Source: Agarilytica rhodophyticola
GTDB taxonomy: Bacteria; Pseudomonadota; Gammaproteobacteria; Pseudomonadales; Cellvibrionaceae
DNA: 64,000 nucleotides
Direction: 5' to 3'
Assembly: GCF_002157225.2 (NCBI RefSeq)
Contig: NZ_CP020038.1
Coordinates: 2,820,501-2,884,500, forward strand
Part shown: piece after piece, positions 1-64,000 of the stretch
How positions within the stretch are numbered: the first letter of the stretch is position 1
Layout of the letters: each line of letters starts with the position of its first letter
Made by a program: the position numbers and the translations under genes
The notes under the pieces: generated by a model
Seen by the model: only the letters and a program-made list of their open reading frames with translations
Told to the model about the DNA's origin: nothing
The model's database searches: none

Positions 1-316
1 GTTCTAGATGTGTCCGAATGTAAAATTGCATATCCAATCTCACACCGCTATTAACATGTTACATTGTGTTACACATACTTTTTTATTTTAAAACTGAGAT
101 AAATTACCAAGAATATATCGATGAAAACACCATAGCATAATATAGAGCCCCGCTTTTTTATGTGTCAGATAAGGTTTATTTTATGTTTTGCGATCAATGT
201 GGCGTCAAAGTTTGTAAAAAAGTTGTTCCTAGTACATATTTATACAATACGAAACAATATCTTTTCGCTATAATCTCGCCCAAATTTTTACTACTTCATA
301 TTTAAAGGAATTTTTG
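1..316. other. Upstream intergenic region of manC
   Basis: AT-rich non-coding stretch before the polysaccharide cluster. It presumably carries the promoter for manC. I found no convincing -35/-10 pair and no JUMPStart/ops element (GGCGGTAG type). The only clear signal is the Shine-Dalgarno AAGGAA at 305-310, which sets the manC start. Confidence 0.4.
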
Positions 317-1735
317 ATGTCCCAAGACGTCACATCGAATGTCATACCAGTGATTCTTTCTGGTGGAAGTGGTTCTCGTCTCTGGCCAAAATCGCGCAAA
401 GCTTTTCCTAAGCAACTCCATAAACTTTATGGTAACTACACCATGTTGCAACATACCTATAATCGTGTTGACGGACTAGCTGCTCCGATTGTTGTATGTA
501 ATGAAGCCCAGCGCTTTATGGTTGCCGACCAGCTTTCAGAGGTTTGTAGCAAACGACCCACTATACTTTTAGAGCCTGTAGGAAGAAATACAGCGCCCGC
601 TATTGCGATCGCTGCGATGCAGGCAAAGAAACAGGATGAAAATGCCGTTTTGGTCGTGCTGCCTGCTGATCACCAAATTAAAGATACTGACATATTTAAG
701 CAGGCGCTTGATATCGCGCTTACTAAAGCATCAGAAGGCAAGCTTGTGGCATTTGGGGTTGTGCCTTCTCATCCTGAAACAGGTTACGGTTATATTAACG
801 CGTTATCTGAATGTGATCAGGGTGCAGAGATAAAATGTTTTGTAGAAAAACCTAACAAAGAAATTGCTGAACAGTATCTAGCTAGTGGGGAGTACTTTTG
901 GAATAGCGGAATGTTTGTTTTTTGTGCAAAAACATTTCTGGATGAGTTAGAAAAGTATGAACCAGAGATTATTGTTTCTTGTCGCCAAGCTCTGAAAAGT
1001 TCTGCAGAGGATTTGGATTTTGTTCGTTTAGATAAAAATGCCTTTTCCAGTAGTAAAGATATTTCTATCGACTATGCTGTTATGGAAAAAACATCAAAAG
1101 CATGGTGTGTGCCTTTGGATTGTGGCTGGAGCGATCTTGGCAGCTGGCAGGCCCTTTGGGAGAGCTCTGAAAAAGATGACAACAATAATGTCTCCCTTGG
1201 TGATGTGGTAACCATTAACTGTGAAGGTTCTTTATTCCATAGTGAGTATCGTTTAGTCGCAGGTATTGGGTTAAAAGACATTGCTGTAGTAGACACAGAT
1301 GATGCGCTTTTAGTGGTGAATAAAGCCCATACTCAAGATGTAAAAAAAGTCGTGGATTGGTTGAAGTCAAAAGATCGCAGTGAATTCAATTTACACCGTG
1401 AAGTTCACCGTCCGTGGGGAAGTTATGACTCGATAGATAATGGCGATCGTTTTCAAGTTAAGCGTATTGAAGTGAAGCCCGGTGCTAGCCTGTCTTTGCA
1501 AATGCATCATCATCGAGCTGAACATTGGATTGTTGTTTCTGGAACCGCCTTGGTTCAAAAAGGTGAAGAAGAAGTATTGTTAAGTGAAAATCAGTCGATT
1601 TACATTCCGCTTGGGGATAAGCACCGACTGACAAACCCTGGCAAAGTGCCTTTGCAGCTAATTGAGGTACAAAGCGGAAGTTATCTCGGTGAAGATGACA
1701 TCGTGCGTTTTGAAGATACCTTCGGTCGGGTTTAA
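317..1735 (+). CDS. manC: Mannose-1-phosphate guanylyltransferase / mannose-6-phosphate isomerase
   Basis: Makes GDP-mannose from mannose-1-phosphate and GTP in the cytoplasm. GDP-mannose is the substrate for Gmd and Fcl further along this cluster. The N-terminal nucleotidyltransferase domain carries the pyrophosphorylase signature GGSGSRLWP near residue 15 and the sugar-binding FVEKPN. The C-terminal cupin-type isomerase domain has QMHHHRAEHW. The 472-aa length fits the bifunctional type II enzymes. ATG 317 is preferred over the TTG at 314 because AAGGAA lies 6 nt upstream. The cluster has no phosphomannomutase (manB), so mannose-1-phosphate must come from elsewhere. Confidence 0.95.
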   Translation: MSQDVTSNVIPVILSGGSGSRLWPKSRKAFPKQLHKLYGNYTMLQHTYNRVDGLAAPIVVCNEAQRFMVADQLSEVCSKRPTILLEPVGRNTAPAIAIAAMQAKKQDENAVLVVLPADHQIKDTDIFKQALDIALTKASEGKLVAFGVVPSHPETGYGYINALSECDQGAEIKCFVEKPNKEIAEQYLASGEYFWNSGMFVFCAKTFLDELEKYEPEIIVSCRQALKSSAEDLDFVRLDKNAFSSSKDISIDYAVMEKTSKAWCVPLDCGWSDLGSWQALWESSEKDDNNNVSLGDVVTINCEGSLFHSEYRLVAGIGLKDIAVVDTDDALLVVNKAHTQDVKKVVDWLKSKDRSEFNLHREVHRPWGSYDSIDNGDRFQVKRIEVKPGASLSLQMHHHRAEHWIVVSGTALVQKGEEEVLLSENQSIYIPLGDKHRLTNPGKVPLQLIEVQSGSYLGEDDIVRFEDTFGRV

Positions 1736-1799
1736 ATTGATAAGTGAATAGCTGGCGTAGGCATTGCACTATGCGCCGACAACAGATATCAGGGGTTAC

Positions 1800-2867
1800 A
1801 TGTTCATGGAACAAGGGATAGTGGTATTGGCGTTCTCGTTCGCCATGGCATTTATTATTGTTAAAGTATTGAAACCGGTTGCCTACTGGGCGGAATTGGT
1901 GGATAAACCTGGAGGACGAAAGCAGCACGATGGCTTAATTCCTCTGGTTGGTGGAATTGCTATATATATTAGTGTTTTCTTAACTACTTTAATTTTTCTA
2001 GAACAGCCCATCTTCATCCGTTTATTTCTATTGTCCGGTGGATTAATCGTCTTTATGGGAATGTTGGACGATCGATATGATCTTAGTGCTCGTTCCCGCC
2101 TTGTGGGTCAGTTATTAATTTGCAGTATTTTTGTGTACGGCCTGGAAGTTCGCATTGATAGCTTTGGTAACTTGCTGGGTCTTGGTGAATTGCATCTAGG
2201 TATTATTGGTTATCCACTGACCATACTTTCTCTTATGGGGGCCATGAACGCTTTTAACTTCTTAGACGGGATGGATGGCCTTGTCGGTTCTGTGGCGATG
2301 GTATCCTTCGTCGGTTTAGTAGCGCTGTTCGGCAATAACGGCAACCTCGACTTTCAAATGCTATGCATGTCCTTCGTCGGCGCAACAGGTGCATTCTTAA
2401 TTTTCAACATCTGGGGCAAGCCTTCTCGTAAGAATATCAAAAAAGTCTTTATGGGGGATGCTGGCAGCATGTTTTTAGGCCTGTCTCTAGGTGTTCTATT
2501 AGTGCAAGGATCACAAGGGGAGGGCGCCGCATTCAGCCCTACAACATCTCTTTGGTTAGTCCTGCTGCCAATCACTGACATGTTAACTATCATGTACAGA
2601 CGAATAAAGCGGGGTAAATCACCCATGACGGCAGACAGAACCCACATCCATCACATGCTACTGCGCGCCGGTTTCAAAAAATATCAAACCCTCCACATCA
2701 TGGTTCTCATGCAGTTGATGTTTGTCACACTGGGAATCTTCATCCTAGAGCAAGGTTACTCCGAGCTCGCCTCTTTCACGCTTATTGTCGCTTTTGTCGT
2801 GCTTTATCAATTGGCTATGAAGAATTCTTGGCGGTTGATTAGGTGGAGTCGGAGGCGGCTTGTTTGA
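1800..2867 (+). CDS. WecA-like undecaprenyl-phosphate GlcNAc-1-phosphate transferase
   Basis: Polytopic membrane enzyme of the MraY/WecA family that starts O-unit synthesis by moving a sugar-1-phosphate onto undecaprenyl phosphate. Visible motifs are the DD of MLDDRYD, NAFNFLDGMDGL (the catalytic NxxNxxDGxDG block), FMGDAGSMFLG and the HIHH motif typical of WecA. About ten hydrophobic segments. ATG 1800 has AGGGG 4 nt upstream; an in-frame ATG lies at 1764, but the added residues look non-conserved. GlcNAc specificity is inferred from the HIHH motif and from the Gnu-type epimerase at 18296, which acts on GlcNAc-PP-undecaprenol. Confidence 0.88.
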   Translation: MFMEQGIVVLAFSFAMAFIIVKVLKPVAYWAELVDKPGGRKQHDGLIPLVGGIAIYISVFLTTLIFLEQPIFIRLFLLSGGLIVFMGMLDDRYDLSARSRLVGQLLICSIFVYGLEVRIDSFGNLLGLGELHLGIIGYPLTILSLMGAMNAFNFLDGMDGLVGSVAMVSFVGLVALFGNNGNLDFQMLCMSFVGATGAFLIFNIWGKPSRKNIKKVFMGDAGSMFLGLSLGVLLVQGSQGEGAAFSPTTSLWLVLLPITDMLTIMYRRIKRGKSPMTADRTHIHHMLLRAGFKKYQTLHIMVLMQLMFVTLGIFILEQGYSELASFTLIVAFVVLYQLAMKNSWRLIRWSRRRLV

Positions 2868-3351
2868 ATCAGGAAATGCTTGGGGTGAGACTAGACTTTT
2901 AGTTTAGGATGAACCGATTTTAGATTTTCATATTTATGACTAAAGCAAAACGTTATTCTTAAAATAGCTAACTTAAAAGTTAGTCTCCATCTTGCTCTTA
3001 CTTTGAATAAAGAGCTGATAGGTAAAATATATCTCTAGTTTGATTAGTTCTCAATCCAATAGCTATTTTTTAATAGTAAAGGTTTTTTCTTTGGCCTTTA
3101 TCCTTCCTGCTAATAAGTAGCAAAATTCATATCAATTAGCTGGATTACTAATCGTGATCCTTGATGCAAATAATCTCTTGCAACTGTTTAGATATCATAA
3201 TATATTGTTGTTCAAATATGAACGCACGCTAGATTTAGTATCCTTTTTATTCATTATTTGAACTTTCATATTAGCGTTTGGCTGATATGGTTTTGTAAAA
3301 TTCTGAAGTTTTTATATAAACCTATTAAATTACAGATTTGAGACAATTATC
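2868..3351. other. Long AT-rich intergenic region
   Basis: 484 bp without a credible gene. It has a short inverted repeat (CTAACTT/AAGTTAG around 2967-2982) but no clear terminator. It probably separates manC and the wecA-like gene from the main polysaccharide operon and carries that operon's promoter. I could not pick out the promoter. Confidence 0.4.
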
Positions 3352-3675
3352 TTGATTGACAAGCAAGAGGATATGCACTTTCGTGTGCTTCGATTACTTC
3401 AAGAAAATCCTGAGATGTCTCAGAGGCAAATAGCGCAAGAACTAGGTGTTAGTTTGGGTAGCACTAATTATTGTTTGAGAGCTATTGTTGAAAAAGGCTT
3501 AGTTAAAGTAAAAAATTTCAGAAATAGTGATAATAAAAAGGCTTACGCTTACTTTCTTACACCTAAAGGTATTTCAGAAAAAACTGCGCTAACTACTCGG
3601 TTTTTAAAGCGTAAAATACAAGAGTATGAGTTGCTCAAAGCAGAAATTGAATCGCTTAAAGCTGATCTTGATTAG
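3352..3675 (+). CDS. MarR-type EPS-associated transcriptional regulator
   Basis: 107-aa winged-helix protein: SQRQIAQELGVSLGSTNYCLRA is the recognition HTH at about residues 24-45, followed by a wing and a C-terminal helix rich in E, K and L. The layout matches the small MarR-like regulators found at the head of exopolysaccharide and O-antigen clusters (EPS-associated MarR family). Its position just before wzz supports local control of this operon. The start is uncertain: TTG 3352 gives the family-typical N-terminus, and ATG 3373 is the alternative. Confidence 0.8.
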   Translation: MIDKQEDMHFRVLRLLQENPEMSQRQIAQELGVSLGSTNYCLRAIVEKGLVKVKNFRNSDNKKAYAYFLTPKGISEKTALTTRFLKRKIQEYELLKAEIESLKADLD

Positions 3676-3756
3676 GCCTGGGACATATAATTATCTTTGG
3701 TAAATTAAGTTTCTTTGTTTATGCGCTCTAATAGCTATAAAACTGGAATGTCATTT

Positions 3757-4788
3757 ATGTCAAATGAACAACAAATTAAACAAGATATTGGTGCTCGTTT
3801 AGATAATGTTGAATACCAGCTAAATGAAGTAATATCTAAAGGCTTGGCAACTGAATTTTCTGATATTTCTTATCAATATGCTCATGAAAAGGATGAAATT
3901 GACTTGCGTGAATTATGGCGCATTATTTGGAGTGGTAAATGGATTATTATATCCGTAACACTGATCTTTTCGGTTCTTTCAGTACTATTCGCTCTGTCAT
4001 TACCTAATATTTATAAGTCAGAGGCTTTATTAGCTCCTGTTGAAGATAAGTCTGGCGGCGGATTGTCTGGGCTCGCAGGTCAGTTTGGTGGGCTAGCTAG
4101 TTTGGCTGGTGTGAATCTTGGCAGCGGTGGAAATGATAAGACTGCTTTAGCAATTGAAGTATTAAAGTCTCGAAAGTTTATCAATAAGTTCATTGAAACT
4201 AGAGAAATACTTATACCACTCATGTCAGCCAATGGTTGGGATGGAAAAAATTTAATTATAGACTCAGATATTTATGATGAGGCTAATGAGAGGTGGGTAA
4301 GGAAGGCTACGCCGCCGCTAAAGTCTAAGCCAAGCTCTCAAGAGGCTTACAAAGCATTCATGGAAATCCTCAGTGTAACTGAAGATAAAACTGGGAGTTT
4401 TGTCTCTATTGGTGTCGAATTTTATTCACCAGAGCTTGCTAAGCATTGGGTAGACTGGTTGGTTAAAGATATTAATAGGGAAATCAAGGCAAGAGAAGTG
4501 GCTGAAGCAAAGAAGAGTATACGTTACTTAAGTGGCCAGATAGAGAAAACTCCTATTGCTGATATGCAAGCAATATTTTACGAGTTAATTGAAGAGCAGT
4601 CCAAAACAATTATGTTTGCTGAAGTCAGAGACGAATATGTTTTTAAGACTATTGACGATGCTATTTCTCCTGAGTTGAAATCGAAGCCGAAAAGGGCTCT
4701 CATATGTATATTGGGATTAATTTTAGGTGGAATGCTTGGTGTTCTTTATGTTCTTGTTCGTCATTTTCTCAATAGCAACGAAGCTTGA
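3757..4788 (+). CDS. wzz: Wzz-type polysaccharide chain-length determinant
   Basis: Inner-membrane polysaccharide co-polymerase that sets O-antigen modal length together with Wzy. There is a membrane segment near the N-terminus (WIIISVTLIFSVLSVLFAL), a periplasmic domain starting with the Gly/Leu/Ala-rich stretch GGGLSGLAGQFGGLASLAG, and a C-terminal membrane segment (CILGLILGGMLGVLYVLV). There is no cytoplasmic kinase domain, so it is the PCP-1 type rather than Wzc. The start is not certain: ATG 3757 has GGAA about 10 nt upstream, and ATG 3721 and 3748 are in frame. Confidence 0.88.
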   Translation: MSNEQQIKQDIGARLDNVEYQLNEVISKGLATEFSDISYQYAHEKDEIDLRELWRIIWSGKWIIISVTLIFSVLSVLFALSLPNIYKSEALLAPVEDKSGGGLSGLAGQFGGLASLAGVNLGSGGNDKTALAIEVLKSRKFINKFIETREILIPLMSANGWDGKNLIIDSDIYDEANERWVRKATPPLKSKPSSQEAYKAFMEILSVTEDKTGSFVSIGVEFYSPELAKHWVDWLVKDINREIKAREVAEAKKSIRYLSGQIEKTPIADMQAIFYELIEEQSKTIMFAEVRDEYVFKTIDDAISPELKSKPKRALICILGLILGGMLGVLYVLVRHFLNSNEA

Positions 4789-4794
4789 TTTTTT

Positions 4795-5772
4795 ATGTCG
4801 TATAATATTACTTTAAAACCGACTAACGTGTCATTTGATGCTGATTCTAATGAAACTGTCTTAGACTCAGCATTGCAAAATAATATTCATTTAGAGCATA
4901 GCTGTAAAAATGGAGATTGTGGTGTTTGTACAGCAACTATCGTTTCAGGATGTGTGCGAATAGAGTGCGGCGAAAGTAGAGATTCTGGTGAGTTTTTGAC
5001 TTGTACTAGTAAGCCTCTGGATAACCTTGAAATTGAAGTGCAGTATTTTCCTGAGCTCTCCAATATCCAAAAGAGAAATATCCCAGTTAAAATCGATTCT
5101 TGTAACTTAGTGGCAAATGATGTGCTTAAGTTGCTTTTTCGAGTTCCGCCAAATTTAAAATTAAATTACCTCCCTGGTCAATATGTAGATCTCTCTTATA
5201 AAGAAGTAGTGCGTTCTTATTCTATTGCAAATGCAAAACTAGAAAACGGTATGATTGAATTACACGTGCGATATGTTCCTAATGGTAAAATGAGCGCTCT
5301 ATTATTTAATAATCTTCAAAAAAACACGCTGATGAGGTTATATGGCCCTCATGGGACATTTTTTGTGCGTGATGATTCTGCGCCCATAATTTTTTTAGCG
5401 GGAGGGACTGGCTATGCTCCTATAAAAGCGATGGTGCAAGGGCTGCTTAAAGAAAACTGCCAGCGCGATATTTATATTTATTGGGGAGTAGCTTCTGTTG
5501 ACGGTTTGTATTGTAATGCTCCTGAGGTTTGGTCAAACGAGCATGAAAATATCCGTTATATTCCCGTTGTTTCTGGCAATACTAAAACTTGGAAAGGTCG
5601 AGTCGGGCTTGTTCACAAAGCTGTTTCCAGTGATTTTGGTGATTTGTCTGAGTTCCATGTATATGCATGCGGTTCCCCAGTGATGATAGATGCTGCTAAG
5701 CAGTCTTTTTTGCAGAAAGGTCTGAAAAAAGATAGGTTTTATTCGGATGCTTTTACTGCAGCAAAGTCTTAA
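4795..5772 (+). CDS. ddhD: CDP-6-deoxy-delta-3,4-glucoseen reductase
   Basis: Electron-transfer partner of DdhC in 3,6-dideoxyhexose synthesis, passing electrons from NAD(P)H through FAD to a [2Fe-2S] cluster. The N-terminal plant-ferredoxin-like domain has Cys37, Cys42, Cys45 and Cys70 ([11 protein letters not shown]...FLTC). It is followed by the FAD-binding RSYSIAN and the nucleotide-binding [13 protein letters not shown]. The 325-aa length fits RfbI/AscD. It is the first of six consecutive CDP-tyvelose genes and starts 6 nt after wzz. Confidence 0.93.
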
Positions 5773-5789
5773 TTACGAGAAAATTATAT

Positions 5790-6575
5790 ATGAAAGCTGT
5801 GATACTTGCAGGTGGTCTTGGTACACGCCTTAGTGAAGAAACATCATTAAAACCTAAGCCTATGGTTGAAATTGGTGGTCGACCGATACTTTGGCACATT
5901 ATGAAAATTTATTCTGCTTATGGAATAAATGATTTTATTGTTTGTTGTGGCTACAAGGGTTATGTCATTAAAGAGTACTTCGCAAATTATTTTTTGCACA
6001 TGTCGGATGTGACGTTTTGTATGAACACCAACCATATGGAAGTTCATCAGAAGAGGGCAGAGCCTTGGACTATTACTTTAATAGATACTGGTGATAATTC
6101 CATGACAGGTGGGCGCTTACGGAGAGTCCGTGAACACCTTAAAGATGAAGAGGCTTTTTGTTTTACTTATGGTGATGGTGTTGGTGATATCGATATCGCT
6201 CAATCTATTCAATTTCATAAAGCTCATGGAAAGCTAGCAACTCTTACTGCAACCTATCCGCCAGGCCGATTTGGCGCGCTTGATGTAGAGAATGGTTTTG
6301 TTAATAGTTTTAAAGAAAAACCTAAAGGTGATGGAGCTATGATCAATGGGGGGTTTTTCGTTTTGTCACCTAAAGTGATCGACTATATAGATGGTGATGA
6401 CACTGTATGGGAGCAAGCCCCCCTAAATAGACTTGCAGATGAAGCCCAGCTGATGTCATATGAACATCATGGTTTCTGGCAGCCAATGGACACGTTACGA
6501 GACAAAATCTATCTACAAAAGCTTTGGGATGAAGGGCGTGCACCTTGGAAAACTTGGGGAAACATAACAAAATGA
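5790..6575 (+). CDS. ddhA: Glucose-1-phosphate cytidylyltransferase
   Basis: Makes CDP-glucose from glucose-1-phosphate and CTP, the committed step to CDP-3,6-dideoxyhexoses. It begins with the nucleotidyltransferase signature [18 protein letters not shown] and has [18 protein letters not shown] further on. The 261-aa length fits the RfbF family. Its stop codon overlaps the start of the next gene (ATGA), which indicates translational coupling. Confidence 0.95.
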
Positions 6576-7651
6576 TCAATCCTTTGTTCTGGAGAGGCAA
6601 AAGAGTATTTATTACTGGCCATACAGGTTTTAAAGGTAGTTGGCTGTCTCTTTGGTTACAGCGTATGGGGGCTGATATCTGTGGGTACTCTCTAGTACCT
6701 CCTACTCAGCCAAATATGTTTGAAGCGGCTAATATTGCAAATGGAATGCGCTCTACAATTGGCGATATTCGTGATCATAAATTCCTTCTGAAAACCATGT
6801 CTGATTTCAGGCCTGAAATTGTAATTCATATGGCAGCTCAGCCTCTTGTTCGTTTATCTTATGATGAACCTATTGATACCTACTCAACGAATGTAATGGG
6901 CACAGTTAACGTTCTCGACTGTGTAAGAAAAATTTTAGGTGTTAGAGCCGTCGTTAACGTCACGAGCGATAAGTGTTACGACAATAAAGAATGGTGTTGG
7001 GGCTATCGAGAGGATGAGCCCAAAGGGGGATACGACCCTTACAGCAATAGCAAAGGGTGCGCAGAGTTGGTTACAGATGCATTCAGGAATAGCTATTTTA
7101 ATGCTTCTAAATATGAAGATCATGGATGTGCAGTTGCATCGGCAAGAGCTGGTAATGTAATTGGGGGAGGAGATTGGGCCTTAGATCGGCTTATTCCTGA
7201 TATGTTGAGCGCTTTTGAGAGCGAACAAAGCGTGGAGATTCGAAACCCTCACGCTATTAGACCATGGCAGCATGTATTAGAGCCTCTATCTGGATATTTA
7301 ATGTTGGCACAACACTTATATATAAGTGGAGTGGAGTACTCTGAAGGGTGGAATTTTGGCCCAAATGAGCAAGACGCTAAATCAGTCGAATGGATTGTTC
7401 ACCAACTATCCAGTTTGTGGGGAGAAGGCGCTAAATGGCATCTAAGTAATGAAAATCATCCTCATGAGGCGAGCTATCTAAAACTTGATTGCTCAAAAGC
7501 TAAAATGCGTTTGAATTGGTATCCAAGGTGGAGGCTTAAAGATACGCTAAAAAAAATAGTGGATTGGCATAAAGTATGGCTGTCCGATGCGGATATGTAT
7601 GAATATAGTCTAAGTGAAATACATCAATATGTAATGACAGATAGTAAATAG
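6572..7651 (+). CDS. ddhB: CDP-glucose 4,6-dehydratase
   Basis: Short-chain dehydrogenase/reductase enzyme that converts CDP-glucose to CDP-4-keto-6-deoxyglucose. It has the Rossmann motif GHTGFKGSW near the N-terminus and the catalytic YDPYSNSKG (YxxxK). I place the start at ATG 6572, which overlaps the ddhA stop. An in-frame ATG at 6545 lies inside ddhA and adds only non-conserved residues. The 359-aa length fits RfbG. Confidence 0.94.
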
Positions 7652-7660
7652 GATATAGAC

Positions 7661-8974
7661 ATGAGTCAGCAAGATATTAGAGAGAAAATTGCAGCGCTAG
7701 TGGCCGAATATTCGGAGGTGGCTGACGCACCTAAGATGTTTATTTCTGGAGAATCACCAGTGCCGCCCTCTGGTAAAGTAATCGGCGCAAAAGAAAGGCA
7801 GCTGATGGTTGAAGCTTCACTAGATGCATGGCTTACCACAGGACGGTTTAACGATGCTTTTCAAAAAAGGTTGGGAGAATTTTTAGGTGTAAAACATGTA
7901 CTGACAACCGTTTCGGGCTCCGCTGCTAACTTACTTGCAATGACAGCCTTAACTTCTCCAAAACTAGAAGACCGACAGCTAAAGCCAGGTGACGAAGTTA
8001 TTACTGTAGCTGCTGGTTTCCCCACCACAGTAAATCCAGCTATACAGAATGGGCTAATTCCTGTATTTGTTGATATCGATATCCCGACTTACAACATTGA
8101 CCCAAAGCTGATTGAAGCCGCCATTAGTGAAAAAACAAAAGCTATCATGATTGCTCATACTCTTGGTAACCCTTTTGATTTAAAAGAAGTGAAAAGGATT
8201 GCTGAACAATACAATCTTTGGCTGATTGAAGATTGTTGTGATGCTTTAGGCACAACATATGATGGCAAAATGGTAGGCACCTTTGGTGATATTGCAACTG
8301 TAAGTTTTTATCCTGCACATCATATTACTATGGGTGAAGGCGGGGCGGTATTTACTCAATCAAAAGAGCTCAATACTATTATCGAGTCTTTTAGGGATTG
8401 GGGGCGCGATTGTTATTGTGAGCCTGGTTGCGATGATACTTGTGGCAAGAGATTTGATCAAAAATTAGGAACCCTTCCATATGGATATGATCATAAATAT
8501 ACATACTCTCACATAGGCTATAACTTAAAAATTACTGATATGCAAGCTGCTTGTGGCTTGGCCCAGTTAGATAGGCTTGATTGGCTTGTGCAAAAACGAA
8601 AAGATAATTTTAACTATCTCAAATCTGCCTTAAATAGTTGTACAGAGTTTATTGTGCTTCCCGAGTCTACACCAAACTCTGACCCTTCGTGGTTTGGTTT
8701 TCCTATAACATTAAAAGAAACAGCTGGTGTTTCGCGTGTTGAATTGCTTAAGTTTATGAGTGAAGCGAAGATAGGTACTCGATTGTTATTTGCAGGTAAC
8801 CTTACACGTCAACCTTACTTTGAACATGTTAAATATAGAGTCAGTGAAAACTTAATAAATACAGATAGAGTTATGAACCAAACATTTTGGATTGGTAATT
8901 TCCCCGGGCTAAATGAGCAACATTTGGATTTTGTAGTTGCTAAGTTTGAAGAATTTTTTGGTATTTCGTTTTAG
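7661..8974 (+). CDS. ddhC: CDP-4-keto-6-deoxyglucose 3-dehydrase (PMP and [2Fe-2S])
   Basis: DegT/aminotransferase-fold enzyme that removes the 3-hydroxyl with DdhD as reductase. The usual PLP lysine is replaced by histidine in [13 protein letters not shown] (about residue 220), which is diagnostic of the dehydrase. The cysteine-rich [15 protein letters not shown] supplies the iron-sulfur ligands. The 437-aa length is typical of RfbH. It lies between ddhB and the reductase prt. Confidence 0.95.
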
Positions 8975-8995
8975 TACTGGCTAAGGTTTTAAATT

Positions 8996-9844
8996 GTGAG
9001 GATACTAATAGCTGGAGCGTCAGGGTTTCTAGGTAGCAACTTGGCTCACTCACTCACTGAAAACTATGTAACATTCTCTTTGGTTAGAAGATTATCCAAC
9101 AAATCAAGGTTGGAGGGAAGTAACACTAACATAGTTAGCGTTGAGGAATTTAACAGTCTAGAGCATATGGTTGATTGTTTGAGACCTGATGTTGTAATCA
9201 ATTCTGTTGCTTGTTATGGACGCGCTGGAGAAAACATTAGTGACACTTTAGAGTCGAATTTAATGTTTCCTCAAAGGCTTCTTGAGGCTTCTCTAAAAAA
9301 GGAAGTATCTTTATTTATAAATCTAGGAACCTCTTTGCCAGGGGAGCTATCCTCATATTCCTTTGGTAAGAAAATATTTAGTGATTTGTTAGAAAGGCAG
9401 GAAACAGAAGGAATAAAAATAGTTAATTTAAAGCTTGAACACTTCTATGGCTACAAAGATGATACTTCGAAGTTTACCTCTCATGTTTTTGATTCATGCA
9501 TGAACAGAAAAAGCTTGGATTTAACAAAAGGCACTCAGAAGAGGGACTTCATACATGTTTTTGATGTTGTTTCGGCAGTCGATCTAATTATTAGAAAATT
9601 TAATTATCTAAATGCATTTGAAGTCATTGAGGTCGGCTCGGGAACAGCTTTAACTATTAGGGAATTTGTTGAATTAGTTAAGGAGATAACAAATAGTAGT
9701 ATAAAATTTAACTTTGGGGTAATACCTACGCGCAATAACGAAGTGATGCATAGTTGTGCAGATATAAGCAAGCTAAAAAAACTTGGTTGGGAACCTCAAT
9801 TTGATTTAGTTGAAGGTATAAAACAAGCTATTTCAGGATACTAA
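8996..9844 (+). CDS. prt: CDP-paratose synthase-like reductase
   Basis: SDR-family 4-reductase expected to turn the CDP-3,6-dideoxy-4-keto sugar into CDP-paratose. It starts at GTG 8996 with the Rossmann motif GASGFLGSN, and YSFGK supplies the YxxxK catalytic pair. Family assignment as a 3,6-dideoxyhexose reductase (RfbS/RfbJ group) is from sequence style and position. Paratose rather than abequose is inferred because a CDP-paratose 2-epimerase follows one base after its stop. Confidence 0.8.
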
Positions 9845-9845
9845 G

Positions 9846-10865
9846 ATGAAAATACTTATTACAGGCGGCTGTGGCTTTTTAGGTAGTAATTTAGCTTCAC
9901 ATGGAATATCTAGTGGTTATGATATTATAGTGTTTGATAATCTCTCTCGTTTGGGAGCTACAGCAAATCTAGAGTGGTTAAAAAAACAAGGTGATTTTGA
10001 ATTTGTACACGGTGATATTCGAAATAAGAATGATGTTTTCCGGCTCATAAAAAATATAAAACCAGATGTTATCTTTCACTTAGCAGGTCAAGTTGCGATG
10101 ACGACTTCGCTAGCTAATCCTTATATGGATTTCGAAGTGAATGTGGGCGGTACAATTAATTTGCTTGAATCTGTTAGGCGGTATAATAATCGAGCCATAG
10201 TCGTATATTCGTCTACAAATAAAGTTTACGGTGATTTAGAACAATATTCTTACAAGGAGCTAAGTACTCGTTACGAATGCTCTGATTTCCCCCATGGTTT
10301 TAATGAGCAAATAGGTTTAGATTTCCATTCACCTTATGGTTGCTCAAAAGGCGCAGCTGACCAATATATGCTCGATTATGCAAGGTTGTTTGATATGCAA
10401 ACAGTAGTATTTAGACACTCTTCAATGTATGGAGGGCGTCAGTTCGCAACGGCGGATCAAGGATGGATTGGTTGGTTCTGTCAAAAAGCGGTCGATTTAA
10501 AAAAAGACGAAAAAAGTCTTCCCTTCACAATCTCCGGTAATGGAAAGCAAGTGAGAGATGTCCTTCATGCAGAAGATATGGTTAGACTATATTATGGCGC
10601 TATAGACAATATTAACAAAATTGCAGGTGAAGTGTTCAATATTGGTGGAGGAATGAATAACAGTTTGTCTTTACTCGAATTATTCTTGCTTCTAGAGCAG
10701 AAAATTGATGTAGAGCTTTTATATAAAAATATTCCCGTGAGGTCAAGTGACCAGAAAGTGTTCGTGGCTGATATTTCTAAAGCATCGAATCTGCTGAATT
10801 GGAAGCCTATAATAGATTCAAATTCTGGAGTTACCAAAATGCTTGAATGGTTGCAAGAGTCTTGA
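9846..10865 (+). CDS. tyv: CDP-paratose 2-epimerase (CDP-tyvelose synthesis)
   Basis: Interconverts CDP-paratose and CDP-tyvelose. GGCGFLGSN is the NAD-binding motif and YGCSK the catalytic YxxxK. Several blocks match the Salmonella RfbE sequence as I remember it: [40 protein letters not shown] and [17 protein letters not shown]. The 339-aa length is typical. It closes the CDP-tyvelose block, whose gene order is the same as in Salmonella rfb clusters. Confidence 0.93.
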
Positions 10866-10889
10866 TTAATTCAATTTATAGCACATAGT

Positions 10890-11846
10890 ATGAAAAAAAA
10901 ATTAGTTAGTATTGTCATTCCTACCTATAATCGTTCTAAATATATTGTTGATACAGTGAATTCAGCTATTGGTCAGACATATGACAATATTGAAGTTATA
11001 GTTGTTGATAATAATAGTGAAGATAATTCTTGGGAGCTTTTAAATGAAGCGTTTTCTGATGTTTCAAATGTATTTTTATATCGGAATCCAGATAATATTG
11101 GTCCAGTAAGGAATTGGCAAAAAGCTATTAATTTTGCAAACGGGGAATACATAAAAATATTATGGTCAGATGATTTAATTGCACCCGATTTCATTGAGCT
11201 ATTTTTTAAGAGTATTAGCGGGGTTGAAAAACAGTGTGGTTTTGGTTTTAGTGCTGTTCAACCAATAGATGCTGCTGGCAATTATATTGATGATGTTTGG
11301 TATAACGTGTTAGAAAAGGGAGTGCATGATACCTCATCGTTTGCAATAAATTCAATTTTGGGTAACGGTAATTACCCCGTGTCACCTGGATGTGCAATAT
11401 TTAAAGCTGATATATTGAAAAACGATTTATTGTTAACATTTCCAAACCCTATGAATATTGATTTATCAAAAGTCGCTATTGGAAATGATTTGCTTTTGTT
11501 CCTATTTGCGTGTGAAAAATACCCGTCTTTTAGTTTTTTTCCGGAAAAATGCAGTTATTTTAGGTCTCATAGCGATTCTATATCGATTAAAGATGGTGCT
11601 GAAAAGCTTCGCTACTATTACACCCTTTCTAAAGTTTATTTTTTGACTGTAACTACCAAGTTTAGCTCTATTAGAAGCGTGCTTAACTTCAAAATAAAAA
11701 TTGACATACTAAGAGGAAAGTATAAAAAGTTTAATGTTAAACATATAGCTGATTTCTATATGGAGAACCAAGATTATCATTCTTATGGCTTTCGCGATGC
11801 CTTTCGCTTCATAAAGTATCTTATAAGCCGGTCTTTGTGCAATTAA
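10890..11846 (+). CDS. Family 2 glycosyltransferase
   Basis: 318-aa GT-A fold transferase. The N-terminus KKLVSIVIPTYNRSKYIVDT is the family 2 signature, and SDD near residue 93 is the likely DxD-type metal/nucleotide motif. No membrane anchor is evident. Donor and acceptor cannot be read from sequence. Its place directly after tyv makes tyvelose transfer one possibility. Confidence 0.85.
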   Translation: MKKKLVSIVIPTYNRSKYIVDTVNSAIGQTYDNIEVIVVDNNSEDNSWELLNEAFSDVSNVFLYRNPDNIGPVRNWQKAINFANGEYIKILWSDDLIAPDFIELFFKSISGVEKQCGFGFSAVQPIDAAGNYIDDVWYNVLEKGVHDTSSFAINSILGNGNYPVSPGCAIFKADILKNDLLLTFPNPMNIDLSKVAIGNDLLLFLFACEKYPSFSFFPEKCSYFRSHSDSISIKDGAEKLRYYYTLSKVYFLTVTTKFSSIRSVLNFKIKIDILRGKYKKFNVKHIADFYMENQDYHSYGFRDAFRFIKYLISRSLCN

Positions 11847-11895
11847 ACTCTATATGTTTATTGTTTTTTTTGTAGCTCTTTTGTTAGCTTAGGTA

Positions 11896-13236
11896 ATGCT
11901 TTTGGATATTGATAGTAGATATAAAAAGTTTGTTAGTCAGTTAAAGGGGGCGTTTTTTTTTAAGCTCTTGGCGATATCTATTTCTTTTTTAACTGTCCCT
12001 CTAGCGTTGGAGTATCTAGGGGAGTCTAAGTACGGTATCTGGGCAACAGTATTATCGATGATGTCATGGGTGTTGATTTTAGATCTCGGGTTAGGCAATG
12101 GGTTGAGAAATAAGGTGACAGAAGTGCTATCTGGTGGCGAGCATAATATGAAATCTAAGGAGTATATATCAACAGCGTACATTGCTGTTTCGATTGTTTG
12201 TTTCTTTTTGATATTAGTATTTAATACTGTAGTGAGCTATGTGCCATGGAATAATATACTTAACACTGTAGATGTTTCAGTAGAAACTCTTAAACTCATG
12301 ATGGGTGTTTCTTTCAGTTTTATATTGATAAATTTCTCTTTTTCTTTGGTAAATCAAGTCGCTCATGGTATTCAGTTTTCCAGCCTTGTTGTGTTTTCTC
12401 AATTTTTTTCGAGCTTTATACTTTTACTACTTCTTATTTTTCTAATTAAATTTACATCTGGAAATTTAGTATATATTGCTTGGATCTACGGTGTTTCTCA
12501 GCTGGTTTCTAATATTGGAGTGTCCGTTTGGTTTTATAGGCGAAGGCCGGAGCTAACACCTAGTGTTTTTTACTTCAATATCTCAAGATTAAAAGAAATG
12601 TTCTCTTTAAGTGTGCGTTTTTTTGTAATCCAAATTGCTGCAGTTATCTTGTTTTCTACGGATAGGTTTATAGTAATTCAGTTATTTGACCCTAAAGATG
12701 TTGTCAATTTAGATGTGGCTCTAAAGTTATTTAGTGCCATAACAATAATTCATGGAGTTATAGTAACTCCTTTATGGCCTGCTTATTCAGACGCATATCA
12801 TCGTAAAGATTATTGCTGGCTTAATAGTATGCTAAAAAAGCAAACGAAGGTGTTCTTTTTGGTGACGATTATGACCCTTTTTCTTTTTTTATTTTCTAAT
12901 CACATATTTGATTTTTGGCTTGGTGGTAATTTTGAGATTAAGTTTGAGTTAATTGCCTCTGTCGCCTTATTTGTTACGATTCAAGTATGGAATAATGTAT
13001 ATGCAGTATTTTTGAACGCAGTTAATAAATTAAAACTACAAATGTATACCTCAATATTTGCGCTTATTTTTAATATTCCTCTTTCTATTTTCTTTGTAAA
13101 GTACTTGGAGTTTGGTGTATATGGTGTAATTCTCGGAACTATAGTTACGTTATTTGCTTTTTCTATTTTAGGGCCGATTGAAGTGCATAAAATATTGGCA
13201 AAAAAGGTAACGTTAGATAAGAGTCCTAGCTACTAA
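11896..13236 (+). CDS. wzx: O-unit flippase
   Basis: 446-aa polytopic inner-membrane protein with about 12 hydrophobic segments and the N-terminal style of Wzx/polysaccharide transport proteins (FFFKLLAISISFLTVPLALEY is the first span region). It is expected to flip the undecaprenyl-linked repeat unit to the periplasm. The wzy-like gene at 15065 in the same operon supports a Wzx/Wzy-dependent route. Very AT-rich, as usual for wzx. Confidence 0.85.
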   Translation: MLLDIDSRYKKFVSQLKGAFFFKLLAISISFLTVPLALEYLGESKYGIWATVLSMMSWVLILDLGLGNGLRNKVTEVLSGGEHNMKSKEYISTAYIAVSIVCFFLILVFNTVVSYVPWNNILNTVDVSVETLKLMMGVSFSFILINFSFSLVNQVAHGIQFSSLVVFSQFFSSFILLLLLIFLIKFTSGNLVYIAWIYGVSQLVSNIGVSVWFYRRRPELTPSVFYFNISRLKEMFSLSVRFFVIQIAAVILFSTDRFIVIQLFDPKDVVNLDVALKLFSAITIIHGVIVTPLWPAYSDAYHRKDYCWLNSMLKKQTKVFFLVTIMTLFLFLFSNHIFDFWLGGNFEIKFELIASVALFVTIQVWNNVYAVFLNAVNKLKLQMYTSIFALIFNIPLSIFFVKYLEFGVYGVILGTIVTLFAFSILGPIEVHKILAKKVTLDKSPSY

Positions 13237-13268
13237 TAAATTAATTGTTTAAATAATTTTAAAATATT

Positions 13269-14360
13269 ATGAAGAAAATAGAGCCAAAATATATAGCATT
13301 TTACTTGCCTCAGTTTCATCGGATTCCTGAAAATGATGAATGGTGGGGAGAAGGGTTTACTGAGTGGGTGAATACTGAAAAAGCTGTGCCTTTATTTCAC
13401 GATCATTATCAACCGAGAAAACCGGCAAATGGGAACTACTATAATCTAAATGATATTAATGTGTTACGCTGGCAAGTTGATTTGGCAGATAAACATAATG
13501 TTCATGGTTTCTGCTTTTACCACTATTGGTTTAAAGGGAAAAAGTTACTCGAAAAACCTGCTGAGTTATTTCTTTCGTCACCAGATATAGGTGGGCGATT
13601 ATGTTTTTCTTGGGCAAATGAGACTTGGTCAAGAACTTGGAATGGCACTGACAAAGATATTCTTATTAAGCAGAGTTATGGAGAGGAAAATGACTGGCTA
13701 GATCATATTCGATATTTGATACCTTTCTTCAAAGACGAGAGATATATCAAAGTAAATGGCCGACCGATGTTTCTAATATATAATATCTCTAAAATTAAGA
13801 AATTTGAGGATATGATCAATGTTTGGAATCGAGAGCTTGATGCAGAAGGTTTGTTGCCTATTCATGTGGTAGAAACTTTAAACTCGTTTAATTTGGGTGT
13901 CAAATCAGATTTAATCGATGCCCAAGTTGAATTCGAACCATGGTATACGATACGAAATGATTGGAAATTACGGTTATTGATGAAGATAAAGAGGACAGTT
14001 AGATCTGTATTTCGGAAATATGATGAGATCCCCCGAATTTTTCATTCAACTATACCATATAATAGGCTGGTTTCTAGATCCCTTGAGCGCGATGTAAGTC
14101 GTAGTATTTATAAAGGCCTATTTCCTGACTGGGATAACTCAGCACGTAAATCCCATTTGAAAAACTCAACAATTGTTTCAGGTGCTTCTCCCGATAAATT
14201 CGGGGATGCTATTTTTGCAATGAATAAACTTGCTAGTGAGGGTAGCAGTGGAGAATATATTTTTGTCAATGCATGGAATGAATGGGCTGAGGGTGCATAT
14301 TTAGAGCCTGATACTAAATACGGGACGCAATATCTAGAGAAGCTCAATGAAAAATATTAA
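13269..14360 (+). CDS. WbsX-like GH99-type glycosyltransferase
   Basis: 363-aa protein of the WbsX/GH99-like family. It has the characteristic N-terminus KYIAFYLPQFHRIPENDEWW and GEGFTEWVN, then HYQPRKP, FYHYWFKGKKLLE, and VNAWNEWAEGAYLEPD near the C-terminus. These proteins are common in O-antigen and capsule clusters and are treated as glycosyltransferases or glycan-processing enzymes. The exact linkage is unknown. It overlaps the next gene by 14 nt. Confidence 0.88.
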   Translation: MKKIEPKYIAFYLPQFHRIPENDEWWGEGFTEWVNTEKAVPLFHDHYQPRKPANGNYYNLNDINVLRWQVDLADKHNVHGFCFYHYWFKGKKLLEKPAELFLSSPDIGGRLCFSWANETWSRTWNGTDKDILIKQSYGEENDWLDHIRYLIPFFKDERYIKVNGRPMFLIYNISKIKKFEDMINVWNRELDAEGLLPIHVVETLNSFNLGVKSDLIDAQVEFEPWYTIRNDWKLRLLMKIKRTVRSVFRKYDEIPRIFHSTIPYNRLVSRSLERDVSRSIYKGLFPDWDNSARKSHLKNSTIVSGASPDKFGDAIFAMNKLASEGSSGEYIFVNAWNEWAEGAYLEPDTKYGTQYLEKLNEKY

Positions 14361-15078
14361 TGCTCCGATGTTTACTATTGCAATAGTTTCCTATAACGCA
14401 GAGGATACAATAAGAGATACTTTAAATAGTATTATTAGGTTTCGCGGTAGTAATGCAGAATTAATTGTTGTCGATGGCTGCTCAACGGATTCTACTACCG
14501 ATATTCTAGAATCGTATTCTGAGCATATTGATATGCTTATTTGTGAGCCAGATAATGGTATTTATGATGCGATGAATAAGTGTGTCGATATTGCTAGAGG
14601 CCAGTGGTTAATCTTTATTGGGGCGGATGATAAGCTATGTATAGACTTGAATAGCCTGACTAATCATACCACTGACCCTGATATATCCTACTATGGTAAT
14701 GCATATTTTATCAATAAATGCTCCTACTATGGAGGAAAGTTCAATAAAATAAAAATATTCTACAGAAATATATGTCACCAATCAATATTTTACTCAAAGT
14801 CTTTTTATAAAAATGAGTATTATAACTTGGATTATCCTATTCGAGCAGATCATGTATATAACATGAAGTTAATTCTTTCGGGGAAGGCGGAGCATATTGA
14901 TATGTGTATATCACATTATAATGATGCTGGAATAAGTAGTATCAACGCAGATTCAAATTTTCAAAAAAAACGTTGGGAAGTCTATTGTTCGCTTGCGCCA
15001 AAAAGATATATATATGTTGTCTGGTTTTTTAAATTACTATCTAAAGTAGTTAAGTTTTTTAGATATGAACGTAGTTGA
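14347..15078 (+). CDS. Family 2 glycosyltransferase
   Basis: 243-aa GT-A transferase: FTIAIVSYNAEDTIRDTLNSI at the N-terminus, the VVDGCSTDST block, PDNGIYDAMNK and GADD as the metal-binding acidic motif. It resembles the WcaA/colanic-acid type enzymes. It overlaps the preceding WbsX-like gene by 14 nt and the following wzy by 14 nt, so the three are translationally linked. Donor sugar not predictable. Confidence 0.87.
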   Translation: MKNINAPMFTIAIVSYNAEDTIRDTLNSIIRFRGSNAELIVVDGCSTDSTTDILESYSEHIDMLICEPDNGIYDAMNKCVDIARGQWLIFIGADDKLCIDLNSLTNHTTDPDISYYGNAYFINKCSYYGGKFNKIKIFYRNICHQSIFYSKSFYKNEYYNLDYPIRADHVYNMKLILSGKAEHIDMCISHYNDAGISSINADSNFQKKRWEVYCSLAPKRYIYVVWFFKLLSKVVKFFRYERS

Positions 15079-16339
15079 TTTCCAGATATTGCTAGGGCTA
15101 AACGCCTACGAATACATCGTTACGTTTATATTTTTATTGGCCCCGTTTATTCTGTTGTATAGATATCTCCGATTGTCAATCTCTGACCCTTGCTTTTGGG
15201 GGGTGCTATCTGTTTTTTTCAGTTTAAATATGATTATTTATCTGTTTTTGGTGGATATGATCTCTGAGTTTCATTTGTTTGTTTTCTTATTGTCTCAAGT
15301 TCTTTATATAGTGGGTTTAATGTTGTTTGACCCATTCGCTAAAAAAAGAATAAATTATAGTGTTGTAAAGAAACCAAGAGAAGCTGCTGATATAGGTAAC
15401 TCATATTTTTACTTTGTTTTGTTTTTTAGCTTATTTATATATTTCTTAGCGGTGTTTGTTGTATTTGCATTTAGTGGTATACCTTTGTTGATGGAAAGTC
15501 GTTTAGACACTTTCTCCGGAGGTGGGGGGTTTGGCGTTTTTTCAAGAATCCTTGACGTGTCTTCATATTTGTTAATCTTTTCTTCTGTAAGTCTCTTGGT
15601 TAGAAAAAAAGCAGTTGGTCTCCAGATACTTATTTTGATGTCTTTTGTTGCGATATCTGTTTTGATGGCAAGCAAGTCAGCTGTATTACTTATATTGTTT
15701 TCATACTTTTTGGTTCTTAGTTATGAGGGAAAAAAAGTAAGAGTTTCAAAAAGACAAATTTTTCTGTTATTGGTCTTCCTTACGGGTTTTTACGTCGTTG
15801 TAAATGAAGTGGATGTTTTTACCGCTTTTCTGTATATGTTGCAGCGAGGAGTTAAATTTGCAGATGTTTATTTTATGGCGTTACCTAATAATAACTATGA
15901 AAACTTAAACGTGTCTTCTAATATTCTAGAAGCCTTAATGGGGGATTTTTTAGGTTTGACTCGCCTATATAGTTGGTCTGATTTTGGGGAACCTCTAGGC
16001 TATCAAATATTTAATACTGTTCATGAAAATAATACAATCTCTCAGGGGCCGAATGTCCGCCTGGATATTTTTGCATTTATTTATGGAGGGCCAGGATATT
16101 CTATCTCTTTAAGCCTTCTGTTTGGTGCTGTTATCTCCTATTGCCGTTCTCGCGGCTTTAGTTTGATTGTTGGTGAGTCGATTTTTTCTCGTTATATTTT
16201 CGGTTTTATATATATAAAGATATGCACTGTAGTTACTGATCCTGTTTTAGCTTTTAGCAACTTAAATAATATGTTTTTTTTGTTATTTATTCTCTTTTTT
16301 ATTGCTATTTTTTATTTTTCGAGTAAAAAAAATGCTTAA
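15065..16339 (+). CDS. wzy: O-antigen polymerase (Wzy-like)
   Basis: 424-aa integral membrane protein with about 11 or 12 hydrophobic segments and a larger hydrophilic loop in the second half (roughly residues 265-345), the usual Wzy topology. Wzy sequences diverge too much for a motif-based call, so the assignment rests on topology, on the single-copy wzx partner and on cluster position. It starts within the end of the preceding glycosyltransferase gene. Confidence 0.8.
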   Translation: MNVVDFQILLGLNAYEYIVTFIFLLAPFILLYRYLRLSISDPCFWGVLSVFFSLNMIIYLFLVDMISEFHLFVFLLSQVLYIVGLMLFDPFAKKRINYSVVKKPREAADIGNSYFYFVLFFSLFIYFLAVFVVFAFSGIPLLMESRLDTFSGGGGFGVFSRILDVSSYLLIFSSVSLLVRKKAVGLQILILMSFVAISVLMASKSAVLLILFSYFLVLSYEGKKVRVSKRQIFLLLVFLTGFYVVVNEVDVFTAFLYMLQRGVKFADVYFMALPNNNYENLNVSSNILEALMGDFLGLTRLYSWSDFGEPLGYQIFNTVHENNTISQGPNVRLDIFAFIYGGPGYSISLSLLFGAVISYCRSRGFSLIVGESIFSRYIFGFIYIKICTVVTDPVLAFSNLNNMFFLLFILFFIAIFYFSSKKNA

Positions 16340-17438
16340 TCGTAAAGTAATCGTTATTTCAAATGTAAATGAGCTTTCAGCTGCTCTTAGATGCAGAGTT
16401 TTAGCCCCACTAGCTACTGTTTTGCGTGGAAATGAAGGTCGGTTCTCCAAGTGGTTTTTTTATTCAGCCGAGACCACGAAAACAATCCAGACGCTTAGCT
16501 TGTCATCTCTTCCGATATTGTTTTTTCTGCTATTAAAAGATTGTATATTTTTTCTTAAAAATTTTTTCTTATTCAAAGGTAAAACAGATATTGTTATTGT
16601 GAAAAACTACATACTCCCTTTATTTGGTGGGCGTATCGAGAAAATTATTGCGAGCCAACTCAATCCAAAATACATTATATATGATATTGATGATGCGATA
16701 TATTTAAACTCCAAAACTAAATCTAATAGATATTTTAGGTGGATGAGAAATGCAAAAAGCAAGGTTGCTTTCTGGATTAAAGAGGCAGATTATGTTATGT
16801 GCTCAAATAAATTCATTTGGGCTGACCTGCAAGGCTTATGCCCAGATGTTCTAAGTAAGCCCCACTCCCTAACAATTACATTTCCTCCAAACTATATATA
16901 TTTTAACTGTGCTAGTGATATTCGAGGCTGTAAGGAATCACTAGTTACCAAATATGTTTGGCTAGGTTCCCCACATACTCAAGATAATCTTGCACTTTGG
17001 AAAGATTGGATTGTATTTTTATCTTGTCAGGAAGATGTTCGTGTTGAATTGGTCGGTGTTTCAGAGGATTTTGATATGTTTGAAGATAATGATAAAATAC
17101 TAAAAACTCGATGGTCGATAGATAATGAAAAACGCGCTTTAAGAGAATCTCATTTTGGGCTTAACCCACTGGTTGATAATATCTTTGAGTCTAGAAAAAG
17201 CGCTTATAAAGTTATCCAGTATTTTCATGCTGGCGTTATACCAATTGTCTCGGATGTGGGTATAAATATGGATTTAATTCGTGATGTTGGAGGCTATACA
17301 ATAAATGATTTTAAGTCAAAGTGGAGAAAATTATCGTGTTTTGATATAGATTTAAGCTTACTGCTTTACACTAAGAGCAAAGATTTTTCTTTAGATGCTA
17401 CTATAAAAAATTATCAAAATATTTTCGATAGTCTGTGA
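16332..17438 (+). CDS. Glycosyltransferase (GT-B type)
   Basis: 368-aa protein with two Rossmann-like halves. YIIYDIDDAIYL at about residue 117 matches the D-DDA-Y block common in family 1/4-like transferases, and a later region (SRKSAYKVIQYFHAGVIPIV) matches the nucleotide-sugar binding half. ATG 16332 overlaps the wzy stop by 8 nt and is preferred to the upstream in-frame start at 16302, which lies inside wzy. Substrate unknown. Confidence 0.8.
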   Translation: MLNRKVIVISNVNELSAALRCRVLAPLATVLRGNEGRFSKWFFYSAETTKTIQTLSLSSLPILFFLLLKDCIFFLKNFFLFKGKTDIVIVKNYILPLFGGRIEKIIASQLNPKYIIYDIDDAIYLNSKTKSNRYFRWMRNAKSKVAFWIKEADYVMCSNKFIWADLQGLCPDVLSKPHSLTITFPPNYIYFNCASDIRGCKESLVTKYVWLGSPHTQDNLALWKDWIVFLSCQEDVRVELVGVSEDFDMFEDNDKILKTRWSIDNEKRALRESHFGLNPLVDNIFESRKSAYKVIQYFHAGVIPIVSDVGINMDLIRDVGGYTINDFKSKWRKLSCFDIDLSLLLYTKSKDFSLDATIKNYQNIFDSL

Positions 17439-17480
17439 TGTTCGTCAGATGAAAGTTCAAATTTTTAGTTATTAGTTTGT

Positions 17481-18299
17481 ATGAATTTTTCTGTTTTAAT
17501 GAGTGTTTATAAAAACGACCGCCCTATATATTTTGATAGGGCTATTGAAAGCATTTCCTTTTCTCAAACGCTAGAGCCTGATGAGCTAGTTTTAATTTGT
17601 GATGGGGAAATTACTGAGGAACTTGGTGCTGTAATAGAAAAATGGAAGGCGGCCCTACAGGATCGTCTCGTGTTAATTCGCTTAGAATATAATAGAGGTT
17701 TAGCGTTTGCCCTCAATGAAGGTTTAAAACATTGTACTAATGATATTGTTGCGCGTATGGATGCTGATGACATAGCTTTGTCTAATCGGTTTGAAAGTCA
17801 AGTGCCCTATATGAATTTAAACCCTGATGTTGCAGTATTAAGTTCCTGGGTGGAAGAAATTGACCCTGAAACTGAAAAAGTACTAGGTGTTAGAAAAGTG
17901 CCGCCTTGTGATTATTCTATAAGACGGATGGCTGAAAGACGAAACCCAATAAATCATCCAGTTTCTATTTTTAGAAAATCTGCAGTGTTGGATTTAGGGG
18001 GATATCCTAATTTTCGCAAATCCCAAGACTACGCTTTGTGGTCGTTAATGCTAAACAATGGTTGTAAGATGGCAAATTTACAGAAGGTTCTTTTAAAAAT
18101 GAGGGCTGGCGACGCCTTAATGTCTAGGAGGGGGATGGAGTATTTCAAGCATGAACTTAAATTGCTTTCTTTTCAGCGAAAAATTGGTTTTATATCCTGG
18201 TATAACTTTATAGTTAATTGCTCTATCCGCGCCTTTTTTAGGTTGGCGCCTAGTTCTTTGCAGTTAGTGATGTATAGAGTATTGAGGTTGATCAAATGA
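17481..18299 (+). CDS. Family 2 glycosyltransferase (AmsE-like)
   Basis: 272-aa GT-A transferase. FSVLMSVYKNDRPIYFDRAI, NRGLAFALNEG and ARMDADDIA (DxD motif) are diagnostic, and GGYPNFRKSQDYALW is the acceptor-side block seen in AmsE/WfgD-like galactosyl- and glucosyltransferases. Its stop overlaps the next gene start (ATGA at 18296), which couples it to the Gnu-type epimerase. Confidence 0.87.
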   Translation: MNFSVLMSVYKNDRPIYFDRAIESISFSQTLEPDELVLICDGEITEELGAVIEKWKAALQDRLVLIRLEYNRGLAFALNEGLKHCTNDIVARMDADDIALSNRFESQVPYMNLNPDVAVLSSWVEEIDPETEKVLGVRKVPPCDYSIRRMAERRNPINHPVSIFRKSAVLDLGGYPNFRKSQDYALWSLMLNNGCKMANLQKVLLKMRAGDALMSRRGMEYFKHELKLLSFQRKIGFISWYNFIVNCSIRAFFRLAPSSLQLVMYRVLRLIK

Positions 18300-19255
18300 A
18301 TCATATACAAGTGGTGGGCGGTGCAGGTTTTATTGGTAGTCGTTTGTGTAAACTTTTGCACAAAGATAATCTCAGTTTTAGTATATTAGATCTTAAGGAA
18401 AGTAGCTTATTTCCAGAACTTTCTAAAAAAGCCGATGTTCGAAGTGTGAATCAACTAGCGAATGAAGTCGAAAGCTCTAGTTGTATTATTAACCTTGCCG
18501 CTGAACATCGCGACGATGTTACTCCTTTATCTTTATATGATGAAGTGAATGTTAACGGAGCCGAGAATATATGTAAAATTGCGGAGCAAAAGGGTATTAA
18601 TAAAATAGTATTTACAAGCTCGGTTGCTGTTTACGGCTTTGCTCCGCCTGACACAGATGAGTCTGGTGATATCGCTCCTTTTAATGATTATGGGCGCACT
18701 AAGTATGAAGCTGAAAAAATATTTATCAGTTGGCAAAGAAAAGATCCTCATCAGAGAATGCTGAGTATTATTCGCCCCACGGTAGTGTTTGGCGAAGGTA
18801 ATAGAGGTAATGTTTATAACCTCCTTAGGCAGATATCTAGTGGTCGTTTTATTATGATTGGTTCTGGAAATAATAAAAAATCTATGGCTTATGTTGATAA
18901 CGTGGCCCAATTTATTAAACATTCATTAAACTTTGCACCTGGCGTACATATATATAACTATGTAGACAAGCCTGATCTCACAATGAATAAACTTGTTTCT
19001 TTTATTAATAGTGTCGTTAAAGGTAATCATACAGTTGGTTTTAGATTGCCTTATTTTGTCGGTTTAATTGCAGGAAGTGTATTCGACTTGCTTGCTAAGT
19101 TAACTGGAAGAAAGCTTCCAATTAGTACAATAAGAGTTAAAAAGTTTTGTGCAACTACTCAGTTTTCCAGTAAAGCAAAGCAATCTGGCTTTAAACCATT
19201 AGTGGATTTGAGTGAGGGACTAAAGAGAACAATAGAATCTGAGTTTTTGGACTAG
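18296..19255 (+). CDS. gnu: GlcNAc-PP-undecaprenol 4-epimerase (Gnu type)
   Basis: SDR-fold enzyme that converts undecaprenyl-PP-GlcNAc to undecaprenyl-PP-GalNAc. It has GGAGFIGSR as NAD-binding motif and YGRTK as YxxxK. Long stretches match E. coli O157 Gnu as I recall it: LAAEHRDDVTPLSLYDEVN, FTSSVAVYG, GNRGNVYNLLRQI, KKSMAYVDNVAQFIKHSL and NYVDKPDL. This sets it apart from ordinary UDP-glucose epimerases. With the WecA-like enzyme at 1800 it predicts GalNAc at the reducing end of the O-unit. Confidence 0.85.
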   Translation: MNHIQVVGGAGFIGSRLCKLLHKDNLSFSILDLKESSLFPELSKKADVRSVNQLANEVESSSCIINLAAEHRDDVTPLSLYDEVNVNGAENICKIAEQKGINKIVFTSSVAVYGFAPPDTDESGDIAPFNDYGRTKYEAEKIFISWQRKDPHQRMLSIIRPTVVFGEGNRGNVYNLLRQISSGRFIMIGSGNNKKSMAYVDNVAQFIKHSLNFAPGVHIYNYVDKPDLTMNKLVSFINSVVKGNHTVGFRLPYFVGLIAGSVFDLLAKLTGRKLPISTIRVKKFCATTQFSSKAKQSGFKPLVDLSEGLKRTIESEFLD

Positions 19256-19408
19256 TTTAGTAAATTGTACTTGGTATCAATGTTTAAGCCATAGGTACCC
19301 TAAATTTATATGATTGGCCTGTCTTCTTTATAAGTAGCGATCTAGCATATGTTGTTTTAGAAGCTAAGTTGCTATTCAATTTCAACCTAATTATATTCTG
19401 GAGGTCTT

Positions 19409-20527
19409 ATGAAAAAGGCATTGATAACAGGTATTACTGGTCAAGATGGCTCTTATTTGGCAGAGTTTTTATTAGAAAAAGGGTATGAAGTTCATGGTAT
19501 AAAACGTCGATCTTCCCTTTTCAATACGGAACGTATTAATCACATATATCAAGATCCTCATGAAGATAACCCTATGTTTCATCTTCATTATGGAGACTTG
19601 ACAGACTCATCAAACCTCACCAGCATCATACACGATGTTCGCCCTGATGAAGTGTATAATCTTGGAGCTCAGTCTCACGTAGCGGTATCATTTGAGTCAC
19701 CGGAGTATACTGCCGATGTTGATGCATTGGGGACTTTACGACTTCTTGAAGCTATTAGATTTCTTAAGAGAGAAAAGGATGTTCGCTTTTATCAAGCTTC
19801 TACGTCTGAACTCTTCGGTTCTGTTCAAGAAATACCTCAAAAAGAAACGACACCTTTTTATCCTCGTTCGCCTTACGCTGTCGCGAAAATGTATTCATAT
19901 TGGATAACCGTCAATTATCGAGAGTCTTATGGTATCTATGCTTGTAACGGGATACTTTTTAACCATGAATCTCCTAGGCGTGGAGAAACATTTGTTACTA
20001 GGAAAATAACAAGAGGTATAGCTAATATAGCGCTAGGTATAGAAAGCTGTTTATATCTTGGTAATATGAATGCTTTAAGAGACTGGGGGCACGCAAAAGA
20101 TTATGTTCGTATGCAATGGATGATGTTGCAACAGGATAGTCCTGATGACTTTGTTATTGCAACGGGTGAGCAAATTTCGGTTCGAAGTTTTGTAAATATG
20201 TCTGCGCAATATGCGGGTATGACAATAAAGTTCTCTGGTGAGGGTGTGCATGAAATCGGTACAGTTATTGAAGTCGATAACTCTATCGCTCCAGGCGTAA
20301 GTGAGGGGGATGTGGTTGTTAGGGTTGATCCTCGTTATTTTAGGCCTGCGGAAGTAGAAACACTACTAGGTGATCCCTCCAAAGCGAAAAGGGAGCTTGG
20401 TTGGGAGCCGGAAATAAGTGTTGAGGAAATGTGTAAAGAAATGCTTTGTTCGGATTTGGATAAGGCGAAGAGATATAAGTTGCTAGAATCACACGGTTAT
20501 AATATGTCGGTTGCCAAGGAAAACTGA
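19409..20527 (+). CDS. gmd: GDP-mannose 4,6-dehydratase
   Basis: First step from GDP-mannose to GDP-L-fucose. [20 protein letters not shown] is the characteristic N-terminus, [15 protein letters not shown] carries the catalytic YxxxK, and [17 protein letters not shown] is a family hallmark. 372 aa, typical length. Strong Shine-Dalgarno GGAGG just upstream of the ATG. The 153-bp gap before it may hold a separate promoter. Confidence 0.97.
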
Positions 20528-20530
20528 AAG

Positions 20531-21496
20531 ATGACTACCTGTAAAAGAATTTATATTGCTGGCCATAATGGAATGGTCGGTTCCGCTCTTAGAAGGCGTC
20601 TTGATTTGCAGAAAGATTTGGAGATTGTTGTTAGAGAGAGAGACGAATTAGATCTTTTGTCTCAGGCGGATGTTAGTCATTTTTTTAGAACAGAAAATAT
20701 AGACGAGGTTTACCTTGCGGCTGCGAAGGTTGGCGGTATTCTAGCCAATAATGATTTTCCTGCCGACTTCATTTATGAAAACCTAATGATTGAGAGTAAC
20801 ATTATACATTCTGCGCATAAATCTAATGTTCAAAAATTGTTATTTCTTGGCTCATCATGTATCTATCCTAAACTTGCATCCCAGCCAATAAGCGAAAGTG
20901 CACTTTTAAGTGGTTATCTTGAGCCTACTAATGAACCTTATGCAATTGCAAAAATTGCCGGAATAAAATTATGTGAATCATATAACCGTCAATACAAGAG
21001 GGACTATAGATGTGTTATGCCAACTAATTTATACGGTGAGAACGATAATTTTCACCCTAAGAACTCGCACGTTGTTCCTGCTTTAATTAGTCGTTTTCAT
21101 AAGGCAAAAGTTAATAATGAAAACTCTATTAGTGTATGGGGCAGTGGAAAGCCTATGAGAGAATTTCTTTACATAGATGATATGGCAGAAGCTTCAATCT
21201 TTGTTATGGAGTTGGAGAAAAGTGTGTATCAATTTTCAAATCGTTTAGTTTCTCATGTCAATATCGGTACGGGCATTGATTGCTCTATAAGAGAATTAGC
21301 GGAAACTATAGCTAAGGTTGTCGGCTTCAGGGGAGATATTTTGTTTGATTTATCTAAGCCTGATGGAACTCCACGTAAATTATTGGATGTTTCGCTCCTA
21401 AAAGATATGGGGTGGAATCACAAAATTGACTTATATGATGGTTTAAATAGAACTTATAAGTGGTTTTTGCAGAATCAAGACAGGATCAGAACATAA
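20531..21496 (+). CDS. fcl: GDP-L-fucose synthase
   Basis: 3,5-epimerase and 4-reductase that completes GDP-L-fucose. [13 protein letters not shown] is the NADPH-binding motif, [16 protein letters not shown] and [20 protein letters not shown] carry the catalytic Ser and the YxxxK pair, and [20 protein letters not shown] is diagnostic. 321 aa. Separated from gmd by 3 nt, so the two are co-translated. Confidence 0.97.
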
Positions 21497-21518
21497 ACTA
21501 ATTAGTAGTAGAATATAT

Positions 21519-22526
21519 ATGAAATACTTGGTTACTGGTGCCGCAGGATTTATTGGTTTTCATGTGTCGAAACGCCTGTTAGATGATGGGCACTATGTTG
21601 TTGGTGTTGATAACTTAAATAGTTATTATGATGTCTCATTGAAAAAATCTAGGCTTGTCATTTTAAGTGATCGAAGTTCCTTTAGGTTTTTTACTACAGA
21701 TCTTGCTGATGAGGTTAGTGTAGCTAGTCTTTTTTCTAGTGAAAAATTTGATAGGGTGATCCATTTGGCTGCTCAGGCCGGTGTGCGTTATTCTATCGAT
21801 AATCCAATGGCATATGCTCAGAGTAATCTACTTGGGCATATGACTGTGCTTGAGGGGTGTAGAAATAATTCTATAGAGCACTTAGTTTATGCTTCAAGTA
21901 GCTCTGTTTATGGGATTAATAATGAGCCTCCATTTTTGGAGTCTATAGGATCAAATCATCCAATATCAGTTTATGCGGCCACAAAGAGGGCTAATGAACT
22001 GATAAGTCATTCATATTCTCATTTATACGACCTACCCACTACAGGGTTGCGTTTTTTTACCGTTTATGGCCCCTGGGGGAGGCCAGATATGGCTCTATTT
22101 AAGTTTGCTAAGAACATTTTTGAAGGTGAACACATCAACGTATACAACAATGGTGAGCTATACAGGGATTTTACATATATAGACGATATAGTTGAAGGCA
22201 TAATAAGAATCCAGGGCGTTATTCCTGAATCTAAGTCAAGTTTTAATGTTGAGTGCTCTGATCCATCTACTAGTTGGTGTAATTATCGTTTATATAATAT
22301 AGGAAATGGAAAGCCTGTAAATCTAATGAGATTTATCGAAGAGTTAGAAAAGTGTATCGGTATTAAAGCAAAAAAGAGATTTTTGAAAATGCAAAGTGGA
22401 GATGTTTATACAACTCATGCAGATACAGATAACTTGTTTCAAGCTACAGGATATAGGCCCAGAATATCTATTGGTGAGGGTGTTAAAAGATTTGTTGAGT
22501 GGTATAAAGATTTTTATGATGTTTAA
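21519..22526 (+). CDS. UDP-glucuronate 4-epimerase-like protein
   Basis: 335-aa SDR epimerase. GAAGFIGFHVSKRLL is the NAD site, LAAQAGVRYSIDNP and YAATKRANELISHSYSHLY (YxxxK) follow, and RFFTVYGPWGRPDMA is the block typical of CapI/LspL UDP-glucuronate 4-epimerases. The likely product is UDP-galacturonate for the O-unit. UDP-hexose epimerase activity is the main alternative. Last gene of the polysaccharide cluster. Confidence 0.82.
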   Translation: MKYLVTGAAGFIGFHVSKRLLDDGHYVVGVDNLNSYYDVSLKKSRLVILSDRSSFRFFTTDLADEVSVASLFSSEKFDRVIHLAAQAGVRYSIDNPMAYAQSNLLGHMTVLEGCRNNSIEHLVYASSSSVYGINNEPPFLESIGSNHPISVYAATKRANELISHSYSHLYDLPTTGLRFFTVYGPWGRPDMALFKFAKNIFEGEHINVYNNGELYRDFTYIDDIVEGIIRIQGVIPESKSSFNVECSDPSTSWCNYRLYNIGNGKPVNLMRFIEELEKCIGIKAKKRFLKMQSGDVYTTHADTDNLFQATGYRPRISIGEGVKRFVEWYKDFYDV

Positions 22527-23137
22527 TCTATGTGTAAACAGTCTTTGTTATGGCCAAATTGAAAAATAAGCACCAATTTTGAACGGCCCGGTCACTTATT
22601 GAAGTGTTTTTGAAAGAAGGTATGTAAGCGATATTCACTATCGCTCAATGAATCAATTGTTGCAATGTTTACCAAACAAGGCTACTTACTTTCTGAAGCC
22701 GCTAAGTCACATTTTTTCCAGCTTGCCAATTGTATGACTAAAAATCTAATTGAAAGTCGGGTAAGATGCTTATGTAATAAAAACAGGGAGTTTCTAGTAG
22801 AAAAGAAATCTTAAAAAAATAAGCGTGTTCCTTGCGGGAGGGCTGAAGCAATGTTGAAATATATATTTCAACAGAAAAATCATGATTCCACAAGCTCAAT
22901 GTAGCAATACGAAGCTGTGAGGGTTATAAGCCATGTGAATATTTTTTAGAGTATGCGTTAGTAGATAGCATTAGATCTAATGAATGAAAAAAATCAAGAA
23001 CAAGGCTAGTGTGCTTGGGTTTTCTAGATTGTCGAGAGCGTTTATGCGAGCACCTCAGGCAAAAAGAATTTATAATCAATTATTTGAACATGGTTACAGC
23101 CAAAAATAGTACACATTTACTTATTTTCAATGTTTTT
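22527..23137. other. Non-coding junction between O-antigen cluster and prophage
   Basis: About 610 bp with no recognisable gene. It has a perfect 22-bp palindrome at 22852-22873 and a 41-codon open frame at 22984-23109 with many basic residues and no known motif. It looks like decayed sequence or a spacer. Before prophage insertion it would have been the downstream flank of tRNA-Asn. Confidence 0.5.
22852..22873. repeat. Perfect 22-bp palindrome
   Basis: TGTTGAAATAT followed immediately by its exact reverse complement, with no spacer. It could be a protein-binding site or a short cruciform. There is no T-tract after it, so it is not a standard terminator. Function unknown. Confidence 0.6.
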
Positions 23138-23188
23138 TGGCTCCGCCTGCTGGGCTCGAACCAGCGACCCAATGATTAACAGTCATTT
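23138..23188. repeat. attL (tRNA-Asn 3' fragment)
   Basis: 51 bp identical to 35657-35707, starting with TGGCTCCGCC and ending in CAGTCATTT. It holds only the 3' part of tRNA-Asn (T arm, acceptor and CCA end, minus strand), so this is the copy displaced from the original tRNA gene. Confidence 0.93.
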
Positions 23189-23212
23189 TAAGCTAAAAAA
23201 ACCCCTTTAAAA

Positions 23213-24261
23213 TCAAGCAGTTGGAAATGGCCAAAATATGTTTGGCGGTTTTTGGAGGTTTTCGGCGGTTTCTGGCGGTTTTTGCTGATACATTTCAAAG
23301 TCTGTTAGCGGATTATATTTGAGCACATCGACTAAATGATATTCAGCAAACTGCGCATATATCATTGTCGTTTCTATCGATTCGTGATCTAAGATTTTTT
23401 GCAGGTCGTTAATGCGGCCTCCTTTTCTGATAAACGATTTTGCGAAAGTGTGGCGGAGTACATGGGTAAGTTGATTCGCTGGCAAGTCGATTTTCAATTC
23501 ATCAATGACGCGCTGAAAAACCTTGTATCCGTCGCGCAGTGGTAAGTTATCGAGAATAAGTTTTTCTAATATCGAGGATATTGGTAGTGTGCGCGGGTTG
23601 CCGTTTTTTGTTTCGACGAACGTTACTTTGCCATGCTGTATATCTTCTTTCTTGAGTGACAATGGCTCACTCCAGCGTGCACCTGTTGCCAAGCACACTT
23701 TGGCTATGATATGCGCGTCGCTTTCTCTGCTCTCTAGCGCATGTAAAAGTTTGCGTATTTCTCCAATGTCTAAACATCTTACTTTCGGTTTTTTAGAGTC
23801 CTTCAGCTTTTTGATCTTTGCTATAGGGCTCTCGTATTTCAATTCACCGCAGTCAATGAGCTGATTAAAAACTGACTTTAGGTAAGTCAGGTCGTGATTT
23901 GCTGTATTGATTGACACTTTCTCAACACGTCGAGCGCGAAACTCGATGTAGTCGCTGGTTGTAAATGTGGATGCGATCGGGTCGCCCATTTCTGCAATGA
24001 TATTGTGCAGATAGCTTAGGCGTGATTCGCCGGATGTAAGTGTTTTACCATAAAGCTTGAACCACAAGTCAGCTAAATCTGAGAGCTTGCGCGAATCGCT
24101 AGGTGCTGTGGTTTCTTTTTGGATTTCTGCTGTTAGCTGTCGTCTGAAAAATGCTGCTTCGGCTTTATTTGAAAAACTGCGAGATAAGCGCGGATCAGTT
24201 GCGGATAAATTTAGGTGCGAAAGGTCGGGCCAGAATCGGCCATCTTTTTTTTAACTGTCAT
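23213..24261 (-). CDS. Tyrosine-recombinase integrase with apparent -1 frameshift near its start
   Basis: Site-specific recombinase next to attL. The main frame runs from 24244 to 23213: a SAM-like N-terminal core-binding domain, then the catalytic domain with R in TGARWSEPLSL, HVLRHTFAKSF and HESIETTMIYAQF (catalytic Tyr). That frame has no ATG/GTG start upstream; its only early starter is TTG 24067, which would remove about 59 coherent residues. Upstream, ATG 24261 opens MTVKKK, which enters the main frame only if the ribosome slips -1 at A_AAA_AAG (24250-24244). The joined product would be 349 aa, a normal integrase length. Alternatives are an inactivating indel in the A8 tract or a sequencing error. 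Confidence 0.85.
24244..24250 (-). other. Candidate -1 slippery heptamer A_AAA_AAG
   Basis: Read from ATG 24261, codons 5 and 6 are AAA AAG preceded by A, the same slippery heptamer as in E. coli dnaX. A -1 slip makes GAT the next codon and enters the integrase frame. A small GGCC-loop-GGCC inverted repeat starts 2 nt downstream, closer than usual for a stimulator. No obvious upstream Shine-Dalgarno stimulator was seen. Confidence 0.5.
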
Positions 24262-24549
24262 AATATTTTCTAGTGTAGTCCGTAAATACTGTTTTAATAT
24301 ACAGTAGTTTGTAATAGCTTATATGTAATCATTAGCACGAATATAGCTATGAGTCAAATCACATGGGTGCGTAAATTTATATGCCATTTTTCTACTGAAT
24401 TTTTGGATTCTTGAAACTAATAGTTATCAATTGTGTGTTGAATGTTACAAAATACGATGAAATAATGTGCGCCAAATGTATGGGAGATGTATAAATGAGT
24501 GCTAAAAAGACGCGACGCACGAAAAATTTACGCCGCGAAGTTGCCGGGT
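24262..24549. other. Gap between integrase and repressor genes
   Basis: 288 bp without a clearly supported gene. It presumably contains the integrase promoter reading leftward. A + strand frame starting at ATG 24495 after GGGAGA opens a basic peptide but soon runs antisense through the repressor gene. I do not call it. Confidence 0.4.
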
Positions 24550-24948
24550 TTAGTCATCGTGATCAGATTTCGGCTTGTCATGCTTTGTGTCTGTTAGTTG
24601 TCGTCGATAAGTCATCAAGTGACCGATGTACTCATCAAGCAGGTCAATCTGCTCCTCCGTCGCACGATCCAGAAGCTCTGCAAACAGCTCATTGACTGTT
24701 ATGTTTTGTCTTTTTAGTTCAGCTGCTAAATAACCAATGTTTTCGTCACTGTCATCTTGAGTTAAAAAAAGTGAGTATTTTTTAAACTGAGGATGGCTTG
24801 TAATTTTTGTCAGTGCATGTGCTGGTACTGTTTTGCCGGCCTCCCAGCCGTTATATGAGCTGGGTTTTACTCCTATCATTTCCGCAAATTGTGTTTGAGT
24901 TAAGCTTTCCTGGTCTCTCACAAATCTAATTTTTTCGCTGATATTCAT
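24550..24948 (-). CDS. XRE/cI-type prophage repressor
   Basis: 132-aa protein with an N-terminal HTH of the phage repressor class (TQTQFAEMIGVKPSSYNGWEAG, residues about 17-38) and an acidic C-terminal half that probably dimerises. No LexA-like protease domain is visible, so it is not a classic self-cleaving cI. It is divergent from the early genes across two identical operators, the layout of a lysogeny switch. Confidence 0.87.
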   Translation of the reverse strand: MNISEKIRFVRDQESLTQTQFAEMIGVKPSSYNGWEAGKTVPAHALTKITSHPQFKKYSLFLTQDDSDENIGYLAAELKRQNITVNELFAELLDRATEEQIDLLDEYIGHLMTYRRQLTDTKHDKPKSDHDD

Positions 24949-24963
24949 TTTTTACTTGACTTT

Positions 24964-24979
24964 TATCCTGATCGGGATA
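24964..24979. promoter_or_regulatory. Repressor operator 1 with embedded rightward promoter
   Basis: TATCCTGATCGGGATA, a near-perfect inverted repeat (TATCC...GGATA), identical to the site at 24994. It lies 15 bp upstream of the repressor ATG and inside a rightward promoter candidate: TTGACT at 24956-24961, 16-bp spacer, TATTCT at 24978-24983. Binding here would block early transcription and could autoregulate the repressor. Confidence 0.78.
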
Positions 24980-24993
24980 TTCTTGTTTTATAT

Positions 24994-25009
24994 TATCCTG
25001 ATCGGGATA
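24994..25009. promoter_or_regulatory. Repressor operator 2
   Basis: Second exact copy of TATCCTGATCGGGATA, exactly 30 bp (about three helical turns) from operator 1, so both sites face the same side of the helix and could bind cooperatively. It overlaps the likely 5' end of the early transcript. Confidence 0.78.
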
Positions 25010-25086
25010 TGCAGATTCCGATCAGAGTTTTTTTAGCTTCAATTATTGAGATTAGCACACAGTGTGCTGTCGTATTAGGTGTACAA

Positions 25087-25296
25087 ATGTCCAGTCTTTT
25101 TAATATCGATGTCCGCTATATCACGGTGAAAGAGTACGCAAAGCGTATGGGTGAAGGTGCGAGTGTCGAGACAGTCAAGATGCTAATTGACAAAGGAGTG
25201 ATACCGACGATGGAGCGCGAAAATTCAGGCGAAAAAATATTCATAGATTTGGTGAAAGACTTTTTGAACGGTTCGGGATTAAACGACGAATCCTAG
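25087..25296 (+). CDS. Small winged-HTH-like early regulator or excisionase
   Basis: 69-aa protein, first gene to the right of the operators. ITVKEYAKRMGEGASVETVKMLIDKGVIPTM looks like the helix-turn-helix of AlpA/MerR-type excisionases or small regulators. ATG 25087 has AGGTG 6 nt upstream and removes an N-terminal stretch from ATG 25009 that would overlap operator 2. The position suggests a Cro- or Xis-like role, which is inference. Confidence 0.65.
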   Translation: MSSLFNIDVRYITVKEYAKRMGEGASVETVKMLIDKGVIPTMERENSGEKIFIDLVKDFLNGSGLNDES

Positions 25297-25337
25297 CGCT
25301 TTCTCACTTAACACATTCTGAACATGGCGTTTAAGTT

Positions 25338-25694
25338 ATGTCATTAAAAAAATACATTGAATTCGCGACCCATAGATATTCCTATCAATTAAATGCGTTG
25401 GCAAAAGAAGAGCATTCTGTACCTGTTGAGTGCCGTTGCTCTTTGTGTAAAGGCATAGGTTATTTAATGGCTCGCACATCATTTGCGGCAATGCCAACGT
25501 CGAGCCAGCAAATGTGTGATAACGCAGGCCGAACAATTTATTCAACAGAATTAATGCCCTGTCCTACGTGTAAAGGTAGTGGCTGGGATTCGGACGCAGT
25601 AGCTCAACATGCAAAAACATTAAATACGCAAGAGCTATTTGAAGAAAGAGATTTACTTCAGGAAGACGACGATCAAGAGGACGACGCAGCATGA
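25338..25694 (+). CDS. Zinc-finger early protein (DnaJ-type CxxCxGxG repeats)
   Basis: 118 aa with two CxxCKGxG knuckles, CSLCKGIG and CPTCKGSG about 45 residues apart, which together could bind one zinc as in DnaJ cysteine-rich domains. The C-terminal tail is very acidic (EEDDDQEDDAA). Nucleic-acid or protein binding is likely. Some phage antitermination proteins have similar knuckles, but I cannot assign one. ATGA overlap with the next gene. Confidence 0.65.
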   Translation: MSLKKYIEFATHRYSYQLNALAKEEHSVPVECRCSLCKGIGYLMARTSFAAMPTSSQQMCDNAGRTIYSTELMPCPTCKGSGWDSDAVAQHAKTLNTQELFEERDLLQEDDDQEDDAA

Positions 25695-25900
25695 ACAAAT
25701 TCGAAAGTATTAAATACGTAACAAGCATTGGCATTATTACATGCGATGCATTGACGGCCATAAATTTAAAAATTGATGCGGCGCGTAAGGCGATCGGCAT
25801 TGTAAATAAATTAAAGCCTGGAAAATATAGGCTAAAGCATATAAGCAACTGTTTTAAAAAGCTTAATAGGTTAATTAAATTACGGGGTTTGTTGAAATGA
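25691..25900 (+). CDS. Hypothetical small basic prophage protein
   Basis: 69 aa, rich in Lys and Ile/Leu, no recognised motif. Its start overlaps the previous stop (ATGA) and its own stop overlaps the next start in the same way, so it belongs to a tightly coupled early operon. Function unknown. Confidence 0.6.
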   Translation: MNKFESIKYVTSIGIITCDALTAINLKIDAARKAIGIVNKLKPGKYRLKHISNCFKKLNRLIKLRGLLK

Positions 25901-26094
25901 AAATAAGTAGTTTTTGTGATTTAGAATTTTTTGCGAGAAAAAAAGGATTTGGAGTTATAGAAAGGCGTTACGGCGTTTTCCGTGAAGTTTTGGTGTTTTC
26001 TCCTGGGGTTGAGGGATGCAGTATTTTTACTGGTAAGCGCCGATATCAAAACGCAGCTAATTATATTGTGGGTTGTTTGGAGGCGGAAAAATGA
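25897..26094 (+). CDS. Hypothetical small prophage protein
   Basis: 65 aa with mixed alpha/beta composition and many basic residues (FARKKGFGVIERRYG). No known family recognised. Coupled to both neighbours by ATGA overlaps at 25897 and 26091, which supports it being translated. Confidence 0.58.
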   Translation: MKISSFCDLEFFARKKGFGVIERRYGVFREVLVFSPGVEGCSIFTGKRRYQNAANYIVGCLEAEK

Positions 26095-26330
26095 AGCCAG
26101 TAGAAGCCAAAGAGTTTATTAACTTTAGGTCTGCGTGCACCTATATTGATGAAAAGACGGATGAAGGTTTTCAGGCGACGGTATTAAAGTACATGGGCGC
26201 TGTGACTGTCACGATATGGCCGGTGAATGGCGGCGGTGCTGTTCGCGCTGAAGAGCCGCAGCTTGGAAGGCATGTATGGAATATTATCAATAAAAACCGC
26301 AAAGGTGGTTTGCGGCCCTTGGGGTGCTAG
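26091..26330 (+). CDS. Hypothetical small prophage protein
   Basis: 79 aa starting at ATG 26091, which overlaps the previous stop. An in-frame ATG at 26073 lies inside the upstream gene and is not needed. It has a predicted beta-rich centre (ATVLKYMGAVTVTIWPV) and a basic tail. No family recognised. Confidence 0.57.
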   Translation: MKPVEAKEFINFRSACTYIDEKTDEGFQATVLKYMGAVTVTIWPVNGGGAVRAEEPQLGRHVWNIINKNRKGGLRPLGC

Positions 26331-26332
26331 TA

Positions 26333-26524
26333 ATGAGGGCGCGTTATAAGACTTCGAATTATAGAAAGGCTATCGGTGTTAAGCGCGGTGCGGAGTCTGT
26401 TACTAATTCTCAGCGCGGTATTTCGCTTGGTGAGCTTCGTATGATGCGCAATGTGATGAGAAAAACGGATGGCATGGGTGGCCCTTGGTTTTATCAGTAT
26501 GCAATTAAAGGTGGGTTGTTGTGA
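26333..26524 (+). CDS. Hypothetical basic prophage protein
   Basis: 63 aa from ATG 26333, strongly basic (RARYKTSNYRKAIGVKRG), with a GPWFYQYAIKGG end. It may bind nucleic acid, but no motif supports a function. Its stop overlaps the next ATG by one base. Confidence 0.55.
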   Translation: MRARYKTSNYRKAIGVKRGAESVTNSQRGISLGELRMMRNVMRKTDGMGGPWFYQYAIKGGLL

Positions 26525-26745
26525 TGATTGATGAGTTATCTTTTGTGGGTATTTCTATTTTAATTGTTGCGGTTGGTGTGGTTGTTGTCGCTTATGTTTT
26601 GTCGCTAGACAAAAGGCAGGCGGATGCTGTGTTGGGTTTTATAGCTTGTGTTTTTCTTATTTTTGGTGTGGTGGTGTGTGTCGTTGAGGTTATGCCGGAA
26701 TGCAAAAACAAGGTGTATTTTTATTGTCCTGAATACGTTTGGTAG
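26524..26745 (+). CDS. Small two-span membrane protein
   Basis: 73 aa with two hydrophobic helices (FVGISILIVAVGVVVVAYVL and VLGFIACVFLIFGVVVCVV) linked by a short charged loop, and a short cysteine-containing tail. A holin-like or virion membrane role is possible. It lies in the early, not the structural, block, so the role is open. Confidence 0.6.
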   Translation: MIDELSFVGISILIVAVGVVVVAYVLSLDKRQADAVLGFIACVFLIFGVVVCVVEVMPECKNKVYFYCPEYVW

Positions 26746-26757
26746 GGGGGGGTAGTC

Positions 26758-26988
26758 ATGAAAGTTGAAAGTCTGGAAAACAGTGTTGTATTTAGGTTGA
26801 AAAAAGAGCTTCGTGATTTAACAGAGAAGCTTTCTAAGTTGAATGATTTTCTATCGAGTGAGCGTCTGCATGGGGTTAGTGATCAGCAGGCGAGCATTAT
26901 GGAAGAGCAGTTTGTTCATATGCATAACTACCGGCTTAACCTTATGGGTCGCATCTATTTGATAACTAAGGGTGGTTGTAATGAGTAG
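26758..26988 (+). CDS. Small helical phage protein (paralogue 1)
   Basis: 76-aa, mostly helical protein with heptad-like Leu spacing (VFRLKKELRDLTEKLSKLNDFL) and then QQASIMEEQFVHMHNYRLNLMGRI. This layout is common among short phage proteins of unknown function that modulate host factors. Preceded by a long G run that serves as ribosome-binding site. It resembles the next gene in pattern, suggesting tandem duplication. Confidence 0.62.
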   Translation: MKVESLENSVVFRLKKELRDLTEKLSKLNDFLSSERLHGVSDQQASIMEEQFVHMHNYRLNLMGRIYLITKGGCNE

Positions 26989-27235
26989 CGAAAAATTATC
27001 GACAGGTTTTGAGCGTCGCAGAAAATACTATATCAGTGTGTTGATTGATGAGTTCAATGAAGTAAAAAGGATTTTGGATTATATGAGAGGGTTTTCATCT
27101 GGCGTTGAATTCGAAAAGGCGTCAGAGGATCAGAAAAATAGTTTTGGTATTGGGTTTGAAGAATTGCGCTCTCGTCAATCTGAGTTGCAAAAAGAAATTT
27201 GTGCTGAAATGTTTAGCGAGAACATTCCCTTTTGA
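26981..27235 (+). CDS. Small helical phage protein (paralogue 2)
   Basis: 84 aa from ATG 26981, overlapping the previous gene by 8 nt. Same pattern as its neighbour: an N-terminal helix ending in a Leu/Asp/Tyr segment, a short polar linker with Glu/Gln, then a second helix ending LQKEICAEMF. The stop overlaps the TTG start of the replication gene. Function unknown. Confidence 0.6.
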   Translation: MSSEKLSTGFERRRKYYISVLIDEFNEVKRILDYMRGFSSGVEFEKASEDQKNSFGIGFEELRSRQSELQKEICAEMFSENIPF

Positions 27236-28923
27236 TTGATATAAAGAATGGCAAAGAGGAGCACGAGAAGTGGCGCTCCTCGATTTATCGTCGTCACCCT
27301 GGCGTTTCTGAATATCTTAAACGTGAACACGCACGTATTCAGCGTAAAACGGGTTTTGGTGATGCGGATGCATGGCTTGCTAATACTGCGAATAGATTAA
27401 AAATAGGCCGTAGCGGTCTCTCGTGCGATTGCTGCGATACGCGGATAAAAGACTATGCGGAAGCGAAGGCGAAAAAAACTCAGCGCCAAATATTTTTTGA
27501 GGCGAGCGAAGTTAAAAGGCTGGCTATTTCAAAAGAGAAGCAGGCGTGCCACGTCACCGAGTTTATTCGAGACGTCGTCGAAACGGCTGGCGTAGCATTT
27601 CCTTTGAAGTCTGAAGAGGACGGTTATTCTGATAAAGAAAGAATCGCCGCGTTTGCGCGTGTGTGTGATCCTGCGTGGTGGCGTCGTCAACTGCGCAAAA
27701 TTGCGTCTCGTCAATTAGAAGCTGTGCTGCGCGATATGGGAGCGGTTGCGCTGAACAAAGCCAAATACCTGAGTAACTTTAGTTTGCGTCGCCGAGCGGA
27801 TCAACAGCGGCGAAATCGTCGTTTGTTGGAATCTCTGGAAGCTGTTAACGATAAAGGCCAAGTGTATACGCTGGCGGAGCTTTCAGACCTGTCTGTTTCT
27901 AATCCTATAAATCGCTACAACGAGTTAATGACGCGGTTGCATGGTGTCCAAGAGTACGCGAAGGACTCAGACTATCACGGCGTAAAGTACGCTTGTCTTT
28001 TTTTGACTTTGAGCGCGCCGAGTAAATACCACGCGATGACCTTTCGTCGCTGGAAGAATAAAAAAGGTTTTTCTGTTAAGCGCAATCCTAATTATGTCGG
28101 TTTTACTCCTCGCGAGTGCAATGATTATTTGTGCGATGTGTATGCGCGCATTCGTGCAGAGTGGGCGAGAAGAGATATCAAGCCTTTTGGCTTTCGCATG
28201 GTAGAGCCTCACCACGACGGCACGCCACATTGGCACTTAGCGATGTGGTTTCCTGAAGATAAGATAATTGAAGCCAGTTACGTGTTTCACCATTACGCCT
28301 TAGAAGAGGATAGCGACGAAAAAGGTGCTCGCGAGTCGCGCTATAAGATTGTTTATATTGATCCAGATAAGGGGTGTGCGGTGGCGTACTGCTGCAAGTA
28401 CATTTCTAAAAATATTACCGGTTTTAATGTGGGTAAAGATTCCTATGACGGCGATGCTATAGAAGCGGCGCTACGTATTGAGGCATGGAAAAGCACCTGG
28501 GGCATTCGCCAGTTTGATTTTAAGAATATGCCCAGTGTGACGGTCTGGCGTGAAGCAAGAAGAATAAAGAATTCTGAGGTGCGCATTTACCTTTCGCCAG
28601 AAGCGGAGGCCATTATTGAGGCGGCGTGTGATGGCGATTGGCAACGTTATATGGATTTAATGGGAGGTGTTGATTGTGCTTTAGAAGATCGTCCTGTTCG
28701 TGCGTGCATGATTGATCGCGACGATGAGAATAAATACGGCGAGATATTGGCGGTGTTTGATGGGCTGTTGTTTAGCGAGCATGGGGAGCATGTGGAGACT
28801 CGTGTTTATACGTGGGAAGTGAGACGGGCGACCTTTACGGCCAATACAGAGGCGTGGAGTACGTCGTTGAGGGGTTTTTCAGAAAGGGGCGGGAACCGCC
28901 CCATCTTGGATTTATATCAATAA
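27232..28923 (+). CDS. Rolling-circle replication initiator (HUH endonuclease, phiX174 gpA / PM2 P12 class)
   Basis: 563-aa initiator that nicks one strand of the circular genome and joins covalently to its 5' end. PHHDGTPHWHLAMWF contains the HUH metal motif (HWH, residues about 331-333), and AYCCKYISKN holds two tyrosines three residues apart (about 386 and 390), the superfamily I two-tyrosine active site. The N-terminus has a cysteine cluster (CDCC). The start is TTG 27232, overlapping the previous stop; no in-frame ATG is close. Same class as the PM2 replication protein. Confidence 0.9.
   Translation: MIDIKNGKEEHEKWRSSIYRRHPGVSEYLKREHARIQRKTGFGDADAWLANTANRLKIGRSGLSCDCCDTRIKDYAEAKAKKTQRQIFFEASEVKRLAISKEKQACHVTEFIRDVVETAGVAFPLKSEEDGYSDKERIAAFARVCDPAWWRRQLRKIASRQLEAVLRDMGAVALNKAKYLSNFSLRRRADQQRRNRRLLESLEAVNDKGQVYTLAELSDLSVSNPINRYNELMTRLHGVQEYAKDSDYHGVKYACLFLTLSAPSKYHAMTFRRWKNKKGFSVKRNPNYVGFTPRECNDYLCDVYARIRAEWARRDIKPFGFRMVEPHHDGTPHWHLAMWFPEDKIIEASYVFHHYALEEDSDEKGARESRYKIVYIDPDKGCAVAYCCKYISKNITGFNVGKDSYDGDAIEAALRIEAWKSTWGIRQFDFKNMPSVTVWREARRIKNSEVRIYLSPEAEAIIEAACDGDWQRYMDLMGGVDCALEDRPVRACMIDRDDENKYGEILAVFDGLLFSEHGEHVETRVYTWEVRRATFTANTEAWSTSLRGFSERGGNRPILDLYQ
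28886..28902. repeat. GC-rich hairpin in the 3' end of the replication gene
   Basis: GGGGCGG-GAA-CCGCCCC, a perfect 7-bp GC stem with a 3-nt loop in an otherwise AT-rich element. There is no T-tract after it. It could be an RNA element between early and later genes or part of a replication origin. Function not shown. Confidence 0.55.
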
Positions 28924-28943
28924 CTGTACTGGAGGTTTTTAAT

Positions 28944-29108
28944 GTGGATGGATTTATAAAAATATTTAAGTTTTGGGGATGGCTTAATGTTGTTTTTAAA
29001 GCGGTCTTAATTATCTCTATTTTAATCGCTACGGTTTCCGTTGCTGTTGGTGGAGGTCGTTTTTTAATTGAGTGGGAGCCGGGGGTGAAGTATGGCGAAG
29101 TCAGATAA
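28944..29108 (+). CDS. Small single-span membrane protein
   Basis: 54 aa from GTG 28944 with TGGAGG ideally placed 8 nt upstream. A longer in-frame reading from 28812 overlaps the replication gene and lacks such a site. One strong transmembrane helix (VVFKAVLIISILIATVSVAV), followed by a short charged tail. Overlaps the next gene by 17 nt. Possibly a virion membrane protein. Confidence 0.6.
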   Translation: MDGFIKIFKFWGWLNVVFKAVLIISILIATVSVAVGGGRFLIEWEPGVKYGEVR

Positions 29109-29565
29109 TGTGCAAATTGGTACTTGGAAATGCTCGTGCTGTGGTGAAGATGCCAAGGTTTTTCAAACTAAAAAGCGTGGTGCTCACTTCTATACATATT
29201 GTGATGCGAGTGGTTGGAACCAGGGTACGCGTGCAGCACGTCAAAACAAAATATGGCGTGAGGCATCGTTTAAACCGGGTTTAACCGTCACTAGACCGTC
29301 CAATGTAACCGAAAGTGAACCGAATGTCGTAACCGAGGTAAGCGAAGACGAACCGATCGTAACAACCGAATTAACCGAAGTTGAAGTGATCGCAGAGACC
29401 GAGCTAACCGAAAATTTAGGCGAAGTTGAAACCGACTTTAATCCAAATGAAGCGGCGGAGCCGTCGAGCGAATTGGAGGAGTCTGGTTCGCGCTTGCCTA
29501 ATATTGTTGCCGGTATCGCTTTGATTGGAAGTGCTATAGGGGGCTGGCTGTGGACGAATCATTGA
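29092..29565 (+). CDS. Zinc-knuckle protein with Thr-Glu repeats and C-terminal membrane anchor
   Basis: 157 aa in three parts: an N-terminal zinc ribbon-like region (WKCSCCGEDAKVF, with a further Cys), a central acidic low-complexity region of repeated VTE/LTE units (about residues 65-115), and a C-terminal transmembrane helix (VAGIALIGSAIGGWLW). The repeats are written with recurring AACCGA hexamers in DNA. It may tether a nucleic-acid-binding head to the virion or host membrane. No family recognised. Confidence 0.65.
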   Translation: MAKSDNVQIGTWKCSCCGEDAKVFQTKKRGAHFYTYCDASGWNQGTRAARQNKIWREASFKPGLTVTRPSNVTESEPNVVTEVSEDEPIVTTELTEVEVIAETELTENLGEVETDFNPNEAAEPSSELEESGSRLPNIVAGIALIGSAIGGWLWTNH

Positions 29566-30074
29566 TTGATCAGCTGATCAATAAATATGAAGCCGATGAG
29601 CAAAAGCCAAAAGATGAAGTTGCGTCGGTTGAAAGTAAGTCGGTCGATCCTGGCGAGAATGCACAAAATTTATCGAAGCTAACGGTTAAAGGTATTGAAA
29701 TTCTAGGTAAGGCAATGGATCGTCGTGTAGGTTTTCAAGATGATGTATTTGAGGAGGGAAAGAAGGAGCTTTCTCCATTTTTTGAAAAATATAATCTGGG
29801 TATCGGTGTTGATTCTGTGCCGTACTCGCCAGAACTTCGATTTGGTTGGTTTATAGGTAAATTACTTAAGTCCACATGGTTGGTTGTTCAATCATTGAAA
29901 AAGCAGGATAAGAAAAAAGAGGCACAAAAAGATGGCGATAAACGAGAACACAATGTTGCCGAACCGCCACACGCTGTATCTAGCGAGGAGCGGCCACGGG
30001 AAGAGCCAGTGCATGATAAGGAAGGCGGAGCCGCTAGCCCGTGGTTCGAGGGTGATTCTATGGGACACGAATAA
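29550..30074 (+). CDS. Hypothetical protein overlapping the packaging ATPase gene
   Basis: 174 aa from GTG 29550, with AGGGGG upstream. It has a hydrophilic N-terminus, a middle part with one moderately hydrophobic helix (RFGWFIGKLLKSTWLVVQSL), and a charged Lys/Glu-rich tail. The last 47 codons lie in a different frame over the ATPase start and Walker A region. The low-complexity tail fits overprinting. Function unknown. Confidence 0.6.
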   Translation: MDESLIDQLINKYEADEQKPKDEVASVESKSVDPGENAQNLSKLTVKGIEILGKAMDRRVGFQDDVFEEGKKELSPFFEKYNLGIGVDSVPYSPELRFGWFIGKLLKSTWLVVQSLKKQDKKKEAQKDGDKREHNVAEPPHAVSSEERPREEPVHDKEGGAASPWFEGDSMGHE

Positions 30075-30600
30075 AGACCACAGAAAATATCAAGGGACAA
30101 CGGTGTATGGTTTTAATAAGCCTGCAAAGTTTTTTGACGCTTTGCGACGCTCTGTTGAAAGTGGTAAGGGTTTTAAAATTGCTTATACAGGTGAAGGTGA
30201 CACTGAGCTTTTTGAGGATTTTTGCGCGGTTATTTGGAGTGTGCTCGATGGAAATAAAGAGACACATGTTGTTGCTGAAGAGTACGGGGCTGCATGTGAA
30301 GGAGCGGGGCCAATACAAATTAAAAGACATCCGTATCATAAAAAATGCTGGCAAGAAGGGCGTAAATATAACTTGATTTGGCAGGCGACAAGCCAGCGTC
30401 CTCAGTCGATAAGCAAGGACGCTGTTGAAAATGCCGGTATTATCTGGGCGGGCAGTATGGGTTTAAATGCTGCTAAGCGTGTGGGTGCTGAAATAGATGT
30501 AAAAGTTGATCAGCTAAGGGCGTTGAGAGTGGGGGAATTTTATCGCTGGGATATTTCCGGTGATACTGAAAAAGTAAAAGTGTTTACACCTAAAAAATGA
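29932..30600 (+). CDS. Genome-packaging-type ATPase (PM2 P9 / PRD1 P9-like, FtsK-HerA fold)
   Basis: 222-aa P-loop ATPase expected to drive genome packaging or assembly of a membrane-containing capsid. Walker A is ARSGHGKSQ near residue 20, Walker B is THVVAEEYG near residue 112, and IWQATSQRPQSISKDAVENA is the sensor region typical of FtsK/HerA packaging ATPases. Small size and position before the capsid gene match PM2-like viruses. ATG 29932 has GAGG about 9 nt upstream. The start overlaps the preceding gene by 143 bp. Confidence 0.87.
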   Translation: MAINENTMLPNRHTLYLARSGHGKSQCMIRKAEPLARGSRVILWDTNKDHRKYQGTTVYGFNKPAKFFDALRRSVESGKGFKIAYTGEGDTELFEDFCAVIWSVLDGNKETHVVAEEYGAACEGAGPIQIKRHPYHKKCWQEGRKYNLIWQATSQRPQSISKDAVENAGIIWAGSMGLNAAKRVGAEIDVKVDQLRALRVGEFYRWDISGDTEKVKVFTPKK

Positions 30601-30608
30601 TCATTTTT

Positions 30609-30668
30609 AACCGAAGTAACCGAACTATTAAACCGAAGTAACCGAACTATGGTCGACGATTAACCGAA
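30609..30668. repeat. AACCGAA repeat array upstream of capsid genes
   Basis: AACCGAA occurs at 30609, 30618, 30631, 30640 and 30662. Spacing alternates 9 and 13 bp, giving a 22-bp unit repeated about 2.5 times, with one slot (30653) degenerate. The same motif recurs in the coding region 29283-29435. The array sits 68 bp before the first structural-block gene, next to a TATATAAAA stretch, so activator binding to a late promoter is one reading; iterons are another. Confidence 0.72.
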
Positions 30669-30735
30669 GTGTCCTGTTTTATATAAAAGCAATTTAAAAA
30701 AATATTTGAAAAATTAGCTTTGGCGGGACAATTTT

Positions 30736-30918
30736 ATGAATCCATTGAGAGACGTTCGACAATCTGTCGAGCGAAATGTTGATACAAAAATCGCGGTGTC
30801 TACAGCGGTAGGTGTTGCAGGGATGGGCTTAGTTGCGTATCTCTTTCACAAGTCGAATGTGAAAGCACTTAAAAAAGTGGCTGATATTGCGACTGCAAAA
30901 AAGACAGGGGGTAAATAA
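30736..30918 (+). CDS. Small membrane protein preceding the capsid gene
   Basis: 60 aa with one hydrophobic helix (VSTAVGVAGMGLVAYLF) between an N-terminal polar part and a basic C-terminal tail (KALKKVADIATAKKTGGK). Located 2 nt before the capsid gene. In PM2 the capsid shell is tied to an internal membrane through small membrane proteins, and this is a position-based candidate for that role. Confidence 0.65.
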   Translation: MNPLRDVRQSVERNVDTKIAVSTAVGVAGMGLVAYLFHKSNVKALKKVADIATAKKTGGK

Positions 30919-30920
30919 TC

Positions 30921-31739
30921 ATGCGTATTGAAAAACGTATGCCCTCATTCAATTCTGTGAGTGCTGGTAACACTGCGTCAATTAGTTTGCCCATCGGTAG
31001 ACGGTATCACATGCTTTATCTGTTTTATTCAGGTATCACGCTTGCGCAAATGACTGAAATTCGCATCAAGGCGAACGGTAAAGTCTTTCAAAAGTTTAGC
31101 GCTACTGAGCGCGATATCATGAATCAGCACAAAAAGCTTGAGCCTGCCAACGGAATTTTAAGAATTCCGTTTGATCGTGTTGGCTTAAAGCGTCGAGACC
31201 AAGAGGAGTTGACCGCCGTTAATACTGCGGTTCCTGATGTTCGCGGTAATGCAATTAATTCATTCACACTTGAAATTGATATAGCCGAAGGTGTTACAGC
31301 GCCATCATTAAAAATTGAAGCGTCGCAAAGTGCAGCAATTCCAGGTGGCCCTGGTTTAATGATGAATATACGTCGTGAGTCGCGATCTATAAATGGCGCG
31401 GGTGAGCTTGAAGTTTCCGACTATCTTTATGGCACTCCCGTTTCGCAGTCGTTTGATTGCATGTATGCCATTCCAAGTGCTGGCTCTATTTCAAAAATTC
31501 GTATGGAGCGAAATCTTGAGACATTTTGGGAGCGATCAGCGGAGCTAAATGAAATGGTGCAATTTGATGGTGTGCGCCAACCTATTAGCCCTTGGTTTAG
31601 TGTCGATGGGCTTGAGCTTGGTTATGGTGGTAATGCTTTTGACCTTCGAAATTTAAATGACTTTCGTGTCATTTATAACTGCTCTGAAGCTATGACTGTA
31701 AAAAGTGTCTTCGAGTATATAGGTGTGCTCGGTAATTAA
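30921..31739 (+). CDS. Major capsid protein (PM2 P2-like, double jelly roll class)
   Basis: 272 aa, close to the 269 aa of PM2 P2. The N-terminal block SVSAGNTASISLPIGRRY followed by LFYSGITLAQM corresponds to the equivalent block of P2 as I recall it (AAGNSCSIKLPIG then LRYSGVTPSQI), and both end in an EYIGV/EYMGV-type segment. Expected to form pseudohexagonal trimers on an icosahedral shell. Strong ribosome-binding site (GGGGG). This is the main evidence that the element is a corticovirus relative. Confidence 0.85.
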   Translation: MRIEKRMPSFNSVSAGNTASISLPIGRRYHMLYLFYSGITLAQMTEIRIKANGKVFQKFSATERDIMNQHKKLEPANGILRIPFDRVGLKRRDQEELTAVNTAVPDVRGNAINSFTLEIDIAEGVTAPSLKIEASQSAAIPGGPGLMMNIRRESRSINGAGELEVSDYLYGTPVSQSFDCMYAIPSAGSISKIRMERNLETFWERSAELNEMVQFDGVRQPISPWFSVDGLELGYGGNAFDLRNLNDFRVIYNCSEAMTVKSVFEYIGVLGN

Positions 31740-31753
31740 TTGGCAGGTGAATT

Positions 31754-32026
31754 ATGTTTCGAGAGCTTTTAACAGACGTCGGTGGATTTTATCGTGACAT
31801 CAAAGTTGCGGAGGCAAGCGGCGTAAATACAGGGCGTGAAGTTGTGGGAGTGCGTCCTGAGACTGTGCCCGATCAAACGACTGTTGCAATACCTGAAAAC
31901 TCGGCGCGATCTGCGGTAACAGTAGATAATAATTTTTATGTGGGTGGTGTTGCAATAAATAAAAATATTTTATTTGCTACCGGTGGTGTTATTGCGACGC
32001 TGGCAATATCGCGTTTAGTGGGGTGA
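31754..32026 (+). CDS. Small membrane-anchored structural protein candidate
   Basis: 90 aa: a mainly polar N-terminal region and a C-terminal hydrophobic helix (ILFATGGVIATLAISRLVG). No recognised family. It follows the capsid gene with AGGTGA as ribosome-binding site and fits the set of single-span proteins expected in the internal virion membrane. Confidence 0.6.
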   Translation: MFRELLTDVGGFYRDIKVAEASGVNTGREVVGVRPETVPDQTTVAIPENSARSAVTVDNNFYVGGVAINKNILFATGGVIATLAISRLVG

Positions 32027-32030
32027 TGAT

Positions 32031-32252
32031 ATGAATCCTGCAAGTTTATTGGGTGGGGGCGGCGCATCTCTTCAGCAAAGCGCGAGTTCTGGCGCTAGCG
32101 GAACTGGCGGTGATAGTAGTGGCAGCTCCGCTAGTGGTGTAAAAAATATATCGTTCGGCGGTGGCAACCCAAACACTGTTGGCGGTTTTTTTTCTAATCC
32201 ACTTGTACTTGTTGCTGCTGTTGCTGGTATTTATTTGGTAATGAAAAAATGA
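32031..32252 (+). CDS. Gly/Ser-rich protein with C-terminal membrane helix
   Basis: 73 aa: a flexible Gly/Ser/Ala-rich N-terminal half and one C-terminal transmembrane helix (FFSNPLVLVAAVAGIYLVM) ending in two lysines. Consistent with a minor virion membrane protein. Stop overlaps the next start (ATGA). Confidence 0.6.
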   Translation: MNPASLLGGGGASLQQSASSGASGTGGDSSGSSASGVKNISFGGGNPNTVGGFFSNPLVLVAAVAGIYLVMKK

Positions 32253-32605
32253 TTAGCATTATTAAAAAGCCATGGACAAGCGATACTGACGATAAATTTA
32301 AAATATCGGGCGCCGGTGATTTGCATATTATTCGTGATCAAGTAAAAAACGGTATTGCGGAGCTGTGGCATTGTAAAAGTAAAAAATCAGAGGGGTGGGC
32401 GGTAACGCGAGTTGATGAGCCAAACGAGTTTTGTTTGGTTCTCGGTGAAGGTTCGGGCATAAAAGAATTCGTGCCTTACTTTGTTAAATATGCGCATAAA
32501 ATGGGATTAGATTTGCGTGTACACGTCCAGCGTCGCGGCATGATAAGAATAATGCAATCTATGGGTTTTGAGTTAAACGAATATGTGTTGAGGTGTAAAA
32601 AATAA
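32249..32605 (+). CDS. GNAT-like prophage protein of unknown role
   Basis: 118 aa, soluble. The C-terminal part (YAHKMGLDLRVHVQRRGMIR then SMGFELNEYVLRC) resembles the end of a GNAT acetyltransferase fold, where a helix is followed by the strand with the GFE turn. The acetyl-CoA binding Q/RxxGxG/A motif is not evident, so activity is doubtful. It sits between membrane-protein genes, overlapping both neighbours. Confidence 0.5.
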   Translation: MISIIKKPWTSDTDDKFKISGAGDLHIIRDQVKNGIAELWHCKSKKSEGWAVTRVDEPNEFCLVLGEGSGIKEFVPYFVKYAHKMGLDLRVHVQRRGMIRIMQSMGFELNEYVLRCKK

Positions 32606-33216
32606 TGTCTACAAGTAGTCGAAGTCGCTCATCACAAAATACAAGCAGTACTAATTCAACGCGTGATACTACAACGACATCCGGTGATAATCGAGTAACA
32701 GACTCTGGCAATATCGGCGGCAATGTAACGCTTGGGGAAACAACAGGTAATGTCACGATAGAGCAAACGGATTTCGGTGCGCTGGATGCTGCGCAAGAAA
32801 TTAATATAGCAGCACTGGATTTTGGCGCGGATGCACTGGAAACCGTCGACGAAATAGCGGACGGCTCGGTAAGTGCCGTCGCTAACATTGCTGAGGACTC
32901 AATAGCTAGCGCAAATGGATTGGCTGAGGATGCGCTAGATATCGCAGGGGATGCGCTGACAGATAGTTTTAACTTCGGTGAGTTTGCAGTGAATGAAATT
33001 AGTGAATCAAATCAAACGTTGATTTCTGAAACTGTGGACGCGTTGCAATTTTTTTCGCAGCAGAATGCGCAAGTCACTGATAGGGCTTTAGCTTTTGCTA
33101 CAACTGCAAATACAAGCGAGGGGGCCTTGGTTGCTCAAGATGGTATAAAAACGGTGGGTTTAGTTGGTGGCGCTGTTGCGCTGGGTCTTGTTGCGTTAAG
33201 TTTTAAGGGGAAATGA
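32605..33216 (+). CDS. Ser/Thr- and Ala-rich structural protein with C-terminal membrane helix
   Basis: 203 aa: a Ser/Thr/Arg-rich start, a repetitive beta-like stretch (GNIGGNVTLGETTGNVTIEQ), a long Ala/Asp/Glu-rich helical region with heptad character, and a final hydrophobic helix (VGLVGGAVALGLVALSF). Shape suggests a fibre or cement-like protein anchored in the virion membrane. Role inferred from position only. Confidence 0.6.
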   Translation: MSTSSRSRSSQNTSSTNSTRDTTTTSGDNRVTDSGNIGGNVTLGETTGNVTIEQTDFGALDAAQEINIAALDFGADALETVDEIADGSVSAVANIAEDSIASANGLAEDALDIAGDALTDSFNFGEFAVNEISESNQTLISETVDALQFFSQQNAQVTDRALAFATTANTSEGALVAQDGIKTVGLVGGAVALGLVALSFKGK

Positions 33217-33219
33217 TAA

Positions 33220-34623
33220 ATGTCTCAAGGTGAAATACCTATTTTATTAGAGCCGAATCAAGAAGAGAGAAAAGTTGATTTTGCTGGCGACTTTCTCTTT
33301 TTAAAAGAGTCGGCGAGACCTGTTAAGGTTATTGTTGACGGCCAGCCGATTACTATGCGCGAAGGTGATAAGCGCGTGTTTAGAAGAAGTGAACCGGGAA
33401 GGCTTGCTTTTGATAACTTTCAAGTGACAAATAAAAGTGATCTATCATTACGTTGTGTTTTTGTAGCGGGAACCGGTGACTATAATAGTCAAGTTGTGAG
33501 GGGTGAATTTACTGTATCTGAAAATATTCAAACGACAGCTCTGGCAACAAATTCTCTCCCGCTCAATATTAAAAAGACCTTTGGTTATGTTGATATAAAT
33601 CCTGTTAGTTATGAAAGAAATGAGGAATTTATAAGGACGCAAGTATTTGATACTGTTAACGAAGGTTTACATAGGTCATTGTTTTTATTTGATGGCTTTG
33701 TTTGGAGTGTGACTAAAACGCAATTAAGAAAATTTTCTATGTCTGGTGCGCTTCTTGAATCTCATGCGATTAGCGGTGATGGAGATGCTTTTGATAGTGG
33801 TCTTAGGGGTGCAGCTGTAACGCCTGAGGGCATTGTATACATTGTTGGGCTTCGCGTTATTGGTAGGTTAGACATGAACACCAAGTCATATAGTGTTATA
33901 TATACGAATCCGGCAGGCCAGTTTTTCCCTGAGATAGGGGTTGCTTATAGAAATGGTTTTTTAACACTTATAAGGCGTTCTGATTCGAATAGTATTACTT
34001 TTTCAAGATTTAATGTGTTAACGCTAGAGATAGAAGATGTTGTTGTCGGTGTAACTGAGAGCAATGGTGCTTTAAATCGATTAAGTTATTATGAAAAAGA
34101 TGATTTGTTGCTTATCGGAAATTCGACGGGGCGCACTTTTTTCTATGATGCAGAAACGCTGCAATATACAGGTGTTCAAAAACTACTAGCAATTAACTCA
34201 CCTCTATATGTTCCAGAGTTTAATTTACAAGTTGAATATATTACTGATGCTTATGTGTTTCGTGTGATTGATCCTGTTGATTATGTCGCGAGGCTTTATA
34301 TCCAGGATGGGAGTGACGTAACGACAAGAAATGAATTTTTGATATCGGGCGATGCTGTGTTTTTTCCACGTGGCGATAAGACTGTCATGCGTGGAGAAAT
34401 ATTAAAATATATATTGCAGGGGTTGTCGGCAGGTAGAGTTATTGAAGAAAACTATATGGATTATGTTACGTCGCTAACGTATTCGGATGGTAGAAATAAT
34501 ATTGTAAAGAGTGCCGGTTCTGCGACGTTTTCTTATCGTGGTTATAGCGATGTTGGTGAGCTTATATTGCCGTCTGAAGTTGAAGTAAAAATTATGCCTG
34601 AGTATTTAACAGAGGTAGTGTGA
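33220..34623 (+). CDS. Putative spike / receptor-binding protein
   Basis: 467 aa, the largest structural-block product. It starts with a beta-rich N-terminal domain (about residues 1-110). A middle region follows with repeated SLFLFDGFVWSV, RGAAVTPEGIVYIVGLRV and YRNGFLTLIRRSDSN segments, spaced like propeller blades, and the C-terminus is beta-rich. PM2 places its spike P1 among late genes; this is the best candidate here by size and position. No detectable motif for host binding. Confidence 0.55.
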   Translation: MSQGEIPILLEPNQEERKVDFAGDFLFLKESARPVKVIVDGQPITMREGDKRVFRRSEPGRLAFDNFQVTNKSDLSLRCVFVAGTGDYNSQVVRGEFTVSENIQTTALATNSLPLNIKKTFGYVDINPVSYERNEEFIRTQVFDTVNEGLHRSLFLFDGFVWSVTKTQLRKFSMSGALLESHAISGDGDAFDSGLRGAAVTPEGIVYIVGLRVIGRLDMNTKSYSVIYTNPAGQFFPEIGVAYRNGFLTLIRRSDSNSITFSRFNVLTLEIEDVVVGVTESNGALNRLSYYEKDDLLLIGNSTGRTFFYDAETLQYTGVQKLLAINSPLYVPEFNLQVEYITDAYVFRVIDPVDYVARLYIQDGSDVTTRNEFLISGDAVFFPRGDKTVMRGEILKYILQGLSAGRVIEENYMDYVTSLTYSDGRNNIVKSAGSATFSYRGYSDVGELILPSEVEVKIMPEYLTEVV

Positions 34624-35102
34624 TGAGTGCATTTGTAATTGTGGGTCGTTTTTTTGATTTTTTAAATGAGTTGTTTGGTGGTAGCGAGGTTATAAATGTG
34701 AATGATAATAGGCCTCGCGGGATTAGAAATAATAATCCTGGTAATTTGGTGTTAACTGCAATTCCATGGCGCGGGAAAATTCCGCCGTCAAGAAATACAG
34801 ATGGGCGTTTTGAGCAATTCGAAAATCCGATTTATGGAATTCGTGCGCTATTTATGGATTTGCGTAACGATGTGCGTAAGGGGACTAATACTATCGAAAA
34901 ATTAATTAACGAGTTTGCGCCGTCTCACGAAAATAATACTGGTGCATATATTATGGCTGTCGCCAATGCTGTTGGTAAATCTTCAGATGTGCCGATAGAT
35001 GAGGATGATTATGTCCCGTTGATAAATGCAATTATTCGCCATGAGAATGGTGTTAATCCATTTACTGACGAAGATATAAAGGAGGCTATTGCGTTGGCAT
35101 GA
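34623..35102 (+). CDS. Muramidase-like virion protein
   Basis: 159 aa. RPRGIRNNNPGNL is the signature of a phage family often annotated as structural P5-like lytic proteins. It is followed by RFEQFENPIYGIRALFMDLRN, typical of lysozyme-like/transglycosylase-related domains. A short hydrophobic start could associate with the membrane. Likely peptidoglycan-cutting for entry or exit. Overlaps the spike candidate by one base. Confidence 0.72.
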   Translation: MSAFVIVGRFFDFLNELFGGSEVINVNDNRPRGIRNNNPGNLVLTAIPWRGKIPPSRNTDGRFEQFENPIYGIRALFMDLRNDVRKGTNTIEKLINEFAPSHENNTGAYIMAVANAVGKSSDVPIDEDDYVPLINAIIRHENGVNPFTDEDIKEAIALA

Positions 35103-35362
35103 AATTATTAACAAAAGAGCATCGTTCGTTGTTGATAACCGTCGGGGTTATTGGTGCTGGGATTTTATACATTGGTGGGCGTGGTGCTGGTGCGGTTGCT
35201 CGATCTGCCGCCGCCGCTGGTAACGCTGTAAATCCAACGAACCGTCATAATATATTTGCTGAAGGTGTCAATTCCATTGGTGATATTTTGAATGATGGCG
35301 TAGATGACGACGATTTTTCGTTAGGTGCGTGGATATTCGATATTACGCATCCGGGGCAATAA
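35099..35362 (+). CDS. Small membrane protein
   Basis: 87 aa with one hydrophobic helix near the N-terminus (LLITVGVIGAGILYIGG), a Gly/Ala-rich linker and an acidic end (DDGVDDDDF-like). Start overlaps the muramidase-like stop (ATGA). A virion membrane or lysis accessory role is possible; no family recognised. Confidence 0.57.
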   Translation: MKLLTKEHRSLLITVGVIGAGILYIGGRGAGAVARSAAAAGNAVNPTNRHNIFAEGVNSIGDILNDGVDDDDFSLGAWIFDITHPGQ

Positions 35363-35364
35363 AT

Positions 35365-35475
35365 ATGGGTAATGATTTACGTGGGTTTGTAATAGCGGTT
35401 GCTGCAACTGTTGTCGGTGCGGTTTTGGCAGAAATCGCAAAAAATGAGCTAAAACAAAAAGGTCTGATTCAATGA
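35365..35475 (+). CDS. Very small membrane protein (36 aa)
   Basis: ATG 35365, 2 nt after the previous stop. One transmembrane helix (FVIAVAATVVGAVLAEI) and a basic tail (KNELKQKG). Stop overlaps the next start in ATGA fashion. Its tight coupling to both neighbours supports it being real despite its size. Confidence 0.52.
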   Translation: MGNDLRGFVIAVAATVVGAVLAEIAKNELKQKGLIQ

Positions 35476-35603
35476 TAGAGTTTATTAATTATGTTGCTGT
35501 GAGTGGTGATGCTGTAACGACTGAAGGTGTTGTTGCTGCAATAGCAATGGGTTTGCTTTGCTGGCGTGAAAGTAAGTTGCAAAGGTTAAAAAAAGAACAG
35601 TAA
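35472..35603 (+). CDS. Very small membrane protein (43 aa), last prophage gene
   Basis: ATG 35472 overlaps the previous stop. One hydrophobic helix (EGVVAAIAMGLLCW) and a strongly basic end (RESKLQRLKKEQ), a holin-like shape, though the same shape fits a virion peptide. A clear terminator follows at 35624. Confidence 0.52.
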   Translation: MIEFINYVAVSGDAVTTEGVVAAIAMGLLCWRESKLQRLKKEQ

Positions 35604-35623
35604 AACTGAATCGAATAGTAAGT

Positions 35624-35650
35624 AAAAAGGCCGCAAATCGCGGCCTTTTT
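35624..35650 (+). terminator. Rho-independent terminator of the prophage late operon
   Basis: AAAAAGGCCGC, 5-nt loop, GCGGCCTTTTT and a further T: an 11-bp GC-rich stem with a T run, directly after the last prophage gene. As the A run makes it symmetrical, it may also stop tRNA-Asn transcription from the right. Confidence 0.88.
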
Positions 35651-35656
35651 TGTATC

Positions 35657-35707
35657 TGGCTCCGCCTGCTGGGCTCGAACCAGCGACCCAATGATTAACA
35701 GTCATTT
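35657..35707. repeat. attR (tRNA-Asn 3' part, reconstituted)
   Basis: 51 bp identical to 23138-23188. Here it forms the 3' part of the intact tRNA-Asn, so the phage-borne copy restored the gene on insertion. The element boundary lies within this repeat. Confidence 0.93.
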
Positions 35708-35732
35708 GCTCTACCAACTGAGCTAAGGCGGA
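35657..35732 (-). tRNA. tRNA-Asn (GTT)
   Basis: 76 nt on the minus strand, starting TCCGCCTTAGCTC and ending AGGCGGAGCCA with encoded CCA. The acceptor stem pairs fully. Anticodon loop CTGTTAA gives GTT. It is the insertion target of the prophage, and its 3' part is supplied by attR. Confidence 0.96.
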
Positions 35733-35874
35733 TCTGCAAGTGGGCTATTGCCCGAAAGAGCGCGTATAATATACGTCGCTTTTGTGAGTGTCAACTTTAA
35801 TTTTATTTAAATTTCAGCATCTAACTCTTTGTTTTTAATCGGTTTTCTAAAACTTGAACAAACTGATTAAAACT

Positions 35875-35951
<77 letters not shown>

Positions 35952-36059
35952 AGGGTTTTCCTCCCATCAATGGGAGGGCGCGTATTGTAATGAGTTAGTT
36001 TTTTTTCGGCAAGGGGTTATGCGTCAACAATCTTACTTTTTTTCAAATAGTTTGAATGT

Positions 36060-38600
36060 TTACAAATTGCCGAGTGCTGCTATACCCAGAGCTGCTGAAG
36101 ATACGATTTGAGCAACACTGCTCCAAAGTGTCAGTGAATCCACCTTGGTTGTATTAATAGGCACTACAATGGTATCCCCAGGCTGTAGAGCTTTGGAGTT
36201 AGATTTAAACCATGCTGAGCTTGCTGGGGCGTAAACTCGACCATTGGCCTTTACAACGTAGATACGTTTCTTATCTGCATTTTGTTTAGTGCCGCCAGAC
36301 ATGTCGATGTAGTCTTTAATATCTAGCCGTGCATCATAAAAGTGTGATGTGGAGTGCTGAATCTCTCCCACGACGGTAACGGATGGTTTAAACCGGGGAA
36401 TTTCTAACTTATCACCGTCGGCGAGCTCAAAGTCGAATTTTTTAGGTCGATCTAATATTGTGGGAAGGTCAATAACCATACGTCCGAGCGCTTTCGTACT
36501 TTCGATGCTGTTGAGTATTTGATCGGCCTCAGCCTTATCTATCTCTTTTTTGGCTGCTGACTTCTCTAAATTTGCAGTAGCTAGATCGCTGGCGATTTTA
36601 ACTTTGAGATTCTCTAATCTTTCTTCTTCTAAAAGTCGTAATTCTTTACGCGAAAAAATTGCACCTTCTGGGTAAGCGTAGGGTGTCAGTCCTCCAGCTC
36701 TTTCGATAACGCTTAAGAGTGTTTCTCCTGGTAATAGGTCATAGACGCCCGGATAGATGACTTCACCTGTTAGCTCCACTGACTCTCTTTTTTGCCAGAG
36801 GGGAATTTGTTTAATACGTAAAGTATCACCTGCTTTTAATTGTGGGTTTTCCATTGTAAGGTCAAAGTCTTTTCGCAGGTCTACCCGTTCTCTATTCTCA
36901 TTCAGGTCGTAGCGTGTTATTTCAGCTCCTGAGCCTTGGGCGCTTTCCGTAAGTCCTCCTGCTAAGCTAATAAGCTCCCTCGCACTCATATTTCCCGTAG
37001 CTAAAGGGTATTCGCCAGGAAAGCGCACGCTGCCATAGATACGGATAGTCTGTTGGCGTTGGCTGAAGTTGGACTGAACTTTTAGTCGATCTACCAGTTC
37101 TTTTAGTATCTCGACTCTATTGGTGTCGTATTCAAAAAGGGTTATCACGTCACGTGGCTGTAGTAGAGGGTCTTCTGGCCCTTGTGGTGAGGCAAATGCT
37201 TGCTGAGGAGAAAATAAGTGTACTTGTGTTCTGCGAGTAATCTTTTCTTCTCGTTGAATAAGTCCGATGACAATATCGGGGTTGGGCAGTAATTCGTCCG
37301 CGTTGGGAACAATGTCGGTAAAGCGCATAAACTTGCGCCATGCAAAGTCGCCTTCGCGTTTTACATGCCCTTCGAGTGTTATCGTGTCGTTAACGGTTTC
37401 TAGGGTGGGTTGTATTTGAATAATATCGGCATCATTGACTTTAAAGCTTCTGCCTGATGGACTGGAGATATCGATATTAACAAGGGTTTTTTCTCCCGAT
37501 CGTGAAATCCTTTCAATTCTTGATGCGGGAGCATAGGCGTTGGCTAATAGTCCACCCGCTAGCTGTATCACATCAGCTACTGTTCTCTCGTTTTTTAGCT
37601 CATATATAGCTGGGCGCTTAACAGCTCCAGAAATGCCTGTTGTTTTGCCTACTGGTGGAATAAATATAACATCGCCGGGAAGAAGACGGGAATCATCGCT
37701 TGTATCCCCTCTTAAAAGAAGGTCATATAAGTCCAATCTGGCGACAACCTTTCCAGCCCGTTTAAGCTGGATATTTCTCAAAGAGCCGATTTCGGTGATG
37801 CCGCCACTGGCAAATATGGCGTTTGTCATGGTAGAGAGAGAACTCACAACATAGGAGCCTGGGATTTCAGCTTCACCCAGCACAAAGACTCTAACAGTTC
37901 TCAATGGGCCCATGGTGATAGAGCTCTTAACGCCTATCATTTGTTCATTGACCACATTGGTAAGTTTTTCCTGCATAGCCTCGAACGGTAAGCCTGCAAG
38001 AGAAATAGGCCCAATATCTGGGAATTGGATCTGACCTTCACGATTCAGTTTCAGGGTATGGGTGGCGTTCTCTTTGCCGTATAGTTGGATGACAATGGTG
38101 TCTCCCGGACCTAACAAATAATTTACCGGGATTGGAATATCTTCTGCCGGTGCGAAGGTCTCTGCGCCATAGTTAAAAATATTATGGCCAAACAATTTGA
38201 GTTCATCTTCCTCCTCACTACTTTCAAAACCCTCGAGTAAGCCATTCACGCCACTTAGGCCTTCCAAATCATTGGGGTCAATATTATCTAGATCAAACCC
38301 GTTAGGTGGAATTTGTCCACCTTGTAAGTTGCGGTTAGAGTTTCTGCCACTTTTTGTTAAATCTCGTCTATTTCCTGAGATTGGTTCTGCTTCTGTTTCG
38401 TCACCGCCGTTTTCTTCAAGTAAGCCATCTAAATCAGACAAGTCTACGCCGAAGGATCTTGCCAGGGCTTGTTGTTGTGCCGGGGGTAGTCTTTTGAACC
38501 GGTCAATCTGTTCTTGCGTTGGCGCTTGTGCGTAAACAGTGGATATTGAAAATAACGTGAATAAGATAGATGCAACAATCTTCTGGATAAGGGGCTTCAT
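36060..38600 (-). CDS. Large Wza-type outer-membrane polysaccharide export protein (multi-SLBB)
   Basis: About 846 aa, far longer than E. coli Wza (379 aa). The secretory signal is MKPLIQKIVASILFTLFSIS...AQA, which sets the start at 38600. An in-frame ATG at 38708 adds 36 residues with no signal character. The Poly_export domain is seen at YLLGPGDTIVIQLYGKENAT, followed by several SLBB repeats (PGSYVVSS, PGVYDLLPG, FPGEYPLATG types). A C-terminal helix closes it. Likely exports capsule or O-antigen-like polymer. No wzb/wzc partner in the window. Confidence 0.87.
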   Translation of the reverse strand: MKPLIQKIVASILFTLFSISTVYAQAPTQEQIDRFKRLPPAQQQALARSFGVDLSDLDGLLEENGGDETEAEPISGNRRDLTKSGRNSNRNLQGGQIPPNGFDLDNIDPNDLEGLSGVNGLLEGFESSEEEDELKLFGHNIFNYGAETFAPAEDIPIPVNYLLGPGDTIVIQLYGKENATHTLKLNREGQIQFPDIGPISLAGLPFEAMQEKLTNVVNEQMIGVKSSITMGPLRTVRVFVLGEAEIPGSYVVSSLSTMTNAIFASGGITEIGSLRNIQLKRAGKVVARLDLYDLLLRGDTSDDSRLLPGDVIFIPPVGKTTGISGAVKRPAIYELKNERTVADVIQLAGGLLANAYAPASRIERISRSGEKTLVNIDISSPSGRSFKVNDADIIQIQPTLETVNDTITLEGHVKREGDFAWRKFMRFTDIVPNADELLPNPDIVIGLIQREEKITRRTQVHLFSPQQAFASPQGPEDPLLQPRDVITLFEYDTNRVEILKELVDRLKVQSNFSQRQQTIRIYGSVRFPGEYPLATGNMSARELISLAGGLTESAQGSGAEITRYDLNENRERVDLRKDFDLTMENPQLKAGDTLRIKQIPLWQKRESVELTGEVIYPGVYDLLPGETLLSVIERAGGLTPYAYPEGAIFSRKELRLLEEERLENLKVKIASDLATANLEKSAAKKEIDKAEADQILNSIESTKALGRMVIDLPTILDRPKKFDFELADGDKLEIPRFKPSVTVVGEIQHSTSHFYDARLDIKDYIDMSGGTKQNADKKRIYVVKANGRVYAPASSAWFKSNSKALQPGDTIVVPINTTKVDSLTLWSSVAQIVSSAALGIAALGNL

Positions 38601-39046
38601 AAATAAATTTTGGTTTAGGGGGTTGTCTGAAATGGCCATGAATATAAAGTCGCTGCTTTTACGCAACCTATTGAAGTCTAATACTTTCTTTGTTTGCAAT
38701 CCTGTCATGCACTAAAATCAATCTCCTAAATCAATATGTATTGTCGTCATTGAATTTAATCTTGTGAGCTCTTTTTTGTTTGTAAGGTTGGAGGTCTTTC
38801 ATCAACCCAAAAAGATGGTAGAGCATCCGGCACCTGGTTCAACGGCAGAGTAGTCTATGGCTTTAAGCCCGCTATAATAACGAATAAATAGCTTACTTTC
38901 TTCTATAAACCCCTAATATTTGTAACAATTTGAGCGTTTTTATGGTAACGCTTTCTAAGTTTCGGGTGCGCTGTCGAGAGAGTAGGGTGATTATCGTTGG
39001 TAGGAATAGTTTAATTAGTGGTGATGAAATTGTTATTTTAGGTGGC
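38601..39046. other. Leader/intergenic region between export gene and small RNA 2
   Basis: About 450 bp without a clear gene. It should hold the promoter and 5' leader of the export gene (minus strand). I found no ops/JUMPStart core. A short GCGTT/AACGC inverted repeat lies near 38935. No strong terminator separates it from the upstream small RNA region. Confidence 0.4.
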
Positions 39047-39238
39047 TATTGAGGTGCTTTGCGCACCTCAATAATTCGGTGTTCCATAACTTCTTTCCCT
39101 GAATTTTTAATCTTCCTGATAAATTGTTCGTCCTAGTAGATCCTTCTATCTGTGATCTTCCTAATTAACCGAAAAGAATATGAAGTTTCCCTTGACCCGC
39201 CATGGCCTGCTGACTTCCGTGTGAATGTCCCTATATGC
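39047..39238 (-). ncRNA. Candidate CsrB/RsmZ-type small RNA 2
   Basis: About 190 nt. Read on the minus strand it carries some nine GGA motifs in AGGA, AAGGA or GGGA contexts, one in a small loop (AGAT-AGAAGG-ATCT). It ends at the hairpin TATTGAGGTGC-GCAAA-GCACCTCAATA (39047-39073). Upstream are a GATAAT -10 (39249-39244) and a GacA-type box 45 bp further. Unlike RNA 1 the final hairpin has no T run, so the 3' end is uncertain. Expected to bind and titrate CsrA/RsmA. Confidence 0.6.
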
Positions 39239-39293
39239 CAGGTATTATCACTTTGTAATTAATTGAGTAGAAGTCGCTATTGTCTGATTTGTT

Positions 39294-39311
39294 TGTGAGA
39301 TATCTCTCACA
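39294..39311. promoter_or_regulatory. GacA/UvrY-type activator box (small RNA 2)
   Basis: TGTGAG-N6-CTCACA, an inverted repeat close to the published GacA upstream element TGTAAG-N6-CTTACA. It lies 45 bp from the GATAAT -10 at 39249-39244, the same spacing as in the neighbouring small RNA gene. Confidence 0.7.
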
Positions 39312-39361
39312 ATAATGAAGTGAATGAGCTTTCCCATTTTTGTTGGGATTGTCTCATGGAT

Positions 39362-39398
39362 AAAAAAAATCCGAGGGGGGATACCCCTCGGATTTTTT
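39362..39398 (-). terminator. Terminator of small RNA 1
   Basis: AATCCGAGGGG / CCCCTCGGATT stem with a 5-nt loop, flanked by T runs on both strands. It ends the GGA-rich transcript on the minus strand and would also work on the plus strand. Confidence 0.9.
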
Positions 39399-39568
39399 CG
39401 CTTTTCACCTTAAGTCCTTTCCGTGGTGAGATGCCTTCCTGGCAAACCCATATCCTTATGGTGAGTGCTTTGCTCCTTCTGCTATGATCATCCTGAGTCT
39501 AAAGCAGAATTTTTTTCCTCCTTATGACCTTTCCTGGTCGACGTGCTTCCTTGTTTACCTCCTTGTTG
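39362..39568 (-). ncRNA. CsrB/RsmZ-type small RNA 1
   Basis: About 205 nt on the minus strand with eleven GGA motifs. Several sit in hairpin loops as CsrA prefers: GACC-AGGAAA-GGTC, CCATA-AGGA-TATGG and TGCC-AGGAA-GGCA. CAGGATG, the CsrB consensus unit, also occurs. The RNA ends in a strong terminator (39362-39398). A GATAAT -10 (39580-39575) places the start near 39568, and a GacA-type box lies 45 bp upstream of it. Expected to sequester CsrA/RsmA and so release its mRNA targets. No open frame of note overlaps it. Confidence 0.82.
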
Positions 39569-39624
39569 ATAAACATTATCTACAAATCGCTTTTGGCGCG
39601 ATAGTCGACATTGGCGTTTGTTTT

Positions 39625-39642
39625 TGTAGGATATATCTCACA
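39625..39642. promoter_or_regulatory. GacA/UvrY-type activator box (small RNA 1)
   Basis: On the minus strand TGTGAG-ATATAT-CCTACA, matching TGTRAG-N6-CYTACA at every defined position. It lies 45 bp upstream of the -10 of the GGA-rich RNA. This is the classic arrangement for rsmY/rsmZ/csrB promoters. Confidence 0.8.
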
Positions 39643-39936
39643 AAATAATTTTTTAAGTGTCCGAATGAGTGGTTGAAGAGTGCAAAGTGCCTATATGGCC
39701 TGATGTATTCTTTCTTTATTTTGGCTAAATTGTTTCAAATTTGCACTATGTGATCTGATTTGTGCCTGATGACCATTTAATTAAAATAAAGATGCATAAC
39801 TATGTTGATCACTGAGATCTACTGTGGCACAATTGCGTCCCTTCTTGAGAGGGAGTTAATGAAATCTATAGGTTTCTTCTTATAAATCAATAGGTTACAA
39901 TGCTCTCCAGATAGTATGAGTTAAATGGCATTTTGC

Positions 39937-40021
<85 letters not shown>

Positions 40022-40094
40022 TGTCATTATCCAACTTGTTTAAACGCAATTTTTAAGTAGTAGTCCCCTATATAAGTATTTCAGAGGCATAATC

Positions 40095-41456
40095 ATGCAA
40101 GTTTCTATCGAAACGATTTCCGGTTTAGAGCGACGGTTGACTATTGGTGTTCCAGCTGATGTTGTGGATCAAGAAGTAACTAAGCGTCTTAATAAAGCTG
40201 CTAAAACTGTGCGCATTAATGGATTTCGCAAGGGTAAAGTGCCTCTGAAAGTTGTTAAGCAGCGTTTCGGCGAGGGTGTTAGGCAAGAAGTTCTTGGCGA
40301 CACAATAAATAGAACTTTCTACGAGGCTGTTCAGAAAGAGTCGGTTCGTCCTGCAGGTCAGCCAACGATTGAGCCTAAAAACATGGAGGAAGGTAGTGAT
40401 CTAGAGTACATCGCTACTTTTGAAGTCTATCCTGAGGTTGAGCTAACCAATATAGAAGGTATAGAAGTCACCAAATATGATGCGGATATCGAAGATAAAG
40501 ATATCGACAAGATGATTGAAAACCTGAGAAAGGGACAAGCTACTTGGAATAATACTAAGGCAGCTATAAAAGACGGCTTCAAAGTTAAAATCGACTTCAG
40601 CGGAGTAAAAGACGGCGAGGCATTTGAAGGTGGCTCAGCGGAGGATCATGAACTAGTGATTGGCTCCAAGTCTATGATTCCTGGTTTTGAAGACGGAATT
40701 ATCGGCATGAAGATAGGTGAGACCAAAGATGTCGAAGTGACTTTTCCTGAGGATTACCAGGTTGAATCACTCAAAGGGGCTGATGCAACGTTCACTATCA
40801 CTCTGAAAAGTGCTGAAAAACAAGTCTTGCCAAAGCTTGATGAGGCTTTTTTTGAGAAATTTGGAGTGACTGAGGGTGGTGAAGAGAAGTTCCGTGAAGA
40901 TGTTAAGGAGAACATGGAGCGTGAAAAGCAGAAGGCTATTAAAAACAAGACTAAGCAACAGATTTTAGATAGCTTGCTAGATCGTACTCCCGTGGAAGTG
41001 CCTAATGCATTGGTTGCTGGCGAAATTGACGCGCTGAGAAATCAAACAATTCAGCAGTACGGTGGCGCAGCAGAGAACCTTGATATGAAAGCTTTGTTGC
41101 CAGACGATATGTTTAAAGAGCAAGCTCAGCGACGAACCGCACTAGGTTTGATTGTTTCTGAGATTGTGACTCAGGAGAAAATCACAGCAGATAAGGATGT
41201 TGTTCGATCTCTTATCGAAGAGGCTGCAGCGAGTTACGAGAGCCCTGAAGAGGTGGTTAATTACTACTACAGTAATGAGCAGTTATTACAAAGTGTTGAG
41301 GCTGCTGCGCTCGAAGAGCAGGTGGTTGACTTCCTTTTAGAAAAAGCAGAAGTTACCGAAGCGAAAGTGGCCTACGACGAAGCGTTAAAGCCATTGCCTC
41401 AGCCGCAGGCTGATGATCAGGAAGGCGATGGTAGCGAAACTAAAGGCGAAGAATAA
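40095..41456 (+). CDS. tig: Trigger factor
   Basis: Ribosome-bound chaperone and prolyl isomerase. The N-terminal ribosome-binding domain has the signature GFRKGKVP. The FKBP-type middle domain contains KVKIDFSGVKDGEAFEGGSA, with the C-terminal chaperone arms behind it. 453 aa, slightly longer than E. coli (432), owing mostly to an acidic tail. First gene of the conserved tig-clpP-clpX-lon order; a terminator follows. Confidence 0.97.
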   Translation: MQVSIETISGLERRLTIGVPADVVDQEVTKRLNKAAKTVRINGFRKGKVPLKVVKQRFGEGVRQEVLGDTINRTFYEAVQKESVRPAGQPTIEPKNMEEGSDLEYIATFEVYPEVELTNIEGIEVTKYDADIEDKDIDKMIENLRKGQATWNNTKAAIKDGFKVKIDFSGVKDGEAFEGGSAEDHELVIGSKSMIPGFEDGIIGMKIGETKDVEVTFPEDYQVESLKGADATFTITLKSAEKQVLPKLDEAFFEKFGVTEGGEEKFREDVKENMEREKQKAIKNKTKQQILDSLLDRTPVEVPNALVAGEIDALRNQTIQQYGGAAENLDMKALLPDDMFKEQAQRRTALGLIVSEIVTQEKITADKDVVRSLIEEAAASYESPEEVVNYYYSNEQLLQSVEAAALEEQVVDFLLEKAEVTEAKVAYDEALKPLPQPQADDQEGDGSETKGEE

Positions 41457-41485
41457 GTTATCCTTTAAAGCTTGGTTTTTATTTT

Positions 41486-41517
41486 AAAATCCACCTGTGT
41501 TAAAACAGGTGGATTTT
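41486..41517 (+). terminator. Terminator after tig
   Basis: AAAATCCACCTGT, 6-nt loop, ACAGGTGGATTTT: a perfect 13-bp stem with a T run, 30 bp after the tig stop. Confidence 0.9.
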
Positions 41518-41857
41518 GTCGTTTTTGGCGACGGATATTTTACTGAATAGCTTGCTATGCCAAAAAGCTTGTTCACTGGTATTAAATTACAGTATTTTAG
41601 GCTTATGAAGCTATAAATAAGTCTCTAGGGTAAACCAAAGCGAACTAGGTAAACGTACTTAAAAATAATGGCGTTGGTTGCGCATTGGTTTGATTGGTTG
41701 GGTTTTGTTCGCTTTATCCCTGAAATATCCTATGTTCATGAAAATAATAGACTTTATTTTTATGAATTATTAAAGTCCTTCCTTTTATTTCGTGTGCGAA
41801 GACCCAATGTTAGGCTAGTCTTTAAAAATAATTCAACAGAAAATACTGAGGAAAGTT
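41518..41857. other. Intergenic region upstream of clpP
   Basis: 340 bp, presumably the clpP promoter region. A + strand frame at 41668-41901 runs into clpP in another frame, has no good start signal and is not called. No sigma-32 type promoter was identified with confidence. Confidence 0.4.
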
Positions 41858-42499
41858 ATGTCCCTGATAGACCCAGTTGGTATAAGTCGTTCAGATATTG
41901 AAAATACATTAGTGCCGATGGTGGTTGAGCAAACCGCTCGTGGGGAAAGATCTTATGATATCTATTCTCGGTTGCTCAAGGAGCGTGTTATTTTTCTTGT
42001 TGGCGCCGTCGAAGATCATATGGCGAACCTGGTTGTTGCTCAAATGTTGTTCTTAGAGGCGGAAAATCCTGACAAGGATATTCATTTATATATTAACTCT
42101 CCAGGTGGGGCGGTTACTGCAGGCCTCTCAATTTACGATACAATGCAATTTATTAAGCCAGACGTAAGTACCATGTGTATTGGTCAAGCATGCAGTATGG
42201 GGGCGTTTTTGCTCAATGCTGGCGCGGCAGGTAAGCGATATTGTCTACCGAATTCACGGGTAATGATTCACCAGCCTTCCGGTGGTGCGCAAGGCCAAGC
42301 GAGCGACATCCATATTCATGCCCAAGAAATATTAAAAATGCGTCATCAATTAAATGAGATTATGGCCAAGCATAGCGGCAGGTCTGTGGAAGACATCGCG
42401 AAGGATACAGAAAGAGACAACTTTATGAGCGCTTTGGAGTCCAAAGAATATGGTCTCATCGACGATGTCTTAGAGTTCCGTGATGCAAAAGAAAGTTAA
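41858..42499 (+). CDS. clpP: ATP-dependent Clp protease proteolytic subunit
   Basis: Serine peptidase tetradecamer working with ClpX. Catalytic Ser lies in [12 protein letters not shown], His in [14 protein letters not shown], and Asp in the following C-terminal part. An alanine of the common GQAASMGA block is replaced by cysteine. 213 aa with a short N-terminal propeptide-like stretch. Good ribosome-binding site (GAGGAAAG). Confidence 0.97.
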
Positions 42500-42683
42500 T
42501 GTAGATACTTTGTCTATAGTATTGGCTCGTTATTGGTGAATATTGTAAAAAAAACTTCAATAATGAAGCCAAACGCAAAAGATAAATACTAATATTGGGT
42601 ATGCAGCTTTAAATTTAAGGTTGTGCACTTGAAAATCACAGCTAAAACAAGCATCTTGTAAATAGGCTGTAACAAAATAAGAG

Positions 42684-43985
42684 TTGGAGATACTGATGCC
42701 CGACCAGAAAGGTGATAACGAAGATAACGGCAAACTGCTCTATTGTTCGTTCTGTGGTAAAAGCCAGCACGAAGTGCGCAAGCTCATTGCTGGCCCTTCG
42801 GTATTCATCTGTGATGAATGTGTCGAACTTTGCAACGACATTATCAGAGAAGAAATACAAGAAAGCACAAGTGAGGGTAAAGGTGAGAAGTTGCCTACGC
42901 CTCAAGAGATATCAGAGACGCTTGATGAGTACGTTATTGGCCAAAAAGACGCCAAAAAAGTACTTGCTGTGGCGGTTTACAACCACTACAAGCGTCTTAG
43001 AGTCGGTGACTCAAAGAAATCGAAGGATGAGGTTGAGTTAGGAAAGAGTAATATTTTGCTTGTTGGCCCAACAGGTAGTGGTAAAACATTACTCGCCGAG
43101 ACACTTGCGCGGATGCTTAATGTGCCATTTACTGTAGCTGATGCTACGACCTTGACAGAAGCTGGCTATGTTGGGGAAGACGTGGAAAACATTATTCAGA
43201 AGCTACTTCAAAAGTGCGATTACGATGTAGACAAGGCTCAACAAGGCATCGTTTATATTGATGAAATCGATAAGATTTCTCGTAAGTCTGATAATCCATC
43301 AATAACTCGCGATGTTTCTGGTGAGGGTGTGCAGCAAGCATTATTGAAGCTGATAGAAGGCACTATCGCTTCCGTGCCCCCACAAGGTGGTCGTAAGCAC
43401 CCTCAACAAGAGTTTTTACAAGTTGACACGTCTAATATTCTCTTCGTGTGTGGTGGTGCGTTTGCTGGTCTAGATAAAGTTATTCGCGACCGCTCAGAGA
43501 AAGGCGGTATCGGTTTTGGGGCAGAAGTAAAAAGCAAAGATTCGAAAAAGAACGTGGGCGAAACCCTTAAAGATCTCGAACCTGAGGATTTGGTTCGCTA
43601 TGGTTTGATCCCAGAGTTTGTTGGTCGCCTTCCTGTCATAGCAACTCTTGATGAGTTGGACAAGGAAGCCTTAGTTACCATCCTCACAGAGCCGAAAAAC
43701 TCTCTTGTTAAACAGTATGCGAAACTGTTTGAGATGGAGGGTGTTGAAGTTGATTTTAGACGTGAAGCGCTTGACGCCGTCGCGACTAAGGCAATGGAGC
43801 GCAAAACTGGTGCCAGAGGCCTGAGGTCGATCATGGAAAATGTCTTGCTCGACACTATGTATCGCCTCCCATCTGAAGAGGATGTTATCAAGGTTGTTGT
43901 TGACGAGGCTGTTATCAAAGGTGAGTCTGAACCTTTGCTTGTCTATGAAAATAACGAAACCCAAAAAGCTTTGCCTGAAGAATAG
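42684..43985 (+). CDS. clpX: ATP-dependent Clp protease ATP-binding subunit ClpX
   Basis: AAA+ unfoldase that feeds ClpP. The N-terminal zinc domain has four cysteines (YCSFCGKS and ICDECVELC). Walker A is [12 protein letters not shown], Walker [10 protein letters not shown], and the ClpP-contacting loop has IGF in [10 protein letters not shown]. 433 aa. A terminator follows. Confidence 0.97.
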
Positions 43986-44006
43986 AACAGTAACTGATCG
44001 CAAATT

Positions 44007-44036
44007 AAAAAAGGGGCGTACATAAGCCCCTTTTTT
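44007..44036 (+). terminator. Terminator after clpX
   Basis: AAAAAAGGGGC, 8-nt loop, GCCCCTTTTTT, then more T: a GC-rich stem with a strong T run, about 20 bp after the clpX stop. Confidence 0.9.
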
Positions 44037-44120
44037 TTATTTCTTCCTTGTATTTTTGTATGTTAGCCCCCAATCTTATAGGTTGCAGAAACTAGATAAG
44101 TTAAGTCTTGAGGCTATTGA

Positions 44121-46538
44121 ATGAACCCTATGGAATCGTCATCTCCTGAGTCACCGATACCTTTACTACCGCTTCGTGATGTTGTTGTTTATCCGCATAT
44201 GGTAATCCCTTTATTTGTTGGAAGGGCGAAATCCATAGCGGCATTAGAGCGTGCTATGGCTGACGATAAACAAGTGCTTTTAGTCGCTCAAAAACACGCA
44301 TCGGTTGATGAGCCTGGTAAAGATGATCTGTATGCCTGTGGCACCATTGCAGCAGTGTTGCAATTACTTAAGCTTCCTGATGGAACGGTTAAAGTTCTTG
44401 TTGAAGGTCGGCGCCGAGCGAATATCCTTGATGTTATTGAGCAGGATGAATATTTTCTGGCTGAATTTGATAATGTTGAAGATGATCAGCTCGAAACTAA
44501 ATCCTTAGAAATGTTGACGCGAACACTTCTATCTAGATTTGAAAATTATGTAAATCTTAGTAAAAAAGTGCCTGCTGAAGTGATGACCTCTTTAAGCGGG
44601 ATAGACGAAGCTGGGCGACTGGCGGACACTATTGCGGCGCATATGTCTTTAGAGCTTGCGCAAAAGCAAGAAATTTTAGAAATCGTTAATATTCGCGAGC
44701 GCTTAGAGCACCTTATTGGTTTGATGGAAGCTGAGGCCGATTTATTCCAGGTTGAAAAGCGCATTCGTGGCCGTGTTAAAAAGCAAATGGAGAAAAGCCA
44801 ACGCGAGTATTATCTGAATGAGCAGATGAAAGCCATTCAGAAAGAATTGGGTGATATGGGAGAAGAGGGCAACGAAGGAGATGAGCTTGAGAAAAAGATC
44901 TCAGAAGTCGGCATGCCTAAGGATGCTCAAGAAAAAGCCATGTCAGAGCTTAATAAACTGCGCATGATGTCACCCATGTCGGCAGAGGCTTCTGTTGTCC
45001 GCGCCTATATTGATTGGATGGTGACAATTCCATGGACAAAGCGTAGTAAGGTGCTGCACGACTTAGAACGAGCAGAAAAAGTCCTTGAGAAAGATCACTA
45101 TGGTTTAGAAGAAGTTAAAGAGCGAATTCTTGAGTATTTGGCGGTACAAAAACGGGTCAAAAAAGTAAAGGGTCCGATTTTGTGTCTGGTAGGGCCTCCA
45201 GGTGTAGGTAAAACTTCTTTAGGTGAGTCTATTGCGCGCGCAACTAATCGTAAATTTGTACGCATGGCGCTGGGTGGAGTGAGAGATGAAGCCGAAATTC
45301 GAGGTCATCGGCGAACATATATAGGTTCTATGCCAGGCAAGCTTGTTCAGAAAATGGCAAAAGTTGGAGTTAAAAATCCACTATTTTTGCTCGATGAAAT
45401 AGATAAAATGGGCATGGATCATCGTGGGGATCCTGCTTCAGCCTTGTTGGAAGTGTTAGATCCTGAACAGAATTCTACGTTTAATGATCACTACCTAGAA
45501 GTGGATTACGACTTATCTGACGTGATGTTCGTCTGTACCTCAAATACCATGAATATTCCCGGGCCCCTGCTTGATCGTATGGAAGTTATTCGTATCCCCG
45601 GCTATACAGAAGATGAGAAGCTCAATATTGCCAGTCGTTACTTGATTCCTAAGCAGATGAAAAATAATGGTCTTAAGTCTGAGGAGATTAGTATCGAAGA
45701 AGCAGCCTTGAGGGATGTTATTCGCTACTATACTAGAGAGGCTGGTGTGCGAGGCTTAGATCGAGAAGTAGCCAAGTTATGCCGCAAAGTGGTAACAAAA
45801 AATGTTAAGGCCAAAGCACTAGAAAATATTACCGTTAAAGATAGCGATTTAGAAGAGTATTTAGGCGTTCGCAAGGCGGATTACGGTAAAGCAGAAAGCG
45901 AAAATCAAATTGGTCAAGTAACGGGGCTTGCGTGGACGCAGGTGGGCGGTGAGTTACTGACTATTGAGGCTTCTGGTGTTAGAGGCAAAGGGCGGTTTAC
46001 TAAGACTGGCTCCCTTGGGGATGTGATGCAAGAATCTACGCAAGCCGCCATGACAGTTGTTCGCTCTCGTGCTCAAGTATTGGGGCTTGCACCAGATTTT
46101 AATGAGAAGCTCGATATCCATATTCACGTACCTGAAGGGGCTACGCCTAAAGATGGGCCCAGCGCAGGTATTGCAATGTGCACGGCTTTGGTCTCTGTTT
46201 ATACAGAAATACCTGTGCGTGCAGATGTGGCGATGACGGGTGAAATAACTTTGCGCGGAGAAGTGCTCAAGATCGGAGGCTTGAAAGAAAAGTTGTTAGC
46301 AGCCCATCGGGGAGGTATTAAAGTTGTTGTTATCCCCAAAGATAATGAAGCAGATCTGCGTGATATTCCAGATAACATAAAAAGTGATTTGAGTATTCAT
46401 CCTGTAAAATGGATAGATGAAGTGTTGGAAGTTGCACTACAATATATGCCGACCCCTCTTAGCGATGAGGAGTATGAAGCGCTAGAAGCCAAAGCAAATG
46501 CGATTAATAGTGATGAGAGCCGAATAAGCACACATTGA
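44121..46538 (+). CDS. lon: ATP-dependent protease La
   Basis: 805-aa homohexameric protease. The N-terminal LON substrate domain starts [20 protein letters not shown], the AAA+ module has Walker [14 protein letters not shown] and [10 protein letters not shown], and the C-terminal protease domain has the catalytic Ser in [12 protein letters not shown] and Lys in the following KLLAAHRGG region. Own promoter region of 84 bp after the clpX terminator. Confidence 0.97.
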
Positions 46539-46795
46539 TTTGATTTTTTGTAAAGACTGGTCGAAATCCAAACAGTTGCCGGATAAATATGTAAAACACC
46601 AGCAATTCGCGAATTTGATTCTTGACCGGCCAATTGGCAGTTGGTATAAAACGTAATTCGTTGTAGCTTTGGGCTCCATCGGGGCGGGGCAGAGGTAATC
46701 CAGCACAATGCTGTTTGAATATTGTTTCTTAGTGCAATTGCCTGGACGTTGAAATTTTTGATATACGAATTAGATTCGAATAATAAAAGGGGTTA

Positions 46796-47071
46796 ATGGT
46801 GAATAAATCAGAATTGGTCGAAGCAATTGCAGGTTCTGCGGATATTTCTAAAGCGGCTGCAGGTAGAGCTTTGGATGCAATCACGGAATCAATTGCAACG
46901 GCACTTAAAGAGGGTGATCAGGTGGCGCTAGTTGGCTTTGGTACCTTTCTAGTTAAAGAGAGAGCTGCCCGTACTGGTCGTAATCCTCAAACAGGTGCTC
47001 CTATTGATATTCCTGCTGCAAAAATTCCTTCTTTTAAAGCTGGTAAAGCTTTAAAAGATGCAGTTAACTAA
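46796..47071 (+). CDS. hupB: DNA-binding protein HU-beta
   Basis: Nucleoid-associated protein of about 90 aa. [21 protein letters not shown] at the N-terminus and [20 protein letters not shown], the DNA-binding arm, are diagnostic. Either ATG 46796 or GTG 46799 could start it; GTG 46799 gives the usual N-terminus. The 257 bp between lon and hupB hold no other gene I can support. Confidence 0.96.
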
Positions 47072-47183
47072 TTTACCTAGATATATCTTTTGAATTCTCA
47101 CACAAGCGATATATGCTAAAAAGTTGGAAGATAATCGAAAGGTAAACAGATAAATATTTTTAACAAATTAATCTAAAAAATAG

Positions 47184-47208
47184 AGGCGCATTAAATGCGC
47201 CTTTTTTT
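47184..47208 (+). terminator. Terminator after hupB
   Basis: AGGCGCAT-TAA-ATGCGCCT followed by seven T: an 8-bp stem about 110 bp downstream of hupB and 30 bp before ppiD. Confidence 0.88.
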
Positions 47209-47239
47209 GTAAGATCAATACACTTTTTAAGGTGAAAAA

Positions 47240-49117
47240 ATGCTACAGAAAGTACGTGAGAGCATGAAAGGCACTTTTGTCGCGACTATCGTGTTTTTAT
47301 TTTTTATTGTTCCTTTGATTTTGACTGGCGTTGATGGTGGGTCGTTTCTTGGTAGTGCAGTAGGTACTGATGCAGCTTCCGTAGAGGGGAAAGCGATTTC
47401 TAATGCTGAGTTGCGTAGGGCAATTTATATGCGCAAGCAGCGCTTGTTGGATCAACAAGGTGTCGACCCTAATGCAGAATACCTTAAAGATGAAAACTTA
47501 CGTGGACCTGTTCTTGAAAGCTTAACTCGCCGTGCAGCACTTATTGTTTCCGCTGAGAAAGGTGGTATGGGAGTTTCTGAGCAAGCACTTGATCAACAAA
47601 TACGTGAGCGACCAGAATTTCAATTAGATGGAAAATTTGATGCCCAGACTTATCGTCGTCTGCTGTCTAATTTAGCTTTTACGCCAGCATCGTACAAAGC
47701 CGCTTTATCTGAAGATATTATTTTGGGTCAACACGCCCAAGCTATCGAGCTGTCTACATTTTCTACAGAAGAAGAGCTTAATGATTTGGTTTCACTGATT
47801 CATCAAAAAAGGTCTTTCTTTACCATTAAAGTACCAAAAACCTTAGTGGAGAAAGATGTAAAAGTAAGTGACGATGAGATAAATACCTACTATGAAGAAA
47901 ATAAAAACACCTTTGTAGAAGATGAAAGCTTATCTGTTTCTTATGTCGAATTATCAGCTGCAAATATCGCGCAAACTATCGATATTGATCCGCAAGCAGT
48001 TAAACAACAGTATGAAGCAGAATTAGCAGATTTTAAGAAAACTCAACAATATGAAATAGCGCATATTTTGCTTGAAGAGAAAGATGGTCAACAAGCTTTA
48101 GTGGACGAGGTTTCTCAGAAGATAAAAGATGGTGATGATTTTGCCGAGCTTGTTAGCAAATACTCTGACGATAGTGGTTCAAAAGATAGCGGTGGTAACC
48201 TAGGGGTAATGATTGCGGATACTTTTCCTGAGGCGTTTGAAAACGCAGTTTATTCTCTAGAGGAAGGTCAAGTTTCTGCACCGGTTGTCACCGAAGCGGG
48301 TACACATTTTATTAAAGTCATTGCCAAGAAAGTGACTGAGCCACCTACCTTTGATGAAAGGAAAGAGGCTATTGCGGATGCTATGAAGCTTGCCGAAGCA
48401 GAAGAGATTTACGCACAAAATTTAGACCGCCTTGGTGAGTTGACTTTTAGTGCCGCAGACCTCGCCGATGCCGCAAAAGAACTTAATCTCGAAGTTAAGA
48501 CGACGGAGCCTTTCTCCCGAAATCGAGGAACCGATATTGCGATTAATTCCAATGTTCGTGACGCAGCATATAGTGAGGAGGTGCTCTCCAATGGCTATAA
48601 CAGTAGTGTTTTGGAAATATCCAATACAGCCTCTGTAGTACTTAGAAAAGCAGTGCATAAGCCAGAACGTATTAAGGGACTGGATGAAGTCAAAGAAGTG
48701 GTAACGCAAAACTTAACTAATAAAAAAATTGATGAGGCTCTGAGCGAAATATCATCCAATTTAAAGGATAAGCTTGTAGCAGGTGAGAGTGCAGAGCAAT
48801 TGGCGAAAGCTGACGAATATGAATATAAAGCTTTTGACAAGTCTGAGCGCTCTTCTAGCGAAGCCGGTTTCCAAGCGGTTAATAAGGCTTTTAGTATGAG
48901 TTTAGCTGAAGGTAGTGCTAGTTATGACCATGTAGTAGATCGTGATGGCGGCCATATTGTGCTAGGCCTTACTGAAATAATCCCAGGTCATCGCAGCGAT
49001 ATGAAAGATCAGCAGTTTCAAGGTCTGACTGCTCAGTTAAATGGACAAAATGCAAACTTCGAGACTTCCTCCTATGAGTCGCAAGTTGTTGCCGAAGCTG
49101 ATATCGATATTCACTAG
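47240..49117 (+). CDS. ppiD: Periplasmic folding chaperone PpiD
   Basis: 625-aa inner-membrane protein with an N-terminal anchor (TFVATIVFLFFIVPLILTGV), a SurA-like chaperone region, and a parvulin-type domain at about residues 270-360 (YEIAHILLEEKDG, FAELVSKYSDDSGSKDSGGN, GTHFIKVI). It helps outer-membrane protein folding at the Sec translocon. The lon-hupB-ppiD order is conserved in gammaproteobacteria. Confidence 0.95.
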   Translation: MLQKVRESMKGTFVATIVFLFFIVPLILTGVDGGSFLGSAVGTDAASVEGKAISNAELRRAIYMRKQRLLDQQGVDPNAEYLKDENLRGPVLESLTRRAALIVSAEKGGMGVSEQALDQQIRERPEFQLDGKFDAQTYRRLLSNLAFTPASYKAALSEDIILGQHAQAIELSTFSTEEELNDLVSLIHQKRSFFTIKVPKTLVEKDVKVSDDEINTYYEENKNTFVEDESLSVSYVELSAANIAQTIDIDPQAVKQQYEAELADFKKTQQYEIAHILLEEKDGQQALVDEVSQKIKDGDDFAELVSKYSDDSGSKDSGGNLGVMIADTFPEAFENAVYSLEEGQVSAPVVTEAGTHFIKVIAKKVTEPPTFDERKEAIADAMKLAEAEEIYAQNLDRLGELTFSAADLADAAKELNLEVKTTEPFSRNRGTDIAINSNVRDAAYSEEVLSNGYNSSVLEISNTASVVLRKAVHKPERIKGLDEVKEVVTQNLTNKKIDEALSEISSNLKDKLVAGESAEQLAKADEYEYKAFDKSERSSSEAGFQAVNKAFSMSLAEGSASYDHVVDRDGGHIVLGLTEIIPGHRSDMKDQQFQGLTAQLNGQNANFETSSYESQVVAEADIDIH

Positions 49118-49132
49118 TGATAGTATCGCTGA

Positions 49133-49172
49133 CAATTGTTCTGAGTATGCTTGGCCAGGCTCAGAACAATTG
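49133..49172 (+). terminator. Hairpin after ppiD
   Basis: CAATTGTTCTGAG and its exact reverse complement CTCAGAACAATTG, separated by 14 nt. It starts 15 bp after the ppiD stop. The T run is weak, but the position between converging genes fits a terminator for ppiD and murI. Confidence 0.7.
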
Positions 49173-49223
49173 TTATGTCTCGTCTAAGCCAAATTCATGA
49201 GTGCTAAATTAGGAACTGTCTAG

Positions 49224-50060
49224 TTAGTCAGTGTTTGGTTTGGAGGTTAAATAGGCAAGGAATCGACTTTTCTTGGCGGTTGATAAATCATCTGTCTGGG
49301 TTAGGATGATCTTAATTTCTCTCGTAATTTTTTTTAAGTTTTGTATTTCGTTTGCTTGAGGTTTATCTAATAAATCCCACACTCGCCTGGCAATGGCTTC
49401 GCCTGAATCTATCAAGTTAATACTTCTTTTTCTTTGTGTTGTAATGGCCATTATTTCTTGCTTTAAAAGCGGAAAATGGGTACAGGCAAGTACTAGTGTA
49501 TCTATTTGTTCGGCGTTAGGTTCAGCGAACAAGGTATCAAATTCTTTCTGCAGCAGTCTCTGGTCAATATCATTAGAAAATAATTTTCGCTCTGCAATTT
49601 CTACTAATATATTGCTGCCGTGGAGAATAACTTTATGTTCAGGAGCATAGTCTTTGATCAAATTATGAGTATAAATACGTGAGACTGTTGCTGGAGTCGC
49701 TAGTACCGCGATTACCTTTGACTCAGACAATAGTGCTGCCGGTTTTATTGCAGGCACTACGCCGACAAAAGGACAGTCGAATTTGCCCCTAAGTGTCTCC
49801 AAGGCTAAGGTGCTAGCGGTATTGCATGCGACAACGACGATATCTGGTTTTAGTGCTTCGTATAATTTTCCTACCTGAGTAATAATACGTTGGGTTAATA
49901 CTCGGTCTTCCTTTATCCCGTATGGGTAGAAGGCGTCATCTGCCGCATAACTCATATGACAGTTTGGAATTTTGCGCAGAATCTCTTTGGCGACGCTTAA
50001 ACCCCCGGCTCCGGAATCAAATACGAGTATGTGTGGCAAGACTTGCATATTAGGCATCAT
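49224..50060 (-). CDS. murI: Glutamate racemase
   Basis: Makes D-glutamate for peptidoglycan. The two catalytic cysteines lie in VVACNTAST and LACTHFPLL, and FDSGAGGLSV opens the protein. ATG 50060 (or 50057) gives about 279 aa. The upstream in-frame ATG at 50237 lies inside divergent rmuC and adds a non-conserved stretch. Confidence 0.95.
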   Translation of the reverse strand: MMPNMQVLPHILVFDSGAGGLSVAKEILRKIPNCHMSYAADDAFYPYGIKEDRVLTQRIITQVGKLYEALKPDIVVVACNTASTLALETLRGKFDCPFVGVVPAIKPAALLSESKVIAVLATPATVSRIYTHNLIKDYAPEHKVILHGSNILVEIAERKLFSNDIDQRLLQKEFDTLFAEPNAEQIDTLVLACTHFPLLKQEIMAITTQRKRSINLIDSGEAIARRVWDLLDKPQANEIQNLKKITREIKIILTQTDDLSTAKKSRFLAYLTSKPNTD

Positions 50061-50118
50061 CGACTGACAAGAGTAGAATATCTTACGTGAAATGTAATAA
50101 AAAAAGTAGGTATATCCT

Positions 50119-51543
50119 ATGTTGATCGGGGAAATCGAAACAATAACATTCTTAGTTTCAGCGCTAGTAGTGCTGGCTTTGTCAGTCGTTGTGTTACTTT
50201 TTACTTTTTTGAAGCTTCGCAAACAAGTTGCTATCAATGGAGAGCTTACTGAAAAAAATACCGAGATCGAGCTAACATGTAAACAGCAGAACGAGCTAGA
50301 TCAGCAGGCGTTAATGGATCGTGAGCTGCAGTTAGCGAAACTTCAAACCGTTATTGAGCAACAGGAAAAGCAGCTAAAGTTACATCAAAATAAACTTGAG
50401 CAATTTGATACTTTAAAAGAGCGCTTTATTCAGGTGCAGACCCAGAACGAAGAAAAAGAACGTCAGCTTAAATCCCAAACACTTATGTTACATGAAGCTA
50501 AAACGGCCTTATTAAAAGAGTTTGAGCTAGCCGCTAATAAACTTTTTGAAGAAAAGCAAAGTCGTTTCTCCCAGCTGAGTAAACAAAATATGGAAGCAAT
50601 TTTAGATCCTGTCAAACACCAGTTAAATAGGTTTAATAAGCAGGTTGAAGATGTTTACGACAAGGAAAATGCTCAGCGAAACCAACTTATTGGCCAAATT
50701 GGCGAGCTGCAAAAGCAAACACAAAGAATCAGTGCAGACGCCAATAATCTCGCTAGTGCGCTTAAAGGTGATAATCGTATTCAAGGTAGTTGGGGGGAAA
50801 TAATCCTAGAACGTTTACTAGAGCAATCTGGGCTGGCTAAAGGACGGGAGTTTAATGTTCAAAAAACCTATAAAAGTACAGAAGGCAAGAGTTATCGCCC
50901 CGATGTCGTTATTCATCTACCAGGGGAAAAAGATATTGTTATCGATTCAAAAGTGGCGTTAATAGATTATGAGCGATTTGTTTCCTGCGATGAGGGGGAG
51001 TCAAAAACTCAGTATCTTAAAAAACACGTGGATGCCATAAGAACTCATCTCAAATCTCTATCGTATAAAGAATATCAGGGGTTGCAGGGTATCAGGAGCT
51101 TGGATTTTGTTTTTATGTTTATTCCAATTGATGCTGCATATATTGCTGCTATCCATCATTCCCCTTCAATGTTTGATGAGGCATATGAAAAAAAAGTGAT
51201 ACTTGTAAGTCCCTCTAGCCTTATGGTGGCTTTGCGAACGGTTGAAACTTTATGGCGCAACGAAAAGCAAAGTGCGAATGCAGAGAAAATTGCCATTAGT
51301 GCAGGCAGGTTATACGATCAATTTGTGTTGTTTATGACCGCGTTAGACGATGTAGGCGGATATATTCAAAAAGCGCATGAGTCGCATGAATTGGCCTTGA
51401 AACGCCTGTCAGAAGGTCGCGGTAATATACTTAAACGTATTGAAGATCTAAAAAAATTGGGGGTTAATCCCAGCAAAGTGTTGTCAAAAAACATACAGAA
51501 TGCTGTGCAAACTGATGACGTATCGGCGGAACTAGATAATTAA
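50119..51543 (+). CDS. rmuC: DNA recombination protein RmuC
   Basis: 474 aa: an N-terminal membrane helix (FLVSALVVLALSVVVLLFTF), a long coiled-coil with many Gln/Glu/Lys, and the RmuC nuclease-like domain (GDNRIQGSWGEIILERLLEQ, YRPDVVIHLPGEKDIVIDSK). It limits inversion at short repeats and is proposed to be a nuclease. Divergent from murI. Confidence 0.93.
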   Translation: MLIGEIETITFLVSALVVLALSVVVLLFTFLKLRKQVAINGELTEKNTEIELTCKQQNELDQQALMDRELQLAKLQTVIEQQEKQLKLHQNKLEQFDTLKERFIQVQTQNEEKERQLKSQTLMLHEAKTALLKEFELAANKLFEEKQSRFSQLSKQNMEAILDPVKHQLNRFNKQVEDVYDKENAQRNQLIGQIGELQKQTQRISADANNLASALKGDNRIQGSWGEIILERLLEQSGLAKGREFNVQKTYKSTEGKSYRPDVVIHLPGEKDIVIDSKVALIDYERFVSCDEGESKTQYLKKHVDAIRTHLKSLSYKEYQGLQGIRSLDFVFMFIPIDAAYIAAIHHSPSMFDEAYEKKVILVSPSSLMVALRTVETLWRNEKQSANAEKIAISAGRLYDQFVLFMTALDDVGGYIQKAHESHELALKRLSEGRGNILKRIEDLKKLGVNPSKVLSKNIQNAVQTDDVSAELDN

Positions 51544-51568
51544 AGCCTACTTTTAAGAGAGAAATGTT

Positions 51569-52033
51569 ATGGTCGTATTAGCCTACATTGCATGTATTGT
51601 AGTGGCCGTTCTAATGGGTGTTGCTATTTATTATAATGTTTTATTGTTTAGGAAAAACAAAGAAAATAAGGCGGCAGAGCTTGCTTTTCAAGAAGAGCTT
51701 AGATCTCGTAGAAATAAGAACATTAACAGTATTAATATTATTGCTCGTGCTGTTTTAGATGATCAGGTAAGTTTGACCGAAGCAAGTATCAGGATTAATG
51801 CACTATTGCCCACCTTAAATTTAGATAACAAAACCCTTAATGACTTAAGCGTTTTTAGGCAGCTTTCTGAAGCTACTGCTCATATTCCTATTCTAGAAAA
51901 GTGGAAAGCTTTATCGCGAAAAGAGAAATTGAGCTTCGATAAAGAAAGGGAAAAAATCGAATCTAATTTTCGCGATTTTGTTATTGAAGCCGCGAGGAAG
52001 ATTGTCCAGGAGCAGCTTATTGTTAAGTCCTAA
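51569..52033 (+). CDS. DUF2489-like membrane-anchored protein
   Basis: 154 aa with an N-terminal membrane helix (YIACIVVAVLMGVAIYYNVL) and a helical, charged cytoplasmic part. The AEL-FQEELRSRRNKNINSI and ARAVLDDQVSLTEASIRI segments are in the style of the DUF2489 family. Function unknown. It lies 25 bp after rmuC in a likely operon and ends 3 bp before convergent trmA. Confidence 0.75.
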   Translation: MVVLAYIACIVVAVLMGVAIYYNVLLFRKNKENKAAELAFQEELRSRRNKNINSINIIARAVLDDQVSLTEASIRINALLPTLNLDNKTLNDLSVFRQLSEATAHIPILEKWKALSRKEKLSFDKEREKIESNFRDFVIEAARKIVQEQLIVKS

Positions 52034-52036
52034 ATA

Positions 52037-53137
52037 TCAGGTGTCTTTGCGTGACAGCAAAACACCACATTCTCTATGCTCTGTATAAGGGAATTGATCG
52101 AAAAACGCGAAAGATTTAATGTGGTGAGTTTGACATAAACTTTTGAGATTTTCTTTTAGCGTACTTGGGTTACACGATATATATAAAATATTATCGAATT
52201 TTTGCACCATCGCTTCGGTTTCTTTGTCTAATCCAGCACGTGGTGGGTCTACAAATACAGTAGAAAAGTTGTAGTCATGAAGCTCGATATTTCGTAGCCG
52301 AGTAAATTCCCTGACGCCACTCTGTGCTTGAGTAAATTCCTCGCTGGACATCCTTACTACTGTAATATTGTCACAGTAATTTAGTCCGATATTGTAATTT
52401 GCTGATTTTACTGAGGTTTTAGATACTTCTGTTGCCAAAACTCGCGAAAAATTCTGCGCTAGAGGTAAAGTAAAGTTTCCATTGCCGCAATACAACTCTA
52501 GTAAATCACCAGTTAGATGTTTGGACTCTGTTTGTGCCCATGACAACATCTGTTCGCAGACTTTAGCATTGGGTTGTGTGAAACCTGTTTCGACTTGTTG
52601 GTACTTAAAGGTTTTTTGCTCAATAGAAAACTCTTCGATAACGAAATCTTCTGAGAGTACAATTTTTTGTCCTCTACTTCTGCCGATAATTTTTGTATCT
52701 ATGTCTCCCTGGAGCTTGCGGGCAGAGGTTTCCCATTCGTCATCCAGTGCTCGATGATAAATTAAAGTGGTAACAGAATCGCCATTAGTTGTTGTTAGAA
52801 ATTCTACCTGGAAAAGTTTTCTTTTGAGCACATCATTATCATTAATCTCTTTGAGTAATTTAGGCATTAACTCATTTATTGTTGACGAACCAATATCAAA
52901 ATTTTCGATAATGAACGGCTGTTTGTATTCTCCTTGTTTATACATGGCATAGTGAGCCGTGTTTTTATCATGCCAAATTTTAAATTCCGCACGCATACGA
53001 AAGTGCTTGGCAGGTGAGGGAAAGGATGCTAACTGCGGAGGATTGAATTCTGCAAATTCAGCTAGAGTTTGTTCAATCTTATTGTTAAACAGCTGATCAT
53101 ATTGTGATACATCAGCAGTGCCTAGCGTTATGCTCAT
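52037..53137 (-). CDS. trmA: tRNA (uracil-5-)-methyltransferase
   Basis: Makes m5U54 in the T loop of tRNA using SAM. LELYCGNGNFTLPLA is the SAM motif, FVDPPRAGLD holds a catalytic acid, and YISCNPSTL carries the nucleophilic Cys. 366 aa, equal to E. coli TrmA. Followed (minus strand order: upstream) by the tusBCD genes with 3-nt spacing. Confidence 0.95.
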   Translation of the reverse strand: MSITLGTADVSQYDQLFNNKIEQTLAEFAEFNPPQLASFPSPAKHFRMRAEFKIWHDKNTAHYAMYKQGEYKQPFIIENFDIGSSTINELMPKLLKEINDNDVLKRKLFQVEFLTTTNGDSVTTLIYHRALDDEWETSARKLQGDIDTKIIGRSRGQKIVLSEDFVIEEFSIEQKTFKYQQVETGFTQPNAKVCEQMLSWAQTESKHLTGDLLELYCGNGNFTLPLAQNFSRVLATEVSKTSVKSANYNIGLNYCDNITVVRMSSEEFTQAQSGVREFTRLRNIELHDYNFSTVFVDPPRAGLDKETEAMVQKFDNILYISCNPSTLKENLKSLCQTHHIKSFAFFDQFPYTEHRECGVLLSRKDT

Positions 53138-53140
53138 AAA

Positions 53141-53425
53141 TTAATACCATGTATGGATTGGGTGGTGCTGTATGGATAAAAGAACAAACTCTTTATAGGA
53201 TATCGTTGACAAGGAAGCATGTAGTTTTGTCGATACCTTATTTTCGGGACGACAAAATACGCCATATAGATGCTTCGTTTGACGAGAGATAGTATCAATC
53301 ACTTCGTCCAAAAAACTTTGATTTTGGCGATCATCTATAAGAAATACAACGTGATCACTATCACTGAATGTGTCTTTACATTGACGTATCAGGCCGCTTT
53401 CTACGTTCGAGATAATGTGCAGCAT
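53141..53425 (-). CDS. tusB: TusB-like sulfur relay protein
   Basis: 94-aa DsrH/TusB-like subunit: MLHIISNVESGLIRQC start and an HLYGVFCRPENK segment. It works with TusC and TusD in sulfur transfer for mnm5s2U34 of tRNA. The assignment rests on order (tusD-tusC-tusB reading on the minus strand), since the family is weakly conserved. Confidence 0.8.
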   Translation of the reverse strand: MLHIISNVESGLIRQCKDTFSDSDHVVFLIDDRQNQSFLDEVIDTISRQTKHLYGVFCRPENKVSTKLHASLSTISYKEFVLLSIQHHPIHTWY

Positions 53426-53430
53426 AATAT

Positions 53431-53733
53431 TTAAAAGCTCAAAACTTTTTGATGTTTTAAAGTCATAGTTCTGAGTTCTAGGGCGCTAATTGCCTTTGTC
53501 TCCAAGGGTATGTTTAATAAACAGTTAGGCGACGTGACGGTAAAAATCTGCTTAAGACCGGCTTGTTTAAGCATCAAAAGCTTCTCGTTCAACTCATTAC
53601 CTTGGGAATCATCATCAACTATCAAGACGAGTTCTACCGGCTCTTCGAATGCTAGTGCAACTAGCACGGTATCTAGTCCTGCATTAAATGTGTTTTTATG
53701 GATACCATTAAAAATACATATCATCGCAGTCAC
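53431..53733 (-). CDS. tusC: TusC-like sulfur relay protein
   Basis: 100-aa DsrF/TusC-like protein. AGLDTVLVALAFEEPVELVLIVDDDSQG is the characteristic DsrE-fold core with an acidic loop. Its start overlaps the tusD stop by 4 nt. Confidence 0.82.
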   Translation of the reverse strand: MTAMICIFNGIHKNTFNAGLDTVLVALAFEEPVELVLIVDDDSQGNELNEKLLMLKQAGLKQIFTVTSPNCLLNIPLETKAISALELRTMTLKHQKVLSF

Positions 53734-54125
53734 TTACCACTTGTAGCCTTGTCTTGCTCAATAAGACATAGCTTGTCGCCGAAAGTAATAACGCGATCAG
53801 CGTTAGCATGCATTTCAATTAATTGCCCTAAACCTGCGATGTGAAAACTCTGGTTTAACCGTGAGGTTGATTTTCCAAGTTCGTTTGCAAGCTTATTTTC
53901 TATCGCCGATGCAGTGCAGCACACAGCGTCTATAGAATGCAGTACGATAAATTGTTGCCACTTAAGACTCAACTCATGTTCTATGCAGGCATTTAATGTC
54001 CCCTGTCCCAAATAGAATATGCGCTCAATGGAAAAGCCTTGTTCAATAACCTCACGGCAGAAATGAAGAGCGGATTCAGCAACGGCTGAATGGGGATGGG
54101 CACTAACGACTATCGAGAACTTCAT
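53730..54125 (-). CDS. tusD: TusD-like sulfurtransferase
   Basis: 131 aa. KFSIVVSAHPHSAVAESALHF is the DsrE-fold start; the Cys-Cys pair (AVCCTAS) is the candidate persulfide carrier. ATG 54125 is chosen because the longer frame would pass through the terminator at 54133-54158. First gene of the tusDCB-trmA operon. Confidence 0.85.
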   Translation of the reverse strand: MKFSIVVSAHPHSAVAESALHFCREVIEQGFSIERIFYLGQGTLNACIEHELSLKWQQFIVLHSIDAVCCTASAIENKLANELGKSTSRLNQSFHIAGLGQLIEMHANADRVITFGDKLCLIEQDKATSGK

Positions 54126-54132
54126 AACAAAT

Positions 54133-54158
54133 AAAAAACCCCGCAAGAGCGGGGCTTT
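54133..54158 (-). terminator. Terminator of the YbhL-family gene
   Basis: On the minus strand GCCCCGC-TCTT-GCGGGG followed by six T. It lies between the ybhL-like stop and tusD. Confidence 0.9.
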
Positions 54159-54180
54159 ACAAAATACGCTAGGCCCATAT

Positions 54181-54837
54181 CTAGTCGTCGCTAGTAACAC
54201 CTAGTATATGTAGCAATGATAAAAATATGTTGTATAGCGATACGTATAAAGTCACTGTTGCAGAGATATAATTTCTCTCGCCGCCATGAATAATTTGACT
54301 GGTTTGCCACATAATCAACAGTGAGGAAAGTACAGCAAACATGCAGCTAACGGCCAGACTTAGACCGGAGATATTAAAAAATACATTAGCGATGCCAGCA
54401 ACAAACGCAACTAGGATACCGACCATTATAAAGTTGCCCATAAAGCTGAAGTCTTTACGTGTTACCAACGTATAGCCAGACAAACCAAAGAATATAATCG
54501 AGGTTCCGCCCAGTGCCGTTAAAATTGGCGCATAACCCATAGAGCTTACGTAGTAGTTAAGAATCGGGGCGATAGTAAACCCGAGGAAACCGGTAAGTGC
54601 AAATACCCACACGATACCCCAACCGCTGTTCTTAGTCTTTTCAACGGCGTACAGTAATCCGAAATAGGGCAGAAGCATGAATAATCCGAGGTAAGGAACA
54701 TTCATAGCCATTGATATAACAGCTGTAAACGCACTAAAAGCAATTGTCATTGCTAAAAGAGTGTAAGTGTTTCGTAATACTTTACTCACCTCTGTCGAGT
54801 CGCTTACAGTACCCGCTTGAGAATAAAGCTTTTGCAT
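54181..54837 (-). CDS. Bax inhibitor-1/YccA family membrane protein
   Basis: 218 aa with seven hydrophobic helices and the family-typical acidic C-terminal end (GVTSDD). In the style of YbhL/YccA, the latter an FtsH-modulating membrane protein. The GFLGFTIAPI region and SLYNIFLSLLHILG near the end are characteristic. Calcium leak or protease regulation is inferred from relatives. Confidence 0.88.
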   Translation of the reverse strand: MQKLYSQAGTVSDSTEVSKVLRNTYTLLAMTIAFSAFTAVISMAMNVPYLGLFMLLPYFGLLYAVEKTKNSGWGIVWVFALTGFLGFTIAPILNYYVSSMGYAPILTALGGTSIIFFGLSGYTLVTRKDFSFMGNFIMVGILVAFVAGIANVFFNISGLSLAVSCMFAVLSSLLIMWQTSQIIHGGERNYISATVTLYVSLYNIFLSLLHILGVTSDD

Positions 54838-55182
54838 AGATTATCTCCGTCCTATCGTAAAAATATAACCTAATAATACAAACAAGCCGCCTGTATTCAA
54901 AGGCTTAACTATGACTTTCGACAAATACTTAGTATAAAAGTTTGCCTTGTTGAACTAAATATTGGGTATAAGTATTAGAATTTCAAGCTTTGGCATGCTT
55001 TCCCACGGTACTTTAACTAAGGTAAAGTTAGCGTAAGGCGTATAATTAATCGCTTTGATAACAATAACTTATACTATTCTAGTTATAGGTGTCACTAAGT
55101 ATTATAAGGTTCGACTTTGTTTTGTATATACCACTAGCTTTGGTGGCTGTTCGTTTCTTGTTCTTTTTGGCGGTTTGAAAAT
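54838..55182. other. Intergenic region upstream of the YbhL-family gene
   Basis: About 345 bp, AT-rich, with no convincing gene or RNA. Presumably holds the promoter of the leftward gene. Confidence 0.35.
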
Positions 55183-55362
55183 TTAAGCTTCTAAGGCAAA
55201 TGAGCGACCCTCTCTTTTTAGCATAAGCCATATCTGTTCTTCCGTTAGGTCGGAGATAATAACTTCTCGCTCTTTCTTTGCTGGGTTTAACTTCAGATGA
55301 TGCATTTGCTGCTGAAGCTCGTCGTAAACCTGCTGTAAGTCTTTAAAAACAGTGTCCTTCAT
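55183..55362 (-). CDS. Hypothetical small protein (59 aa)
   Basis: ATG 55362 has AGGAG 7 nt upstream, an excellent ribosome-binding site. The product begins MKDTVFKDLQQVYDELQQQM and continues through LNPAKKEREVIISDLTEEQIW to the stop, strongly helical and charged with well-spaced Leu and Glu. The composition is protein-like in this frame only. No family recognised. Flanked by non-coding DNA. Confidence 0.6.
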   Translation of the reverse strand: MKDTVFKDLQQVYDELQQQMHHLKLNPAKKEREVIISDLTEEQIWLMLKREGRSFALEA

Positions 55363-55627
55363 TACATACTCCTACTTTTTAACAGTCAGCTAGACTAACT
55401 TGTATAAAAACTAACGTGGCATATTACAGCGATATTTTATCAATAGTGAGGTAATTGCATATGCGTAAAATGCGGTAAATCATGTGCGATATTGCCCACA
55501 TTATTTAATAGCGGTGATTGGACTTCTTTAGCCTTTAAAAAACCCTATCCAATATAGGGGAAAGGTGGCTCTGACTTTTAACGTTGCGAAACTTTCTAGG
55601 GGCTACTGCTAGCAATTTGTCGGGCAT
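55363..55627. other. Intergenic region before the tRNA-Ser terminator
   Basis: No gene seen. Contains the promoter side of the small protein at 55183-55362. Confidence 0.3.
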
Positions 55628-55658
55628 AAAAAAAGCCTACCTGTGTAGGGTAGGCTTC
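55628..55658 (-). terminator. Terminator of tRNA-Ser
   Basis: On the minus strand AAGCCTACC, 6-nt loop, GGTAGGCTT followed by T6: a 9-bp stem directly after the tRNA 3' end. Confidence 0.88.
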
Positions 55659-55665
55659 TAAGTTA

Positions 55666-55753
55666 TGGCGGTGGGGCAGGGATTCGAACCCTGGGAGCTG
55701 TTACACTCAACGGTTTTCAAGACCGCCGCTTTCGACCACTCAGCCACCCCACC
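55666..55753 (-). tRNA. tRNA-Ser (TGA)
   Basis: 88 nt on the minus strand, with acceptor GGTGGGG paired to CCCCACC, discriminator G and encoded CCA. The anticodon loop CTTGAAA gives TGA. The long variable arm (class II) is visible. A terminator follows. Confidence 0.96.
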
Positions 55754-55825
55754 TTTCGAGGACGCAGATTATACATAGGATTTCGCGAGGCACAAGCGAT
55801 AACCTTATGTTTTTTATAAAAAAAA

Positions 55826-58744
55826 CTATTCTGCAGTAGTTTGAGATGTTTTATCCTCTACTTGTTGCTTTTCTGAACTGCTTACTCTCGGATCGTTAGC
55901 CGGACGAGCGATGTTTCGTGGCTTTCTCTCTATCGCTGCTGGTGTTGCTGTATCGAGGGCGTGGCTCATTTTTGCTGCCGTTGTAACTGTGGTCACTTCA
56001 GTTGTGGCCACCGGCTTGGGCGATTGCCTTGGGTCATTTGCAGGTCGTGAAAACTTGCGTGCTACCTGTTGAGGTTCAGGCTGCATCTCAGTGCTGCTTG
56101 TCTCAGCTTGAATAGTTTTAGGCGCTTGCGCTGGCTCAGTTACCGAAATGTCTTTATCCGTCTGACCGGATATATCGGGACTAACCTGCTTTTCAACGGC
56201 TTTAACACTCGGGAGCGGGGTAGCTTCCTGAGCTTCTTCTTCACTTTTTGGTGCCGCACTATCTACAGCAGTCTCTACTTGAGTCGGCTTTGGTGCTTGA
56301 GTGGAAAGATTAATCTCTTCATTTTGCTCTCTATCAGCCACGACTTCATTTATAGGCGAGTCGATGCTAGCTTCAGTTTGTGTATCTTCTATGCCGCTTT
56401 GGGGCGCTTCTTGTTTTTCTTTTTTAGCTTCAGATTTAGCTTCAGAGTTTGTATTGGTACTGACAGGTGTTTCGTGTGCTCCTGGCTCGGTACTTATTTG
56501 TGCATCTGCAGTGCCTTTTGCCACTTGTTTCGGTTGGCTAGGCTTTTTTGCCGGCTTTTTCTGTGAGGAATTAACTTTAGAAGAGGATTCTTCTACTGCT
56601 GACGCCGCACGATTATCATTTTTTACCGTTTTCTCTTTTACTTGCTGCTTATTTTGAGATGCCTGTTCATTACTATCCGTATTTTCCTGAGCTGATTCAG
56701 GTACTGGTCCCCGCTGTTTCTGCTGAGATTTAGCTTTGCGATTAGCGGGACGGCGAGGAGGCTTATTGCTCTTGCCGTTCTGAGATTCATCGTTATTGAG
56801 ATTCTTCTCATCATCATTGCGGGATTTATTATTGTCCTGCTTGCGCTGACGGTTTTTATTGCGCCCTTGTTGTCCATCATTAGATTGGCGCTTGTTCTTT
56901 GCTTGTTCTGGGGGTTTGCCTGACAAATTGTCCGTTATATTGTCGTCGTCTCGACGTCGATTATTGTTTTTGCGACGATTTTGATTGCGACGGGCATTAT
57001 TAGAGTTTCTCTGGTTATTTCTATTGGATCCCTTTTTGCCTTTCTTAACTGGCTTTTTATCCTCACCGCTAAAGAGTGCTTTTAGCAAAGTAATAATCTT
57101 TTCAATTAAGCCAGGAGCTTGACGCTGGGGTGGTGCTGGCTCTGCCGGCGGTAGCTGCTGTACCGCAGGCTTGGGGATGCCTGTGGTAGACACATTGTTA
57201 GCAGGAGCTTCCACTGGCACATCCTCATTAGACATGTCAATTTTGTAGCTAGTTTCCACCGATTCAAGATCGTCATCTCGTAAGCGCTGCACTTCAAAAT
57301 GGGGCGTGACGAGTTCGCTATTGGGTAAAATTACCACACGAGTATCATGCCTTGTTTCAATATCTGAGATAGCCTTGCGTTTCTCATTGAGTAAGAAGGT
57401 GCCCACTGGAACTGGCACTACTGCACGAATCTCGGCGCTTCTTTCCTTTTGGGCTTCTTCCTCTAGCAAGCGCAAAATAGATAGAGCAAGGGATTTTGTG
57501 CCTCGTATTGTGCCTTGTCCTCCGCAGCGTGGACATACTTTAGACATGGTCTCGCCAAGAGAAGGTCTTAGACGTTGACGAGACATTTCCAAAAGGCCAA
57601 AACGTGAGATGCGGCCAACCTGAACACGAGCTCTATCAACGGATAACGCATCACGCATTCGATTTTCCACAGCTCTTTGGTTTTTTACTGGGTGCATATC
57701 AATGAAATCGATAACAACTAAGCCGCCGATATCGCGTAAACGCAACTGTCGGCCGATTTCATCTGCAGCTTCTAGATTGGTTTGTACTGCAGTTTCTTCA
57801 ATGTCGCCACCTTTTGTGGCGCGTGAAGAGTTAATGTCGATACTCACCAGTGCTTCGGTGACGTCAATGACGATAGAGCCACCAGAAGGTAGTTTAACTT
57901 CTCGCTCAAATGCGGTTTCTATCTGTCCCTCGATCTGAAAACGGTTGAATAGGGGCAGCTGTTCTTCGTAATACTTGACTTTGTTAGTGTAATTGGGCAT
58001 CACTTGCTGCACAAAAGCGCAAGCGAGGTCGTAGGCCTCACGGTTATCAATGATAACTTCACCTACATCGGGTCTCAAATAGTCACGAATTGCGCGAATA
58101 ATGACGTTGCTTTCTTGAAACAGGAAGTGAGGGGCTGATGAAGTGCTTGACTCCTCCTTGATTGCTGCCCAAAGCTTGATTAGATAATTAAGATCCCATT
58201 GTAGCTCTTCTGCCCTGCGACCAACGCCGGCTGTGCGAACAATAACGCCCATTCCCTTAGGCACATCAATTTGCCCCAATGCGTCTTTAAGTTCTGCTCT
58301 ATCATCGCCATCAATGCGGCGCGATATTCCGCCTGCTCTGGGATTGTTAGGCATAAGTACCAAGTAACGCCCGGCCAAGCTTATGAAAGTGGTGAGAGCA
58401 GCACCTTTGTTGCCTCGCTCTTCCTTGTCTACCTGGACAATAACCTCCATACCTTCTTTGACCACATCTTTTATCCGGATGCGTCCTTCGATCTCTTTGG
58501 GGTCTTTGAGGAAGAATTCGCGGGAAATTTCTTTGAGGGGGAGAAAACCATGGCGCTCTGCACCGTATTCTACAAAAGCAGCTTCTAGGCTGGGCTCGAT
58601 TCGAGTGATTTTACCTTTGTAAATGTTAGCTTTCTTTTGTTCTCGGAGTCGGTTTTCAATATCTAAATCGTAAAGTCGTTGTCCATCGACAAGGGCAACG
58701 CGAAGCTCTTCAGGCTGCGTTGCATTTATTAACATTCTTTTCAT
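55826..58744 (-). CDS. rne: Ribonuclease E
   Basis: 972-aa endoribonuclease and degradosome scaffold. ATG 58744 ([20 protein letters not shown]) is chosen over the in-frame 58768. The S1 domain is at about residues 37-118, the catalytic DNase I-like domain includes [11 protein letters not shown] (Asp pair), and the Zn-link is CPRCGGQG. The C-terminal 450 residues are low-complexity: an Arg/Asn/Gln-rich RNA-binding segment (about 570-640), then an acidic Glu/Gln/Pro region, as in scaffold domains. Confidence 0.96.
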
Positions 58745-59638
58745 GTAAGAGAAATCTCTTGTAGGCACTTAAGAGATCGCTCATTGTTGAGGCGCACAGG
58801 AACAAAAATTGACCTTTTGAAAAGCATTACACTGTGTATCTAGTTCACGATACTAAAACGTGAATACACAGTTACGAATACAATCAACAGAGCGGCTCAG
58901 GTTGTAAACTTAGTTTGTGACAACAAGAAAGCCTTGGCTATATAGATAGCGAGTGCGCTGCCTATGTATACGCATATTTTTTCGAACGAGTATACATTTA
59001 TATACTCGTTTTAAATTTCAATTTAAGGTTGAATAATAGAAAGCACCGACATGTCTACTGATGCCGATCATTTCTAGCCCAGACAAACGTTAACCCAGAT
59101 AATTTCTAACTAAGATAATTATGAGCTTTCGCAAACTACGGTAAGGGGGTAAGGTCAGTGCATAAAGACATCTGGCTTACATAGCTTTACCGCATGTGAA
59201 TTGTGCGATCTCAAAAAACAACTACCGACGTTGTAACTTAATTTATTACTTATTAACTGGGTATCAGGCGAAGATTTCTATTGACCCAACAACCTATTTA
59301 TTCTCAACAATTCGCGATCATGTTTGTGCGCGAGTTTAAAATTTGTGTGAACCACAATACATGGTTCATACACCTAAAACTAACATTTAACGTGAATCAG
59401 CGGGAGCGTATGGTGTATGTGCTGCGGCTGTTTTCAACGTGAACCGGTAGTTGTTGTCATTTAGTTCGTTCACATACCGGCTTAGCTTCAATATAACATT
59501 GAAGTCAAGACCTTTCAAATAATGGGCATAATCGCTGCATGAAGCGAATATTTCGGATATCTTTCCTGGTGACTTTGAGATAATTTGGGATTTATCCGGG
59601 AAAATGCGTATCATGCCCACTCAATCTTAAGCTGTTAT
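58745..59638. other. Divergent regulatory region between rne and rluC
   Basis: About 890 bp without a supported gene. It should contain the rne leader, which in E. coli mediates RNase E autoregulation, and the rluC promoter. It has a perfect hairpin at 58985-59010 (AACGAGTATA/TATACTCGTT). Elements of the E. coli rne leader could not be aligned by eye. Confidence 0.5.
58985..59010. terminator. Hairpin in the rne-rluC intergenic region
   Basis: 10-bp perfect stem AACGAGTATA / TATACTCGTT with a 6-nt loop. The + strand has a TT tail. It may be a leader structure of rne or a weak bidirectional terminator. Confidence 0.5.
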
Positions 59639-60583
59639 ATGTCGTTTATGTCTGAGTCTGTTCGGTTTTTGACCATTACCCCTGATGAAATGGGGCAGCG
59701 GTTAGATAATTATCTCTCTCGAATTCTCAAGGGAGCACCTAAATCCTTGATCTATAGGATTATTCGCAAAGGTGAAGTGAGAGTGAATAAAGGGCGGGCA
59801 AAACCTGAAAGAAAGCTACAGGCTGGCGACATCGTTCGAGTACCTCCCGTACGTCTCAATGAGCAAACTCCAAGCCCCAGGCCCGGTGACCAGCTGAAAG
59901 CTTTGTTACAATCTTCTATTTTATTTGAAAACAGTGGTTTGCTCATTGTTAATAAACCTTCCGGCTTGGCTGTCCACGGTGGTTCTGGAATCAATTTGGG
60001 CCTGGTTGAAGCATTAAGGCAGATTCGTGATGATGATTACCTAGAGTTGGTGCATAGATTAGATCGAGATACCTCTGGCTGTATTATCTTGGCTAAGAAA
60101 CGCTCGATGTTACGTCAACTTCATTCTCGTTTAAGAGAGCAGGGGGGAATCGAGAAGAATTACTTAGCGCTGGTTCAAGGGCATTGGTCCAAGAGAAAAT
60201 CTACTATTGATGTGCCGCTTAAAAAAAATGAATTAAAAAGTGGGGAGCGTATTGTCCGTGTTGATATGGAGGGTAAACCTTCGAAAACGGTTTTTGATGT
60301 TGTGTCTTACTATCAAGACTGCACCTTGGTAAAGGCAAAGCCCATTACTGGTCGTACCCATCAAATACGTGTTCACGCCCAATATGCCAAGCACCCTTTG
60401 GTAGGGGATGAGAAATATGGTACAGACGAGTTCAATAAGCTGATGAAAAGTTGTGGCTTTCGCAGACTATTCTTACATGCGTCTTCATTACAATTTTCCC
60501 TAGAAAATGGTGAAAGCATTGACGTTTCAGCGCCTTTGCCTGAAGAGCTAGAGAAAGCTCTAAGAGCGCTGCCTAAACGTTAG
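59639..60583 (+). CDS. rluC: 23S rRNA pseudouridine synthase (955/2504/2580)
   Basis: 314 aa from ATG 59639 (MSFMSES). N-terminal S4 domain (DNYLSRILKGAPKSLIYRII, VNKGRAKPERKLQAGD), then the RluA-type catalytic domain with the nucleophilic Asp in HRLDRDTSGCIILAKK and HQIRVHAQYAKHPLVGDEKYG. Divergent from rne, as in E. coli. Confidence 0.95.
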   Translation: MSFMSESVRFLTITPDEMGQRLDNYLSRILKGAPKSLIYRIIRKGEVRVNKGRAKPERKLQAGDIVRVPPVRLNEQTPSPRPGDQLKALLQSSILFENSGLLIVNKPSGLAVHGGSGINLGLVEALRQIRDDDYLELVHRLDRDTSGCIILAKKRSMLRQLHSRLREQGGIEKNYLALVQGHWSKRKSTIDVPLKKNELKSGERIVRVDMEGKPSKTVFDVVSYYQDCTLVKAKPITGRTHQIRVHAQYAKHPLVGDEKYGTDEFNKLMKSCGFRRLFLHASSLQFSLENGESIDVSAPLPEELEKALRALPKR

Positions 60584-60696
60584 GTGGCAAAATATAGGCA
60601 CTCGTTGCGAGTTATATGTAAATTAAAAGCGATACGTAGTAGAAAAACAATTTTGAATAAGATTTAAATTAGTATTGATAGACTGTAGGATAATGC

Positions 60697-61326
60697 ATGC
60701 TATATATATTCGATTGGGATGGCACCCTTAGTGACTCCGCTGAAAAAATTATTCGTTGTATGCAACGAGCTGCCATGGACTCTTCCCTCGATGTTTTAGA
60801 TGATGACACCATCAAAAATATTATCGGCCTCGGCCTTCCAGAAGCCATCAAAACACTATATCCCGATATTGCGGCCAGTGATTTAGATAACTATCGCAGT
60901 CACTATGTAGAGCACTTCATTAAGGACGATCAACAGCCATCGCCATTGTTCCCCGGTGTATTAGAAACCTTGGAGTCTTTGCGCGAGAAAGGCCATACAC
61001 TTACTGTTGCCACCGGAAAAAGTCGTCGCGGTCTAGATCGTGTATTAAAGAACCTTAGTATGGAAAACTTTTTTCATAGTTCGCGTTGTGCGGACGAAAC
61101 CGCATCTAAGCCTGACCCTTTGATGTTAAAAGAATTGTTAATAGAATTTTCTGCCGATCCTCAGGATGCCGTCATGATAGGCGATACCGAGTACGATATG
61201 GCAATGGCTCATTCTCTGGGTATGAAAAAAATTGCGGTAAGCTATGGCGCTCACCATATCAGCCGCCTTCAAGCCTACGATCCGGATTTATGTGTGCATG
61301 AATTTGAGCAAATCTTGCAGTGGTAA
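60697..61326 (+). CDS. HAD-family hydrolase, phosphoglycolate phosphatase-like
   Basis: 209 aa. Nucleophile motif FDWDGTLSDS at the N-terminus, the Lys in SKPDPLMLKE and DAVMIGDTEYDMAMA as acidic motif IV. The cap helix in between makes it a Gph/YqaB-type enzyme. The rluC neighbour is a common pairing in gammaproteobacteria. Confidence 0.87.
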   Translation: MLYIFDWDGTLSDSAEKIIRCMQRAAMDSSLDVLDDDTIKNIIGLGLPEAIKTLYPDIAASDLDNYRSHYVEHFIKDDQQPSPLFPGVLETLESLREKGHTLTVATGKSRRGLDRVLKNLSMENFFHSSRCADETASKPDPLMLKELLIEFSADPQDAVMIGDTEYDMAMAHSLGMKKIAVSYGAHHISRLQAYDPDLCVHEFEQILQW

Positions 61327-61374
61327 AGGCTTAGGCTAAAATCGTTTCAAAAACCTAGTTGACGCTATATTAGT

Positions 61375-61397
61375 GAGCAGCTGCATAGCAGCTGCTC
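61375..61397. terminator. Hairpin between converging HAD gene and pgm
   Basis: GAGCAGCTGC-ATA-GCAGCTGCTC, a perfect 10-bp stem with a 3-nt loop. No T run on either side, but its place between converging genes suggests a bidirectional terminator. Confidence 0.62.
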
Positions 61398-61412
61398 TAT
61401 GTCGATAGTGCA

Positions 61413-63047
61413 CTATTCACTGTCAAAAGCTTGCTGTACGATGTTTTGGGCTTCTTGACATATTTGTTGGAGATGATCTTCACCTTTAAAGCTTTCCCCA
61501 TAAATTTTGTAGATATCTTCTGTGCCTGATGGCCGCGCGGCAAACCATCCATTCTCCGTTATCACCTTTAAACCGCCTATTGCAGCATGATTCCCTGGTG
61601 CGTGTGTGAGTTTGGCTATGATCTTTTCTCCCGCAAGTTGCTGTGCGCTAACAGCCTCGGCAGATAAGTTTTTGAGCCTGGCTTTTTGTTCAGATGTAGC
61701 AGGGGCGTCGAGCCTTGTATAAACCGGTGTACCAAACTTAGCTGTTAACTCTTGATAGTGTTCAGCGGGGTCTTTCCCTGTGACGGCTGTGATCTCTGCT
61801 GCAAGCAGAGCAAGAATAAAACCGTCTTTGTCTGTTGACCAAACGTTGCCATCTATTCGCAAAAAAGAGGCCCCGGCGCTTTCTTCTCCGCCAAAGCCGT
61901 AGGTGCCGTTATAAAGCCCATCTACAAACCATTTAAAGCCCACAGGTACTTCTGCCAATGATTTTTCTAATGCGCTAGCCACTCGGTCAATCATACCCGA
62001 TGAGACGAGGGTTTTTCCCACCGCTAACGAAGAAGACCACTGTGTGCGGTGGCTAAAAAGGTAATTGATGGCCACGGCGAGATAGTGATTAGGGTTCATT
62101 AACCCCGCTGATTTAGTGACGATGCCATGGCGGTCATAGTCGGGATCATTACCTACTGCAATATCAAACTTATCCTTAAGTTTTATTAAGCCCGACATGG
62201 CATAAGGTGACGAGCAATCCATGCGGATTTTGCCATCTTTATCCAAAGGCATAAATGAAAAAGTCGGATCGATGGAAGTGTTAACCACTTCGATATCAAG
62301 GCCGTAGGTGTCAGCAATCACCGGCCAATAATCAATGCCTGAGCCCCCTAAAGGATCAACCCCAATTTTGATTCCAGCTTTCGCTATCGCTTGCATATCA
62401 ATAACATTGCCCAAGTCGTCCACGTAGGGCTTGATAAAATCATGCTCATGAACATAGTCTGACTTTATTGCTTGTTCGAAGCTTATGCGTTTAACATCCT
62501 TAAGATCATCAGCTATGATGGCATTAGCATGGTTTTGTATACGAGTTGTAATATCACTATCAGCCGGCCCACCATTGGGTGGATTATATTTAAATCCGCC
62601 ATCTTGCGGAGGATTGTGAGAGGGGGTGATAACAACTCCATCGGCTAAATTTTCTGTTTTACTTCGGTTGTGGCTCAAAATAGCGTGAGAAATAACGGGG
62701 GTGGGAGTATAGCCTCGACCCTCTTGGATGAACACTTTTACTTGATTGGCTGCAAAAACTTCAAGCGCTGTGGCAAAAGCACACTCGGATAATGCATGAG
62801 TATCGATGCCTACATATAGCGGCCCTGTGATATTTTGTTCTTGTCTGTACTCCACAAGTGCCTGGCATATTGCGATAATATGAGTTTCGTTAAAGCTCTT
62901 ATTGTTGGCGCTGCCTCGATGACCTGATGTTCCAAAACTAACAGGCGCTAGATCTTTAACGTGTAAATAATAGGCGCTGACTAAGCGAGGTATATTAGTA
63001 AGATCATCTTGGGATACAGGTTGGCCTGCTCGTTCATGCAATGTCAT
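61413..63047 (-). CDS. pgm: Phosphoglucomutase (alpha-D-glucose-1,6-bisphosphate-dependent)
   Basis: 544 aa from ATG 63047, with GAGAGGA upstream. The N-terminus [15 protein letters not shown] matches E. coli Pgm (IHNRAGQPA). [15 protein letters not shown], the phosphoserine loop [11 protein letters not shown], and [10 protein letters not shown] (metal loop) are present. It interconverts glucose-1- and glucose-6-phosphate and so supplies DdhA. In-frame starts up to 63122 add a non-conserved leader. Confidence 0.95.
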
Positions 63048-63307
63048 GCGATGTCCTCTCAGCTGACGTGGGCTAATATCATATTGGGTAGTCATTCTAT
63101 CCATGTCTTCATATATATCCACAATTAATTATCTTTCCAATAAAGGTAGACCTCTTAAATAATGTTGTTTCGTGTGCCGTTAATTGCCAGCTAACGCTAA
63201 TTTTTAGTTAACAGTGGAATAATTTCATCAAACCGGCATAAATATTACATATTTATTCGTTAGTATCCGGCCGATAATAAATAACTCCAGTTAAGGGCGG
63301 TTTATAT
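63048..63307. other. Divergent promoter region of pgm and the GDPD gene
   Basis: 260 bp, AT-rich. No gene seen. Presumably holds both promoters. Confidence 0.35.
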
Positions 63308-64000
63308 ATGCGCAATATAAAGTTTTGGTTTTTTGCAGTAAGTGTTTTGCTGTGCCAGCAAACTTATAGCAAAAGCTACACTTCAGATGATTCAACAGCT
63401 TTTTCGAGCAACAATAACGAAGCTTTCCATTATCAAAATGTTGCTTGGATAAAAGATTTCTTGCAGACAAAAAGATATCGATATAAGAGGCGAAGTAATA
63501 TACAGCTAGGGCCACGACCTGATTACCTTGTTAATGATATGGACGAGGGCCCACTTAAAGAAGCTTTAAAACAATGTATTAGAAAAGGCAAGCGAGCACG
63601 TAAGACAGATTTTTCTATCGGCCATCGCGGTGCGCCTATGCAGTTTCCTGAGCATACCAAAGAGTCTTATCAAGCAGCCGCTAAAATGGGGGCAGGCATT
63701 ATGGAATGCGATGTAACGTTCACGAAAGATCGTGAACTTGTATGTCGTCACTCGCAATGCGATTTACATACAACAACGAATATCTTAGCCACTGAGTTAG
63801 CTGGCAAGTGCACGCAGCCGTTTACATCGGCTAATCCTATTACCGGTGAGCCTGCCTCAGCAAAATGCTGCACCAGTGATATTACACTTAAAGAATTTAA
63901 AACGTTGTGTGGAAAAATGGACGCTGCTAATACTAGTGCAACTACTGTTGAAGAATATTTAAATGGCACACCCAATTGGCGAACAGATTTATATGCGACC
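63308..64000 (+). CDS. Glycerophosphodiester phosphodiesterase-like secreted protein (partial)
   Basis: 231 codons to the window edge; the gene continues beyond. It starts with a secretory signal ([21 protein letters not shown]). GDPD family motifs follow: [20 protein letters not shown] (HR catalytic), then [20 protein letters not shown] (metal-binding E and D, second catalytic His). The Cys-rich insert ([20 protein letters not shown]) is typical of the longer secreted GDPDs. It hydrolyses deacylated phospholipids, probably in the periplasm. Confidence 0.85.

Follow-up and report, generated by a model that had tools for sequence, protein, structure and literature searches.

The window, a 64,000-nt stretch of Agarilytica rhodophyticola DNA, was found to carry two neighbouring minus-strand genes for candidate small RNAs of the Csr/Rsm type, whose promoters are fixed in geometry. 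RNA1 would be a CsrA sponge and RNA2 a weaker, diverged relative, a reading to which we give a probability of about 0.88. It is carried by the two promoters, by the homology of the transcribed 5′ domain across Cellvibrionaceae genera, by the CsrA and GacA genes of the genome and by the exposed GGA motifs of RNA1. As judged from sequence, both RNAs appear to be of the Csr/Rsm kind and to belong to a family that extends across the Cellvibrionaceae, outside the curated Rfam families. The features are listed in Table 1.

Table 1. Features of the two RNA genes and related loci (window coordinates, except those marked C1)
Feature	Position	Strand	Basis
GacA/UvrY-type box of RNA1, TGTGAGATATATCCTACA	39625..39642	-	sequence; relatives-only matrix 62.1 bits; R1 E 1.2e-18 in genome
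Linker/-35-region element CGACTAT, RNA1 promoter (consensus GCSACT)	39601..39607	-	alignment columns 35-40, 23 relatives
-10 GATAAT of RNA1	39575..39580	-	sequence; position fixed in relatives
RNA1, putative CsrA-sponge-type sRNA, about 210 nt	39361..39569	-	start inferred from -10; R2, Rfam CsrC sub-threshold, GGA exposure
Family hairpin GACC-AGGAAA-GGTC of RNA1	39526..39539	-	GRCC-N6-GGYC in 17/19 sequences
Intrinsic terminator of RNA1	39361..39398	-	16-bp stem, T8
GacA/UvrY-type box of RNA2, perfect palindrome TGTGAGAGATATCTCACA	39294..39311	-	sequence; relatives-only matrix 47.4 bits
Linker/-35-region element CGACTTC, RNA2 promoter	39270..39276	-	same alignment columns as RNA1
-10 GATAAT of RNA2	39244..39249	-	sequence
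RNA2, about 190 nt, 9 GGA motifs; 3′ end uncertain	39047..39238	-	R2 model
Family hairpin GGCC-ATGGCG-GGTC of RNA2, loop without GGA	39194..39207	-	alignment, fold
Perfect hairpin, likely 3′ end of RNA2, without U-tract	39047..39073	-	sequence, terminator scan
Three-way-junction RNA loci (L181, L182; L231, L221)	C1:815611-815752, C1:3073104-3073245	-	outside window

The two promoters lie 331 bp apart and follow the same plan, an 18-bp box and then GATAAT. The equal spacing claimed in the earlier note was confirmed, the distance from box to GATAAT being 62 bp start to start, with 44 bases between, in both promoters. A matrix of 74 columns was built without gaps from 23 promoters of relatives, with the window sequence left out. 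Over the 64-kb window it gave 62.1 bits at 39642 and 47.4 bits at 39311, the third-best minus-strand site reaching 14.2 bits and the best plus-strand site –2.5 bits. Conservation among the 23 relatives was highest in the box, at the G of column 28, in GCSACT (columns 35–40) and in the –10. Because the relatives were found partly via R1, a sequence-only model of five promoters that include both from the window, the sequences of the matrix set are independent of the window, whereas their selection is not entirely so; R1 was itself trained on the RNA1 promoter, and its E-value there is not independent. The RNA1 and RNA2 promoters are far beyond chance. The simple box pattern alone was uninformative, since it gave 13 matches in the genome against 10 for a reversed control. 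It was the relatives-only scores, together with the presence of GacA in the genome, that sustained the claim of GacA-type promoters.

RNA1 contains 12 GGA motifs, 11 of them ahead of the terminator. This number was equalled by 4 of 200 dinucleotide shuffles, and the exposure of the GGAs in the predicted fold by none of 200. R2, which models the transcribed 5′ domain and was trained on 17 relatives with the window sequences left out, matched RNA1 with 48.1 bits (E 2.1e-13 in the window and 2.3e-11 in the genome). The strong terminator noted before was found at 39398–39361, with a long stem followed by T8. Judged by its family, RNA1 is of the standard, convincing CsrA sponge type, for which CsrA binding is predicted.

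RNA2 was matched by R2 with 31.3 bits (E 3.8e-8 in the window and 4.3e-6 in the genome), and RNA1 and RNA2 were the two best matches in the whole genome; the next match in the window scored 13.3 bits. Of the two transcripts, both described earlier as GGA-dense, RNA1 stood out from the shuffles and RNA2 did not, its GGA number being reached by 27 of 200. GGAs in several hairpin loops were likewise predicted for RNA1 (at 39534, 39493, 39455 and 39439), and the claim was weak for RNA2, with a loop GGA mainly at 39116. Its GGAs were equally exposed in 173 of 200 shuffles, by a noisy test that several clear relatives fail too; failure in this test does not exclude a sponge role. The function of RNA2 is less certain than that of RNA1, and it is probably a sponge that is weaker or used differently. 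The GGA-richest 200-nt stretches on the minus strand of the window were RNA1 (12) and RNA2 (9), the next having 7. The GGA count alone is not decisive, because plus-strand windows of this length reach 10. A coding check revealed no long ORF in either RNA.

Homologues were recovered from many relatives. The strong matches of R1 to members on which it had not been trained included the second copy of G018 (9e-15), G067 (1.4e-11), G020 (8e-11), G080, G063 and others, mostly within the same family; beyond an E-value of about 0.001 the matches are uncertain. Behind most R1 matches the intergenic DNA could encode an RNA rich in GGA, and often a terminator as well, while some had few GGAs and a few preceded protein genes. 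Two kinds of RNA were found behind the promoters, a long one resembling RNA1 and a short one of ∼110 nt that ends in ATCCTGTGAG and a terminator. The common 5′ domain of the long RNAs reads roughly AACAAGGAcGTACACacGGAAGT...GRCC-N6-GGYCAAnGGAAGCGCC, and 17 of 19 sequences keep the hairpin GRCC-N6-GGYC, whose second pair is GU, AU or GC. R2 also matched genera outside its training set, e.g. G006, G022 and G024. The test of GGA exposure was passed by only some clear members. A sequence-only BLAST with the region recovered G018 and G025 as real members; a match in G049 looked like chance. The assignment to the Csr/Rsm type made in the earlier note was thus backed by homology to a model built without the window and by the CsrA and GacA genes of the genome.

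R2 matches were closely spaced, at 69–252 nt, in loci of G006 (L206), G012 (L207) and G022 (L193), and this spacing suggests that a putative CsrA-binding module is repeated within one RNA in these three genomes.

The weaker features of RNA2 leave room for other readings. It could be a copy in decay whose promoter is still intact, transcribed but binding little CsrA. Its GGAs are fewer and buried, its 5′ domain scores 31 bits against 48 for RNA1, and a U-tract is missing at its end. However, the UAS of RNA2 is a perfect palindrome in an intact promoter, its 5′ domain is 70% identical to the G067 member, and CsrA sites are poorly predicted by folding in isolation; we consider decay improbable. 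A further reading keeps RNA1 as the CsrA sponge and denies RNA2 this role: transcription from the RNA2 promoter would run on, as a long leader, into the export gene at 36060–38708, which would then be a direct GacA target. RNA2 and this gene are on the same strand, and between RNA2, whose 3′ hairpin has no U-tract and whose GGAs are unexposed in the fold, and the longest reading frame of the gene the scan found no terminator; its one weak site, at 38667, falls within that frame. GacA-type promoters also precede protein genes in some relatives (L155, L166, L162 and L184). Nevertheless, RNA2 has kept the sRNA 5′ domain (E 4.3e-6), its 3′ hairpin lies ∼340 nt away from the ORF, and an export gene was not seen beside the RNAs at the relatives' loci examined, which makes a leader quite doubtful.

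The sequence TGTGAG-N6-CTCACA looks like a CRP site, so that the palindromes might be sites of another regulator (CRP/FNR-type, TGTGA-N6-TCACA) and the GGA richness might be due to chance. For the whole family, the recurring architecture contradicts this: the fixed spacing from box to –10, GCSACT and the GGA-rich RNAs recur together across many genera, and the homology of the RNAs does not depend on the promoter. A CRP/FNR origin is accordingly very improbable, and two Csr/Rsm-type genes, with RNA2 as the weaker one, remain the preferred reading.

The genome encodes one CsrA of 77 aa. The C-terminal tail of this protein (L001 1501–1731) is rich in Gln, His and Glu (QREKQEQQHQHQQQQHEEEEEQQGNS). 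The best GacA/UvrY match was a receiver-LuxR protein that scored 278 bits (cut-off 280), and its gene is followed immediately by uvrC and a pgsA-like gene (both named by eye), the classical place of gacA. Several hybrid kinases matched, none of them above the BarA cut-off, so that no one of them could be picked as the GacS orthologue. Transcription of RNA1 and RNA2 would be expected to depend on GacA: phosphorylated GacA would bind the 18-bp box, which lies about 65 bp ahead of the transcription start, and activate a sigma-70 promoter of fixed geometry. RNA1, and probably RNA2, would then bind several CsrA dimers via GGAs beside and inside short hairpins, and the sequestration would free CsrA-repressed mRNAs, as expected from the Csr/Rsm family; the general mechanism of CsrA sequestration by such RNAs has been described (PMC7652899). 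RNA2, having the same promoter and 5′ domain and fewer exposed sites, would act as a diverged relative.

No Rfam family scored above gathering in the window or among the relatives tested. The search with the CsrB, RsmY and RsmZ covariance models suggested in the earlier note yielded nothing above gathering, and RNA1 had only a sub-threshold match to CsrC (RF00084; 22.5 bits, E 1.7e-4 in a 1.1-kb search, gathering score 61). RsmZ (RF00166) and RsmY (RF00195) had no window match at gathering score, and none was listed up to E 10 in 38800–39900, where only the best match of a clan was kept; the RsmZ model had no match in the genome. Among the relatives, sub-threshold matches were obtained for G004 (CsrB, 34.6 bits, E 5e-6) and G049 (RsmY, E 0.012). 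Matches of the CsrC and RsmZ models across 58 genomes were mostly terminators, yet they led to real members (G004).

The known systems resemble the two RNAs in part. The UvrY site of E. coli csrB, TGTGAGAGATCTCTTACA (PMC4682653), matches both boxes and nearly equals that of RNA2, and CsrB and CsrC (RF00018 and RF00084) likewise have many GGAs in loops and single strands and a terminator; their models match RNA1 and the G004 relative below threshold. In contrast, the box of csrB is centred near –183 (PMC4682653) and those found here near –65, and the GRCC-N6-GGYC 5′ domain is not the CsrB repeat. Pseudomonas RsmX, RsmY and RsmZ also have the GacA UAS directly upstream of the –10 and form small genome families, but the RsmY and RsmZ models do not match RNA1 or RNA2. 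Neighbouring or duplicated Csr/Rsm RNA genes have been described in P. brassicacearum (tandem rsmX-1 and rsmX-2, PMC7911923), Shewanella (CsrB1 and CsrB2, PMC3171408) and Vibrio (csrB copies, PMC6262261), those of the latter two being UvrY/VarA-dependent. Shewanella CsrB is about 420 nt long, unlike the about 190–210 nt here, and the CsrB model does not match the window. We found no described Csr RNA in the literature for Teredinibacter, Saccharophagus or Cellvibrio. The present loci would place a Gac-Csr switch, of which we found no description, in a member of the Cellvibrionaceae that has a large genome and is related to shipworm symbionts, and the promoter and RNA models detect candidate Csr RNAs where Rfam does not.

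The earlier note had regarded the two genes as tandem duplicates, which was not supported in the sense of a recent copy. Between RNA1 and RNA2 the identity of the 5′ domains is only 49%, whereas RNA1 reaches 68% with G080/G063 and RNA2 70% with G067. The note also called the two redundant, which they may be, although RNA2 looks the weaker. Since each RNA is nearer to members in other genera than to its neighbour, this short alignment suggests that they did not arise by a recent tandem duplication; rsmX-1 and rsmX-2 of P. brassicacearum, by comparison, are 75% identical (PMC7911923), against only about 50% for RNA1 and RNA2. The equal promoter geometry is a family-wide property and does not prove duplication. 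G018 and G092 also have two copies near each other, at distances of 1.9 kb and about 0.7 kb. As a natural pair of unequal putative sponges with matched promoters, RNA1 and RNA2 would offer a system for testing the redundancy of sibling Csr RNAs.

Polysaccharide export genes had been said to adjoin the RNAs. One such gene is present downstream on the same strand (36060–38708, with Poly_export and SLBB domains), not several. The neighbourhood is weak evidence and gives no support for the sponge interpretation that had been argued from it, because at the relatives' loci examined other genes flank the RNAs: a penicillin-binding-protein-like gene and nadC in G018 and, by eye, a response regulator in G092, G031, G006 and G012 and another gene in G080, G019 and G004. 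The location is not conserved either, since no GGA cluster with a GacA box was found upstream of tig in 37 relatives (GTDB genomes); the best relatives of the trigger factor were in Teredinibacter (73%) and other Cellvibrionaceae. Three plus-strand ORFs (467, 160 and 87 aa) at 33220–35362 had no Pfam match and lie beside two tRNA genes (35660–35951); they are possibly part of an integrated element.

Two further GacA-type promoters were found on the minus strand of the genome, at C1:815752 and C1:3073245, each followed by a ∼62-nt RNA that is predicted to fold into a three-way junction. The R3 model finds this RNA in several relatives, mostly twice per genome (G000, G006, G014, G030 and G067); most of the strong cases are preceded by a GacA-type box, full or partial, and the RNA has no Rfam match. 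In its alignment, which was fitted to the structure, so that the covariation counts lean to it, 10 of 18 pairs were changed on both sides and 94% of cells were paired, which was reached by 0 of 500 shuffles; slid versions of the alignment were at most 60% paired. With no more than one or two GGAs, it is unlikely to be a sponge; in Pseudomonas, RgsA carries a single GGA and was unable to stand in for the sponges (PMC2375449).

Tentatively, and at somewhat less than even odds, the Cellvibrionaceae may have a Csr-RNA family of their own, which would consist of a ∼70-nt module AGGGA..ACACGGAAGT..GRCC-N6-GGYC-AANGGAAGCG that can recur within an RNA, behind a fixed GacA promoter with GCSACT, the same promoter class driving the covarying, non-sponge three-way-junction RNA. 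If this is true, the direct GacA regulon is wider than the sponge genes. GacA-type promoters were also observed before a ComEA-like protein, identified by eye (L155 in G012 and L166 in G084), and before an unnamed conserved protein (L162 in G032 and L184 in G001), each in two genomes; such promoters before protein genes suggest that GacA may have direct targets besides small RNAs.
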